From: Porphyra umbilicalis
Taxonomy: Eukaryota; Rhodophyta; Bangiophyceae; Bangiales; Bangiaceae
DNA length: 64,000 nt
NCBI GenBank assembly: GCA_002049455.2
Contig: KV919051.1
Span: forward strand, 1 to 64,000
Reading direction: 5' to 3'
Part shown: piece by piece, positions 1-64,000 of the stretch
Numbering within the stretch: the stretch's first letter is position 1
Layout: the number at the start of each line of letters is the position of its first letter
Program-made: the position numbers and the translations under genes
Notes under the pieces: generated by a model
Database searches by the model: none
The model's input: only the letters and a program-made list of their open reading frames with translations
What the model was told of the DNA's origin: nothing

Positions 1-97
1 GCCGCCGGCGGGTGCGCCCGCGTGGCGGCTGCGCCCGCGGCGCCGCGCCCCGCGCCGGGCGGCGGCGCCCGCGACCGCGGCGGCGGCGGCGGCGGGT

Positions 98-1157
98 ATG
101 GCGCCGGCCGCCGCCGCCGCCGCGCCGCGCGCCGCGTCGGCCGCGCCCGCGGCGGCGGCGGCGGGCGCGTCGGCCGCCGCCGCCGCCGCTGCGGCCGCTG
201 CGGCCACCGCCGCCGCGGCCGCCGGCGGCGGCGGCGGCGGGGCGGTCGCGCGCCCCCCCCCCCCCCCCCCCCCCGCCGGCGGCGCGCCCACCGCCGCCGC
301 CGCCGCCAGCGCCACGGTGGCCGCCGCGGCGTCTGCGGCGGCGGCGGCGGCGGCGGTTGCGGGCGCCGCCGCGGGCGTGCCGCCGCCGCCGCCGCCCCCG
401 CCGCGCACAGGGTGCCTCGTCGGCGACGCCGTCTACAATGACCGCGGGCACCGGGTGTGTGGGGTGCGGAACCAGCGGGGCAACTTGTGTGGGCGCATCG
501 GCCGGTGTCCCTTCCACCCCCGCCGGGGGGGGGGGGGGGGGCGCCGCCGGGGGGGGGGGGGGGGCGGGGGGGGGGCCCCGCCCCCCCCCGCCCCCGCCGC
601 CCCCGTGCCGCCGCCGGGGGCGCCGCGCGCACCGGCGGCGGCGGCGGCGGCGGCGGCTGGTGCCGCCGCCGCCGCCGCTGCCGCCCCCACCCCGCCCCTG
701 TCGGCCCGTCGGGCGCCGTCGGCGGGTGCGGCGGGGGCGGCGGGGGCGGGGGCGGGGGCGGCAGCCGCCGGTGGGGTCCCCCCCCCCCCCCGCCCACGGG
801 GGGTGGTGGCGGCGGGGGGTGGCACCCCCCCCCCCCCCCCCCGGCGCGGCGGCGCGCGAAGCGGCGCTCGCCGCCGCCTATGCGGCCCGCCGGTCGGCGT
901 TGCCCGCGCGCGGGACCCCCCCCCCCGCTCCCGGTACAAGGCGGCGTGGTCCAAGGCGGAGCACGGGCGCTTCCTCGCCGCCCTCCGGTCCCACGGGAAG
1001 GGCCGGTGGATTGCCATTGCCGCCGCCGTCGGGTCCCGCACGGCGGTGCAGTGTCAGAGCCACGCCCAAAAGTACTATGCGCGCGCGGCGGTGCCGCTCG
1101 AGCGGCGGCGGCGCGGCTCCATCTACGATGAGGAGGAGGGGGGGGGGAGGGGAAGGG

Positions 1158-1189
<32 letters not shown>

Positions 1190-1223
1190 CCGCCGCCGCT
1201 GCACCGCCGGTCGGCGTGGGCGT

Positions 1224-1254
<31 letters not shown>

Positions 1255-2104
1255 GTGGCGTCGCTGCCGCCGCCGCCCGCCTCGTCTGTCGCGCGCCCGT
1301 CTGTGGCGGCAGCGGTCGCGGCGGCCGTGGCGGCCGCGGCGCCGGCCGTGCCGCCGCCGGCGGTGCGGGCCGTCGCGCCGGCCGCCGCGCCGGCGGCGGC
1401 GGCGGCGGCGGCGCGGATGGCGGCTCCAGCGCCGCCGCCGGCGGCCACGCCACTGGCAGCGCCAGGAGCCGCAGCGGCGGCGGCGCCCCCCCCCCCCCCC
1501 CCCAACTCCCCGCCTCTGGCGTCACCGCCTCCGCCGTCCCCCCCCACCCCCGGCGGACCCCCGCCCCCCCCCCCCCCATCTACCCGTGGGCGCTCCCCCC
1601 CCCCCCCCCCCTCCCCCCTGGCTCGTCCCCCCCCCCCTCTGCGCTCGCCCCCCCCCCCCCCCCCCCCCCCCCACCGCCACCGGCGGCACCGGGGGCACCA
1701 CCGCGGCGGGGGCCTTCCCCCCCCCCCCCCCCCCCCCCCGCCGGCGCACCCGCCCCCCACGTGCACACGTTGCTCCCCCCCCCCGGCTCGCTGCTTGCGC
1801 TGGTGCACGACGCCCCCCCCCCCCCCCCCCCCCCCCCCGCCGCGTCACCGTCCACGCCAATGGGGTGGCGGGGGGGGCCGCCCGCTGCGCGTGCCGGGGA
1901 GCATGGCCGCCTTTTTCGCCGCCGCCGCCGCGGCGCTCGCGGGGCCCGCCGCCCCCCGGGGGGGGGGGGGGGGGGGGAGCCCCGCCCCCCGCCCTCTGCC
2001 GCGCATTCACGCGCAGCGGGGGGGAACTCCTCGCCGTCGAGGAGATGTGTGCGGACGATGAGTTGTGGGTGTCGGGCGGGGCTGAGTTTGTGTTTCCGCC
2101 GTGA
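98..2104 (+). CDS. MYB-like SHAQKYF-type DNA-binding protein
   Basis: Putative nuclear transcription factor of about 668 residues. A single MYB/SANT repeat lies at roughly residues 280-330. It contains AWSKAEHGRFLAALRSHGKG and SHAQKYYAR, the hallmark of one-repeat SHAQKYF MYB proteins (CCA1/RVE-like in plants). A Cys/His cluster at residues 106-140 has spacing C-x14-C-x9-C-x5-C-x2-H and ends in GRCPFH; it looks like a small zinc-binding module, but I cannot name the family. The rest is Ala, Pro and Gly low complexity encoded by GCC repeats and poly-C/poly-G runs up to 30 bases long. The frame was chosen because one frame carries both motifs; it ends at a TGA after EFVFPP. Run-length errors could shift the sequence after the MYB repeat, so the C-terminal half is uncertain. 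Target genes cannot be inferred. Confidence 0.6.
253..274. repeat. Poly-C tract, 22 bases
   Basis: Uninterrupted run of 22 C. It lies inside the MYB-like gene, where it encodes a proline run between Ala-rich segments. It is a likely polymerase-slippage or sequencing-error site. Confidence 0.9.
1155..1184. repeat. Poly-G tract, about 30 bases
   Basis: Uninterrupted run of about 30 G just after the MYB repeat, encoding a glycine run. It is long enough to form G-quadruplexes, and its true length is doubtful. It is the most likely place for the MYB-like reading frame to be wrong. Confidence 0.9.
1648..1672. repeat. Poly-C tract, 25 bases
   Basis: Run of 25 C in the 3' half of the MYB-like gene, one of several between 1490 and 1840. 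Together they make a proline-rich tail whose frame cannot be trusted. Confidence 0.9.
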
Positions 2105-2438
2105 GGGGGGGGGGGGGGGGCGGGGGGTGTGTTCTTGGTGCGTGGGCGCGGTGGCGCGGCCGCCCGCGTGCGGGGCGCGGGGCCGGCGGTCGGTGTGGGG
2201 TGCTTGCGGTGGCGGCACCCGCCGCCGCGGCGGCGGCCGCCGCGCACCGCCCCGGTGGCGGTTTGCCGGGTACCGCCGCGGCCGTCGCGGTGCCGCACGC
2301 GGCCGCGCCGCAGCGCCGGCGGGGGCAATGCCCGTCACCGGGCATTGCCGAGCCGGGGCGCCTCCGCCACGCCCGCCGTCGGCGGCGGTGCGGGCGGCGG
2401 GCGGCGGGTGGCGGTGGCACCGGGCCGTCGACGGTGCG

Positions 2439-2488
<50 letters not shown>

Positions 2489-3769
2489 CCGCACCGCGTC
2501 GGCCGCTGCGGGCGTGGCCGCGTGCCGCCCGCGGCGGGCGCGCGGCCGGCGTGGCCCCCCTGGGTTTGCTCTTTGGAGGGGGGGGGGGAGGTGTCGCGCC
2601 GCACGCGCGTGCTCGGCGGGTGGCCGCGTGGTCGGGGCGGCGGCCGCCCACCCGCGCGCCGGCCGTGGGGTCGCCGCTGCGCCATCGGTGGGTTCCGACC
2701 CCCCCGTCTGCCGCCGCCGGTCGGACGACGCGTCGTCCTTGTCGGCGTTCCACGGCCCGCCGGCGACGGGGTGACGGCGCGTCTGCTTGCCGTCACGCGC
2801 ACGCCCTTGCCGCGCACGGACCACGGCGCACCCTCGTGGACGTGGCGGGCGGTGGCCTGCCGCCGGCCGCCGCCAGTCTCCATCCCACGCCCGTGTCACT
2901 GGCAAGCCTCGCGCCGTCCGTCGCGTCCCACCGGCGACCGGCGCGTGTCGGTGGCGGGCCCGACCGCCCGCGGCGGTTCAGGCACGCAGACGGCTGCCGA
3001 GGTGCACGCGGCCATCCTGGGGTTGGTGTCGGCTGCCTGTCGCGGGCGGCGATGAGCGTGCGGTGGCTGGGGACCGCCGGTACCACGCCGCCGTTTCGTT
3101 GGCATTGAGGCGTCGCAAGCGATAGTGGGGGGGGGTTCCGTCTAGGCACCTCGCCGCGGTTGGGGCGGCCGTGAACGTGCGTCGCGGGGAAGCAGGGTAG
3201 ATGTTGCGACACGGGCGCCGACCACGACAGTGAGGCGCCGGTAGAGCTCCCGCCGAGGGGATATGGTCGCGTCCCTGATACAGTCAAGCCGCGGGTGGCC
3301 GCACCCGGCAGCCGGCGGCGCCACGGGTGCCTCTGCGGTGGGGGCGAACCGGTGTATAGCGCCCTCACAGCGAGCGCAACGGGCGCGCGGACGCACGGCG
3401 GGCGTGACAGGGGCGGGTGTATCGACCACCTTTGCCACGTCGCAAGCCAAACACTCGGCGAGGACTTCGTCTCGCAAATGTCTCAGAATATTCTGTTCAA
3501 ATGAGGTACTCACTGCGGAATAGTCATTATGACGAGATTTTACAAATTCTTTGGGCGAGATTCTGTGATTTTGTGGGCAGCAGCGATGGTTGGTTTGATG
3601 AAACCAACAGTGCAATTTCGGCTTGCATTGCAAGGCCGGGGCGCCCCCACGTCTTGCCTGGCAGATCAGCCGCTCGGCCGACGCTTCTGCGACGCGGCGC
3701 GGGGCACCCCAATTGAGCCGCCGCCGCCGAACGGCCGCGACGGCAGCGGCGGCGCTTGCGCGTCAAAAA

Positions 3770-3945
3770 CGCCCGCGGGCGCCGGGCGCCCGCGCGCGCC
3801 GCGTTTGAACACTCCAATGCGCGCGAGGCGGGGGCCGTGCCGCATGCCCGCCACCCCCCCCCTCTCCCCTACTCCTCGACCCCCCCCCTCCTCCCCGCAG
3901 CACAGATCTGCGCCTGTGGGCCCCGACGCTGTCGGTAGTGCAGTG
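3770..3945. repeat. Diverged direct repeat A, copy 1
   Basis: Matches 4440-4620. The clearest block is a pyrimidine-rich run (ccctctcccctactcctcga), followed by a cccgcag and a cagatctgcg-like word, ending near ctgtcggtag. The second copy has the same order of blocks with many substitutions. Boundaries are by eye. Confidence 0.45.
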
Positions 3946-4439
3946 CTCGTTAAGGGGCGCAGGACGCATTTGGTGTTTTTTTCTGCGGACCCATCTGCAC
4001 AGCGGTTGCGCTCGACGTTGTTTTGTGAAATTGCCGAGCCCCATGCGGCCAAGGGACCACTGTTGCGGAGAGCCGATGGACACAGAGACTGGATCCATCC
4101 ATACTGGCGGTGCTCGTGGATAGTTCTGCATCTTTTACATCCGACGCGCGGCTTCCTCATCCTCGACGAGAAACAACGCTACAGGAGGCTGTGGTGCGCC
4201 TTTCGGTCTCTCTAGGACGTGGCGTTGTCGCCATGGTCTGCGTCCCCTCACGGCGCTTCTGGAGTACCGAGGCGCACTTTCATTCTCATAGAGAGACCGC
4301 AAGTCCAACTACGACATCTGAGCACGAATAACCTGCCCCCCCAGCACCATAGGAGAGGGTTCGCAGTCGACTGTGGCGTCATTCCACAAAACCCATGCCA
4401 ATTGTGTTCACCGATCATCGAGAAGCACTGCGCGGCGGC

Positions 4440-4620
4440 ACCTTTCGCGCTGGCCCCCGCGGGCGCGGCGCGGTCACGCGGCGGCAGCGCGCCGCGCGGC
4501 ACCCGGGCGGCGGCGCAGGGTGCGCCCACACGCCCCCCCCCCTCCCCTACCCCCCGACCCCCCCACCCCACCTCCCGCAGCGCAGACCTGCGTCAGTGAG
4601 CCCCGCAGTCGCCGACAGCG
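4440..4620. repeat. Diverged direct repeat A, copy 2
   Basis: Second copy of the block at 3770-3945, about 670 bp downstream in the same orientation. The pyrimidine run, the ctcccgcagcgcagacctgc segment and the gtcgccgacagcg end all correspond. The pair could be remnants of duplicated exons with their acceptor tracts, or of a repeat element. Confidence 0.45.
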
Positions 4621-4734
4621 GCGCCTTTCGCCGCAGCCCGCATGGGCGCGGGGCAGTCCCGCGGCGCCGCCGCGCCGCGGGCCGCCCGCGTGGCGACGCT
4701 GCCGCCCCCCGCGGCGTGCCGCCCGCGCCCGCCG

Positions 4735-4805
4735 CGTGCCGCAGGGGGGCCACCGCCCGCCAGTGGGCGGCGGGTGGCGGCCGCGGGGCGCGCCCGACCG
4801 GGGCA
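4735..4805. repeat. Diverged direct repeat B, copy 1
   Basis: About 70 bp matching 5202-5275. Shared words in order include gtgccgcagg (gtgtcgcagg in the other copy), gggccaccg, ggcggcgggtggcgg and ggggcgcgcccg (ggggcgcgccca in the other). Spacing between copies is about 470 bp. Confidence 0.5.
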
Positions 4806-5201
4806 CCCCACCACGCCGGCCGCGCGCGCCGCGCGCGCGCCTCGGCAACGTGCGCGGCGGTCGCCGCGCGCGCGGTGGACGGGCCGCCGCCCGCCGCCCG
4901 TGGCGCCAGTCTGGGCGGGCAAAGTGGCGGTTACCGACCGGGCCTCGCTGGGGTATCCCGTCCCACCGCGCCCGGCCGCTGCCGCGTGCGCGCGCGCGCC
5001 CCCCCGCGGGTGCCAGCCAGCCAGTGCTGCGTCGGATTTGCCGACTTGGCGCGAGGGACCGACGCGGCGCGCGGATCCGCGCCAGTGGGCCCGTTGGGCC
5101 CGCCCCGACCATGCGCAGGGCGGGCGCGCGGCGACGCTGGGCGTCACGCCGCTCGGGCGGCGCCGCCGCAGCCGTCGCAGCGCGCGGCCTGCGTCCGCAG
5201 C

Positions 5202-5275
5202 GTGTCGCAGGAGGGCCACCGACGGCCGGGGGGCGGCGGGTGGCGGTTGTGGGGCGCGCCCAGCTGGGGCGCCTC
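5202..5275. repeat. Diverged direct repeat B, copy 2
   Basis: Second copy of the segment at 4735-4805, same orientation. Flanking sequence also resembles the flanks of copy 1 at lower identity, so the duplicated unit may be longer, from about 4680 and 5125 respectively. Confidence 0.5.
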
Positions 5276-5603
5276 GCCGCGCTGTCCGCGCGGCCGAGCA
5301 CGCGCTGCGGCGAGGCACGCGTTGAGGGGCGCGCCCGCACCGTTGAAGGGACGCCCACCGCCCGCGGCGCAGGTCAGTGGGCGCCGTCTGGCCACAACCG
5401 ACCTTGCCTCCTCTCCGTCGTCTGCTCCGCTGCTCGCGTCGATCGCAGCGTTTGCCTGCCCGCCGCTATCCACCTCCTCAGCGGCGTTCCCCACTCGGTG
5501 TGACGGGCGTGGTGCTGCCCCTCATCCCTCTCCCGCCCCTTTTTCCCTATCTACCCCCCCACGCCGGCACCTCTGCCATTGACAGCGTGCCCCGCGGATC
5601 TCC

Positions 5604-8600
5604 ATGCATGCCCCCCTCTCCCACGCAAGCCTGCCGGCGGCGGCGCTCTACGCGCGGGGCCACGCCACCGCCGCCCCCGCCATCGGTCGTGGCGCCGATC
5701 CCGCCACACTGCGCGGCCGCAGCGTTGACTCCTCGTCGCCGCACCGGGCGTCTGTATCAGTAGACGCCCGCGAGGACGATCGTACCGGCGCGGCAGCTGC
5801 CGCCGATGCGTCGGCGACGCCCGCTGCGCCGGTGGTCATGGCGCGTCCCGGGGTCACCGCGGGACGTGCCGTTGAAGCGGCGTCGGACGCGGTGGTCTCT
5901 AAGGAAGCCGCCCCCGCCGCCGCGGCCGCCGACGGCGCCGCGGTGTCGCCGCCCTTGGACGGCTGCGCCGCCGCCGGCAGTGAAAATGGCGGCGCTGCCG
6001 CCGCTGTGGAGGTCGGGAGCGGCGAGGATGACGCGGCGGGCGCCGCGTCGGACTCCGGCGGAGCGGTCGAGTCGAGGCTGCTGCCGCCGCCTCCCGCTGC
6101 CGCCGCTGTCGCGCGTGCGGTGCGCTGCGGCGCGTCCACGGACGCCGTCGACGCGGCCGACGGCTGCGCAACAGGGGTGGTGGCGGCGGCAGCGCCGCAA
6201 CCGCCGCCGCTACCCGCTGACGCCGATGATTCCGATGAGGACGTCGCGCTTGAACGGTGGTTGGACCTCTTTGTGCCGATCGCCTCCGTCGCCGCAAGCC
6301 TCGCGAACACTTCAGTCACAACGCCGACGCGCGTCACCTCATCTGCGGTGGTAGAGATGGAGGGGGAAGGGCGTCGAGCGCACGCCCCGAAGGTGGAAGC
6401 CAACGACGAAAGAGTCGCCATGATCAATGACTGCGCCAACATCAACATCATGCTCATCATGGCGGCCGAAGCGACGCTCGCCGACGCGGTTGTGACGGCG
6501 CTGGAGCCGTCGGCGCGCGGACGCCTGGCGGCGACCGCCGCGTCGGCGCCCGTGCGCCGTGCCGCAGCGGCGGCGTCAGTGGCGGCGACCGGCCCGGACG
6601 TGCTGGACGCCGCCGCCCCGTCTGGTTTGACCGCCGTCGTTTCGACGGCGTCCGTGCTAGCCACAGACGCGGTAGTGGCGTTGGCGGTCGCCGAACAAGC
6701 CGACGCGGTCCTGGCCGCCGCCGCTGCCGCTCGTCGGCGGCCTAACACGCATGGCAACACTGGCAGCGGCGGCAAGGCGTCCCCCCCCTTCCCCACGGTC
6801 ATGGCAGCGCTGCGAGCGGTCATCGGCGGATCGGCCGCCGCCCTCGTAGACGCGTGTGCGCGGCAACTGACGGCGGTGGCGTTACGGCGCGGGGCGGCGG
6901 GAACCCCCCTCGCCCGCGCCCAAACCATCGCTGCTCACCTCGCCGTCGGCCTCACGCCCGTGTCGGTGGCGACACTCGACGAAGTACACAGCTCGGAGGA
7001 TTTTTTCGAGCTCAGTTGCGCCGCGGCGGCGGCCTTGGAGAGAATTGGCCGCGGCGGCGGGGGCGGCGGTGACGGCAGGGGCAGCGGCGGCAGCACAGCC
7101 GCGCAGCAGGACAGGGCGGCGGCTTCGTCCGGGGCGGCCACGCCGCGCGCAATGGCGCGCACCCCCGACGCGGGCGTCGCCGAGGCGGCCGCCCTACGGG
7201 CGGCGCTATGGCGGTTGGGGTGGAGCGCGGAAATGCTGGCCAGGCCGCTGTTCGGGGATTGCAAGGCGGCGGGCAAGACGGTGGACGGGGCGAGTGGCGC
7301 GCGCGCCGCTACTGCTACGGAAGGCGTCGGCGGAGATGCGTCAGCTGGCTGCACCACAGTGACGGCCGACGCGACCGGCGGCAATGCGCGGGCCGGCCGC
7401 ACCTGTGTGAAGGCCGGACCGACCGGCGGCGATGCGCCGGCTGGCAGCACCCCGGTGGCGGCCGATCCGACCGGCGGCGATCCGGCGTCGGCCTCGGCGA
7501 CGGGCAAGAGTGCTGACGCGCCCGCGGCGGGCTCGTCCGTGGAGGCAGCACACGAGCAGCCCACCGTCCGAGGGTACGGTGCTCCGGCCGAGGTGCCGCT
7601 GCGCGCCGCCCAAGCGCCGGCAGGCAGCACCCCAGCAGCGGCCAATACGACCGGCGGCGAGCCGGCGTCGACCACGACGGCCGCCGAGGGTGCCGACGCG
7701 CCCGTGGCGGCCTCGCCCGTGGCGACCACACAAGCGCTGCCAGCCATTCAAGGGTGCGTCAAGCCGGCCGCCGCGCCGCCGCGCGCCGCCGACGTTTCTC
7801 CTGTGAAGCCGCCGCCACCGCCGCCGCCGCCGGCCCGGTCAACGGAGGAGGGAGCCACTACGGCCCCGCGACGGACCAAGGCGCAGCGGCGCGCGGGCCG
7901 ACGAGGCCGCGCGAGCGTCCCGTCGCGGGCCAAGGCCACTGCTGCTGCCGCCGCGTCGCTCGCGACGGCCGCGGTCGCCGCGTCTGGGTCGGCTCCCCAG
8001 CCGGCGACGGGCGTCGTGGATGCCCCCGCCGAGCAGGAAATGGTGGGCGGTGGGAACACCACCCAACAGGCGGCAGCGGCGGCGGTCGTCAATGCCGAGC
8101 CGCCGTCGAACAAGGGTGCGGCATTGGTGCATGACACCGCCGAACCGTGTGCAAGGGGCGGTGGGGATTCCCCCCCAAAGGCGGCGGTAGCGGCGGCAGT
8201 CGTCGATACCGAGCCGCAGTCCAACAACGGTGCGGCACCCGACCCGGTGGGCAAGGGCGTGATCGCACACCCGGTCGGCGACCCGCCGCCGTGCGCGCTC
8301 CAAGGCGAGAGCAATCTCGACGTGGAGGACAGCGACGTCGATCCGGGGATGAGCGACGCCGCCCTCGCCGCCCGCTGGGAAACGCAGGCGCTGGACAACA
8401 CTGCCGCGACGGCCGCGTCCATGGATGGCGGCGGGAACGGCGACGGCAGCGGCGGCGGCACCGACGACGCTGGCGGCGCCAGCAGCGTCGAAAGCACCTA
8501 CGACAATATGGGCCCCCACGGCAGCAACGCCTCGAGCGGCAGCCCCCGTGACAGCGGCCCGCCGTCGCCGCCGCTCGAGGGCTTCCGCCAGTGCTCCCCA

Positions 8601-10072
8601 CCCCCGCCGCCCGGCGCTGCCAGTGCCGCTCCGACCCCCATTCGCTGCTCATCCCTCTCTGACACCGCCGCGGAGGCGCCGCACGACGGGGTGCTGCCCT
8701 CGTCCTCCATCCTCGGGGGGTCAACTGTGGACGGGCGGGGGGCTCCTGCCGTCATGGACTGCGGTCAGGGTCGTCTGCCTGCCATCGATGAAGGCGACCG
8801 TGCCGGTGCTGGGGCGGCGGCACTGCCATCGGCTTTGGGTGACGAACGGTCTGGTGGGGGGGTCTCGGCTTGGACGCCGGGTGCTCCCCCTGCTCCCACG
8901 TCGGCGCCGCCTCTCCGCGTTTGTCCTCTGACCTGCGAAGGTGATGGTAGTCACGGTGAGGGCGCTGCCAGCGGCGATGCCATCCTTTTCTGGCCTCGCG
9001 TCGTACCGGGCACCGGTGACACCGACAGAACTGCGGTCGGCGCGACCGACGTGTTTGCGATCGGGCGGGGCGGTGGCGACGCCCAGGCGAGCACGTCAGG
9101 CCCGCTGGGCCCCTCGCAGATGCCTATGAACAGCAGTATCTGGGGCACCGCTGGTGGGCCGCGCCGTGCCACCGCCCTCTTTTCGGCCTTGCCCACGGCG
9201 AACGACGTCTGGGCGGCGCCCAACGAGACGAGCGCGGCCACGACGCTGCACGCCGTGGATCCAGTGTCGCTGCTCGGCGGCCCGTCGCTGACCCCCCCTC
9301 GGTGGCTGCGTCCCATCTACCGCGCCGCCTCCCCCCCCGCGTCGGTGGAAGCGCACCCCTTAGGACAGCTGACCCACTTTGGCGTCGCGCACGTGGTGGC
9401 AACGGTGCTCGACGCGGGCCCCTCCGTCGATGGGGGCATCCTCCCGCCAGTGGCCCCCCACCTCACCATGGCCGCGTGGGCCGGCTGGCAAGCCGCCGCC
9501 GCCGCCGCCGCGGCCGCTGACCTGCGCGCGCCCGTCACCCCGCTGCCGTCGGCGACGGCGCCCGCCGACGGGGGCGCGGTGGCGGCGGCGGCGGCGGCGG
9601 CGCGCCTCGCGGGCGCCCTGTGGTCGGCGCGCTACGGTCGGTCCGGCCCGCCGCCGCTGCCGACGCGATTGCTCGTGCACCAGTGGGTGGGGGACGGGCG
9701 CCTCGGTTCTGACGTGGCCATCGGCGCGCTCGTCCTCCTCGACGCCGTCGGGCGGGCGGCGCCGGGGGTGGGCGGGGGCGGTCCGGGGGAGGGGCCGTCG
9801 CCGCACCTGCTGCTCGTGGCGCTGCGCGTGGCGGCGGCGGCGGGCGGCGGGGTGGCGCCGCCCGCCGGCGGGGGGGCGCCGCCCGGGTGGCGGGTGGTGG
9901 AGGGGGGGGGGCCTACGTGGGGGGGGAGGGGGGGCTCCCCGAGCTCGAAGCCGCATTTGTGGCGCTGCTCGGCGGGACCCCGCGCCTGCGCCGGTCGACC
10001 GTGGACCGGTGGGGGTGGCTGGTGGCCGGCTGGTCCGCCGCTCTAATGGGCGTGTCGCCCAAGACGCGCTGA
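5604..10072 (+). CDS. Long low-complexity protein with C-terminal PHO80-type cyclin box
   Basis: About 1490 residues, mostly Ala/Gly/Pro-rich and probably disordered. The only recognisable fold is at the C-terminus, from about 9360. QLTHFGVAHVVATVLDAG is followed by PTRLLVHQWVGDGRLGSDVA, then a LLLVALRVAA helix and, after a frame change, YVGGEGGLPELEAAFVALLG. This order matches PHO80/P-U type cyclins: a hydrophobic helix, the L-LL-ALRVAA 'RLLLTALMVAAK'-like helix, then 'yA-VGGis-ELN-LE--FL'. The frame change falls in a run of ten G at 9902-9911. Sequence after it continues in the neighbouring frame to a TGA at 10070-10072, ending SPKTR. I read this as one gene with a miscounted run. A cyclin of this class would partner a CDK, but phosphate, cell-cycle or other roles cannot be told apart. 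The start codon is the first ATG of the frame and is uncertain. Confidence 0.55.
7325..7490 (+). repeat. 48-bp tandem repeat coding a 16-residue unit
   Basis: Inside the cyclin-box gene. The word gaccggcggc recurs at 7373, 7421 and 7469, exactly 48 bp apart. The encoded unit is close to TGGDAPAGSTPVAADP. A fourth, more diverged unit precedes 7373 and a dispersed one lies near 7617-7665. In-frame period and low complexity suggest a recently expanded linker. Confidence 0.7.
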
Positions 10073-11219
10073 GGCGGAGAGGGCGGGGCGGCGGTCGTAG
10101 TGCTGATTGTTGGTTGGTTGGTTGGGGGGCTTGCCGGTGTGCTTGCGGCCGGGGGTGTTACCCACTGGTCCTTGGTCACGCTGGCTCTGCGTTATGCGTT
10201 TTCCGAGTGTGTTTTTTTAGGGTTCTTGATGGGCTACATTCCATCGTCGTCGTTTTGTCTGCTTGCATGTGGTGTTCCTTCTCGAGTGAACAGCTTGTAG
10301 CAGCTGAGCTCGGAGCTCCTGTGCAACAGACGGCGACGCTTCTCGCACAGCAAGAAGAGCCGATTCCGATGCAACAAACTCGGGATTGAACGGAAGGGTG
10401 CAGCCAATCTCTCGAAAATCCCGCGCTCCAACGGTTGCAAACGAGTTCCAAATCGGCCTCTGGGTCACTCTGGCGACCCCGCCGAGGCCGATTTGAAACA
10501 CTTTTGCACCAGTTGGAGTGCGGGACGGTTGAGCGCACGGCTGTATCAAGAAAAATGGCACGGTAGAGGTCAGGAGCGCCCGAAAGAGACCACCAAGCAC
10601 AGGTCGCAAAGACCATACGTACGGGCTTCGTCTGTGAGGGGACGATGCATCCAAACAGACTGATGGACATGATCCCCTTCGGAACTGGCGGTACGCGGGG
10701 GTGGCGCGGCTGCCGTCAGCAAGACAAACGCGCCGCTGCACCCAGTCCGCCCAAAGTGGCCCACCTGCGGACATGTACGCCACGTGGAGGGCACACGACA
10801 AGTCCAGCTCCGCTGCGAATTGTACCTGAATTTTGCAGTGTCTGGCGACCGGCCGCTCTCTGATGTTTGGCGCACGTGGTGGCGCTCGTCCTTCGCAGAC
10901 GGGTCGCGGCTGGCGTCACGCACGGCCGTCGTCAGCCTGCCGCACGCTGCACGGGTCGGTGGCGCCGGCGCTCCCCGCCTGGCCGCCCGCTGTCGCGGTT
11001 CCCCGGTGTCGCCTCGTCCCGTTGTGGGCACACTGTCGCCCCTTTCTTGTTTCTTTTCCTTGCATCGATCTCGGGTGGCGCTGCGCTGGTGACAAGAGCT
11101 GGCGGAGCGAGCGGCCCGGCGGGAGGCGCACCCCCCCCCCCCCCCCCCCCACCGACGGTTGAGGAGACCGCCGCACCGCGGCGGGCTCGGCCGTCGGTCG
11201 CCCCGCGCCGTCGGTCAAC
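10073..11219. other. Intergenic, no gene supported
   Basis: About 1.1 kb between the cyclin-box gene and the glycosidase-like gene. It is less GC-rich near 10180-10640. It contains the hairpin at 10449-10495 and a 20-base poly-C run at 11131-11150, about 70 bp before the next start codon. No conserved protein motif was seen on either strand. Confidence 0.5.
10449..10495. other. 12-bp perfect inverted repeat (hairpin)
   Basis: caaatcggcctc at 10449-10460 is the exact reverse complement of gaggccgatttg at 10484-10495, with a 23-nt loop. It lies about 380 bp downstream of the cyclin-box gene. It could be a transcript 3'-end structure or the trace of a small inverted-repeat element. Confidence 0.6.
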
Positions 11220-14108
11220 ATGTCGAGCGTTGGCGGCGGCTCGTACCAGCAGCCGCACACGCCCAAGCGGCCGCGGTGGGTGCCGTCCCCCAGCTGCCGG
11301 CACATTGCCTACCCGCTCGCCCCGTCCGTCCGCGATGCGCTCACGTCCCCGCTGGGGGACCCCCAGGCGGAGTTGCCCCACCAAGATGATGTGGAGATGA
11401 ATGGGCCGCTGGTGGCGATGCTCACCACCTACTCGATTGAGCCAGAGGCGCCGCCGCCGCTGCCGGGAAGCACCTCGGCCGCGTCGGGTGAGGCGGCGGC
11501 GGCAGCGCCGACGGCGTCGGTGCCGCCCCCGTTGGGCTTGTCGGGGGCGACAGCGGAAAGCGGTGCGATGGAGGAGGAGGGCGCCCCTGCCGCCGCGGAC
11601 GCTGCCGGTGGGGGCGTCGGCAGCGGCAATGGCCACGGGGGGGACGACGCCGGCTCGTCCAACGGCGGCGGCTTACGCCGTCTTGGGTGCTTGCCACCCG
11701 CGGAAGACCTCGACGCGCTCGCGACGGTGCACGTCGACTCGACCGTCTACTTCCCGTCGATGCGCACGTCCCCATCCCCCCGCGGCTACCTCACCGAGCG
11801 CGTCGCGCACGGCCCGCTGACGCTCGCGCACCTGATCTCCCTCAATGGCCGGCGGCCGATACCTCTCGGCGGCGCCTTTCGGATCCGCCAAGACGGGCTG
11901 CTGCACGTGGATCACGCGCCGGCGGGGGGCGTGGCCATCACCCGCACCTTCTTCCCGTCTATGTCGCGCCCGTCGGCGGTGGAGGTGTGGACCGTCACCA
12001 ACGTGTCACCCGACGCAATGGCCGTGTTGCGCGTCGACTCGACAACGTCGACGCTCAACTCGTCGCCCGACGGGGTGGCGGGCGACTATGAGGTGTACAC
12101 CGCCGTGCCGGGGTCGGTGGGGGAGCGGTTGGAGCTTGCGCCGGATGGCGGAATTGGGTACGTGGGCGTGCACACGACCGCCCGGATGGCGGACAACCCG
12201 AGCCTGCGCAGCGCCGCGGCGGTGGCGGGGAGTGGACCGTTTTGCGACGATGAGCCGGTGACCAACTCTGGGCTGGTCAAGGAGATGCTGGAGCGACAAT
12301 CATTTGTGCGCTCTTTGAGCGGCGGCCGGTGCGTCCTCGAGACGCCCGAGCCGGAAGTCGACACGGCCTTTGCGTTGGCCAAGGTCCGCACGGGGGAGGC
12401 GGTGTTTGAAACGGAGCTGGGCTTGCTACACTCCCCGGGGGGCGGCAAGTACTATGGGGGCGTGTGGGCCAATGACCAGGCCGAGTACGCCGGGCCGTTC
12501 TTGGCCTGGCTGGGCGACGCGGGGGGGGTCGGTCCGGACGCTGCGCTGAAGGCGAAACGCGGCTCGTCGCGGGAAGGCGCGAGTGGTAGTGGCAGCATCG
12601 CCGCCGCTGAGAGCAGCTCCAGTGACAAGAGCCCAGCAACGACCCGGTGGGAGCCGGTCGAACCGGGTCTGCCTGAAGGAGACGAGACGGTTCAGGACGC
12701 GCCCGCGGGTGATGCCAACGGCAGTGGCGACAACGACGAGCGGGATTCGGTGGAATTGTGGGACAACTCGGCCATCGCCGGATACACGCGCTCCAGTGTC
12801 TTGGTTGGCGACCGGCTGGCGAGCATCTCCGTTGCCGCCCTCAACTCGTACCGCACGCTCGCGTCGTTGATGCCGACGGCGCCGGCCGAGACGATGGCCT
12901 ACTCGGTCGAAGTCGAGGGCGACTACATTGGGCGGATGGACCGGGGCGACGCAGGCTGCTACGCGTGGGGCGCGAGCCTATACGCCCTGGCCGTCCCGTC
13001 GGCGGCTCCGGTGCTGACGCCGTCCATCACGTGGGCGTTGAAGCACATCACGTCGCGGCTGGCGCAGTCACCCGACGGCATCCTCGTGACGGACTCGGAC
13101 GAGATGGAGGGCCGCTTCGACACGGGGGAGGCCAACTTGGCGGCCAACGCGACGGCGCTGGCCGCGCTGCGCTCCGCGGCAACGCTCGCCGACTCGGTCG
13201 GCCGCTCAGCGTCGGCCGCGGGCCTCCGCGCCAAGGCGGCTGAGCTCGAAGCGGCCATCGAGGAGTACTTTGGGGCCAAGAACGTGTGGTCCAACGGCTA
13301 CCGCTACTTTGCGGGCTGCCGCAAGATGCGCGGGTGGAGCGCCCTCCCCGCCGCGGCAGGCATTGAGTCGCCGCGCGCCGCGCGCGCGGTCGGGCTGCTG
13401 CTCGCCAAACACGGGACGATGTGGACGCCCGACGGGGTGCGCGTGGAAGCCGCGCGGCACGACTCGTGGGACCGCCAAACACTCGTCGCCCTGCGCACGG
13501 CCTTCCAGATCGACCACCGGCGTGAGCAGTCGGACGTGGACTTGGCCGAGGTCGCCATGGACCGGCTGCGGGAGTTTACCACCACCCGCTCCTTTGGGGA
13601 ACACGTCCCCTACTGCGTGGAGGAGAACTATGAGGGGTGCCAGCTGGCGGGGGAGAGCGCCCTCTACGCCCGCGTGTGGCTCGAGGGCGTGTTTGGCATC
13701 GCCGTCAGCGGGCGCAAGCAGGTGCGCGTCGCGCCGCGGCTGCCAAAGACGTGGCCCCGCATGGCGCTGCGGCGTCTGTTTGGCTGCGGCGTTGCCTTTG
13801 ACGTGGTCGTCTCGGCGGTAGAGCTCGACGGGGACGAAGCGGCAGGCGGCGACGGTAGCGGCGGCGGCGGCGGTGACAGCGTGCCACCCCGCCTCATCCG
13901 CGTCGTCGTGAGCGTGGAGGACCTTGCGCTGCCGGCAGCGTCATCGACGACGAGCCCGCCGCGCGCCACGGCCAACTCGCCGTGGCTGCCGGACGAGGCG
14001 GGGTCGTCGTTTCGGCGTAACCTTGGGGTTCCGCCAGGCCGGCGGCGTCTGACGGTTGTGTCGGACGAGCTGATCCAAGACGGGGACTCTGTGCACGTCC
14101 AATTCTGA
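11220..14108 (+). CDS. Six-hairpin-type glycoside hydrolase-like protein
   Basis: Single open frame of 962 residues, intronless, ending SVHVQF and TGA. The first 160 residues are low complexity. An N-terminal beta-rich region follows (LNGRRPIPLGGAFRIRQDGL, ITRTFFPSMSRPSAVEVWTV), as in the beta-sandwich of (alpha/alpha)6 glycosidases. Next comes the likely catalytic segment YYGGVWANDQAEYAGPFLAW, whose WANDQ aspartate resembles the general-acid region of the family, then a helical-hairpin region with MEGRFDTGEANLAANATALA. The C-terminal part holds SALYARVWLEGVFGIAVSG and VRVAPRLPKTWPRMALRRLF, typical of the closing hairpin and C-terminal sandwich. The substrate is unknown; GH78-, GH63- and GH94-like members share this fold. 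A Ser/Gly/Asp-rich insert of about 90 residues interrupts the middle. No signal peptide is evident. Confidence 0.6.
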   Translation: MSSVGGGSYQQPHTPKRPRWVPSPSCRHIAYPLAPSVRDALTSPLGDPQAELPHQDDVEMNGPLVAMLTTYSIEPEAPPPLPGSTSAASGEAAAAAPTASVPPPLGLSGATAESGAMEEEGAPAAADAAGGGVGSGNGHGGDDAGSSNGGGLRRLGCLPPAEDLDALATVHVDSTVYFPSMRTSPSPRGYLTERVAHGPLTLAHLISLNGRRPIPLGGAFRIRQDGLLHVDHAPAGGVAITRTFFPSMSRPSAVEVWTVTNVSPDAMAVLRVDSTTSTLNSSPDGVAGDYEVYTAVPGSVGERLELAPDGGIGYVGVHTTARMADNPSLRSAAAVAGSGPFCDDEPVTNSGLVKEMLERQSFVRSLSGGRCVLETPEPEVDTAFALAKVRTGEAVFETELGLLHSPGGGKYYGGVWANDQAEYAGPFLAWLGDAGGVGPDAALKAKRGSSREGASGSGSIAAAESSSSDKSPATTRWEPVEPGLPEGDETVQDAPAGDANGSGDNDERDSVELWDNSAIAGYTRSSVLVGDRLASISVAALNSYRTLASLMPTAPAETMAYSVEVEGDYIGRMDRGDAGCYAWGASLYALAVPSAAPVLTPSITWALKHITSRLAQSPDGILVTDSDEMEGRFDTGEANLAANATALAALRSAATLADSVGRSASAAGLRAKAAELEAAIEEYFGAKNVWSNGYRYFAGCRKMRGWSALPAAAGIESPRAARAVGLLLAKHGTMWTPDGVRVEAARHDSWDRQTLVALRTAFQIDHRREQSDVDLAEVAMDRLREFTTTRSFGEHVPYCVEENYEGCQLAGESALYARVWLEGVFGIAVSGRKQVRVAPRLPKTWPRMALRRLFGCGVAFDVVVSAVELDGDEAAGGDGSGGGGGDSVPPRLIRVVVSVEDLALPAASSTTSPPRATANSPWLPDEAGSSFRRNLGVPPGRRRLTVVSDELIQDGDSVHVQF

Positions 14109-14345
14109 CATGCACGTGTACTCGGTGGGGGCGGTGGAGGGGGGTAGACGGCGACGGGGGACGTGAGCTGGACGGTTCAGCTGGGGGGGGTTCGAGAGGC
14201 GGGGTGGCTGGCTGTAGGTGTTGTTTTCGGTCATCTGCTCTGGCTGGCGCTGCAAGCACAGGAGCGGTGAGTGGTGCCCCGTGGCCGGGCGCCACACCAG
14301 AGGGGAGGTGCAAAGGCGAGCTTAGGTGACGAGTGGCGCCCATCT

Positions 14346-15482
14346 TTACCACGGCAAACTCGCAGCTGTGCCTTTCACGGATGGGCCGTGGCCGTGTGGT
14401 TCCCCCGGTCGGCGCTGGAGACTCTTGATGTGCTGGTTGCGGCTGTCGGTAGCTTGCGAGCGGCGGGTTGACACGGTCCACGGCTGCTTGGCTGTTTCCT
14501 CCTTTCTTTCCCGACGGCTCGGCAGCCCGGCCCACCGCCTGGAACCCCTATGTCGCGGCGCCTTACGTTCCCCCCCCGCCTTCTTACCCTTTGGCTTGAC
14601 CGGCCCGTCACTCTCCGCGTCGCTCGTCACGGGTGACGGCGCGTCGGTTGTGGCGTCGAGCGCGTCCGCGGCGCCCTCCTTCTCCTCAGCCGCAGCGTCC
14701 GCCCCCCCCTCGGCCGCCGTCGCGGGCGCCCCCTCCTCGTCCACAATCACCTCTGTCACCCACGTGTCGTTGGTGTACACGCACATGTCTGCCGCAATCT
14801 TCATTGCGCGGCGGGCCATCTCCTCCGCCCCCATCTCTGGGGCGCCCGCCCCCCCCGCACCGTCGGCCGCCCCCCCCGCCTCCTCGCCCGCCGCACCTGC
14901 TGCCGCCGTCGCCGCCGCCACGTCGTCGGCGACGCCGACCAGCGCGCGGGCGGCGGCCACGGCGGCGGTGCCGCCGCTGCCGACGCCCACAATCCCGTCG
15001 GACGGTTCGAGGACGTCCCCCCCCCCCGTCAGCGTCAAGCTCATCTTGGCGTCGACGACGACGAGTACCGCGTCGAGGCGCCGCAGGTACTTGTCGAGCC
15101 GCCACTCGGCGGCGAGCGCGACGGCTGCGCGGAGGAGCTGCCCCGGGTGCGCGTCGATTTTGCCTTCGAGGCGCTCCAGGAGCGTCATGGCGTCGGCGGT
15201 GGCGCCCGCAAAGCCGGCAATGACGCTGCCGCCGGGGCCGAGCCGCCGCACCTTACGCGCGTTGGGCTTCATGACCGTGCCGCCTTGGGTCACTTGGCCG
15301 TCGCCAATGACGGCGACGGTGTTGCCGCGGCGGACGGCGAGGATGGTGGTCGTGCGCCGGCCGTCGGTCGAGGGGAGGGCGCCGCCCCAGGCGGCAGGGG
15401 TAGGGGGGGGAAGGGGCCGCCGCCAACGCCGCCGAGGGTGCCCGCCCGCAGGCGGGGGGGAGGGCGCCCGCGCCGCGCACAT
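14346..15482 (-). CDS. hslV: HslV-type ATP-dependent protease subunit, organelle-targeted
   Basis: Threonine peptidase of the bacterial HslUV (ClpQY) system, 378 residues. An Arg/Pro-rich 44-residue leader looks like an organellar, probably mitochondrial, presequence. The core begins [20 protein letters not shown]. Thr45 (mature Thr1), Asp61 (Asp17) and Lys77 (Lys33) all have the right spacing. Diagnostic blocks follow: [52 protein letters not shown] and [11 protein letters not shown]. Oddities are a Gly/Ala-rich insert of about 45 residues before the last helix and a long acidic then basic tail (over 100 residues), where bacterial HslV stops near 175. The end of the tail may be shifted by a poly-C run near 14570. 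The partner ATPase HslU is not in this window. The start is the Met nearest the leader. The gene converges on the glycosidase-like gene 238 bp away. Confidence 0.85.
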
Positions 15483-16047
15483 GGCGGGCGAGGCACGATC
15501 CGGCAAAGCGAAGCATCGGACGTGCGTGAAAGGAAAGTAGAGGAGGACTGGATGTGGGAAGAGGGTGATGGACGATAGTGATGACAGATGCACGCCACGC
15601 CGGAGGCGCGGACGGGCTGGACTAGAGTGGGCGAAGGAGACGGGCGTTCGATGCCGAGTCACGGCGACTCCTCCAGCAATGTCTCGACGCGGCTGATGCA
15701 ATTGATGTGTGTATTTGTTCTCAGATCCACTTTGATCCGGCCGGCGACACACGTACTGTACAGACCGGACACGAGGAAACACACTAAGAACTTTAGCTAG
15801 TAGGCCAGTTCAATAAGGCCGTTACGGGGGTGTCGAACCGGCCTGCTTGACCCCAACAGGGGCTTTTCGACCCCCCCCGTTCCGACTTCTTGAACCGTCC
15901 TACTTCCTCCAGCCCATTCGTAAGGAAGACAAGCTCGGGTGCATCGTGACATGCGCCCTCCTCTATTCCCGCCATCTCCTCCATCGTCCCCTCGATGCCA
16001 TCAACACCACTTTCAGTGCATCCCCATCACCATCTGGCGGCACTGCT

Positions 16048-17115
16048 TCAGCCCTCTGGCGGCGCCTTGGCCACCGACTGCGCCACACGGTACACGAAAA
16101 ACTCCACGTCTGGCGCGGGCCCACCCCCCGGGCGACGCCACGTCAAACCGCGAGTCGACCACGTAGAGCGCGCCCGCAAACTGCGACGCGGTCGTCGGCG
16201 TGGTCCACTCGTCGCGGGTGAGCGTCGCCACCACACGGCCGCCGCCGAGTGTCGCCGGCTCGGCAAAGCGCACGACCGCCACGCGGCCTTCCGTGTTTTG
16301 AACCACGTACAGCACCGCGGGGTCGACGGCGTCAAAGAGGATGCCGTCGCCGCCCACGAGGGAGCCGCCCACGTCAATCTCCTTGGTCAACCCGTCCTTG
16401 GCAACGGTGAAGAGCTTCCCCGTGTTGGACTGCACCATGACGAGCGTGTGTGCGGCGTAGCTGTAGCACATGCCATTGGCATTGAAGCTCTCTCCTTGCA
16501 TAAAGTCGCCCGTCAGGGGCACCCGCTTGACGGTCGCCCTGCCATCGCCACACGCCGCGGACAGGGGCACGGTGTAGATGGCGGGACTAAACGAGTCGTT
16601 AAACGCCGCGAACTGCATGGCCCCGTCCCGCACCACGTCCCCGTCATTGACAAATGGCCCCGGGCCGTCAGAGGGCCCCGCCGGCACGGAGAGGTTGGCG
16701 AGCAGTGTCCCGCCGCCGTCGCCAAACGCCAGGATGTTGGCACTCTCGCCGCCCGCCGCCCACGCGACCCCCCCCCCGCCGGGTCGGCAACGACACCAAC
16801 AATGGCCTGGCCAGGCGCGTTGAAAACCTCCACCCCCGTCCCCGACGCGAAATTGCCCGCCCACAGGCGACCGCCGAGGAGGCTGCCGACGAGGAAGTGG
16901 GGGCCCCCGAGGCTCGTAATACCCTCGGGCACAAAGCCGTCAGGCGGCAAAACCTCGACGAGGCTACGGTCTGCTCTTGGCGCGGCAAACACGCGCACGA
17001 GCCGTTTTGGCTGAGAATGACAGGAACACCACCGAAGACTTTGGCGCAAGAGAAACGCGGGTGACGAATGAAACAGTCGAAGGACGATACGTGGTGTTGA
17101 AATCTGGTTGCGCAA
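16048..17115 (-). CDS. Beta-propeller protein, SMP-30/gluconolactonase-like
   Basis: About 350 residues of repeated beta-strand motifs: EVLPPDGFVPEGITSLGG, HFLVGSLLGGRLWAGNF, GQAIVGVVADPAGGG, NANGMCYSYAAHTLVMVQSN, GILFDAVDPAVLYVVQNTEG and SQFAGALYVVDSRFDVASPG. The pattern of blades with G-(I/V)-x-hydrophobic-D resembles six-bladed SMP-30/gluconolactonase-like propellers, but no catalytic set can be assigned. The coding sequence changes frame at a run of ten C (16768-16777) and again at a run of six C (16124-16129). After the second run the expected last strand VEFFVYRV appears and the frame stops near 16048. I treat both as run-length errors in one gene. The N-terminus is unclear: the first 45 residues of the open frame look unlike the rest, and an upstream exon is possible. 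Confidence 0.5.
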
Positions 17116-17532
17116 GTAGCATCACGACTTTGGTAGACTGGGAGACTTCCGATAGAGTTAAAGTACGCAGCTTCCCAGGGTCCGCTCAGATCTGCCACGT
17201 GGACTTCCCAGGATACCACACCTGTGGCACTGACGTTGCCGGCCGCCGCGGCGGCAGTGCCACGTGGGCCACTTGAACGGCTCAATCACTTGGTGGAGGT
17301 GCGCTCCAGAGGGGTCACAGAGAAGACTGCCGCATTCCTCCCCACCTTTGACGAGGCCACGACTGGGTTGCCTTGGCGGCGTTTGATGGTGGGAGGTGGG
17401 CTGTGTGGCAGACGGAGTGCTGGATGACCCTCTGATGACCCCGTCCCTGTCCGTCAATCGCGGCGGTCGGGCGCGGACGTGTGGAGACGGCGGCCGCCAC
17501 CGCGTCGGCGCCCGCGGCGGAGCGCCGTCGCC

Positions 17533-18346
17533 ATGCGCCTGCGCTGGCCTGTGGCTGTGGCGGCTGCTGCTGCCGCCGTGACCATTGCGGCCGCGACGGC
17601 GGCAGTGTTGGCGACGTCCTCGCCCGGCTCCTCCCCCGCCGACGCCGACACCCCCCCCTCGTCATCACCGTCGACCTCCCCCCCCTCCTCAATGGCACCG
17701 TTGGTGGCGGCGGCTACTTGGCCATCACGGCGACGGGGACCCCCCCCTGGTCTACACGTGGGAGGAGCAGCGCTCCCCCCGCATCCGGTGGCAACGGACC
17801 CTCGACGCCCCCTCCCGCCCGGACCGCTACTGGCACGTGACGTGCCGGGATTTGTGTTGGGGCCCCGTCCGCTTCCGCGTTGTCGTTACCGACGGCGCAG
17901 GGGTGACGGTCACGTCAGCAGTGACGACGTTGACGGTCGTCCCGCCGCTGCCCATCATCATTACGCCTCGCGCTTCGCAGACAGAGGTGGTGGTGGGGTC
18001 GAACGTCGTGCTCGAGTGGACGGCCGTCGGGGCGGTCGCGGCGTCCCAGGACACCGCACCAAACATGACCGTGTTCCGGGTCCCAGCCGGACAGGTAGGA
18101 GAGACGGTGCCCGCGCCCGTGGTCGACGTGTATATCGGCCAAACCGGCTTTGGCTTGTCCTTTCGAACCGTCCACGTGGAGTGGACGGCGGCGCCCGGCG
18201 ACGATGGGACGGTCCTCTACGCGGTCGCCAGGGGGGCGTGCATGACGAATGAGTGCGATTTGCCAAAAGACGTCGAGGCGGCCTCCGTGCGGTCGACACA
18301 AACGGTCCTCCGCGTCGTCGAGGGGGAGGAGCACTTTGAATTGTGA
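17533..18346 (+). CDS. Secreted or membrane-anchored beta-sandwich (Ig-like) protein
   Basis: About 270 residues. It starts MRLRWPVAVAAAAAAVTIAA, a good signal peptide or anchor (short basic start, hydrophobic core). Strand-rich sequence of Ig/PKD-like type follows: LLNGTVGGGGYLAITATGTP, VRFRVVVTDGAGVTVTSAVT, then SQTEVVVGSNVVLEWTAVGA and TVHVEWTAAPGDDGTVLYAV. It ends VVEGEEHFEL and TGA. The frame must change at C runs 17651-17658 and 17740-17747 to keep this sequence continuous, as in neighbouring genes. Four cysteines in short pairs (VTCRDLC, CMTNEC) fit an extracellular protein. It is divergent from the propeller gene, whose start region lies about 420 bp upstream. The function is not known. 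Confidence 0.45.
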
Positions 18347-19167
18347 GGGGCGTGGCTGGGGACGGGCGCCCTCGTGCGGCGGGTGAAGCGGTTGGTGGGG
18401 GTGGCAGGTGGGGGGGGGGACCCGAGCAGCGGCCGCGTGCGTGCGGGGGCGGTTGAACCAAACGGTTGGGAATGCATGCGATGCGGTGGAACTGGCACGG
18501 CGCACCGCTCGGGGGCGGAAAGCAGCACGCGGTCGGTTGGGGCAACGGCTGGGTAGGCAGCCCGTGCACGGCGCCGCAAGTGACCGGCACCGGCCAAGCC
18601 GCCGCAGGGTGCAGCGCAGCCGCCGCACGCACCGCGACGGTACAGCGGAGGTTTCCCACCCACACCAGCGGCGTGGTGACGCGCGCGCGCCGTCGGCGCG
18701 TCGGCGAGCCCGCCGAGCGCGGGGGACGTGGGTCCCTTGGACGGCGCCGTCCACGCCGGCGCGTCGCCGCCCCATGCGGTACCGCGAACGGCGGCCGACA
18801 AATACCGGGCTTGCCCGTCTCCATTTGCCTCGTCGGCATGCAAACCGTGACAATTACGTCCTCGTGCTCCCCGCCGGGGCCGAATCTCCCAGCGATCGGG
18901 ACGACAACAACGACACCCCGCCGCACGCGCGGCGGCGCCGCGCACCCGCCGCCGACCAATCCACGGTGGCGGCGGCCGCGGGGGGGGCCCCCCCGCCGAT
19001 TGGGCCGCGCCCCGCCGCCCGCCGGCCTCTGAGCCGCGCCGCCCATCTCCCCACACCCCCACCCGCCGCCGCCGGCGTCACTGCCGCGGCGCGGCGCGGC
19101 CGCGCCGCCGCCCCCCCGCCCGCCGGCGTGGCCTTCCACCCGCCGCGCCGCCGCCGCCGAGGCGGCC
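18347..19167. other. Intergenic, no gene supported
   Basis: About 820 bp between the beta-sandwich gene and the zinc-ribbon gene. Long open frames occur on both strands but are GC-driven and lack any motif. I see no RNA gene or repeat worth naming. Confidence 0.45.
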
Positions 19168-19274
19168 ATGGGTGCCCGCCCCGTCGGCGGGGCGGCCAAC
19201 CCCGTCGACGGGCCGGCGGCGGCGGCGCGGATGGTGCCCACCCCCACGGCCGCCGGCGGGCGCGTCGCTGCCGC

Positions 19275-19305
<31 letters not shown>

Positions 19306-22300
19306 GCGGCGGCATGCGGGCACCCCACCCCCGCCGGCGCGTCACGGGGGACCCCCCCCCCCGCCCCCCGACGCTGCCACCCCCGCCCGCCCCCATCCCC
19401 GGGTGGGTGCCCCCCCCCCTGCGCCCCGGCGGCGGCGGCGCCGCCCCCCGCCGCCGCCGCGTGCAGCGGGGGTGCCCCCCCCCAGCGCGGTGACCCCCCC
19501 CCCCCGGCGGCGGTCGCGGCAACCCCCCCCCCCCCCTCCACGCCCAAAGGGTTTGGGCGCCCCCCCCCGCCCCCCCCCGCCCCCCGCCGCCGCCGCCGCG
19601 GACGCCCGTCGAGCGGGTGCCCCCCGGCACGGGCGGCGCGGGGGGCGGCAGCGGCGGCGGCGGCGGCGGCGGAAATGACGGCGGCGGCGGCGGCGGCGGG
19701 TGCGGGCATCTGCGGCGGTCCTTCCTCCCCCTCCCCATCCCCGTGGTGCTGCCGGGCGTGCCCGCCCCGCTACTGACGGTGGAGGTGGTGTGGGCTGACG
19801 CCCGCGGCGCCGTCGACCACCTCGTCTACCACAGCGTGGACGCGGCAACGGCGGCGGCGGCAGCTGGGGGGGGGGGGGGGGGGGGGGATCCGGGGGGGGG
19901 GCTCTCCCCCGACGACGCGGCGCGGCTGGCGGCGCGCCTTGGGAACGGCGCGGCGCTCGCGCGGGAGCTGGGGGGGGGCGGCCACGCGTCGCTGGAGGTG
20001 GAGCTCGTGCAGCCCGTGGCGGCGGGGGGCGGCGGGGGGGGGGGGACCTCCCGTTGCTGACGGCAGCGGTGGAAGATGCCGCCGGCCACGCTGGTGCCGA
20101 GGGCGGTGGGGGGAGGGCGTGCGGCTGGCGGCGGCCGCGGCGGGTGGTGGCGGCAATGGGGCGGCGGGCGCGCGCGCGCGCGCGCCGGTGGAGGCGGCGC
20201 CAAGTGAGCCGCCAGTGGCCATGGCCGCCCGCCGCGCGTGGTCTGCGGCCGGCGGCGTGTCCCCAGACCTGTGCGCCGTCGACGGGGACGAGGCGTGTGA
20301 GGGGGAGGACGAGGGCGAGGACCTCACCGTCGCCGACAGCCCGTACGACAAGGACGCGGACGGCGGCGACGCGGTCGCAGACGACCGCACCGCAACGGCC
20401 GTCGACATTGACGCCATCGACTTGGGCGGCGGCGACGACGACGACGAGGACGACGACCGGGAGGCCGACGACGCCGACGACGATCAGGGCGAGGACGAGG
20501 AGGACGAGGACGACTTTCTCGTCGACGGCGCCCTCGGCGGCGGCCCCGCCGACGCATCGTGGGCGGGCGCCGACGGCGCGTCGTGGGCGGGCGCCGACGA
20601 CGATGACGGGTACGGGTGGCTCGGCGGCGACGACGCGGCGGCGGGCGACGCGGTCGGGTGGGGGTGCCCCCGCCCCGCCCCCGCCGCCCGCCCCCCCGCC
20701 CGTGCCGGCCGTTGAAATCCAAGCGGTTATGCGGGAGGTGCTCCGCGAGGCGGCGGCGGAAGCGGGGCCCGCGCGCGGGGCGGGCGCGTGGCCGCCCCCC
20801 GCCGCCCCGGGCGCGCGCTCGCGGTCGCCCGCCAGTGGCGGCGGGGGCGCCACCACCCCCAACGGCGCCGCCGCGGGTAATGGCAATGGCGACGCGGCGG
20901 CCGAGGCGGACCGCCACCGCAACGTGCGGCGGTTGTGGGCGGCGACGGTGGGGGCGACGGGGTCGCGCCGCCGCGGTGGGCGCCGCGTCGACTTTCTCGA
21001 CGCGGCCGTGGCGGCGGCGGGCCGCCGCCGGCCGCCGCCGGCGCCGCGGGAGGGGGGGGGGGGGACGTCCGCCGCCCGTCGGCGGCCGCCGCCGCCGCCG
21101 CCGCCGGTGGGGGGACTGGGGGGGGGAGGCGCCGGCGCCCGGCGACGGCGGCGGCGGCGGCCCTGCAGCAGCACCGTCGGGCGGCCGGGGGGGGGGGGGG
21201 GGGGGACCGCCGTGGCGCTCCCCTCCTTCCTCCAGTGCCCGGAATGCGCGGCGGTGTATGTGGTCGACGGGGAGGAGCTGGCAGGTACGGTTGCGCCGAT
21301 GTGGGTGGGGGGGGCGTGAGCGTGAGACTCCCTGCTTGGCGGGGGGGTGCGCGCTGGTGGGGATGGCCGAGACGGTGGGGTGCGAGGGGGGGTACCCGCC
21401 GTGTCGCCGGCGGGTGTGGCGTGGAGCGCCGACCGCCCTGCGGCCGTGCCCGGTTCTGACCGTCGCTCCCTGCGTCCTTGTGCCTGGGATTCCCCACCCC
21501 CCGCTTTTATCCGTGTGCATGGCGCGGCGGACCTCCCCCCCCCCCCCCCTCCCCTTGCAGGCGTCGAGACGGCCGTCGTCTGCTCCACGTGCGCCCACGC
21601 GTGGCACGCGCGGGATGTGGATCTGCTGTGGGGCATGGCCACCGCCTCGGCGGCGGCCGCGGCGGGGCTGCCGGCCGCCGCCGCGTCGGCGGTGCGGCGG
21701 CGCATCCCAGACGCGGCGGCCGTCGCGCCGCCGCCGCCGCCGACGCCGTCGTCGGCCGCCGCTAGGCGCGGGTCGCGGCCGCCGTCGCAGGCGGGGCGCG
21801 GGCGGCCGTCACGGCGCGCGCCGCCGCCGCCGCCGCCGCCCCCGTCTGTCACCCCCACCGCTGCGTCGACGACGACGTCTGCGGGCGCCGACGCGTCGGC
21901 GGGCGGCGGCGGTGAACGCAACGGCACGCCCGTCGGCGTGGCCGGGGAGGCGCCGCCACCGCCGGCGCGGGGGCGGTCGTGGAGCCGCCGCCGCGGGCGG
22001 CGGTCGCCGACCCGCCCCGCCCCTGCGGGTGCGCCGTCGGCAGAGGGGGGCGGCGGCGACCGCCGCGGCGGTGGCGCCAGCAGCGCCGGCGGCGGCGGCG
22101 GCGGCGGCGGTGCTGGCGGCGCCAGCGGTGCGACGGCGGCGGGCGCCGCCGACGGGGAGGCGACGGCGGGGGCGGGCGCCGCGCCGACGGGCGGGTCCCC
22201 CCGCTGGCGGGGCGGCGGCCGCGGCGGGCGCCCGCCGCCGCCGTCGCCGCCAGCGGCGGGCGCGGACCGCGGGGGGGGGGAGGGTGCCGCTCGGGGTGGT

Positions 22301-22332
22301 CCAGCGGGGAGGGCGGCTCCCGGTTTGCGTGA
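19168..22332 (+). CDS. Acidic low-complexity protein with a two-knuckle zinc ribbon
   Basis: The zinc ribbon is split by an intron. Exon 1 ends FLQCPECAAVYVVDGEELAG. The intron 21285-21560 (276 bp, GTACGG...TTGCAG after a long pyrimidine tract) is removed, and exon 2 opens VETAVVCSTCAHAWHARDVD. The join is phase 1 and in frame. CPEC plus CSTC with an aromatic W matches MJ0042-type ribbons. Upstream are a folded-looking segment near 19710-20030 (LLTVEVVWADARGAVDHLVY), a highly acidic stretch at 20230-20660 (DDDDEDDDREADDADDD-like) and VEIQAVMREVLREAAAEAG. Frame changes at G/C runs near 19866-19887, 20030-20050 and 20660-20700 are needed to connect them. Downstream of the ribbon the protein is Arg/Gly/Pro-rich. 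The start and the stop near 22332 are estimates. A nucleic-acid or chromatin role is only a guess. Confidence 0.4.
19866..19887. repeat. Poly-G tract, 22 bases
   Basis: Run of 22 G within the zinc-ribbon gene, encoding glycine. It is one of the points where the reading frame is not reliable. Confidence 0.9.
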
Positions 22333-23086
22333 GGTGGGGAGGGGGGGGGGCGGGCGCTGCCGGCAGTGTGAACCGGGTGCTCTGGTGGATTGCGTGCGTG
22401 CGTGGGTGGTGGCGCCGGCGGCCCGCCGGCGCGTCGACGGGGCGTTGCGGTCGGTGGGTGGTGCCCCACCCGTTTTTCCTTCCTTTGTGTTTTGCTCTTT
22501 GGGTCACGCCGGCTTCCTTTTGTTTTTTATGCATGCGAGGGGAAACCTCTTCATCGTGCCTGCCTCTTTCTTCCCTCTTCTTTCCTTTTGCGTCTGGCCG
22601 TCTGGGGTGTGGGTGTCAGAGCGCCGTCGGGTACACGGGTCTGCGCCGGGCGCGCGGATGCCGGCTATTGCTTGCACGCGCGTGGCACAGTCCGAGCGGC
22701 GGGCGCCGCAGATCCGTCGCCGTCCGTGATCAGCTCGACCGTGTGGACTGCGCGTGGGCTCGGTCGGCGCGTGCGACATGGTATTTGTGTACTTGCATAC
22801 ACGTGCGGATCCAAGTGGCGGAGCGAACCGGCGCGACTGCAAAGGCGACGGCCTGGCCACGTGGGTGCGGTCGACGCCGCGCCCCAAGGTCCCCGCCGCC
22901 GCAGCAGCGCTGCCGTCGGGCGGCCTCCACGACTCCCCCCCTCTCTCCCCGCCCGGTGCTGCCGACCACCCGCCCGCCTTGGTTTGTTTCCGCGCCGCTT
23001 TTCCTTTTTGTTTTTCGTGTCCGCGTGGATGTGGCGGTGACCGCAGTGACCGGGCGACGCGCGGCGGTCCCAGCCCCGCGCGCGAC

Positions 23087-23141
<55 letters not shown>

Positions 23142-23164
23142 GCCCCCCCCCCCGGCGCGGCGCC
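22333..23164. other. Intergenic region 5' of the CSB-like gene
   Basis: Mixed composition with T-rich patches near 22465-22600 and 22980-23025, then an uninterrupted CGG microsatellite. It probably holds the 3' end of the zinc-ribbon gene and the promoter and leader of the CSB-like gene. No TATA-like element or other motif is convincing. Confidence 0.45.
23087..23141. repeat. (CGG)n microsatellite, about 18 units
   Basis: Perfect CGG/GGC trinucleotide run just upstream of the CSB-like gene, followed within 35 bp by a 33-base poly-C tract. Its position suggests the 5' untranslated region. Confidence 0.9.
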
Positions 23165-23173
23165 ATGGCGCCC

Positions 23174-23207
<34 letters not shown>

Positions 23208-26200
23208 AGCGGCGGCGGCGGCACCACCTCTGCCATCCGAGCTATCCGCCGCCGGCATTGACGCTGACGTGCGCGCCGTCGACGAGGTGGAGGCGGCCGT
23301 CGTCTCGCGCCTCGCCGCCGACGCGGCGGCGGCGGCGGCGGCCGACGCGGCCGCCGCGCGCGCCGCCGCCGTTGCGGGCCTCGCCGCCGCCACCGCCGAC
23401 GCCGACCGCGCGGCGTCGGCGGTCGAGGGGGGGGCGTCCAAGGGCGCGGCGGGCCTCGCCGCCGCCCGCCGGCGGGCCGCCGCCGCCGCCGCCCGCCTCG
23501 ACGCCCTCGACGACGCGGCGGCGGCGCGGGCCGAGTGGGCGCTCGACGCGGCCGCCGACGCGGCAGCCCCGCGGGCGGCGGGCGCAGAGGCTGTGGGGCG
23601 GGAGGGGGAGGGAGAGGGGGAGGCGGAGGGGGAGGGGGAGGGGAGGCGGAGGGGGAGGGGGGGAGGGACAGCGGCGCGGCGGGCCCCGCCGCGGGGGCGC
23701 CGGGCGAGCCCGTGCGCGGGTCGGGGGAGAGCCGCCGCGACTTTTTAATCCGCACCGGCGCGGCGACGCCGTTTGGGGGGGGGGCGCGCGCCGCGGGGGC
23801 GCCGACCCGCCGGCGGGCGGGGGGGGGGGGGGGGAGCCCCCGCCCAAGCGCCCGCGGCGCCCACCCGTTGTGGTCGACTCGGAGGAGGAGGAGGCGGCGG
23901 CGGCGGCGGCTGGGGGGGGGGGCGTGGTCGCCGCGACGCGGCCGCGGCGGAGCCTCGGCGGTCGCCTGCGCGGCCGCAGCGGGCGGGTCGTGGCGACTCG
24001 CCGGCCGGCGGCGCGTCGTCCACGGGGCGGCGGCGGCCGCCGTCGCGGAGCGGCACCGACGAGGAGGACGGTGGTGGCAGTGACGGCGGCGGCGGGGAGG
24101 ACAGCGACGGCGACGGGTCGGCGTACGCGCCGAGCGCCGACGAGGCGCCCTCGGCGGTCGAGGAGGAGGAGGAGGAGGAGGAGGAGGAGGGGGGTGGGGA
24201 GCCCGCCGCCAAGCGGCCAGGAGCACCCTCGGCGCGTGCCCGCAAGCGCGGTGCGCGGTCGTCGGACGGGCCTGCCGCATCGACCGACGGGGACGCGGCG
24301 GTCGCTGCGGTCGCCACCGCCGCCGACGATGGGGACGAGGAGGTTGTCTTTTCGGGGGGCTTCCGCGTCCCCGCCCCCCTCTACGACAAGCTGTTTGAGT
24401 ACCAGCGCACGGGGCTGCAGTGGCTGTGGGAGCTCCACACCCAACAGTGTGGGGGCATCATTGGGGACGAGATGGGCCTCGGCAAGACCGTGCAAGTCGT
24501 TGCCTTTTTGGCCGCCCTCCGCTACTCGGGGCTCCTCGACGGGCCGTCGCTCATCATTGCGCCGGCGACGCTGCTGCAGCAGTGGAAGCGCGAATTCACC
24601 GCGTGGGCGCCCCGCCTCCGCACGCACATCCTCCACGGCAGCGCGTTGGGGGACCAGGCGGCGGCGGTGGCGGCGGCCGGCGGCGGCGGCGGCGGCGGCC
24701 GCGGGCGGGCGGGCAAGGCGGCGCCCAAAAAGCGCCGCGCGGCGGCGGCGGCGGCGGCGGCGGCGGGCCCCGGTCGCACCGACGCGGGCGTGGCGGCCCT
24801 CCTCCGCGCCGTCCGGCGGCCGTCGCACGCGCCCGGCATCCTCCTCACCAGCTACGAGCAGGTGCGGCGGCACCAAGACGCGCTCCTCCGCGTCGACTGG
24901 GAGTATGTGGTGGCGGACGAGGGGCACAAACTCCGCAACCCCGACGCGGAGATTACGCTCGTCGTCAAGCAGCTCGACACGCCGCGGCGGCTCATCCTGT
25001 CGGGCTCCCCGATGCAGAACCGGCTCAAGGAGCTGTGGTCGCTCTTTGACTTTGTGTTCCCGGGCAAGCTCGGCACCCTCCCCGCCTTTGAGGCCCAATT
25101 CTCCGTGCCGATCGCCATTGGCGGCTACGCGTCCGCGTCCCGCTCCCAAATCCACACCGCCTACCGCTGCGCGTCGGTGCTCCGCGACCTCCTCTCCCCG
25201 TACCTGCTGCGGCGGCTCAAGCGGGATGTGGCCCTGCAGCTGCCGGCCAAGGCCGAACACGTGCTCTTTTGTAAACTGCACCCGCCCCAGCGCGCCGCGT
25301 ACGAGGTGTTTATCAAGTCGCGGCTCGTCGACGAGGTGCTCAATGGGCGCCTCAACCTCCTCGCCGCCGTCACGACGCTGCGCAAGATTTGCAACCACCC
25401 CGACATGCTCGTTGCGGAGGAGCCGCCAGAGGGCGTCGACGAGCACGGCGCGCCGGCGCCGCCGCCCGAGCGCCGCCCCGCCGCGGGCGCGGGCGGCACG
25501 TGGAAGGTCGGCACCGTGTCGGACGAGGTGATTGAGGCGGCCGGCGCGCGCACGCCGGCCGCCGAGGATTACGGCGACTGGCGGCGGTCGGGCAAGATGC
25601 GCGTCGTCGTCCAAGTCCTCACCGCGTGGGCGGCGGGCGGCCACCGGGCGCTCCTCTTTTCCCAAACGCGCACGATGCTCGACCTCCTCGAGCGGTACAT
25701 GGTCGACACGGGATACACCTACCGGCGGATGGACGGGGAGACGTCCATCGGACGGCGCATGGCGCTCATTGACGAGTTCAACACGGACGCGTCGGTGTTT
25801 GTGTTTCTGCTAACGACGCGCGTCGGGGGGCTCGGCGTCAACCTCACCGGCGCCGACCGGGTGCTGCTCTTTGACCCAGATTGGAATCCCTCGACGGACG
25901 TGCAGGCGCGGGAGCGCGCGTGGCGCGTCGGCCAAACGCGCCCCGTGACCGTCTACCGGCTCATCACGTCCGGGACGATTGAGGAGAAGATGCTGCACCG
26001 GCAGATTTTCAAAACGTTCCTCGCCGACAAGGTGCTGCGGGACCCCAAGCAGCGCCGTTTTTTCAAGCGCAAGCACCTGCGCGACCTGTTTTCCCTCGCC
26101 CCAGAGGGGGACGTTGGCACCGAAACGGGCGACCTGTTTACGGGCACCCCCGCCGCCGAGGCCGTTGCGCCGCCGCCGGGGGAGCCGGGCGACGCGCCGG

Positions 26201-27101
26201 CCACGGGCGGCGACGGCGGCGGTGGCAGCGCGGGCGGCTCCCCCAGCGGCGGGGACGCTGCGCGGGGCCCCGCCGCGGGCGTCGCAGGCGCTGCCGCTGG
26301 CGAGGTGGAGGGCGCCCCCCCCCCCCCCCCCCCGGCGGCGGGGACGCCAAACTCCTCCACGCCCTCTTTGACGGCGGCGGCGCGGCGGGGGGTGGGGGCC
26401 TCCACAGCACCATGGACCACGACGCGCTCGTCGCGTCGGGCACCGCCGACGTGGACGTGGAGGTTATGGAGCACGAGGCGGCGCGCGTCGCCGCCGCGGC
26501 CATTGCGGCGGTGCGCGCGTCGGGGGCGGCGCGGCGGACCGTCGGCGTGGCCGTGCCGACGTGGACGGGGCGGTCGGGGTTGGCGGGGCTGCCGGCGCGC
26601 CCGGCGCTCGGGCGGGCGGGGGGGGGGGGGGGTGCTCGGCGCGGGGGGGGTGCAGCCGCCGCCGCCGCCGCGGGTGGCGGCGGCGCCCCCGCCCGCGTCG
26701 GCGGCGGCCTGGTCGGCCTGGGCGGCCTCGGCGGCGGTGCCGCGGCGGCGGCGGCGGCGGCGGCGGCCGCGACCACCGCCGCCCCCGGCGGCGGCGGCGG
26801 CGGCGGCGGCGGCGCGCCCGCCTCGACGGCGCTGCTCGCGCGCATGCGCGCGCGCGCCGCCGACGGGGCGGGTGTGGTGGCGACCGCCCCCGCCGCCGAG
26901 CAGGCGGGGGTGGCCCTCCACCGGGACATTGTGGCCTTTCTCCGCGCCGCCGGCGGGGCGGCGCCGTCGGCGGCGCTCGTCGCCCACTTTCGGGCGGCGG
27001 TTGGGGACTCGGTCGAGGCCATGAGCGTCTTTAAGGCGTCGCTCAAGGCGGTGGCGGTGTTGCGCAAGCCCCCCGGGGGGTGCCCGTGTGGCGCCTGTTG
27101 A
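23165..27101 (+). CDS. ERCC6: CSB/ERCC6/Rad26-type SNF2 ATPase (transcription-coupled repair)
   Basis: Nuclear DNA-dependent ATPase that acts on RNA polymerase II stalled at DNA lesions. The helicase core lies at about 24340-26140: YQRTGLQWLWELHTQQCGG, DEMGLGKT (motif I, near 24466), ILLTSYEQVRRHQ, DEGHKLRNP (motif II), LSGSPMQNRLKELWSLFDFV, FPGKLGTLPAFEAQFSVPI, LRKICNHPD, RRMDGETSIGRR, VGGLGVNLTGADRV and ARERAWRVGQTR. DEGHK with the GTLP-FE-QFSVPI block is specific to the CSB branch. Flanking signatures agree: RRDFLIRTGAATPFGG in the N-terminal part, and HSTMDHDAL, VPTWTGRSG, ALLARMRAR and a C-terminal winged-helix-like segment. Frame changes at G/C runs (about 23640-23670, 23820-23834, 23910-23930, 26315-26333) break the open frame but not the homology. 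The start at 23165 is a guess; ELSAAGIDADVRAVDEVEA marks the conserved beginning. An Ala/Gly insert sits between motifs Ia and II. Confidence 0.9.
23175..23207. repeat. Poly-C tract, 33 bases
   Basis: Longest homopolymer in the window, directly after the candidate ATG at 23165 of the CSB-like gene. It codes for proline or acts as a pyrimidine tract before the cag at 23209-23211. Its length decides how the N-terminus is read. Confidence 0.9.
26315..26333. repeat. Poly-C tract, 19 bases
   Basis: Homopolymer in the CSB-like gene between the helicase core and the conserved C-terminus. The coding frame changes across it, which marks it as the point where the recorded length is probably wrong. Confidence 0.9.
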
Positions 27102-28568
27102 CCCGCTACGAGGGCGACTGAGGGCGGCGGCGCGGGGGGGACTTGGCGCGCCCCGTGTGCCCAGCGTGACCGATGGGGGGAGGGCGGCTGTGGCTGGTCA
27201 GGGCTGATTTTTGCTGCACGTGGCGCCGTCGGCCGACAGCCGTGCCGCATCCCATCGACGGGCTGCACCGCGCTGCCGCAGGGGGGCGGTGAGGCACCGG
27301 GAACACTCGTGTGGTAGGGGAGGCGGGTGGGGGGTTGATGACACCGTGGGGCGTTGCCGCCGTGCAGCACGCCTCCATTCGGCAGAAGAAAGCACCAGCA
27401 ATGGCATCCGTCGAAAAAAGTAAAAAAGAAACGGCAGTGTGGACGGCTTTGGGTGTCAGTCGTCGGCGGCACGAGCGCCACCGGTGGCCATCGGGGGGAA
27501 GCCCCCGGGGGCTCTGAAGATTTCCCCCGGGGGCCTGCCACGTGCGCCTTGGCATGGCCGAACAGCTCTTTACTATGCGCGTGGGGTGCTGGGCGAGCAG
27601 TGACAGTCGCGGCAGCTGCAGCGTAGCTGCTCCGGTCGCCGTGCGGTGTGTGGAGTGCGCGGCGCCTCAAGTCCCGCCCGCGCCGGCACGCGGTGAATCG
27701 GGAGGCGCGTGATCGCGGTCGCGGTCCGGGCGGCGGGGGCGTGCGTTTGCATGGGCCTTGCAGGCGCCAAGTTGGAGGGGGGATGACTTGAGCCGCGCGG
27801 CGTCCGCCCTGGCGTCGTCGTGGCACCTACGGTGTTCTCTGTGTCACCCCCGCCCTGGTAGAAGTCGGCACTTGCGCTGGTCGTCCTTGCAGCCTGTGGT
27901 ACCGTCGCTGCACCGCCGTCTGGTGGACGCGGTCGCCGATGCCTCCTTTTCGCCACCCTCCCCTGGCGGAGGATGACGTGCATTCCAGAGGCGCGCCGGG
28001 GTGCACGGCGGCACGGGCGGGCGCTTCCAGTCGCGGGGGGGAGGGCGTGGTGGCCGCGGGTCTGCCCTCAATTCGTCACCGATGGTACTGCTGGAGGTAG
28101 AGGAGGGGGGGGGAGGGGCGTGACGACAAAGGCGGGCGATGTCTCAGTTGCGGCGGCGCGTGTCCTACGCCTCCGTGTGGCGGTTGGTGGCGACTGTTTT
28201 GTGTATGGGTGTCTTGCCTTGTGAGAACCACTGCGGTTTGTTATCTTGACACACACCCCCTCGGTGCCCTGAGGTTGCATCGACTTGACCGCCTCTGCTG
28301 CTGTTGCCGCCACCGCATCAGCTGCTTTACTCTCCGCGCAACACTGTGCTGGCACCGCCAGATACTGGCCCAAGGTGCAAGCGCTCCTTGTCGACTTCCC
28401 CGCTTGCCGCCATCGCTCCGCCTGTGCGACGAACCAGCGAAGCGCGGTTCGTCACTTGCCCTTCCCCCTGCAACGCGACAAACAACGACTGGTGCCGCCT
28501 TCCCCCCCCCGCTCACCAGCGTTGCCTCTGACCGGCCACGGCAACCGCGGCCGCGGGCCGTTGCCACC
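27102..28568. other. Intergenic, no gene supported
   Basis: About 1.5 kb between the CSB-like gene and the transporter gene. A short inverted repeat near 27493-27537 pairs a ggggggaa with a tttccccc around agcccccgggggct. No coding motif is recognised. Confidence 0.45.
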
Positions 28569-31084
28569 ATGCCCGTGGTCGGCGGCGACGGCCCCTTGTC
28601 CCCTGCGGGGTATCTTGGGGAGGAGTGGACATCCCCCGCGGACGCCAACGGCGTCGGCTTCCCGATGGGCGCCACCGATGGGCCGCCGCTTGGGGACGCG
28701 TCCGAGTCCGTGGATCTACTTCAACTCGATCGGGCGCCGCACCGACCAGCACGTGACAGGAACACCAGTGCCGCTGACACGCCTGACAAGGTCGTTGACG
28801 CTATTACATGTGCTTCCGCCTCCTCCGCTACCGCTGCCGTCAGAAGACAACTATCGATGGACGACCTCCTCCCCCGCGCTAGTGACACGGTCGTCGTCTT
28901 CCTCTCCCCCCGCGCGGGCTGGGGTGTTACCCCTCTCGCCGCGCTGCCGCCGTCGGGGCTGTCGCGGGAGGACGCAGACTCGGACGGGGGCGCCGGTCGG
29001 ACAGGCGTCGAGCGGGGGCGCCTCATTTCCCCGTCTCGACTCATGTCGCCCGTGTTTGCCGGTCGCTTTTCCTCATTTTCGGGGCTCCTCACGCTCGCCT
29101 CCCCGTCGAGCAAGGCGTGGACGACTAATGCGGAGGCGTCGATGGCGGCACCCGCCGCACCACCCGCCGCCGAAGCTCCAAGAAGACTCAGCGCAACGGC
29201 GGCTGGCGACGGTGGCGGCGACGACGAAGGGCTCGCGCTGAGCCGGGTGCCCGCCTTCCCCACCAGCAGGGGCGTCACGTGGCCTCTCCTGGCGGTCATC
29301 CTGGCTGGCGACACGGTCGCCACAGCGCTGTCTGCTGTCCCCCGGGCGGTGGCGAGCCTCGGCTTGTTCGTCACGGCCTTGTTGCTGGTCTTCATGGCCG
29401 CCATTGCCGTCGGAGTGGGCTACCTCCTTGCGGCACTCCTCCGCGCCCACCCGGCCGCCCGTTCCCTCCCGGCGCTCCTGCGGTCGGCGCTCGGCCGGCG
29501 AGCGGGGGTGGCGGCGGCGGTTGTTGTCGCAACCGCCCTCGTCGCGTCAGTCGCGGGGGGCTCGTCGACCAGGCGGCAGCGTGGCAGGTACTCGTCGCCG
29601 GCGTCCCCGCGTCGGCATGCGGGGGGATGGTGGCACTGGCGGCGGCGGCAGCTGTAGCTGTTGTCATCGCCGCGCTGGGCACGTCTTTTTCGGGTTGCGT
29701 CATTCTTTCGACGGTGGTAGTTGCCACCACTGTTGGCCTGCTGCCCGTGGTTTGGATGGCGCTTGACGCCACCGCCCCGTCGACATGGCTCGGGCCACTT
29801 GCGCTCGAAGACCCGGGCGGACCGTCCCTTTTCAGCGCTCCCATGGACCGGGCAATCGCAGCCGCTGCCGCACTTGCAAGCCTCTTCACCCCGCATCTGG
29901 CCAGCGTGCAGCTTGGCGCCATTGCGCGCAGCCCAGCTTCCTGGTTCCGCGCCCTTGTCGCCTCCCAGGCCGTGGTGTTGGCAATTGGGTTGGCGCACGC
30001 CGCCGGATCGTCAGTGGCGCTGCCGCCTTGGGTGCCGGGGGCGGTGGTCGACGGCAGCCACACGCCGCTGGCGGGGCTCCTCGCGCCACTGATGGTCGAC
30101 CACCGGGGCGCGCGAGTGGCCGTGGGGCTAGCGGCGGTGGTAGCGGCGGCGGCGGGCTCGACGCTCCGAATGCTTCTGTTGGGGCGGCTGCTGTGGCAAG
30201 CAGTCTTTTCGGTGGTGGGACTGATACGACAGCAGCCAAAGGGGTTGCTAGCGGCGGACATCGTTGATACGGCGCCGTTCTCTGCCGCGCGGCGGCGCGT
30301 GCCAGTTCCCGAATCCTGCGCGACGCCACCCGCTCCGCAAATGGCACTATTCGTGTCTGTCCCCACTCCGCCACCGAAGGTGGCCAACTTTCATGTCGGG
30401 GGCGACCGGGCGACCGACCCGTCGACTCCACCTGCCGATCCCAGTCCCCGCCGACGGGGCCTCGAGTTTGGGGACAACACTGTCCCTGTGCTGCCCGGTA
30501 GCACATGTGGTCTGCGATTCGACAAGTGGGATAGCATCGGCGACGGCGACAGCCGCTGCGAGATTTTGGACGGCTGTTGGGCGGTGGACAGCGACGGCGA
30601 CGAGTACGACGCTCGTCCGCATGGGTCGACATCTGCAAGTGGGGGTGCGTCGGGCGACCGGATTGGCGCCGCCTGCGCCGCCCGCAGGCGACAAGGACAA
30701 GGCACGCGCCGAGGCAGTGGCACACCTCGACTGCCGGTGCGCATCGGCTGCCTGGCAGGCGCGGTGGCGCCGCTCGCCGCCGTTGCGGCCGCCGCCTTTG
30801 CGCCCGCTGCCGCCTCCCCAGCGGTCCTCTCGGCCGCCGCCATTGGCGCATTTGCCTTTGTGACAGCCGTGCTGCCGTTGGCTGCCGACGAGTCCGGCTG
30901 GCTGGGCTGCAGCCGTGGCATCAGCAGAGCGCCGACCTGTGGCGGCGGGTGGCGGCGGGTGACCGTGACGATCGGTGCGGCGCTGGTGGTGGCGGTGGGG
31001 GTGGCAATGGCGGTGGCGGCTGCGCTTGCTGGGCTGCGGGCAACTGCGGCGGTTGTTCCGGCGCTGGGCACGTGCTTGCGTTGA
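28569..31084 (+). CDS. Polytopic transporter, amino-acid/auxin permease (AAAP)-like
   Basis: About 835 residues. A cytosolic-looking Ser/Asp-rich N-terminus of about 230 residues precedes roughly eleven hydrophobic segments: TWPLLAVILAGDTVATALSA, LGLFVTALLLVFMAAIAVGV, AGVAAAVVVATALVASVAGG, GMVALAAAAAVAVVIAALG, CVILSTVVVATTVGLLPVVW, AIAAAAALASLFTPHLASVQ, ALVASQAVVLAIGLAHAAGS, a pair at 30110-30230 and two near the C-terminus. Segment number, the 'SAVPRAVASLG' first-helix pattern and the long loop before the last helices fit AAAP carriers, but no diagnostic motif is certain. A six-G run at 29555-29560 marks a frame change between the third and fourth segments; continuity of the membrane topology argues for one gene. 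The loop at 30280-30700 is polar. The start is the ATG after an ACC context (gccaccatgc). Confidence 0.45.
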
Positions 31085-32024
31085 TGACAGCCGAGGGGGG
31101 CTCCACGGAGGGCAGAGTGTGCCTCTTTGTCACGGGAGTGCCCCATCCTGGGCGGTGTACAGAAAGGAGCATACCCATTCTTTGCGCAGAGGACCATGCA
31201 ACCCCTACCCCCAATGCCGCTACGGCGCCGCCACGTCGGAAAGTGTCGCACCCACAGCATGCATTCCGGGGTTGCGGCCTCTGTGCCCGCCGCGCGGGTG
31301 TTGACGCGAAGGAGGATGTAGACAGCGCCGTCACGCCGCGGACGGGCATCTCAACCGTGGGGACGCGGGCGCCCAGCCGATGCGGCGGGTGCCGGCGGCT
31401 GGCGACCGCTGTCCCTGCCACTTCCTGCGTTCCGCCACCACTTCAGCCGGCGTTTGCTTGAGCGAGCCGCCGAAAGAGAGATCGTCAGCTTTGACTCGAA
31501 TCACCACCCGGACCCATTTTTCGATGACACCCGATGACTACCTAAAGACCTCATCCTTCGGGCATCTCGACGGGACTGCGATGACCATGTTTCCTCGATG
31601 ATGTTTCGACGCTCGATGAGCTTTTCTTCATTAAGGCAGGGACCAGAACACTAAGCGCAGTCACGGGACTATCTTCGAGCATGTAGAGACCACCCAATAG
31701 AACGCTCGTTCTTCATAATGCATTCACCCAATGAGGTGACACGGGAAAGGAGAACAATGTGCCGACAAAACCTGCACGCTAGAGCGGCTCTGGGAGGCCT
31801 TCTCTTTTCCTCTCCACGGCACTGCCTAGTGCTTTTCTCACGTCACTCGTTGCTGTTCCTTGATGAGTGCATCACGGGACACACAATGGCGCACAGAACA
31901 AATCGAAACAAGGTCGCACAGATGCAACCAGGGGCAGTTCAAGTCGACTGTGACAAAGCCGCTAACAACTACTCTGTCAGGCGCTGCGGGTTGTCCACAT
32001 AACCGGGACGTTCGGACGTAACCC
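31085..32024. other. Left edge of the accessory island, no gene supported
   Basis: Composition drops toward moderate GC here. Five CGATGA words cluster at 31522-31620 (31522, 31532, 31579, 31596 and 31614). A similar cluster occurs near 53.0 kb at the other side of the island. No coding sequence is recognised. Confidence 0.4.
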
Positions 32025-35000
32025 CTACCCCAGCGCGTTGTCCCCGAGCTCCTCCTCCCCCAGCCCCTCGTAACCGTCGACGTCGGAGCCATCCGCAACT
32101 CTGCCGCGGCCGTCACCCCCCTGCTCACGCTCCCTATCTTCCCCCAAGCCCCTGCCCCGCTCGTACCCATCATCCTCCTCGTTCTCTCCGAGGCCACGTC
32201 GGGCGGCAGCAGCGTCACGACGATGTTGGGCACCAGGGCTCACACGCCGACCGCCTCCCGTCCCCCCCGTCATCCCCACCCCGCAACGGCCATCATCTTG
32301 GTCGCTCTGCACACCCTCCTTTGCGGCTGTGGAGACAGTGTCGTCAGTAGAAAGATCCGTGGCTCCGAAATCGGCCCCTTCGCTGGCGCCCCTACCCGGC
32401 GCGCCACCTCCATTTCCGGCCACTGCGCCGCCGCCGCCTTCTGCAGCGGCACGAAGGGCGGACGTAGGTCCAGCAGGACCATCGAAGTCCGTCGCGCCGA
32501 CCGCCATTTGCGACGGGTGGGCGTCACCGATGTCGGCCAGGTCGGCCGCGGGCATGCCGGCGGCCCGGTCATAGAAGTAATACCGGGACGCGGCGGCGTC
32601 GATAAGACACATGACATTGGCGACACGCGCATCCGTGGGTAGCCACGCCCGTAACGGGCTCACCTCCACGACTCACCGCCGAAACGAGCTGGCGTTCACA
32701 TTCTGCTTGCGCTTATGCCGGCATGCGTAGCCTATCAGCTCGTGCCGAGCCATACTGGCAAAGAGGATGTAGTGTCCGACCGTGACGACAACGTACTCGC
32801 CACAACCTGGTCCCTGCTGCTTGACAATGAGGTAAAGCGCCTCAATGGACTCAAAAACGGCCTGGGCCATATAAAGGATGGTCTTTGGCCCCTTGTCAGA
32901 CGCTTCTAACTCGTTTCCGAGAAGCCACAAATGGTCGTCACCTTGTCAATAACGGGGGACGAGCTCCAAAGGAGCCCGAAACGGGGGAAGGTACCACAGC
33001 TTATACATGCTTGTAGGGTGGGGGATGATCAGGTCCAGTGGCACGGTGACCTTCTTGGGCTTGGCCTTGCAGCTTGAATTGCTGTCGACCTTGGACGTGG
33101 GGAGCAGGCGTTTGCTGTGCCCGTACGTCTCTACCGCGGCCGCATTGCGCCGCGCATGCGCTGAGACGTCTCGTATCAAACCTTCATGGCCCGAGTAGGG
33201 TGTGCGAGCACCTCCGAGGTGATTTTTGTGTGCGCTGCCAATGTCAAGTGCGCCTCCTGCGCCTCGACCCTTACAAGGTCCATCCCCGAGTTGTTCTTAG
33301 CCGTGACTGTCAGCTTCTCTGCTACGGAGCGCATAGACAATGGCACCTTCACCTCCGTCTTGACGACCCTCTCGTCATGGGCGTACTCTTGGCGGTGGGC
33401 GGGTTTTTGCCACTCGCAGCCGTATTCCGGACTGCCGCTGCGTCAGCAGTTGGCGGTGTCGCACGTGCGGCGAGCATAGCCGCCGCCGTCACAACCTCAG
33501 TAGCGACAGCCGCACTACAGGCCTTGGCCTTCTTCGGAAGCGGCGCTTTCTTGGTGGCCTCCCCCGAGCGTTTACGCGCCGCCGAGCGCAATAACGCACT
33601 ATGTGTTCTCGGAAGGAGGCCTGGGCGCCGTGGTGGTGGGACAATACCCGGTGCCCGACGAGCCGGCCGGGCGCCGCGGGGGCAGAGACCTCGCGGCCAG
33701 GGACGGAGTTTGCGAGCCGGCATGCCCCACTGGCACCGCCGACAGGGCGACACACGATTATGGCGACAAGAGATGTGGTCGAAGCTCTGCAGCAGATACG
33801 GCTCGCGTCGGGCCTGCAGTAGCTACAGCGCCAGAGAGAGAGTCCGTTGGCGATGCCACTGGTTTTAGGTACTTGACGGGCGGGGGAGACACAGGTGGCC
33901 ATAAAAAACCTCTTCGAGTAGCGCGCGTGCTCCGGCCGGGGGACGACCATGCGTCCACGAGAGTTGAACCGCCGAGACGCAACAGCGGGCGCGAGCAGAT
34001 TGGTCTCTTTGTTATCTGCTGTAGCACCTCAGATGGGAGGGAAACCTCAAGAGGAGGGACGTAGCGGCCGTCTGGGCTGCTCGCGCGACACCCGCAATGG
34101 GACTCGAGGTCCGGGAAGTCGGGCCGATCGAAACGCCAAGACATGAAGACACGGTTTACTTGCCGGCGACGACGGTGCCCACCGTCGTGGCCCTTTGTTC
34201 TAACAGGGCGGAACCCGTTGCCCGAACTCAACTCCTCAAATGAGATTGACCTGGACCGTCACCAACCAATACAGATAATTCCCTCCATGCATACTAAGTC
34301 CCCTGAGGCGAATATTTCAGACGAGGGGGAGGAACCGCTCCACGCGTAACGCGCTGCACCCGCCGCCAGCCGCGTGGCACCCGGTCGGCTGTCGCCTGCC
34401 GCGCCCTCTCGGGCGCGGCAGCCCAGCCCCCCCCGGGGGCCCGCGTGTCGCGGTGTAATGGTCGGGTACACCGCTCCGGTGGATCGGGCCGGTTCGCGGA
34501 CGGGCCTGTCGTCCCTGTTCCCGCGTCGCCATCCCGCTTGCGACTCCCGCCGCTGTCGTCGCCCTCCCCCAGCGCCTGTCGCGCTTCCGGTGCCCCTGCC
34601 GATAACGCGTCGGCCCCCTCATCTCATTTAGGGCCCCGTAGTACTATAGCTGCCAAGTACGTCCCAGTTCGGGGCTTGAGGCTGCTCTGGAAGTTGGTCA
34701 GGGCCTGCGACTTGGGAGTCATGTGGGCCACGGGCTCCGCTGCATTGTCGGCCGGAGAGGGCGCTGAGAAGCCGTCACCGGCCACCTTACCGTCGGCGGT
34801 GCCATTGTCAGCCACACGATCAAACGCCTGCTGGGACGTCCCCAAAAACGACGCACACGCGTCTCGGCCGCGCGTGCCCAGGGCATCGGGCGCCGACGCC
34901 GTTGCAAGAGATGAAGCACCCATGACGGGCGCGCGCCACGGCTGAGTGGGCGCCGTAGCTACAGTCAGCGAGACCGGCTTGCCGACGCCACGCCAGGCAA

Positions 35001-35391
35001 CGACAGGTAGACTCTCACGCCACGAGCTCGCCCGCCCTCCGTCTTGCGCGGTCGAAGGACAGGAGGTCTGCCACGGCTCTAACACGCCAGCAGCCGGCGG
35101 GCCACTCTCGGGAACGTCGTCATCCACATCAATGGAATGGACTAGAGCAACCGGCGACTGGGGTAGCGGCGGTGAAACCGGCGCCGTCACTCTGGATCCA
35201 GCCGCTTACCTCGGGCATACTGTCAGCTGAGCGGCAGCAGCAGCGAATCTTGCGGCCTGCTTTCACGCCTCCATATCTGCCGCGGCTGCTGTTGCTCGCT
35301 CTGCAGACAGCATCTGCATCCGTGCTGCGCCACGGTCGTTACGCTCAGCACTGCTGGAAGCCCCACGGCTTCGCCGCGAGCTACCGCCCAT
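32025..35391 (-). pseudogene. Decayed minus-strand gene of unknown family
   Basis: Stretches of coherent protein-like sequence run right to left, from MGGSSRRSRGASSSAERNDR near 35390 to an acidic Gly/Asp-rich end near 32025. Convincing pieces include SVAEKLTVTAKNNSGMDLVR, KKVTVPLDLIIPHPTSMYKL, GPKTILYMAQAVFESIEALY, CGEYVVVTVGHYILFASMAR and DARVANVMCLIDAAASRYYF. Base composition of these pieces is ordinary rather than low complexity. The coding sequence is broken at several points. I do not recognise the family and do not know whether this was a mobile-element protein or a captured host gene. Its place in an island with transposase sequence favours the first. Confidence 0.4.
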
Positions 35392-36312
35392 GATAAACAG
35401 TCCAAGGGAGAGAACAAAAAGTGTCCGACAGCGACTCGAGAGAAAGTAGAGCGGAGAGGGGGGTGTAAGAGTGAGCAAGATAAGTCCCTGCGGGCAACCT
35501 ATGAGTCGAGAGGGGTGGCAGCTAGGTGGAGGCCCGCGTCGCGGCCGCCAGGTGGCGGGAGGCCTGCGGTTGCGGCACTCGCTGCCGCCGCTCTCTCTCT
35601 CTCGTCGTTGATAAAGGGGCCCGACGCACTATCGCCAGCAGCTCAGGGCGGCCGCGCGGAGAGAGCCCTTGTCCAGGTGCCGCGCTGGGGCGATGCGCGG
35701 CCGTTGGGCCAGCGCGCTGGCCTGTGTAGGGACAGGGTGGAAAATAGAGCCGGCACCAAAAAATGGCGGGCACCGTTTACAAGGGGCTCCGAGCAGGGTT
35801 GGCAAACGGAACCCTCATGAACCGACAGCGAGTGCAATGGCGCCAAAAGAGGGGTAAGGGTGAAAAGAGCGCGAGCGTGTCAGTCCCTTTGACATGGCGA
35901 TGCCGCGGGGCCATTCCCACACACTTGACCCAAAGCATGCTCTGACATAGGAGCACCGAGGTCATATGAACCAACAGACGCGGCCTGATGTGACTCCAGC
36001 CGACCACGGGCGACTCGGAAGCAGCTGCTCGTTGGTTTCTCGCCAGCGCATCCAGATACACAGCTTCCTTCCCCGCGTTGACGGCAATCACCTCCGAAAA
36101 TGGACGATGAATAGCGCGCGTTTCCACCCTCGCTCCAGCACCGGGACAAGAACGCCGAAAACAGGCGAAGTTGCAGCTGGCAGAAAGGCTGGTTGACAGT
36201 CAAGCGCCGCCGCAGGCAGAATCGCCTACCTGCCGCCAGAGATCGGAATTCAACGCCGATTGAGTGCACTCAAACTGAGCGAATAGCAAATTCGTGCCTC
36301 AATTGATACTCC
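35392..36312. other. Spacer without a recognised gene
   Basis: About 0.9 kb between the decayed minus-strand gene and the first long direct repeat. Only short frames occur. A run of ctctctctc at 35597-35607 is the only simple repeat. Confidence 0.4.
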
Positions 36313-36553
36313 TGTGGATAAAATCGGGGAACAAGACAGGCTCGAAAACGTAAGAGCAAAAGCGGTGACGCAGCACTCCCACAAGCAACACTCCGACCAG
36401 GGGTGTTGCTCATAGAAGCGCTGCGTCGTACCGGAGGCTGCGCCACCGCCTGCTAGCCGGTGCCGCCCACTGCTTTCATACCCTCAAGCGGTGTCTGCAC
36501 AAGCCCCACCCCCCCGCTCGTAGGCGTCCCCAGAGGGGTCAGAGGGCCTTCGA
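36313..36553. repeat. 241-bp direct repeat, copy 1
   Basis: From tgtggat to gccttcga. It matches 37310-37550 at a constant offset of 997 bp with scattered substitutions and no length change over 241 bp. It includes gacaggctcgaaaacgtaag and cgtcgtaccggaggctgcgc, identical in both copies. Flanks differ immediately outside. Confidence 0.85.
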
Positions 36554-37309
36554 CAGGCACCCAACAGGCTGACAACAGCGAGGTACGCGTCCACACCCCC
36601 CGGCTGCCAGCAACAATGCAAAGGCCCAGCGCGCTAGGGGCTACCGGGGCCCTCCGGCGCCCCTACGTAGGCGCCGGGTCAAACACCAAGACGAGGACGG
36701 GTCCTCCCCAAGCGGGTCGGCCCGTCCAATCAGGCAGGAACCGCAACGTCGCGCCGCCCGGCCCACCACCCGGCGGCGCGCAACCCAGCCAATCAGACGC
36801 CGAGGGCGGTTCCACCACACCGCCACGGCCCGTCATTGGCCACCGCCAAGAGCCTTCATCACGCCGTGCGCGAGGTTGACGCCACGGCTGACAGTGGCAA
36901 GAATCGGAGATTCACAATACCACCACCCCCCAAACCGAGCGCACGGCTCACAGCCGACCACCGCGTGCGCACGGGCAGCCCCGCCCCCAGCCCTACACAC
37001 GGACAGCACCGCCCGGCCCACACACACGGGCGGCCCGACCGGCCGGCAGCAGCGGCCGGGGAAGAAGACGGGCAGGTCCACCCCAGGGCGGACAGCCAGT
37101 GAGACGGCCGCCGCCGCAAAGCGCAGAGGTCCAACCCCCGCAGTGAAGCCGCGCACACAACCACGGCAACGGGGCACGGTCCCGATTGGTACGCCCGGGG
37201 CACCAGGACACGAACAGGGATGGGGAAAGCTCCCGAAGGAGAAAATGAGGCGCAACAGCTCAGGGGGGGAAAGGATGGTACGGTCCCGGATAGTATGTTG
37301 AGTAGCTAC

Positions 37310-37550
37310 TGTGGATGAATTCAGGGAACACGACAGGCTCGAAAACGTAAGAGCAAAAGCAGTGACGCAGCACTCCCACAAGCAACACCCCGACCAGGGG
37401 TGGTGCTCATAGAAGCGCTGCGTCGTACCGGAGGCTGCGCCACCGCCTGCTAGCCGGTGCCGCCCACTGCTTTCATACCCTCAAGCGGTGTCTGTACAAG
37501 CCCCACCCCCCCGCTCGTGGGCGTCCCCAGAGTTGGGAGGAGGCCTTCGA
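37310..37550. repeat. 241-bp direct repeat, copy 2
   Basis: Second copy, same orientation, 756 bp after the end of copy 1. The interval contains no recognisable gene. The pair could be terminal repeats of a small element, two units of a dispersed repeat, or a local duplication. Ends do not show a clear TG...CA pair. Confidence 0.85.
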
Positions 37551-40500
37551 TACGAGATCCGATGGGACGCGGCGCACGGCCGCACGGTAGACATCTGCTT
37601 TGTGTTTGCCGGCCGCAAGCGCCGTCGCACCATCGACGTCTCTTCGTGCCTCGATGGCCAGCCTTCTTCTGGAGGGGCGCCGGTCATCTGCAGTTGTGCT
37701 GGAAACATTGCTGCTGGCGACACAGAAACCCTCAAGAACCCGACTTTGGTATTAATGAAGCTTGCTCAGTGACTTATGTATTGAAGCCGTTGAGGTCAAA
37801 GGACGATGGCACCCGTTTGGGCTATCGCGGAATCGTGCCGGTCCGAGCGGGTGTAACCGCCCCGGCGGCGCGAGCCGCGAAGGGGCGCCGATCCGACCCC
37901 GTCGGGGTTGGCGGTTGGTCGGTGTCGCCCGCGACTGTCAAGCGGCACACACGCGTGCATGTGTGGTCCGTAGCTCACGCGGTGGGCTCTGTCGGGGCTT
38001 GCGCTCGAGCGTGCCCGCGCAAACGGTCCGACGCGTGTGTGTGCTTGGGTGTGGCCGAGCGTGGACGGATAAAAATCGGGTTCGCGGCGGCGGTTCGGCC
38101 AGCGCGTGCTCGGCCATTGTCGTCGTCGTCACATGGTGCCATCTTCGTGGGGGTTTTTCTACCCCTGAAAACCGACGAAAGCCGTGACGTGGTCCGTGGG
38201 TGGCGAGGGGGGGGTGTGCACTCCGCGGCCGGTTTACACCGTGCCGAGCGCGGGCAGATGGCGGCCGAGCTAGCGGCGCGGAGCCTCCCCGCGTCATTGT
38301 GCACGTGCAAACGTTGCTGCCTAACGGCCCTGCTCGATCCGGGGGCGCGACCGCGAGGCGGGTAGCCTCTGAGTTGAGCTGCGAAGCCGCGGGCAGCGTC
38401 GGCGGCACGGGCGGCGTCGGCGGCACAATCGGCGTCGGCGGCACGGCGAGAGCGGGGCACCCGGCAAGGGCTGCAAGATCGGCGGCAAGGGCGACTCGCT
38501 CGGCGAGGGCAACACGCAGCGAGGTGGGTGATCACGTGGCTTACGCCGCCGATGTCGGGGCGGCAAAAGTGAATCGCTCCACGGATCCGGAGATTCTGCT
38601 TCAGTTTCAGCCTCGCGGCTATTACTGCGTGCACGTGGAACCCGTGACAGTAGTGAATGGCAACCAGATGATCACCGACGAAAGCCTTGATGACGTTTGC
38701 GTCCGCAACCGCGCTCGCGCACGCACGCATCGTGCGCACGAGCGATACGGGGAAAAATCAGGTTTTGTCGACGTGTTGTCGGAACTTCAGTCGCCGAACC
38801 ACGTTGGCGACCGCGTTGCCGAGGTCCATGGGTACCGCTTCTTCGGTAATCAAGAGCCCGAGCGCCTAATCTACCAGGTCATGTCGTTGTGCAACGAAGT
38901 CTTGCGCTACCACGTGTCCTTGCACCCGTTCCATCAGTTGGTTTGCACCAACGCCCTGTTTTTTGCTTGTGCGAGGGACAGAGACGTTCAAGGCGGAGCC
39001 ACTAATTTAGCTGCTGGCTGCGCAATTGGCCGAAGGCTGTCCTCGTCGCGCGTTTGTTGGCACCGGACCTTGCGGTACCGTGTGGGCACGACGCCTGGTT
39101 GAAAAAATTCGTTCATCGCGTCTCGCTGGTGGCGGGCAAGGAGAACGACGCCGTCGATGTCGATCGCCGCCCTCGCATGAGCGAGGTACCGAACCCCTTT
39201 CGGCTGGAACTGTTTCCGTCCGACCACCGTCGTGCTGCCGACTCCCGCATCTACCGCAGTTGCGAGCTACTCCCTACCGTGTGGGCGGCTGGATTTCTCC
39301 GTGCGCCACGGACGCTCGACCGTCCCGTTGGCGTCCGCCAATCCCGCAGTGGGAGCCTGTCACAGGGCTTCGGGTGGCGACCCCGGTGCTGGTGTCTTAC
39401 CTTGCGGAACCGTTGCGTAACGAGTACAGGTCGGTCTGGCAGTTGGCGTACAGGCAGTACTACTGCAACTTCGTTGCTGCCTGGGTACGCACCCTGCAGG
39501 TGGACAAGATCTCTTTCCGTTTGGACGAGAAGGTCCTCCGTCACTTCGACCTGCTGGAAAATTCCATGTTGCAGGACGCGCCCGACGGTGAGGCAGCGTA
39601 TGCCGTATGTTGCAAGATGAACCGGCCGTGGAGGTGTTTCTTTTCAGGGTGGTCATCAAGGACATTATCAAACATGACGCTGGCTCTTCTGAGGCGCGGC
39701 AAGTGCGCGCTTTCTTCAACGCGACCAGAGAGTGTAGTTTCTGCCTACGGCACGCGAACGCGGCTTCCATCAAAATCCAACTCAAGGACGACAAGCCCCA
39801 CCACGCGCGCACCAGCAAGTTTCCGGCCTGCTTCACAAGGCAATTTGTCCGCCACGCGCAAGGCTCCCGGTCCGTCACGCGTATCAACGACAAGGCTGAC
39901 GCCAAGTGCGTCACGGCCTCTCAGGAGCTCATGACGGAGCGCGCTCGCAAAGCCGTCGGCCGCATCCCCGCAGACTAGATGTGCACGGCGACGGAAGCAG
40001 AGAATACCGCATGCGCTCGTGGTGGGGGCGGCGCCCCAGCTCCCGCTGTATCGACCGGCGGCGCTACAGCTCCAGCGAGATCGACCGCCCGTGTGGCGGT
40101 GACTGAGCGGTCTATTGCGCCAGTGGTGATGCCATGCGCCGCCGCCGGCTGCGCTGATGTGCACGGGGGACACACAAGTCCCCCGACCGACAGGTCGAAC
40201 GCCCCGGTCAGTGGGCCAACGCTACCGATGAGCCGGGATGGGGGACGAGGGGGGCACACGCCACTGAGCTCTGCTGCACGAGCCTCAACAGGACTCCTTA
40301 CCATCGCGACAACGCACGCGTGTCGGACCTTGCTCGACGGCCGGGGCTTTCTGACGTGGCAGCCGTGCTCAAGATGAAGGACAACGACCTTATCCGCGAT
40401 ACGCAGAGCTTGGACTTCAAGGGCTCCTTGTTGTGTGGTATCGAGGTGTCACAGAGGGTGCGGGCGACCATGGACGACCGCGGATCGCCATGGATGGAAC

Positions 40501-40870
40501 ACACGTCCTTTCATCTTCCCGGGCAGCTGGCTGTCCGCCGCGTGGGTCGCGTGCGCGCAGTCGGAAAGCGCAGCGATGGGAATCACGCACTCCTTGCCAG
40601 ATGCAGCCGACGGCGGTTGACAGGGACTGTTCTTTGCAGGCTCGCGGCTGCACGCGTCTCCAATGGCAAGTTACCGAGTACGCTACCGAGACAACGTTTT
40701 TCTCAGTGCCCATCTCGAGCGAGAACCAGATGGTACACGTAGTGCAGGACTTTGCCACGCTTGCTGTAAGAAGCGGTATGGACCAACCACCTGCTAGCCT
40801 GCTTGCCGACGTGGATGAGCAGCTTTCTATGCGCTACTTCCTCAAAGTGTTTTGTGCGTTGGACGATTGA
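37551..40870 (+). pseudogene. Decayed plus-strand gene of unknown family
   Basis: Protein-like stretches occur in order along the plus strand: YEIRWDAAHGRTVDICFVFA, GYYCVHVEPVTVVNGNQMIT, EVHGYRFFGNQEPERLIYQV, FVHRVSLVAGKENDAVDVDR, NEYRSVWQLAYRQYYCNFVA, RTLQVDKISFRLDEKVLRHF, EVFLFRVVIKDIIKHDAGSS, MKDNDLIRDTQSLDFKGSLL and VHVVQDFATLAVRSGMDQPP, ending near LKVFCALDD. They have ordinary composition and are unlike the Ala/Pro shadows elsewhere. They lie in different frames, so the sequence is broken several times unless unseen introns account for some of it. No family is recognised. It starts right after the second 241-bp repeat. Confidence 0.4.
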
Positions 40871-40915
40871 CTTGATGCCCACGGTGTCTCTCTCTGTTGC
40901 TGGGTTTGGGCCACT

Positions 40916-41647
40916 TCACGTGTACTGATGTGCGGGGGCAACAATGGCAGGATGACAATTCTTGTTCGACTTGCTGATACAACCGTGCGGCGACACAAGT
41001 CGTCCAGCTTCTCCCCACGCGTCTCCAGTTGTCTCAGTAGACCATGGGACTAAATGTGACACAAGACGAGAACAGCGCACCTTTTCTTTGCACCACAATC
41101 GCAACAGGTCGGCGCGCGGAACCCACCCGACTCGTCGACCCACCCTAATCTGTTCGTGTACGACCCAGCTGCCAAGGGCCGCCCGCAAGTTCTGCTTGCC
41201 CTCTATCTCCTCGTAGAATACCACTAGGTCCTGGGCCATGTCGTCTGGGTCCACCCACAACAAGACACATGAGCAGACGAGGTGAAGCTTTAGGGCCTCA
41301 CTCGAACGCTCCAGAAAGCACGAATTGTTTGAAGCGATGGGATAATGATGGCAGAGGATGTCAATCAGCGCGTCAGTGATGTCACACACCCGCACCCTGC
41401 AGTCAGGACACCTGCGGAACTCCATAACTTGGTATACGCAAGGGAGGGGATAGTTAGACGACAGGGACCCCGAGATTGGGATGGTGGCGGTGGGGCCCCA
41501 CCGCAAGAGGGGAAATCGTAGGCTTGACGAGTCAAGGCTAGCCTTGACGGATAGATCTGATTGGTCCACGCACATCGGACCGGACGCCGGGTCTCTCCCA
41601 CGAGGGGAGCAGCACGCCAGCCCCCCCTGGCCCAGTTGGGACGCCAT
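40916..41647 (-). CDS. Hypothetical protein with a CPDC motif, accessory island
   Basis: Open frame of 243 residues. The middle part looks like a real folded protein: VYQVMEFRRCPDCRVRVCDI, ALIDILCHHYPIASNNSCFL, ALKLHLVCSCVLLWVDPDDM and LVVFYEEIEGKQNLRAALGS. Nine cysteines, several as CxxC or CxC, suggest metal binding. The first 60 residues are less convincing and the true start may lie downstream or in another exon. It ends about 45 bp from the end of the decayed plus-strand gene, tail to tail. I do not recognise it. It may be an accessory gene of the neighbouring transposon. Confidence 0.35.
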   Translation of the reverse strand: MASQLGQGGLACCSPRGRDPASGPMCVDQSDLSVKASLDSSSLRFPLLRWGPTATIPISGSLSSNYPLPCVYQVMEFRRCPDCRVRVCDITDALIDILCHHYPIASNNSCFLERSSEALKLHLVCSCVLLWVDPDDMAQDLVVFYEEIEGKQNLRAALGSWVVHEQIRVGRRVGWVPRADLLRLWCKEKVRCSRLVSHLVPWSTETTGDAWGEAGRLVSPHGCISKSNKNCHPAIVAPAHQYT

Positions 41648-42699
41648 CAGCCCCCACAGGTCTGCTACCCTATCCTATCCTATAGAACCATCTGCGCGCC
41701 ATCACGGACGGCATGACCCTCGCCGGCGGCGGGGTCGCACGATCCCCGTGGCGATTGCCACGGCCGTACCTGGCCCCGGTGACGCGTGGTCGTACGGCGC
41801 TGCCCGCCAGTGCGGCCCCCTCGTACGGGCGGCCGTCGACCAATGCTGCCCCCCGCCCCCCCCCACCTCTTCGGGCCCGAGCCACCGGCTGGGTCGATCC
41901 TCTGCAGTCGTCCCCCCCCGTCCTGACTGCTGGTAGCCGCCTGCCCCGGGGCACCGCCACTGGCCGCCCTCCCCGGGGAGCCGCCGCGGGCCGGCCGCCT
42001 CGCCACCTCGGCGCCCGGTGCTGCGCCCCCCTTCCCGTTCTGGTGGGGTCTATCACCGCATCATTAGTTGCTGTGCAGTGACGGCCTTCGTGGCGCGCCT
42101 CTGATACCTCCTCACCCAGACCTTGGACCCGGCTGCCTACCTGCCGCGCAGGTGGCGGCACCGCACCGCTGCGCCGCAGCTTGACACCACCGCCGCCGCC
42201 CGTGCCCCGTGCTGCTCCTGCTGGCGGTCGCCTGGCGCTTCCTCAATTTTGGCTGCTGCCCGACGGCTCGCCTGGGTGCCTATCGGTACGTTTTGCTGGT
42301 CTTTCGCCGTTCGTTTGATGGCATCGTGAGGGGGACAGCTTGGATACAGCCATTCGCAGGCAGTGTGACAAAGGTCATGGCCACCTCTGTCACCCTCCGA
42401 CCACTAACCACAGGTGCCATGATTGCCGCATCGCACCGTTATCTGTGACCAGCGACGGCCCTCTCCTGCATGACCCCCACGCCTACCCGTCACCCCCCCC
42501 CTCCGCCACCTCCTCCGCTGCACGACCCACATCCGCACGGTCTACCGCGATGCTCTGCCATGGGACACCACTTGCATTTATCCACCGCTATCTGGTTGGC
42601 ATCCACTGTGCGCCCCCCACACTCCACCTTCACGGCATCTCTCCGTTCCTCTTTTTTTTTGTATGCTGTTTTCTTGTCGCGCAGGGGCAACCTGGCGCC
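41648..42699. other. Upstream region of the KDZ-type transposase
   Basis: GC-rich, with a short ctatcctatcctatag repeat near 41670-41690. At 42640-42684 a T-rich tract runs into cgcag, a good splice acceptor just before the first transposase ATG at 42700, so a 5' leader exon is likely. In a neighbouring frame at 42800-42900 the segment LSMSQLRAALFVAGADG resembles the start of a SAP DNA-binding motif; this is weak. Confidence 0.35.
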
Positions 42700-45600
42700 A
42701 TGGTTCTGTTCCTGCGCGCGCTGGGCGACCTCGTGCGTAACGGCGTCGCCTCGGAGGCGAAAGCGCTGCCACCTCCCCCCCTGCCTGGCATCAGTCGTCA
42801 AGAACTCAACTCTGTCAATGAGCCAACTGCGCGCCGCCCTCTTCGTTGCCGGTGCAGATGGATGCTCGCTTCCAGCCCCCCGCGCCGCGGCTCCAAGTCG
42901 CCCCGGATCCGCAACCAACACCAGATGTACACGTGCTCTTTAGAGGAGCGCAGTACGCAGGCGGCATCCGTGCTGCGCGTGCCATTGACGGTCTCTGCTG
43001 ACGCTGCTCTGCACGGCGTTGGTCACACCCATCGAACCGAGGAGGATTGGCGTTGCTTTGTCGCGACCTCGTCCGACCCCGTCATGCACCACGCCGTGCT
43101 TTCCCTTACAAGCGTCGATGGGCACGAGGTGCGAGCCGACGCAACTCGAGAGGTGATGGAAATGGGGGAAGGCAATGGCAGCGATGAGGTGACGGTGGAT
43201 GGGGACGCCGACGGGAGCGGGTACCGCTTTCCGGACCTCAGCCAACCGCGCCCGGGGACGCGGCACGCTTTCGGTGGCAGGACGGTCGGTACTGGCCGCA
43301 ATACGCGCGCCAATCTGCTGCAGGGGTACCTGCTGGCGATTGCGACGACGATCACAAAGATCGGTGTTGAGAAGTGGCTAGAGGAATTTGGCGTAGCCGA
43401 CGACGACCGCGGCGGCGCAGCGGCTCTCCGCTCCTTCCTTGAGCGCACCCTCACGACGCCCTACCGCGGTCAGGTTTGGCCATTGGAGACAGTTTTTGGC
43501 GCCATGGCGCAGATTTCTGACACCGACCAGCACCTGTACAAGGAGCAGGAGCTAATGACGTGCTGGGTGGCGCCCCGCGGGGACATTCAGTGCACGTGCT
43601 GCGGCAGCACAGCAAAGGAGGCCACCCTCGACGTGGAAGTACCGACAGTGGGCGACGATGGGTGCTACCACGCCAAGCTCTTTGGCGACGCTCTGGCAAG
43701 TGTCGGTGTCCTGCTCGGTGACCAGGACGGACAGAAGACCCGGCGCTTCGTGTCACGTGTGGCGGGAGCCGATGTACCAGCTGACGCGGCTGTCGTCAAC
43801 ACGACACGGACGGGGGGGACGGTGGGCGCTTCCGGCGCTCGCCGTGCTTCTCGAGCGGCCCGTGGTCGCGGTGGGCGTGTTTCTACCAGGTCTGGAAACA
43901 CTCGGGCACCATCCCAGGTCAATGACGTTGCGGAGGATGCTGAGGTAGAAGTTTTCCACACCGGTGGTCTCCCTATTGCGGTCGTCGTCGCGGGAGAGGG
44001 CCGCAGGAGGGTGCCCGCACCAGTCAAGTGCGCGCGAAAGACCACCTCGTGCTGCTACTGCGACACAAGTCGCAAGAAGAGCTGCGTGCATGTGCTGCAC
44101 ACGAGGCACCTTCGCCAAGGTGACACAGCGGGCTCCGCTACCGTGCTCGACAGCGCCACCCCGACGATCGTCAAGGCCATCTCCCACCTCGAATTGTCGG
44201 CGTTTAACTGCGACCAGAGCGTGAAGGTGGACATGGACCTGCTCTACGCAGCACGCGACGGCAAAACGTACTTTGTTCCTGCGCCTGAGAAGTGCCCCAC
44301 GTGCGCCACGCCCCGTGGCAGCGCGGCCGCCGACCCGTCCAAGGGCACGGTACTGTCAGAGATTTGTGTCGGGTAGATGGAGCTAGACGCATACACCTGC
44401 AGTAACAAGGAGTGCGGTAAGTGGGTGTGTGCGGAGGGGCGCAAGGAGGGGCTGGTCATCCTTTCCCCGTGCACGGCTGCGTCGGTGACGCTAGTGCGGC
44501 ACTTTGCGTCGCAGGTGGCGGTAGAGGGCAACCCGTTTTCTCAAACGTTCCGCACGTGGTGGACGTCGGCTCTGGAGCGGCGTCGAGCCGGCGTGTGGTC
44601 GTCGGCGACCCCTGGACGTGGCCGCCGCACAGTGTCTCGCCTCCTTTCGGTCGGCCTACGATTGATGGGCAAGGACGCCCCGTTCTGGCCGTTTTTTTGC
44701 GATACCTGCTGCGACGGCGACGAGATTGACGTCGTCACTGCCGATGGGATCTGGCTCGGCTACCTCCGTCGTCTCCTCTTCAACTACTACGCCACGTACT
44801 CGGAGAAGTGCGACTCCAATCCTACCCTGATCCACGCCGCGAGTCTAATCGGCAGCGAGTGGGTCCGCCGCTACATTCGGCTTGCCCTCACCGAGCCCGG
44901 CGCCACGATTGCGGTTTCCACCGAGCAGAGGAAGACGGCCGCACTTGCACTGGCTGTGCTCCTACCCGGCGTCATGCCGCAGTCCTTTCTCAACACCTTT
45001 TCGGCCGACCAGAAGGCCTCCGCTGATGCCCTTCACTCCCTACTCTCCGTAATTTGGGATCTTGATTTGGCCTGCGTGCAGCTGGTGAAAGGGGTGCACA
45101 GCGCCATGACCAAGTTTATCGCCGCGTCCGAGACGAACAACCGCCCGTTGCCTGACAACGCCGTTGAGCGCGACGTGGCTGTTAAGCTGAGCGCATGGCT
45201 CGCGGCGCGTCCTGTCGGTGCTGGACGTGCGGCTGTGGCGGGACCGCCAGTGGCGGCGGCGGCTGCGGCAGCGGCGGGCGCAGCGGCGGCGGCTGCGGTC
45301 GCGGCTGCGGCTGATGCCGCGGCTGCGGCTGCGGCGGCTGGAAACACCAACATAGCAGAGCTGGAAGGCGCACCAGCACAAGATCCGGCGGCTGCAGCAG
45401 CTGCGGCGGCAGCTGCCGCGGGAGGCCGCCGCCCGTCACCAACCACGGCCTTTGAAGTACTGGCCCCAGGGGTCCGGTCGCTTGGGGCAACCGTTGCGCA
45501 CGACCTGGTTGCGTTTTGTGTGGCGGTGGCGTCAGATCCGGTGGTCTCGGCGTTCAACCTGGAGCACGCGTCGGGGCTGCGGGGGCTGGCCGCCCTGCTC

Positions 45601-46623
45601 CGGTCGTCGACTCTGGCCGCGGACCTGCCCGTAGTTCTCAACGAAGCCGTCAAAGTTGGGCCCGTTGGCGCCGCGTTTCCGGTGCATCTGTCGTCGGACA
45701 TGGTCGTCCTGCTCAAGGAGCTGCGGATGGGGGTGGCATTCCTGAACGCGTTGAAGCAGCTGGCGGTCTTGCGCGACGACGTGGCCGTCGCCACGGCGGG
45801 CTGCCTTGACAAAATGGCTGACGCCCTCACCGCATATCACGCGGAGCAGCCCCTTGTAGCCGACTCGGCAGCGCTCTTTGGAGCCAATTGGTGCGGGGAC
45901 GGTATGAGCAGGGAGGAAATGCGCGCTAAGTTTCTGTCTGTTTTTCCCGACGCCAGCGATGACCCGCTCGTGACGGGGATGTACTTCCCTGGACGGCCGC
46001 AGTGCTGAGCCTCGGCCTTCCAACGGACGGAGAAGCCGGACTTGGGCGTGTGCTCAAAAAACTACCAGGACGCGCGCAAGTCGTCCTCGCCCGGGGCGTT
46101 CATCATCTGCTGTGCCTGCAGCCACCCAAAGGTTCTTGGATTCGTCGTGTTGGACAAGCGAGAGGGCCCCCCGGCGTTGCTGGATGCCATCATCACGCGC
46201 TTCTCGTACCTTCCTCGGTTTATCGTCTACGACTTTGGCTGTGGCGCAGTGCGGTCGGCCTTGGGTAAGCTGCCGTGGCTGCTGGCGGTCTCTACGGTGG
46301 TCAGTGACGCTTTCCACATCATCAATCATGTGTGTAGCAAGTTCTTTGCGCCCGCCTCCTTCACCATCCTTAAGCACATGAATACGGTGGCACACGAGCA
46401 GCGTAACCGGGCCATCAAGGCGCTCAAGCGCGTACTCGCGGCTTGCGGTCCGGTCGAGTACACAAGCATCCTCTCCTACCACATGCTGGTGCAGAATATT
46501 CGTGCCGCCGCGAGGGACTCGTGTACCACCAGCCTCCCGGAGTCTTTTGATTTTTCCTCTTTCTATTTTTCTCGTGTGAAGTGTGCATGCGGTTGCGGTC
46601 ACGGGGAGAGCGATGAGGAGTAA
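42700..46623 (+). pseudogene. KDZ-type (Kyakuja-Dileera-Zisupton) transposase, interrupted by two in-frame stops
   Basis: One reading frame of about 1307 codons runs from ATG 42700 to TAA 46621-46623, interrupted by TAG at 44374-44376 and TGA at 46006-46008. Family marks: Cys clusters (IQCTCCGS; TTSCCYCDTSRKKSCVHVLH; EKCPTCATP; YTCSNKECGKWVC); a first acidic site in DEIDVVTADGIWLGYLRRLL (Asp at 44743); the GMYFPGRP block before the second stop and C-x-C (IICCACSH) after it; a second acidic site in YDFGCGAV...VVSDAFHIINHVCSKFFAP (Asp at 46306); and the terminal Glu in MNTVAHEQRNRAIKAL (46396). This order of D-D-E and cysteine elements is that of KDZ transposases, which cut and paste DNA. An Ala-rich spacer sits at 45240-45430. 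Both stops could come from C-to-T change (CAG, CGA). Either it is a recently dead copy or the stops are read through. Confidence 0.7.
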
Positions 46624-48063
46624 AAGGAAGGGCATCTATGTCATCTTAGCACGGCAAGACACTACGGTGGCCCCGATGAGACCGGCCCCGAGTGACTGTA
46701 GCGTTATCTCTGCCATTGCCATTTGCCCCATGTACCTACACGGCAGCCAAGCAACTGTCATGACTGCCGCTGGCCGCCTCTTCCCGCACCAGCTGCATTG
46801 CCACCAGCGCAGCCCGACCGCACCCAATGGCACCAATGACCAGAACCGCTCTCCTATCCTCCAATGCACGGCCACCTTTGTCGCGGCACACTGCCCATGG
46901 CCATGACTGCCGCGGCCAATCTGTCACAGCTGCCTGACCGCAAGCACTCTTTCAGCCAGCCACGCCCCCCATGTACGCCGCTGCTCCCACGACGCCGCTG
47001 CTCCCACGACGCCCCCGCCGCCACACAACCGCCTGCAGAAAAGGTGATCGTTCCCTTCCTTCCACAAAGGAAAGATGCAGGCGTGTACGACATGTCACCT
47101 CAAGCCACCTTTCTGGTCTCTGCCAGTTCGAAAAGGACCCTCTGAGAGCGATAAAGACGCTGGTGCCACTGGACAAACCCACAAACGATTCCCTCACACC
47201 ACTCTCCGCATCTCAAGCGCTCCACATCGTTGTGAGAGAGCATTCCGCTTCTTCCGCACCACGGGAGCACCAGGATTGCTACAGCTGCCCAGAGCACGAC
47301 CAGAACACCTGACACCACTACTGAAAAATCAGCACGCGGCGGAGTGAGAGTGGGGAATCTGAGTGGGAGTAACCTTTGGGGGGCTGCCGCGGCTCGCGTC
47401 AACTGATACACAGGGCCTGCGGGAGAAATGAAGGGGGGAATCCATGTCCGACAGATGCGATGTCGGCCAGGAGTGCTAGTTGGAGGGGGTCTGGCGGTGG
47501 CTGCAGCGGCGCCTGGTCGCCCGGTAGCCGCCGCACGGGCGCGAAGCATACGCACTGGATGGCTGTTTGCTGCGACCGCCAATGGCGCACTGCAGGACGC
47601 ACCGCCCGGTGGCGGGGATGCCCACTACCCCATACATTCGAGAAACGAGTTTTGGCCCGCAGCGGGGCAGGGGATGGATGGGGAAGAGGGTGGGTGCAGG
47701 GAGGCAGGCGCGCACACAAGAGGAAACAGCTCTGTACGTGCTCTCGGGAGGATGCCCTGGTGACCCCCCAGACATCGATTTCGGCGACCGGCCGATCCAC
47801 CTCTGTGGAAGGGGGCAGCGGTCAGACCCGTCCAGAGGGTCCAATGACGGTGGTATTTAGATACGCTTCTGATGAATTCCGTGTGTGAGCGATTCGGTAC
47901 CTCAAATTCCTCGTCGCACGGACGTCGCCTAGACCGGCTTTCAGCCCCACTGAGCCCTCCTTGCAGAGCCACTTTGTCGGTCTTTCTTGCACACGTCGAG
48001 CGAGTGAGCTGTGCCTTGCTCCCCAGGCCCTCCCTGTTGGCGTGCGTCCTGTGCTTTTGCGTT
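46624..48063. other. Spacer between transposase and helicase
   Basis: About 1.4 kb of moderate GC. It contains a 17-bp tandem pair at 46975-47008. Several short frames occur on both strands without recognisable motifs. The helicase frame stays open upstream to 47872, but that part has no family similarity. Confidence 0.4.
46975..47008. repeat. 17-bp tandem repeat, two units
   Basis: acgccgctgctcccacg occurs twice in direct succession (46975-46991, 46992-47008), followed by a partial third unit. Confidence 0.8.
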
Positions 48064-49563
48064 ATGACCGACCCCTCCCCGTCCCTCGATGCCTCGCAGC
48101 TTCAGGTCGCTCGGTACGTGCTCGGCGGGCGCAATGTGGCCGCAGTGGGAGCCGCTGGGTGCGGTAAGAGCACCTTGCTGGCACTCATTGTGAGCGTCGC
48201 GCGGCAGCGGTGGGGGCCGGACGCTGTCGTCGTGCTCGCTTGGGCGGGCTCGGCCGCCCAACTCGTCGGTGGCCAAACCGTAGCATCTCTTTTGCACGTG
48301 TCGGTTGGGGACGTAAGCAAAGAACGCATACTTTCCCGCATCCTGGCCAACCCCCAGGCCCGCGGCACTATTGCAGCCGCTCGGCTTGTGGTCATTGACG
48401 AGGCCCCAACCATTCCAGGTAGGTGGTTCGATCGCCTGGAATATGTGTTTCGTCGGGTCGCGGCTCCAGCCATGCAATGCAGGCCGTTTGGCGGACGCGT
48501 CGTCTTTGGTATGTTGGTGTGTCTGTCCTTTTTCTTTGAAGCCGGCGCGAGCTGTGTCTCGGTGCGGGCGAATGGGGGGGGTGGAGGATACTTGTAGGGG
48601 AGCAGACGAGCCGCAGTGGCCTGACTCGAATCGTGTCTTTCTGAGATGCTTCATTTTTTGTGAGCAGCTGCTGGTGACCCTTTGCAGCTCCCCGCCTTCA
48701 AAGTGACGGACACCTCGACGCCGAAGGGGGCTTACATGGAGAGAGCGTGGGACGATACGTTCTTTTCCACGCACGGTGTCGTTGTCGAGCTGGTGGGACA
48801 GCATCGGCAAGCCGAAGGAGACCCTTTGCTGTCAATCCTCGCACGGCTGCGTCTCGGCGTTTGTTCTGACGAGGACGTCGCCTTACTGAACTCCACATGG
48901 ACGGATGAGGTGGAGGAGTGGTCGGACTACCAGCACCTCCGCTCCAGGGGTTGCGACGCCCAAGATTACAACCAAAAGCGGCTGGCAGCTCTGGACGGCG
49001 CCACCGGCACGTTTTCCTGCCGGGACGAGGTTCCACAGCCGGAGCAGACGCTGCCAGTGGGCCCGCACACCTGCAGTGTGCCAGATCTGCACCTCGCCGC
49101 AGCCAGCCTCGTCACGGTGAAGGTGGGCGCCCGCGTCGTCTGCACGATGTCCTTTGGTGCTGTTAAGACGGGAGCTCACGGCCTGGTTGTCTCGTTTGTG
49201 GATGGGGTATCCGTATGTTGCAAGTTTGACGGCGTGCAGGAGCCAGTTGACATGCCCTTTGTCAAGTTCTCAGTAATGGATGATGACGAGCGGGAGCTGG
49301 GGTGTCGTTGGCAGGTGCCTGTTCTGCTCTCTTGGGCTGTGACTGTGTCCCGTGCGCAGGGTATGACTATCCGCAAAGTGGCTGTGGACTTCTCTTGCAC
49401 GACGTGGACGTTGGACGGTTTGGTGTATGCTGCTTTATCGAGAGCTGTATCCCTTTCCTGTCTGCGTGTCCGCGGGCTGACTAAGGAGCACGTGAAGGTG
49501 AGCCAAAACGCGCTGGCGTGGTATGAGAGAGCTCGGTCGGAGCTGGTTTTTCGGGGGCTGTAG
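48064..49563 (+). CDS. PIF1-family DNA helicase, compact, one intron
   Basis: Superfamily 1B 5'-to-3' helicase, 446 residues after splicing. Exon 1 is 48064-48508 and exon 2 is 48668-49563. The 159-bp intron (48509-48667) has GTATGT and GAGCAG ends, and the join restores RVVFAAGDPLQLPAFKV, the PIF1 motif III. Other motifs in order: QLQVARYVLGGRNVAAVGAA with GCGKST (Walker A, Cys where Thr or Ser is usual), AGSAAQLVGGQTVASLL (motif Ia), RLVVIDEAPTI (Walker B), VPVLLSWAVTVSRAQGMTIR (motif V region) and GLVYAALSRAVSLSCLRVRG (motif VI). The frame is intact across both exons. There is no Rep/HUH endonuclease domain, so it is not a Helitron RepHel. The ATG was chosen because PIF1 similarity begins about ten residues later. 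Location suggests a mobile-element gene, possibly acting in element replication or repair. Confidence 0.8.
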
Positions 49564-49633
49564 GGCATCTAGTGAAGGCGTTAATCATTTTGGAGAACGA
49601 ACGAAGCATCAAACCTCTAGCAATCGACACTGC

Positions 49634-52106
49634 CTACTCGGAAAGGTAACGGTAGTCCCACAGCACTGACTGACGCATGGTATCATGGTCGTCACTGCTA
49701 CTTCCGACCCCAACCATGTGTGAAGGCGGTGTCTGGCGGCCAAAGTGCACGGTCTTGTACCGCTCATACAAAACCGACTGGTAGAGCAACGCAGCAAAAG
49801 GGTACCGCTCCCGATAGCAGCCTTCCTCCACGCGCACTGCCAATATCTCGACCACGGGTACATCCATCTGGACGCGAGCAGCGTACTCGCCGAGCGCACA
49901 GGGTACCGCCCACCTCCAGATGATCGCAGTCCCGAGGAGGCGCCCTCTCTGCGTGGAGTTGGTTGGCCTGTCCCACAGCCGTACTCGCGGGCTGCAGCAC
50001 ACAACATCCAAGAGCGAAGCAAACTCGAGGGAATGGTCTCGTCAGTCGTCCATCGAGCCGTTGACGAAGCATGACAAAGGAGATGCCCCCCCCTACGCAG
50101 CCCACCCTTCTCAGCGTAGACACCCACACATACCCGACAGAAGCGGCCTTCCATAGAAGATCACAGCCACGAAGAGCAGCAGCACCGAGCGTCAAAGGCA
50201 CCTCTGGGGGACCGCCATCTTCCACCACCTCGTGAGCGCCTGCAGCCAGCTCCACATCCCCTTCAGACGAAACTGGAAGTACGCCGGCAGCCACCGCCCA
50301 GTCATATGCCTTCTCTGTGTGCTCTTCCAGCACATCCACCTGGCAAACGACGAATAGATGCTTGGAAACGGGCATGCTACCCATGTGCGACCGCACGGGC
50401 AACAACACCCCTGAGCCCACGACGACGCCATCCAACAGAAGCGACCACCGCTGCGGGTGCGGCGGCAGCGAAGACAGCGACCCGCCGCGTCGATGGTTCT
50501 CCTGCAATTCCAGCTGCGCGGCCGCCGTCGCAGCAGGAGATGGCGCTGATCCTCCTCCAAAACCGGCGGCAGTGGCCACTGTGGCGCCACTGGGGGAGGC
50601 CGCCGCCGCGTCGCTGCCGTTCGCCGCGTTGACTCTGGCTGCAGCCACGTTGCCTGAAGCTGCCACCGACACACCGAAGCCAGCCGCCGCAGGGCTGGCA
50701 GCCAGAAGGTCGCGACCGGTAGCCCCCGCGTCGGTCGCTGTGGCACGAACGCTGGCTGCTGCGACGCTAGCAGCCGGCACGTTGCCACCGGCAGCTGCCA
50801 TGCTGGCCGACGCAGCATTGACGTCTGCTAAAGAGGCGCGGGCAGGTGGTGGAGCATCACCAGCACCCGCGGCGCCGCCGGCCACTGCGCCACTTCCCAC
50901 CGGCGCACCGCCGCCGGCAGCCTCGCCGACATTTTGTGCGGCAGCGCCACCTTCCCCTGCGCCGCCAGTAGTCGCCTCGTCGTTGGCAACCGCCGCGGCT
51001 GCCACGGCACCGGCAGCTGCCGCGGCTGCGGCGGCACTCGCAGTGGCGGACCGCTTGGCCTTGCAGGTAGGCGGCACCTGCGCACCGCTGCAAATCTCCT
51101 CCACCAACCACATGTATGCGGCGTCCTTGATGTGCACCATGAAGCATATCAGGCCGAGGAACCTGACAGGGTCGACGTCCCCGGTGTTTGTCAGCGACGG
51201 GGCGGCAACAGTCTGGATGACGTCCTCATAGTTGTATTCAATCGCCACCTTGGTCACTGCGACGGGCGTCATTGGCAGGTACTTACTCGCCTGCGTCGAG
51301 GTGCGACTCCGAGAGGGCAGCCGCGACAAAAAGTCGTTTGCGGCGAGGCGGATGAGCTGCAGGAAGTGCTTGGAGAGCGCCCGGTCGGTGGAAAAACGCT
51401 CGCGTAGCCGCCCCAGCAGGGAGAAGCACAGCTGGTCTGGCACGACGACTGTGTTCTCCTCGGTGACCACGAAAGCCTCGCTGCTGTCCACAAACTTTGG
51501 CCCCACCATGGGAGCAAAGGAGAGCAGGTCGGGGAAGCGCGCCAGCGGCCGGGTGGGCATCACGACAGCAGGTGGAGCACGCCGTGGTCGTTGAGTGCGA
51601 GCACCCCGGCGAGTCGCCCCCGACGCAGTTGGGCGCGGTTGGCCGCCCGCCCGTGGGCGTAGGTGCAAATCACCAGGTGGCGTTGCCGGGGTTGACGGGG
51701 AAGAACGCCCGAGTTCCTGGGAGCTGCTGCTGCTGGGGGAAGAGAGAGGGCGAGCACGGACGGGGGGGGGGTCCGCCGACCTGCGCGACGGCCTCGCCCC
51801 GTCTTGAACACGCAGCGGCGCGGCGTTGCGTAAGCTCCCCATGATGAGCCGCATCCCCGTGGCAATGTTGTTCTGCTCCGCGCTGCTGCATTGCTGGGCG
51901 TGATCCCCCCCGTACAGCACCACGGCGCTCTGCCCATTGGCGGGAGCGGCCATGAGGAACAAGACGAGATCCCCTTGCGTGGTCTGTGACACCCGCTCAC
52001 ATGCATGCACCGCCATCTCGGCGGCACAGCACGCCGCCGTTTCGCGGCCGTAGCTCAACGCCGAGAGTGCGTGGCCAACCGATCCCAAGTCCTCCAGCGA
52101 CGCCAT
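49634..52106 (-). CDS. Orphan spliced protein of about 776 residues, convergent with the PIF1 gene
   Basis: Exon 1 is 52106-50134 and exon 2 is 49991-49634 (minus strand). The 142-bp intron has GTATGT and CTGCAG ends and splices in phase, turning a run of frame-shadow sequence into PTNSTQRGRLLGTAIIWRWA and VVEILAVRVEEGCYRERYPF, ending WDYRYLSE and TAG. Exon 1 starts MASLEDLGSVGHALSALSYG and includes DLVLFLMAAPANGQSAVVLY, VVVPDQLCFSLLGRLRERFS, ALSKHFLQLIRLAANDFLSR, VRFLGLICFMVHIKDAAYMW, a long Ala-rich spacer and HLFVVCQVDVLEEHTEKAYD. Between about 51580 and 51830 the chosen frame looks poor, while a neighbouring frame gives HLVICTYAHGRAANRAQLRR, so another intron or frame change is likely there. 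No domain is recognised. Composition resembles the transposase, including the Ala-rich spacer, which supports membership in the same element. Confidence 0.5.
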
Positions 52107-54054
52107 GTGTACCGCAACCACCACTACAAACAACAGCGTAGCGGCGGGGGAGGTGGGGAAGGTGGGGGGGATGGCGGAGAGCCGAGACGGAAGATCAATG
52201 GGGCGGCCGAGTACGGGAGAGGCAAGGGAGGTGGGGGGCGATGAAGACCGGTCTGATGAGGGGGTGGGGGGAAGGGACGGTGTAGACCGATGAGGCGAGG
52301 AAGGGGGGGAACAAGAGGAGCGGGGAGGAAACGCGGAGCAGACGGCTGCAACAAAGCCGTCGGGCCCAGCGGCGGGGAGCGCCGCGCACTTACGTGAGCA
52401 CGACTGAGGACGCTCGGGGAGATGCGCTGAGCACTTGGCCATTGACCGCGGCGCGCACCTCCCGCTCGGGGTGCTGACTTGGCAGTGGGTATGGCGGAAG
52501 TATCGTGACGTCACAGGCAGGCGTCGGCCGTCCCATCGCATAGGAACAGCCAAACGAGGGGGCGCAAGGCACCCCATTGCCCCCCCCAACGATCCAGATC
52601 CGATACCCCCCCACCCCCCCCCCTCAAGATTCCGAATCTCCTCCCCCCTACCTTGACGCCTTGACGGAGCCTTGACGAGTTCCTTGCAACCCGTCAAACC
52701 TACGAATACCACCATTCCCCACCGCCACCGGGAGGGCCGGGTCCAATGATCGTGCTGTCGGTGGGGTCGAGAGCAAGCCGTCGCGGCTAAGTCAAGCGCT
52801 GACCGACAAGGCTTACTCGCCATCATCACAGTAAGCCGAGGCTCGGATCACAGAAACCACGCTGCACGGACTATATCATGTACATGGCCCAATGAAGCAG
52901 CGCAAGATCCTAGTAGCATAGCCACGAGTGCGCAAGAGCAGAGCACCAGACCACTGTCCGTATACTGCAAAATCTTCATCCACAGATGTCCTCCGATGAC
53001 TGCTCGAAACAGTCATCCAAACCCTCAGCCAGAGCAATCCTCGATGATCCGATGAGCCCCGATGAGGGTTCGAAGACTTTCGACCCAATGCTGATGATGG
53101 CGCCGTATCGGCCCCGACGATCGCCCGCCCGCATCATCATCGCAGGTGCCGTTTCGATCTCCATGCCATAGGGGCCAATCACAGGGCGTTTACGCACACC
53201 GTCTTGCTTGCATGCACAATTCAATGTGAGCGAGCGAATCTGGCGCTTGTTTTGGGCGCTTGTGGTGGTGAGTCCCTGCGTGGTTGCAGGCACGGTGGCG
53301 GATCAAAAAAGGTCGGGGGCTCAACGGCAATCTGGACGGAGGGGGTGGGTGCTCGGACGGTTCCTCGGGCGGGGCTGCGTCTGACAGCGCGCGCGCGGGC
53401 CCACTGGCCGCCCCCAGAGTCAGTGGATGGAGGCGCAGCGGCGTGGATGGCCCTTGGGATGGATCATGATGGTCGATGGTTGACGGACGCGTCGATCGTC
53501 GCCGAGTCTGGGATGGCGCCTCTGCCGCCCCCGCGGCAGGCGCCGCGCGACGTGCAAACACGGGGCTCTCTGGGGAGGTGCTGCGGGCGCAGGAGCGCGG
53601 GGGCAGGTCGAGCCGCGGGCGTCGCCCGGGCCCCGCCCTCATACCTTGAGGCGCGTTGCCGGGGGGCGCCGTGAGCGCCCGCGGCTGGGACCCGCGCCGC
53701 CTGTCGCAGGCGCGCTGCCGCTCCCCGGCCCCGCCGCCACCCCGAGCCGCCGGTGCGCGCCCGGTACCGGCGCCGAGCGGGCACCGGCGAGCCGCTATTT
53801 AGCCGTGCCGGTGCGTCTGGCGGTGGGGCGGGGCCGGCAGAGACACACGGGGACCCTTTGCCGTCGCGGCGGTGCAAGGTGTGCGCGCTGCGCACCGCGC
53901 AGCGGCCGGCGGACAGGTCCTTCCCCCCGTCGCACCGACTCCCCCCCCCTATCCTCCGCCTCCCGTCTGGTTGCTTGGCGGCCACGGCGGTTGCCCCTCT
54001 GCGGTCCCTCTTCCTGCTCTTCTGCCTCCCACCGCCCCCCTCCCCTCGCCGACC
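52107..54054. other. Right edge of the accessory island and promoter side of the PDR gene
   Basis: Two kilobases without a recognisable gene. Moderate GC to about 53.2 kb, then GC-rich. Four CGATGA words at 52994-53066 and a short hairpin at 52995-53017 lie at the change in composition. The 100 bp before the PDR start codon are pyrimidine-rich. Confidence 0.4.
52995..53017. other. 8-bp hairpin at the island edge
   Basis: gatgactg (52995-53002) and cagtcatc (53010-53017) are perfect reverse complements around a 7-nt loop. Nearby CGATGA words at 52994, 53042, 53050 and 53060 echo the cluster at 31.5-31.6 kb. Confidence 0.5.
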
Positions 54055-57000
54055 ATGAAGCGGCCCGGCGCCAAGACGGCGACCTACTGGCGCACCAAGG
54101 AGGAGGTGGAAGCAGAGTATGGGGAGTGGTACAAGGAGCCCCGCTACGACCCCGAGTCGGACGCGTACGACGCGGCCGCCTACGAGGCGCTCGTCAAGGA
54201 GATTGTCGACAAGGCCGGCCTGACGCAACCCGAGGTTGGCGTGTCGTGGCGGGACCTCACCGCCCGCGTCAACGTCGCGTCGGGCCCCGTGCGGGACACT
54301 GTCGGCACGCAGGCGCTCGGGGTGTGGAAGGGCCTCTACCAAACCGCCGTCCGGTCCGTGCGGTGGGGCAAGGCGACGCGCCTCCCCGAGGCGGAGCGCC
54401 ACCACACCATCCTGTCGTCCGTGTCGGGCTACGCCCGCCCCGGGGAAATGGTGTTGGTGTTGGCGCCGCCGGGCGGCGGCGCGTCGACGCTCCTCAACCT
54501 CCTCGCGCTGCGGCGGGCGGGGCTCTCCTCCACGGCGGGGCAGGTGCTGTACAATGGGGAGGAGATCCCGTGCGCGGACCGGGTGGCCGTCAACCACGTG
54601 CTCCGCTTTGTCGGCCAAAGGGACGAACACTTTGCGCAGCTGTCCGTGCGGCACACGCTCGCCTACGCGGCCGAGTTTAAGCTCCCCGACTTTTACCCCT
54701 ACGCGCCGGTGCTGCGCCGCCACCGGGTGCTCCTCGTGGCCCGCACCCTCGGCATTGTCAACACCCTGGATACGCCCGTCGGGGATGCCATCCTCCGCGG
54801 CGTGAGCGGCGGGGAGAAGAAGCGCGTGACCGTTGGGGAGATGGCGGTGGCGGGCATTGCGGGGTCGGTTGTGGCCATGGACAACTGGTCCAAGGGCCTC
54901 GACTCGGCGACGACGCTGGACATTGTGCGGGCCATCCGGGGGTTCACCCGGCGGAGCCAGTCGGTGGTCATCAGCAGCATGCAGCAGCCACCCGAGGAGG
55001 TTTTCAATGAGTTTGACAAGGTACGGCGCGCGTCCTTTTGGCAGTCGGGTGGGGTGCAGGGGGTTTCACTGTGGACCGTTGGGGGTGCCCTCAGACGTGC
55101 GCGTTTGTGTGGATGCCCGGTTGCCGTGCCCATTGCTCCCAGACGACGTGCTAACCACCATTCTGTCCTTGCCCTCGTTTGCATTGTACTTGCGTTTGTG
55201 GGTTGCTGTGTTGTGCTGGCTCCGCCGCATCGCCTCTGTGTTGGCCTGTTTGACCCCACAGCTGTGCGTACTAGACGCGGGCCGCTGCCTCTACTTTGGG
55301 CCGACCGACAGGGCGCTTGACTACTTTACGGGCCTCGGCTTTACCAAGCCAACCACCCGCTCCGTCCCCGAACTCATCACGACCGTCAGCGACCCGGCCT
55401 TCCAGGGCGACCTCGTGACCCCCGGCTGTGAGGACACCGCCCCACGCACCGTCGGCGACTTTGTCGATGCCTTTGCAAAGTCACCCTTTGCCCGAGATGT
55501 GACGGCGGCGCTCGACGAGGGCGTCAAGGGCACGCCCCGCCCCGACCTCACCCCCGACCTGCAACGCAAGGTGCGCCGGCAGTCGCTGCAGAGCCCCTTT
55601 CGCCAATTCATCATCCTCCTCCGCCGGTCGGTGCAGCTCATTGTGTCCCAGCCCGTCACCTTTATCGTGACGGTCCTCGCCAATGTGGTGTTTGGGCTCG
55701 TCCTCGGCAGCATCTTCTTCAACGTCGACATGACCGAGTCGGGCGCCTTTAGCCGCGGTGGGCTGCTCTTCCTCGGCATGCTCTTCCTCGCGTTTGGGGA
55801 ATTGGGCGGGGTCCCGACCAAGTTTGCGGAACGGACAGTGTTTGCAAAGCAGAGCAGCGGGGCGGGCTTTTACAGTGTCATGCCGTTTGTTGTGTCTGCC
55901 TCGTTGGTGGACGCCCTCACCGTCTTTGTCAAGACCGTGTGCTACTCAACGTCCATCTACTTTCTGGCGGGGCTCAACCTCGGCACCTTTGGCGAGCGGT
56001 TTGCCTACTACATTGCCGTCCTCTTCTTTCTGTCCCTCTTTGTCTCCACCTATGCGCGGCTGCTGTCGTCCATGGGGAACAAGGATTTGGCCAACGCGCT
56101 GGGCGGGGTCGGGCTGATCGTAATGGTCATGTTTTCGGGCTTCCTCGTCCCGTACGACAGCATCCCCAACTTCCTCATCTGGCTGTACTGGGCCTCGCCC
56201 GTGCAGTGGGCGTATCACGCACTGCTCATCAATGAGTACACGGGCCTTGACTTTACTTGCTCGCCAGAGGGGTTGGTGCCTTTCAACACGGCCATCCCCG
56301 ACGCCCTCAAGGTGTGCCCCCCGTCGTTGTCGTCGGGCACCGCGTACGTGGCCGCCAACTTTCAAGCCCGCCTCGGCGGCATGTGGCGGCTGTGGGACAT
56401 CCTCGTGCTCTTTGGCTTTTACGTGCTTTGCCTCGGCCTGACCATATTCCAGATGTCTCGCCTCAAGCCGCAGGGCTACGCCTACCGCGCGCCTGCCGAC
56501 GCCATCGACCCGGACGAGCGGTCGGCACCGCGCATGTCCCTCGACGCGCACTTTAGCCGCAACTCGACGACGAGCCTCACCGGCGCGACGGCGGTGACCA
56601 TTGGGGCGCTGCGGGACAAGTATGGGAGCGGGGCGGGCGGGGCGAGCAAGTCGATCAAGGCCAGCGCGTCGGGCGGCGACGTGGCGATGGCGGCGACCAC
56701 GTCTTCGAGCTCCTCCCACTCGTCGACGGGGGACCCTGTGGGAGCGGGCAAGCAGTCGACGACGGGCGGTCACGGGGCCGTGCTGACATGGCACAACCTC
56801 AACTACACGGTCGATGCCAACGGGGAGCCTAAGCAGCTGTTGAACAACGTGATGGGCTTTGCCGAGCATGGCCGCATGCTGGCGCTCATGGGGAGCTCGG
56901 GTGCCGGCAAGACGACGCTGCTTGACGTACTCGCCCAGCGCAAGACGGGGGGTGATGTGGCTGGGGACGTGCTCGTCAACGGGGTCGAGCTGGCGCCGCT

Positions 57001-59179
57001 GTCCTTTGCCAAGATCTCGGGGTACGTCGAGCAGGCGGACCTCCACGTGCAGGAGGCGACGGTGCGCGAGGCGCTCCAGTTTTCGGCCGCTCTCCGCGGC
57101 GGCCGCGACGTCTCCGAGGCCGACCAGGCCGCCCGCGTGGAGGACGCGATGGACAAGCTGCAGCTGCGGTCGGTGCAAGACCAGCTCATCCTGTCGCTCG
57201 CGCCCTCCCACCTAAAGAAGCTGACGATTGGCTGCGAGCTGGTCGGCATTGGCAGCGACGCCATCCTCTTCCTCGACGAGCCAACGTCGGGGCTGGACGC
57301 CCGCGACGCCCTGTCGGTCATTGCGGGCCTGCGGCTCATTGCCGCCGACCGCGTGGCGGTTGTGTGCACCATCCACCAGCCGTCGCAGGAGCTGTTTGCG
57401 TCGTTTGATCGGCTGCTGCTGCTCTCCCGTGGCGGTAACATGGTCTACATGGGGGACCTCAACGCGGCAGAGGGGGAGCCGCTCGAGGGTGTTGCGGGCG
57501 GCAAGCTGATGGCCTACTTTCAAGACCACGGGGCAGCGCCGCTGCCGCAAGGCCGCAATCCGGCTGAGCACATGGTGCGTTTGGGGCGCCTGGCGGGCGG
57601 GGGGCGAGAGGGAGTGGGAGTGTGCGCGCCGCCGTCGTGGACTGGTCGCGCGTGGGCGGGGATGTGCGGCGGCTATGGCACATGTATTGCGTCGTGACCG
57701 CGTGAGCACTCCCATTGACTCGTCTTGCTAACCGCCCGCACGCTCCATATCTCCCGTTTGCTCCCTATGCTTGCATTGTTTCCTTTTCTGGGCGTATCCT
57801 CTTCCTCTCTCGCAGTTGACGGTTATTGGCGCGGGGACGAGCGGTAGCTCGGAAATCGACTGGAACCGGGTGTGGCTTGACTCGGACGAGCGCAAGGCCA
57901 TTGAGGGGCGCATCGACGGCTCGGACGGCAAGCCACCGCTGGTGTCGGAGCAGCTGCACGGCCGCGTCCCCGAGGGCGGCAAGCGCGCCGCCAGCCGCCG
58001 CCAGCAGCTGCGCTACTGCATTGTGCGCATGTACCGCCGCTTTTGGCGGCTGCCCGCCTACAACTTTACGCGCCTCATGACGATGCTCTTTTTGGCGTGC
58101 CTCCTCGGGTTGGCGCTGTTGCAGATTGCGAGCTTTTCCAACGACGACAACACGCAGGAGGCGGCGGGCCTCATCCCTGGCGCGGCCTTCCTCTCCATTC
58201 TTCCGGGCATCCTCTCCACCAACAACGCCGTGTCGCCGGCGATTTCCACTCGCGCGGCCATGTATCGCGAGCTGGCCGCGGGGGAGTACGGTGTGTGGGC
58301 GTTTTACGTCGCACAAGGGGCGGCCGAGGTGCCCTACGCGGTGCTGACGACCGTTGCGTTTTTGGTTCCGTACAACGCGCTCGTCGGCCTGCCCTGGTCC
58401 GCCTTCCCCTTTTACCTGCTCGCGGCCGTGCTCTTCTACACCTTTGCCATCTTCATCGGGCAGGCGATTGCGGCCGTGTCGCCGACCGAGGAGATTGCGC
58501 TGACTCTTGCGCCGCTCGTCAACACAATCCTGAATGTCCTCTCTGGCTTCCTCATCAAGCGCGCGGATATCCCATCCTACTGGTACGTGTCGTGTTGCTC
58601 ACGTGGTTGCCTGGGCTCGCTCTTGGGGGCGTGCTTCGATTATCGCTGTGTGCTCGTCCAGTCTGTATTGCCTGGGCAGCTCTCTGACTCGGCGCTCTCG
58701 CTTGTGTCTCCCTGCCATGCATTGTCTGTCTGCTTATACCCTCGCATCTACCGCCCCTTGCGCCACTGTCGCCCACTTTTCTTCTCCAACTCACACGCGC
58801 CTCCCCCGTTCCCCACTGCAGGATATGGCTGTACTGGGCCAACCCGTATGCGTATTTCAATGCTGCGGTACTCCGCAACCTCCTCTCCGACATGACATTC
58901 ACGTGCCCGCCCGAGGAGCGCCTGATCATCCCGCGCCCAGCCGAGTTTTCGACCTGCACCGCCATCCCCGACGGCGCCAGCTACGTCGACGTGACGCGGC
59001 CTTCGGGGGCGCCCGCCTGTGCGGCGTGCCCCATCAACTCGGGGAGCCAAGTGCTGGAGCGCTTCACCGTGATGGACGTGGACAAGTGGATTGGGATTGT
59101 CGCGCTGGTCGGCTTCATCGTGCTCGCGCGGGTGGCGACGGCCCTCGCCCTCAAGTTCACCCGCCACATGACGCGGTGA
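54055..59179 (+). CDS. Full-size PDR/ABCG ABC transporter, four exons
   Basis: Plasma-membrane efflux pump of the pleiotropic drug resistance type, 1467 residues, order (NBD-TMD)x2. Exons are 54055-55020, 55262-57574, 57816-58582 and 58823 minus one base (58822) to 59179. Introns 55021-55261, 57575-57815 and 58583-58821 all have GT-AG ends and keep phase. NBD1 has APPGGGASTLL in place of a normal Walker A (the lysine is lost), an intact signature GVSGGEKKRVTVGE and a Walker B ending MDNWSKGLDSAT (Asn for the catalytic Glu). NBD2 has a canonical Walker A MGSSGAGKTTLLDVLAQRK, a degenerate signature LAPSHLKKLTIG and canonical LFLDEPTSGLD. One composite ATP site is therefore dead and one active, as in fungal Pdr5. 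Each TMD has about six hydrophobic helices, with the PDR marks IPNFLIWLYWASPVQWAYHA and IWLYWANPYAYFNA. The frame is intact with no homopolymer breaks. The substrate is not predictable. Confidence 0.93.
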
Positions 59180-62100
59180 GGGTCACGCGCGGGCCGCCGC
59201 AGGCCCAGCGGCGTGTTGCGTTTTTCGGGCAACACCCGGGCCCCTTTTCCTTTCCTCCTGCTTGGTGACTATTTTTTTTTGTCTTGCTTGCACTGTGTTT
59301 GCTTCTTATGTGGTGATAACTGTCTTTCTGTGTGGCATTTGGTCCGTCCATGGCAGTGGGCTGCGCCAGAGTACCCACGCGACGCCTCGGCTCGCCGTTC
59401 TTGGACGGCGTCCGCAGCCGCTCACGGCTGTCCCCGGTATGAGCCCCGCTTCCCAGTTCAGGCCCATTTACAGCGGACACGGTGTTTGATTGTTCCAGTC
59501 TCCTGGCGGACAGCCACCCAGCTGGCGACGCCTCGGACCCGCGCGCTGCAGGGGCCCGCGACCACCCGGGTGGTGGTACCCCAGGCCCACCCTCACCCGT
59601 GAGTGTGGCGACCGCGGCCGCGGCCGCGGCGGTCAGAGTCAGAGGCGTCCCCGGCCTGGCGGCGGACGCGGCCGGGGGGGGGGGCCCCACCGGGGCAGCC
59701 GCTGTGGCGGTTGCCGCCCCCGGCACGGGTCGGCGGCTGGTCGGGGTTTGCCGCCGCCCCCCCCGCGCGGGCACCGTGGTGGGGGCAAGCCCGGCGGGGG
59801 TGACGCGCGACCGCGTGGGTGGGGGTCGGCGCGGCGGGCGGCAGCGGGAGGCACTGTCGCAGCGGCCTGGGGCCCGCCCACGTGCGCGGCGCTGGGGCTG
59901 CTTCTGGACCCTTGTCGCGCGCCTCGACGCTGCCTGCCGGCCGCGCCCGCACGCGCCGCGGGGGGGCGACACCGCCCGCCACGCCGCCGCCCCCCGTGTC
60001 CACGCAGCGCGCCGGCGCGCCGCCCCGCGCGCCGCCCCCGCCGGCGCACGCCCCACCGCGGGGGCACCCCAAGGGGGCCGCGGGAGACGAAAAAAAAAAT
60101 CGAGCCCGGGCGCTTGGGCGGCGCGCCACCCCCCCCCCCCCCAAAAGGGGTCGCCACTGGCACGCGCCCCCACCCCCCCAAAAAAACAACAACAAAAAAC
60201 CAGCGTACGCCGGCCGCCGCCGGCACGCGGCGCTGCACCGCCACGGGCGTGCGCGGCAGTGCAGACCCCCCCCCCTACAGCTGGCACGGGAGCCACCACC
60301 GACGGCGCGCGCGCCCCCCCCCCCCCGGCGCCCCCCCTCTGCACGCAGGGTGCCCGACGATGGGGCACGCCGCACCCTTGCCGCCGCACCCGCCGGTGCC
60401 ACGGCGACGGGCGACACACCGTTCCCCCCCCCCCCCCAAACGCGCCGTGCTCCCTCCCCCCACGCCCACCCCTCCCGGCGGACCGACACACGAGGGGCAC
60501 CTGCCGCCGCCGACGCCCACCATTGGTGGTGCATCCGCGACGATGTCCTTTGACACCGTCGCTGCGGCCGGCGGGTCCCGGCGCGGGGGGCAGCAAAGGC
60601 CACCCGCCAACAACGACGACGACAGCGGTGGGCCTGCACCGCGTCCGCCCTCGGCCCGGTCGTGGAGCACTCCCCCATCCCCGCACCCGCACGGCGCGCA
60701 CCAGTAGCTTGTGCTGCTACCGCCACTCGCCGTCGAGGTGGCGGCGGCGACGCGGGCAGAAAAGGTAGTGACAGCGGCGGCGCTGGTGAGGCGGTCCTCG
60801 CTGGCGGCGGCGGACGCCGATGAAGGGCCACAAGCAGCGGCGTCGCCGCGCACGCCTTCCCCTCCCCGACGTGCCGCCGCTCCGCCTCCCCCACGAGCCG
60901 CAGTGGCGTTGCCGTCACGGTCGCGGCACCGTTGGTCACAACGCTCCTACCTCGTGCAGCCACACTACCACCACATTAAATAGCAACAATCCACACAGGC
61001 CCTTGTGTCCATCCTGGGGCATTGAGGCTGTGTCTTGACGGCGCGTGCACGTGCACGTGATTGGGTCCGAATATGGAGCAACAATATCACCACATTAGCA
61101 ACATTTTTACCGATTCTCCTCGGGACGACGCCGCAGGCTGTCCCTCCACTTTTCTCCCGCCACCCTTCTCTGCCCATCGTACGCTTCAGACATCGTTTGT
61201 GCGTTTTTTTTCTTTTCGAGGTCTGAAGAGGCGACGTGGGAGCGGCGGCCGCCGCCCCGGGGGCCGACCAGACCGGGGCGGCGTCAGCGCGTGCGCGTTG
61301 GCACGGCGTCACTCTTGGCGTGAGGGAGGAGCGGGGCGCTGCCCCTCCCTAAACCTGTGGTGGGCGGCGAGAACGTACGATCTTTACCGCTGGTCTTTTG
61401 CAACGCTTGTGGTACGCATGTGTGCCGTATCCGTGCCAACAGTAGCTGCCGCACATGACTGGCCAAGAGAAACATGGAACCGTCGGCTGACGCAGCTGAA
61501 GTCGACCGCGGAAGTTCCCAAAAAGCAGGAAATGAACCAGCGGCTTGGCAGCGGCGGGGGAGAGCGCGGTTGCCTGCTTGCAAAGAGGATAGACACGCAG
61601 ACAACGTGTTGTCCGCTTTTTTTTCAGAGCAAAATTGGTGGCAGCAGCCATACCAATCTCCCCCCTTTCTCAAACAAGCGACGTCTTCAATGTGTACGGG
61701 GGGGCGTACGAAGCTGCTCCGACAGTATGGGACTCCGCACGGGGAGTTCGTCCGGCCTCTCGTACAGGTGGTCGTTCTTCTGACTGTGGACGAGAGCTGT
61801 TTGCCGATGCGCGGGCCGCCTGCCAGAACCTGGAATGGATCCGGTCCGGAGCGCAATGAAATCTTGATGATGAACCACTGGGCGGCCTGACAAACGTGCA
61901 GCCCGGCGGCACAGACAAGGTTGGCCACGTCTGTTTTTGAACGCGGGGACAAGAGCTCCTCAGCGACCAGCCGTCGCCGTCTGCTACCAGTCCCTCAGCT
62001 CTTGGATCGCATCTGCAGCGCATGACTATCGAGGACGATCACTCCAGTTGTGTCCCAAAAGAAAGGTGCCACGTAGGCGTGTTCGGCATCGGGCTGGTTG

Positions 62101-62936
62101 TCCCCACGCGCTGGTCTGCTGGCACAAAAACTGTAGGAAGAAGACTGCCTTGTCAGTGCTGTCATGCCTGGCCAACGTGCGGTTCCAGGGGGCCCTCGCG
62201 GCAGCGCCGCAAAGGTCATGGAGCCGAGCGCGGCCAGTGGGAATCGGCCAAGCCGTTTTTCCAGAGCAGGCCACAGAATCTTGCCCGGGTGAACAAGCCT
62301 TTGTGGCCTACACGCGCCCGGGCGGTCGGCTGTCCGACAGCCGACCCATCAACTGTCCGCGTCATGATTCACGTCCGCCCATCTGTTGGGCAGCCTGTCC
62401 CGTTGGCCCCCTGCAACGCGTGACGTTGGACCTGCCAACGGCGCGGGGGTGGCGCCCCCGCCTCGGGCTGCTTGGCGGGTCTCACGCGCCAATGCCGCGC
62501 GGTGCTGCGCGGTCGCCGCGCCACGCCTCACGCGGGCCGCGACCCGGGGTGACCCGACCACTTTTGTTTTTGCGCGACGTGCGCACCGCGAGAAGGGGAA
62601 TGAGGCGAGGCTGCTTGGTGTGGCTGCTGCGTGGTGACGACGGGGTCGCCGTCTGCCTTGCACCCCGCCGTGCTTTCTTTTTTCCACCAAGGGTGCGGTG
62701 TGCCTCTTTGCCCGTCCGACCCAGAGGTGGTACTGTGTTTTGCCATTATAGTAAGGCGCTGGCCGCCGTTGGCCGCGCGGACCTGACAGTGCGTTCGAGG
62801 TGCCCGACGGCTCCTGTCCAGAGCGGTCCTCGGTGGACCGCGCACCGCCGCTAACGAGGACGATCTGCCCTCAGCTGCTCGGCCGGGGCCAGCCCCCCCG
62901 CCCCACCTCGCGTCCGACCGAGTCCCGGCGCAAAAC
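59180..62936. other. 3.7-kb stretch without a supported gene
   Basis: It begins with the PDR 3' region (T-rich near 59270-59340). Between 59.5 and 60.9 kb the DNA is GC-rich with long Pro/Arg/Gly-rich frames on both strands and short A runs near 60090 and 60180. I see no domain in them. Between 61.0 and 62.9 kb composition is more even and frames are short to moderate (138 codons at 61474-61890, 305 codons at 61937-62854), again without a recognisable motif. Some could be lineage-specific genes. Confidence 0.4.
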
Positions 62937-63188
62937 GTGTCCACCCGTCTGACACACAAGTCGCGGCGCGAGCGGGGGCCGGTGACTATTTTCGCGCCGC
63001 CGCCACCGACGCGTGCGCCATTGGTCGGCGGTCGGTGGTGGTGCACACCCCGCTTGCCCTCCCCACTGACGGCCCCCGCCGGCGTGGCCGTCCCCGCCGT
63101 CGCGCCGACCCGCCACGACGGCACCCCCGTGCGATCCCGACCGGTCGGCGGGGCGGGCCGGGAGAAGGGCGCCGCGCGTCCCCCCGCT

Positions 63189-64000
63189 ATGGGGATGTGT
63201 GCCAACCTAACCGTCCGCCTCGTCGGGCGGCTGCGCTTCAAGACGACGAGCTCGTGGCGGTCCAAGACGACGACCGACGATGCGCGCGTCGCGCGGTCGG
63301 CGTCGGCGCTCGCCATTCCGGGCCTGCGCTTGGTGACGTTGGGGGAGGATGGGCTGCTGCGGATAGAGGTACGCTGTGTGGGTCGGGTGGCGGGACCGCT
63401 CCGCCATTCATGTCGTGGTGGTAGTGCTTGGGCTTTTTGACTGCCGACGGTCGCCGCAGTCGCCCAAAGCTTGCCCGCTTCATGTCGTGTGTTCTAATAT
63501 GTGCCCCCGCCTCTTGCTTGCTTTCTTGCGTCGCTTCCGACCTGCTCCGTCCTTGTTGACCGCCCCCCCCGTCCCCACAGATGGTTGACGGCGAGTTGCA
63601 GCTCGCCATCCGGGGCGGCTCGATCCAGGCGCCCGCGGGCGGCCGCCGCCGTCGGGTGACCGGACGGTCCGCCGCTCCCGCCGGCGACGGCGATGAGGCG
63701 GGCGGCGGCGGCGCCGTCCGTGAGGGGCCGGCCGGGGAACCCCTGTACGTGTACCCGGGGGAGAAAGGCCGCCGCTCCGGCGCCGACGGGCGCGTGCAGC
63801 TCTACTTTGCCAATGCTACCGAGCGAACCGTGTGGCGGATTGCGCTCGAGCGGGCTGTCAAGGTACGTTTTTTTATCTGTTTGGGGGTCACTGCGGAGGT
63901 GGCCATGGATGTGAGGGTGTCCACCCGCTTGTTTCCGATGTCGTCGATAGTCGTGTCCATTTTCCGCTCGCACACGTGCTGACTTGACCTGTGACATCTC
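63189..64000 (+). CDS. 5' part of a gene encoding a PH-like domain, continues past the window
   Basis: Two exons are visible. Exon 1 (63189-63368) encodes CANLTVRLVGRLRFKTTSSW and IPGLRLVTLGEDGLLRIE. The intron 63369-63580 (212 bp, GTACGC...CCACAG) joins in phase to exon 2 (63581-63862), MVDGELQLAIRGGSIQ ... LYVYPGEKG ... VQLYFANATERTVWRIALER, which stops at a GTACGT donor at 63863. Strands of a small barrel followed by an Ala/Glu-W-x3-L helix ('ERTVWRIALERA') fit a PH-like fold, which would bind membrane lipids or proteins. This is suggestive only. The frame is open upstream to an ATG at 62937, so the start may be earlier. The 3' part lies outside the window. Confidence 0.45.

Follow-up and report, generated by a model that had tools for sequence, protein, structure and literature searches.

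The question raised by this locus is whether three neighbouring genes, encoding a transposase, a PIF1-family helicase and an orphan protein, make up one mobile element or have simply come to lie side by side. They are found in a 64,000-nucleotide stretch of Porphyra umbilicalis DNA (the window, C291:1-64000), and the search for relatives covered a single genome of 83.8 Mb. An earlier note on this DNA had proposed a large composite DNA transposon. Our reading, which we hold at a probability of about 85%, is that the window carries a full-length, probably not self-sufficient copy of a three-gene KDZ (Kyakuja-Dileera-Zisupton) transposon, in which the transposase is accompanied by its own helicase and by the orphan protein.

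Gene content

The transposase gene and its main motifs, placed by the list of open reading frames, relatives and the final gene model, are as follows.

42700-46623, plus strand: KDZ-type transposase frame of 1308 codons, the terminal stop counted
43591..43671, plus strand: CxC...CxH cysteine/histidine motif, which we take to be SWIM-like; CxC..CxH retained in the aligned members covering it
44740..44760, plus strand: first acidic motif, ADGIWLG, with a putative catalytic D; A and D unchanged across 13 rows
46225..46407, plus strand: second D (VYDFGCG), SDxFHIxNHxCS and HEQRN (putative E), from alignments and the profile bridge described below

The D...D...E residues are present in order and are putatively catalytic. 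In VYDFGCG the Y, D, F, C and G were invariant over nine aligned rows, and HEQRN was retained in all aligned rows extending that far. The earlier note had described D, D, E and Cys elements in order; the D, D and E motifs do follow in this order, and cysteine motifs recur in relatives. In two further copies, on contigs C2 and C6, the transposase is encoded by one uninterrupted frame. The window frame is interrupted by two in-frame stops, a TAG at codon 559 (44374-44376) and a TGA at codon 1103 (46006-46008), which are absent from the earlier note. Since its transposase is broken, the window copy could move only in trans, and it is probably no longer self-sufficient.

The helicase gene lies downstream on the same strand.

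48064-48508, plus strand: exon 1 of the PIF1-family helicase, with Walker A and B, from Pfam and the final gene model
48509..48667, plus strand: helicase intron, GTATGT..GAGCAG, of GT-AG type, with an intron at the corresponding position in C2 and C6
48668-49563, plus strand: PIF1-family helicase exon 2, GDPLQLP through the C-terminal motifs, from profile matches and the final gene model

Its product is 446 aa long, without internal stops in the window copy. The exon-1 frame matched Pfam PIF1 (PF05970) at E 1.3e-13, and an exon-2 profile compared with the PDB matched PIF1-named chains best (E 4.1e-38, e.g. 6hph), followed by further PIF1-type entries at E about 1e-21 to 1e-36; the match to the Helitron protein Helraiser was weaker and partial (E 9.2e-16). 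With the expected motifs present, the predicted protein is assigned to the PIF1 family. In the eight frames scanned with Pfam from 40.2 to 52.8 kb no Rep/HUH domain was detected, and the window, C2 and C6 frames scanned gave no Polinton/Maverick protein-primed DNA polymerase or capsid genes. The earlier description of an intact, spliced PIF1-family helicase without Rep therefore stands for the window copy. Exon 2 of the C6 helicase contains one in-frame stop, so that the C6 copy is not wholly intact.

The third gene converges on the helicase from the opposite strand.

52106-50134, minus strand: orphan exon 1, from the final gene model and conservation
52106-51816, minus strand: orphan N-terminal domain, from conservation
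51509-51036, minus strand: orphan conserved domain 2, from conservation
49992..50133, minus strand: orphan intron, GTATGT..CTGCAG, of GT-AG type, likewise with a counterpart at this position in C2 and C6
49991-49634, minus strand: orphan exon 2, with a C-terminal WDRP domain and a confident structure model, from exon searches, HMM and model

The spliced product of 776 aa comprises an N-terminal piece, domain 2, a variable Ala/Gly-rich linker, a third conserved piece and the C-terminal WDRP domain. No Pfam match was obtained for the orphan frame at E up to 0.1, or for its C-terminal part with the limit relaxed to E 10. The WDRP domain was modelled with a pLDDT of 88.9 (22 sequences), a search with this confident model returned no useful match, and the model of the N-terminal part was poor. 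The gene is much as first described, a spliced orphan converging on the helicase. Both introns keep their places in C2 and C6 and have diverged in sequence. The host genome is GC-rich, eukaryotic and intron-bearing.

Estimates of dN were far below dS for all three genes, at 0.15-0.19 vs 1.1-1.2 for the transposase, 0.09-0.20 vs 1.3-1.9 for the helicase and 0.07-0.45 vs 0.6-2.6 for the orphan (one orphan dS being undefined); many of the dS values exceed 1 and are near saturation. Taken together with the genomic recurrence described below, this argues that the occurrence of the three genes is more than chance.

Element ends and insertion as one unit

The ends of the element were placed using relatives, and show the following features.

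41497..41503, no strand: left target-site duplication, CCCACCG, identical to 52718-52724
41504..41530, plus strand: left terminus, CAAGA..AATCGTAGG, an imperfect 27-bp terminal inverted repeat matching the right end at 19/27
52653..52697, plus strand: four TTGACG/CGTCAA hexamers clustered close to the right end, from a hexamer count
52691..52717, minus strand: right terminus, an imperfect 27-bp terminal inverted repeat, from comparison with relatives
52718..52724, no strand: right target-site duplication, CCCACCG, a perfect match to the left copy

The window element accordingly spans 41504-52717 (11,214 bp), as one full-length copy; the span of 42340-52106 suggested earlier was near the true extent but inexact. 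When the window was compared at the DNA level with stretches of C2, C6 and C149, matches were confined to 41504-52719, the sole others being short G+C-rich ones at 21.9-24.1 kb. At the left end, 11 of 15 other genomic matches begin at window positions 41503-41506, and at the right end 8 of 10 terminate at 52709-52711, the right boundary having been shifted outward by a few bases, to 52717, after inspection of the flanks. Across eight elements, the target-site duplication was matched at 7/7 positions in five, 6/7 in two and 3/7 in one (C149), whereas none of 56 wrongly paired left and right flanks reached 6/7. The inverted repeats of these eight matched at 16-20 of 27 positions; the set was taken without C72, the right end of which looks degraded, and without C181, C4, C21 and C149b, where a single end was read. 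The window, C2 and C6 copies all have CA...TC ends, with inverted repeats of 18-20/27. TTGACG/CGTCAA hexamers are concentrated near the ends, with 6 of the 19 in the window element falling in the terminal 250 + 250 bp vs 0.85 expected, and 6/16 and 5/19 in the C2 and C6 copies. The shared termini, inverted repeats and target-site duplications that the earlier note had proposed to seek by aligning copies were all found in the window, C2 and C6.

Two of these copies show the unit most clearly. The C2 element (80126-92050) is flanked by a perfect 7-bp duplication, AAACCAA, and the C6 element (596261-608981) by another, GTGGCAG. Both have the gene order transposase-helicase-orphan, as does C149, there with much extra DNA between the genes. 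C149 was considered as added proof of insertion and dropped; its ends are of the right kind, but because its flanks differ (3/7) it is not counted. The C2 copy is nested in a smaller relative that has like ends and its own perfect duplication, CAAGGTG, and insert-free copies of this smaller host element on C4, C150, C181 and C21 represent paralogous empty sites. The joined C2 flanks aligned to these four at 98.8, 98.4, 98.2 and 97.0% identity, gapless at the junction. They also crossed the junction against C5, C134 and C149b (88.5, 88.4 and 85.9%), and aligned in two pieces against C72. Derivatives of 3.1-4.0 kb with like ends occur on C5, C134 and C150, and on C72 there is one with a degraded right end.

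It follows from the empty sites of the C2 copy that an 11.9-kb piece carrying all three genes entered in a single event. The three neighbouring genes are one large DNA transposon unit, which inserts as 11-13 kb with a 7-bp duplication. That they belong together, as the earlier note had supposed, is supported by other copies holding all three in order, by the empty site, and by duplications flanking the whole unit. The note had reasoned that copies free of helicase and orphan, with ends near 42.3-46.7 kb, would separate the genes; in fact all three are enclosed by the ends. No host gene was recognised among the frames scanned from 40.2 to 52.8 kb, as might be expected if the three were unrelated neighbours within a repeat-rich island, but this is refuted for the C2 copy by its empty site, and the common ends, the duplications and the recurrence in order and orientation leave it a negligible likelihood overall.

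Relationship to the KDZ superfamily

A Pfam scan of the transposase frames gave nothing useful, and the KDZ family PF18758 showed no direct match to the window family. Searched across the genome, PF18758 found 34 places (19 above cut-off), among which the window family was absent. A bridge was provided by pieces of three of the genes found in this way, which match PF18758 at E 1.5e-6, 1.1e-5 and 2.2e-6, the second falling just short of the curated cut-off (25.7 vs 26.6 bits). A profile of the catalytic end of the window family matched the same three bridge genes at HMM E values of 1.1e-12, 4.9e-12 and 1.3e-11, the best of 600 shuffled decoys reaching E 0.47. Profile-profile alignment with hhalign gave a probability of 96.4% (E 1.2e-9) and a score of 66.5, where 50 column shuffles reached at most 20.2. 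Given the lack of a direct PF18758 match and one bridge gene below cut-off, KDZ membership rests on this bridge, and by way of these Pfam-positive intermediates the transposase is judged homologous to the KDZ catalytic core. A scan of 13 members for CxC domains gave CxC4 at E 0.0053 in one and CxC5 at E 0.11 in one, both below cut-off. Target-site duplications of the KDZ type are 7 or 8 bp, and the 7-bp form is present here.

Recurrence and joint history of the three genes

After merging, the transposase search gave 36 places (from 39 rows), the helicase search at least 70 (from 113 rows) and orphan domain 2 ten; the helicase counts are lower bounds, with 95 of 171 candidates scored. A helicase lay within 20 kb of the transposase at 22 of the 36 KDZ places, vs about 3% expected, and at 16 of these it was downstream on the same strand (C9:428582 was paired with a nearer, upstream helicase, and has another about 4.2 kb downstream). 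At the remaining 14 no helicase was found within 20 kb, from a helicase list that is a lower bound. Orphan domain 2 had a convergent helicase within 5 kb at nine of ten places, and two queries with the orphan C-terminal exon returned 28 distinct places, every one convergent with a PIF1-like helicase no more than 2.6 kb away, where chance would give about 0.5% per place. The exon queries thus placed the C-terminal exon at 28 of at least 70 helicase places, to which an HMM added C2:109k, missed by both queries; at 41 of the at least 70 it was not found. Among 24 helicase loci examined with their flanks, the HMM found the orphan C-terminus at 23, the exception being C104, where it was 2.6 kb off, and it also found one at C37. 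KDZ places without a helicase and helicases without an orphan may reflect decay, missed matches or other element types.

Protein distances of transposase and helicase were strongly correlated over 19 pairs (Mantel r 0.917), a value reached by none of 20,000 permutations, the highest of which gave 0.433. These pairs comprise co-directional and divergent layouts (three divergent), and include C181, with partners 27 kb apart, and C149, with 14 kb between them. The recurrence, the 28/28 convergence and the Mantel correlation together argue that the PIF1 helicase is a lasting partner of the transposase, not a chance neighbour. The word composite in the original proposal is for this reason ill-suited, as transposase and helicase have diversified jointly, and the element looks like one old lineage, which is more likely than a recent fusion. 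Among the 34 PF18758 places, seven are followed after 5-6 kb by a PIF1-like helicase in the same orientation (the helicase list again being a lower bound) and three have one in divergent orientation 9-11 kb away, with none among the helicases listed at 24. On these figures, the pairing of transposase and PIF1 helicase may predate the window family.

A different history would have the helicase and orphan as an accessory module with its own past, acquired by several KDZ lineages and perhaps also existing as a separate element, the transposase needing neither. Helicase-orphan pairs without a nearby KDZ match (C319, C11, C240, C37, C2:109k) would suit such a module, as would oppositely oriented KDZ genes at C32, C56, C77, C168 and C90, and the 27 of 34 Pfam-positive KDZ places without a listed downstream, same-strand helicase. 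However, the KDZ and helicase distances agree closely over the 19 pairs, including the three divergent ones, and the KDZ-free pairs showed no ends or duplications of their own in about 1.5 kb of flank, although the KDZ query may overlook distantly related genes. We therefore consider an independent module improbable.

Possible mechanism

For a three-gene KDZ transposon, a working scheme can be outlined. The transposase would make 7-bp staggered cuts and join the ends, while the orphan might bind or bridge them, with the TTGACG repeats as possible sites. Strand displacement would come from the PIF1-family helicase, most likely in copying or homology-directed gap repair; cellular Pif1 drives D-loop extension. 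Gap repair would restore the long element at the donor site, so that copy number would rise, and copies with a broken transposase, as well as the 3-4-kb derivatives, would be mobilised in trans. As regards the parts of this scheme, the view that the helicase, through strand displacement, helps so long an element to be copied or its gaps to be repaired is plausible, at slightly less than even odds, while a role at the ends during transposition seems rather unlikely. The orphan may bind the element ends. The broader proposition, that a deep KDZ lineage in this genome is an obligate three-protein machine, coupled to repair or replication, with a transposon-supplied helicase and standing between cut-and-paste and rolling-circle elements, is tentative and on balance unlikely.

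Helitrons carry a PIF1-like helicase fused to Rep, and leave no target-site duplication. The present element resembles them in carrying a PIF1-like helicase, but differs in that the helicase is a separate gene beside a DDE-type transposase, Rep was not found in the eight frames, and insertion produces a 7-bp duplication. The likeness, and the lasting partnership with the helicase, might suggest a replicative element with no need of excision, in which the helicase would start at one end and unwind a strand (copy-out or peel-and-paste, somewhat Helitron-like) and the DDE enzyme merely cuts and joins. Duplications together with inverted repeats suit cutting and joining at both ends, Rep is unmatched in the eight frames, and the helicase profile is nearer to PIF1 chains than to Helraiser (4.1e-38 against a partial 9.2e-16), all of which make this route quite doubtful.

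Comparison with known systems and significance

In CACTA/EnSpm transposons, a second gene product, TnpA, binds subterminal repeats. The KDZ-type element is analogous in having several genes and short repeats near its ends, to which a second protein might bind. It is unlike them in having a 7-bp duplication and a CAAGA start, where EnSpm has a 3-bp duplication and CAC ends (PMC12730594), and in a transposase that bridges to KDZ.

Within the KDZ superfamily, with which it shares a homologous large transposase, its size is near that of Cryptococcus KDZ1-KDZ3, given as about 9-11 kb (PMC12810828). Those elements have inverted repeats of 139-241 bp and duplications of 4-8 bp (PMC12810828), whereas the repeats here are imperfect and of 27 bp. 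The 7-bp duplication is shared with Kyakuja, which has CA..TG ends without inverted repeats (PMC12730594), unlike the CA...TC ends and imperfect 27-bp inverted repeats found here; Zisupton and a Dileera element have 8-bp duplications (PMC12730594). Chlamydomonas contains Zisupton and Kyakuja (PMC8226300), a KDZ insertion in its CBA1 gene (PMC10828217) and a mobile 31.7-kb KDZ element (PMC12477816). Giant KDZ elements reach 30.3 kb, with giant families carrying accessory genes (PMC12477816), and both fungi and brown algae have KDZ or giant elements equipped with such genes (PMC12730594, PMC12477816). What sets the present element apart from known KDZ elements is the separate PIF1-family helicase gene together with the conserved, convergent third gene. 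A KDZ element with a PIF1 helicase was named in none of the literature matches listed, as far as their excerpts go, and one may have been described in the founding KDZ/Zisupton papers or in Repbase.

For eukaryotic DDE transposons, gap repair is generally regarded as the work of the host. The long conservation of a PIF1 helicase suggests that very large elements may bring their own help with replication or repair, and a self-supplied helicase could account for the continued multiplication of KDZ elements 10-30 kb in size. This idea is open to direct testing, given a clean empty site and the existence of open-frame copies, decayed ones and derivatives of 3-4 kb that share the element's ends.

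Relatives elsewhere in the genome

Copies related to the window element, the three-gene KDZ-type transposon, were found on other contigs of the same Porphyra umbilicalis genome (prefix G000).

G000:C9:420.8-427.8k and 428.5-435.6k, tandem pair of units, KDZ-type transposase, helicase and orphan C-terminal exon
G000:C56:277-289k and C168:3.8-15.6k, also C77 and C90, transposase and helicase, divergent
G000:C5:581446-584556, C134:101732-105701, C150:76416-79963 and C72, short derivatives with ends like those of the window element

The two C9 units, spaced about 7.75 kb apart, are almost identical (helicases 98%, transposases 97%), and because the space after the orphan exon of the first is short, the sequence suggests that most of its orphan gene is missing. 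Matches to a further helicase gene of the window family on this contig (G000:C9:471590-477964) are interrupted by a stretch of other DNA about 5 kb long. The copies on C56, C168, C77 and C90 form a sub-lineage in which transposase and helicase are divergent rather than co-directional, those on C56 and C168 sharing 97-98% identity. The short derivatives, of 3.1-4.0 kb, were classed by their ends, with their inner content read in part.

Surroundings of the element

36309-36553 and 37306-37550, 245-bp direct repeat, copies 93.5% identical
53.8-58.9 kb, forward strand, reading frames of an ABC transporter gene, with Pfam matches to ABC_tran and ABC2_membrane

The repeat pair, 1.24 kb from outer edge to outer edge, resembles a small TRIM-like element of the LTR type. 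The transporter frames, the first starting about 1.1 kb rightward of the element's right end, are PDR/ABCG-like, judging by their layout. The repeat-rich part of the window (31-53 kb) has a G+C content of 59-67%, in contrast to 75-90% in 1-kb stretches at 1-3000, 19-24 kb and 26-27 kb.
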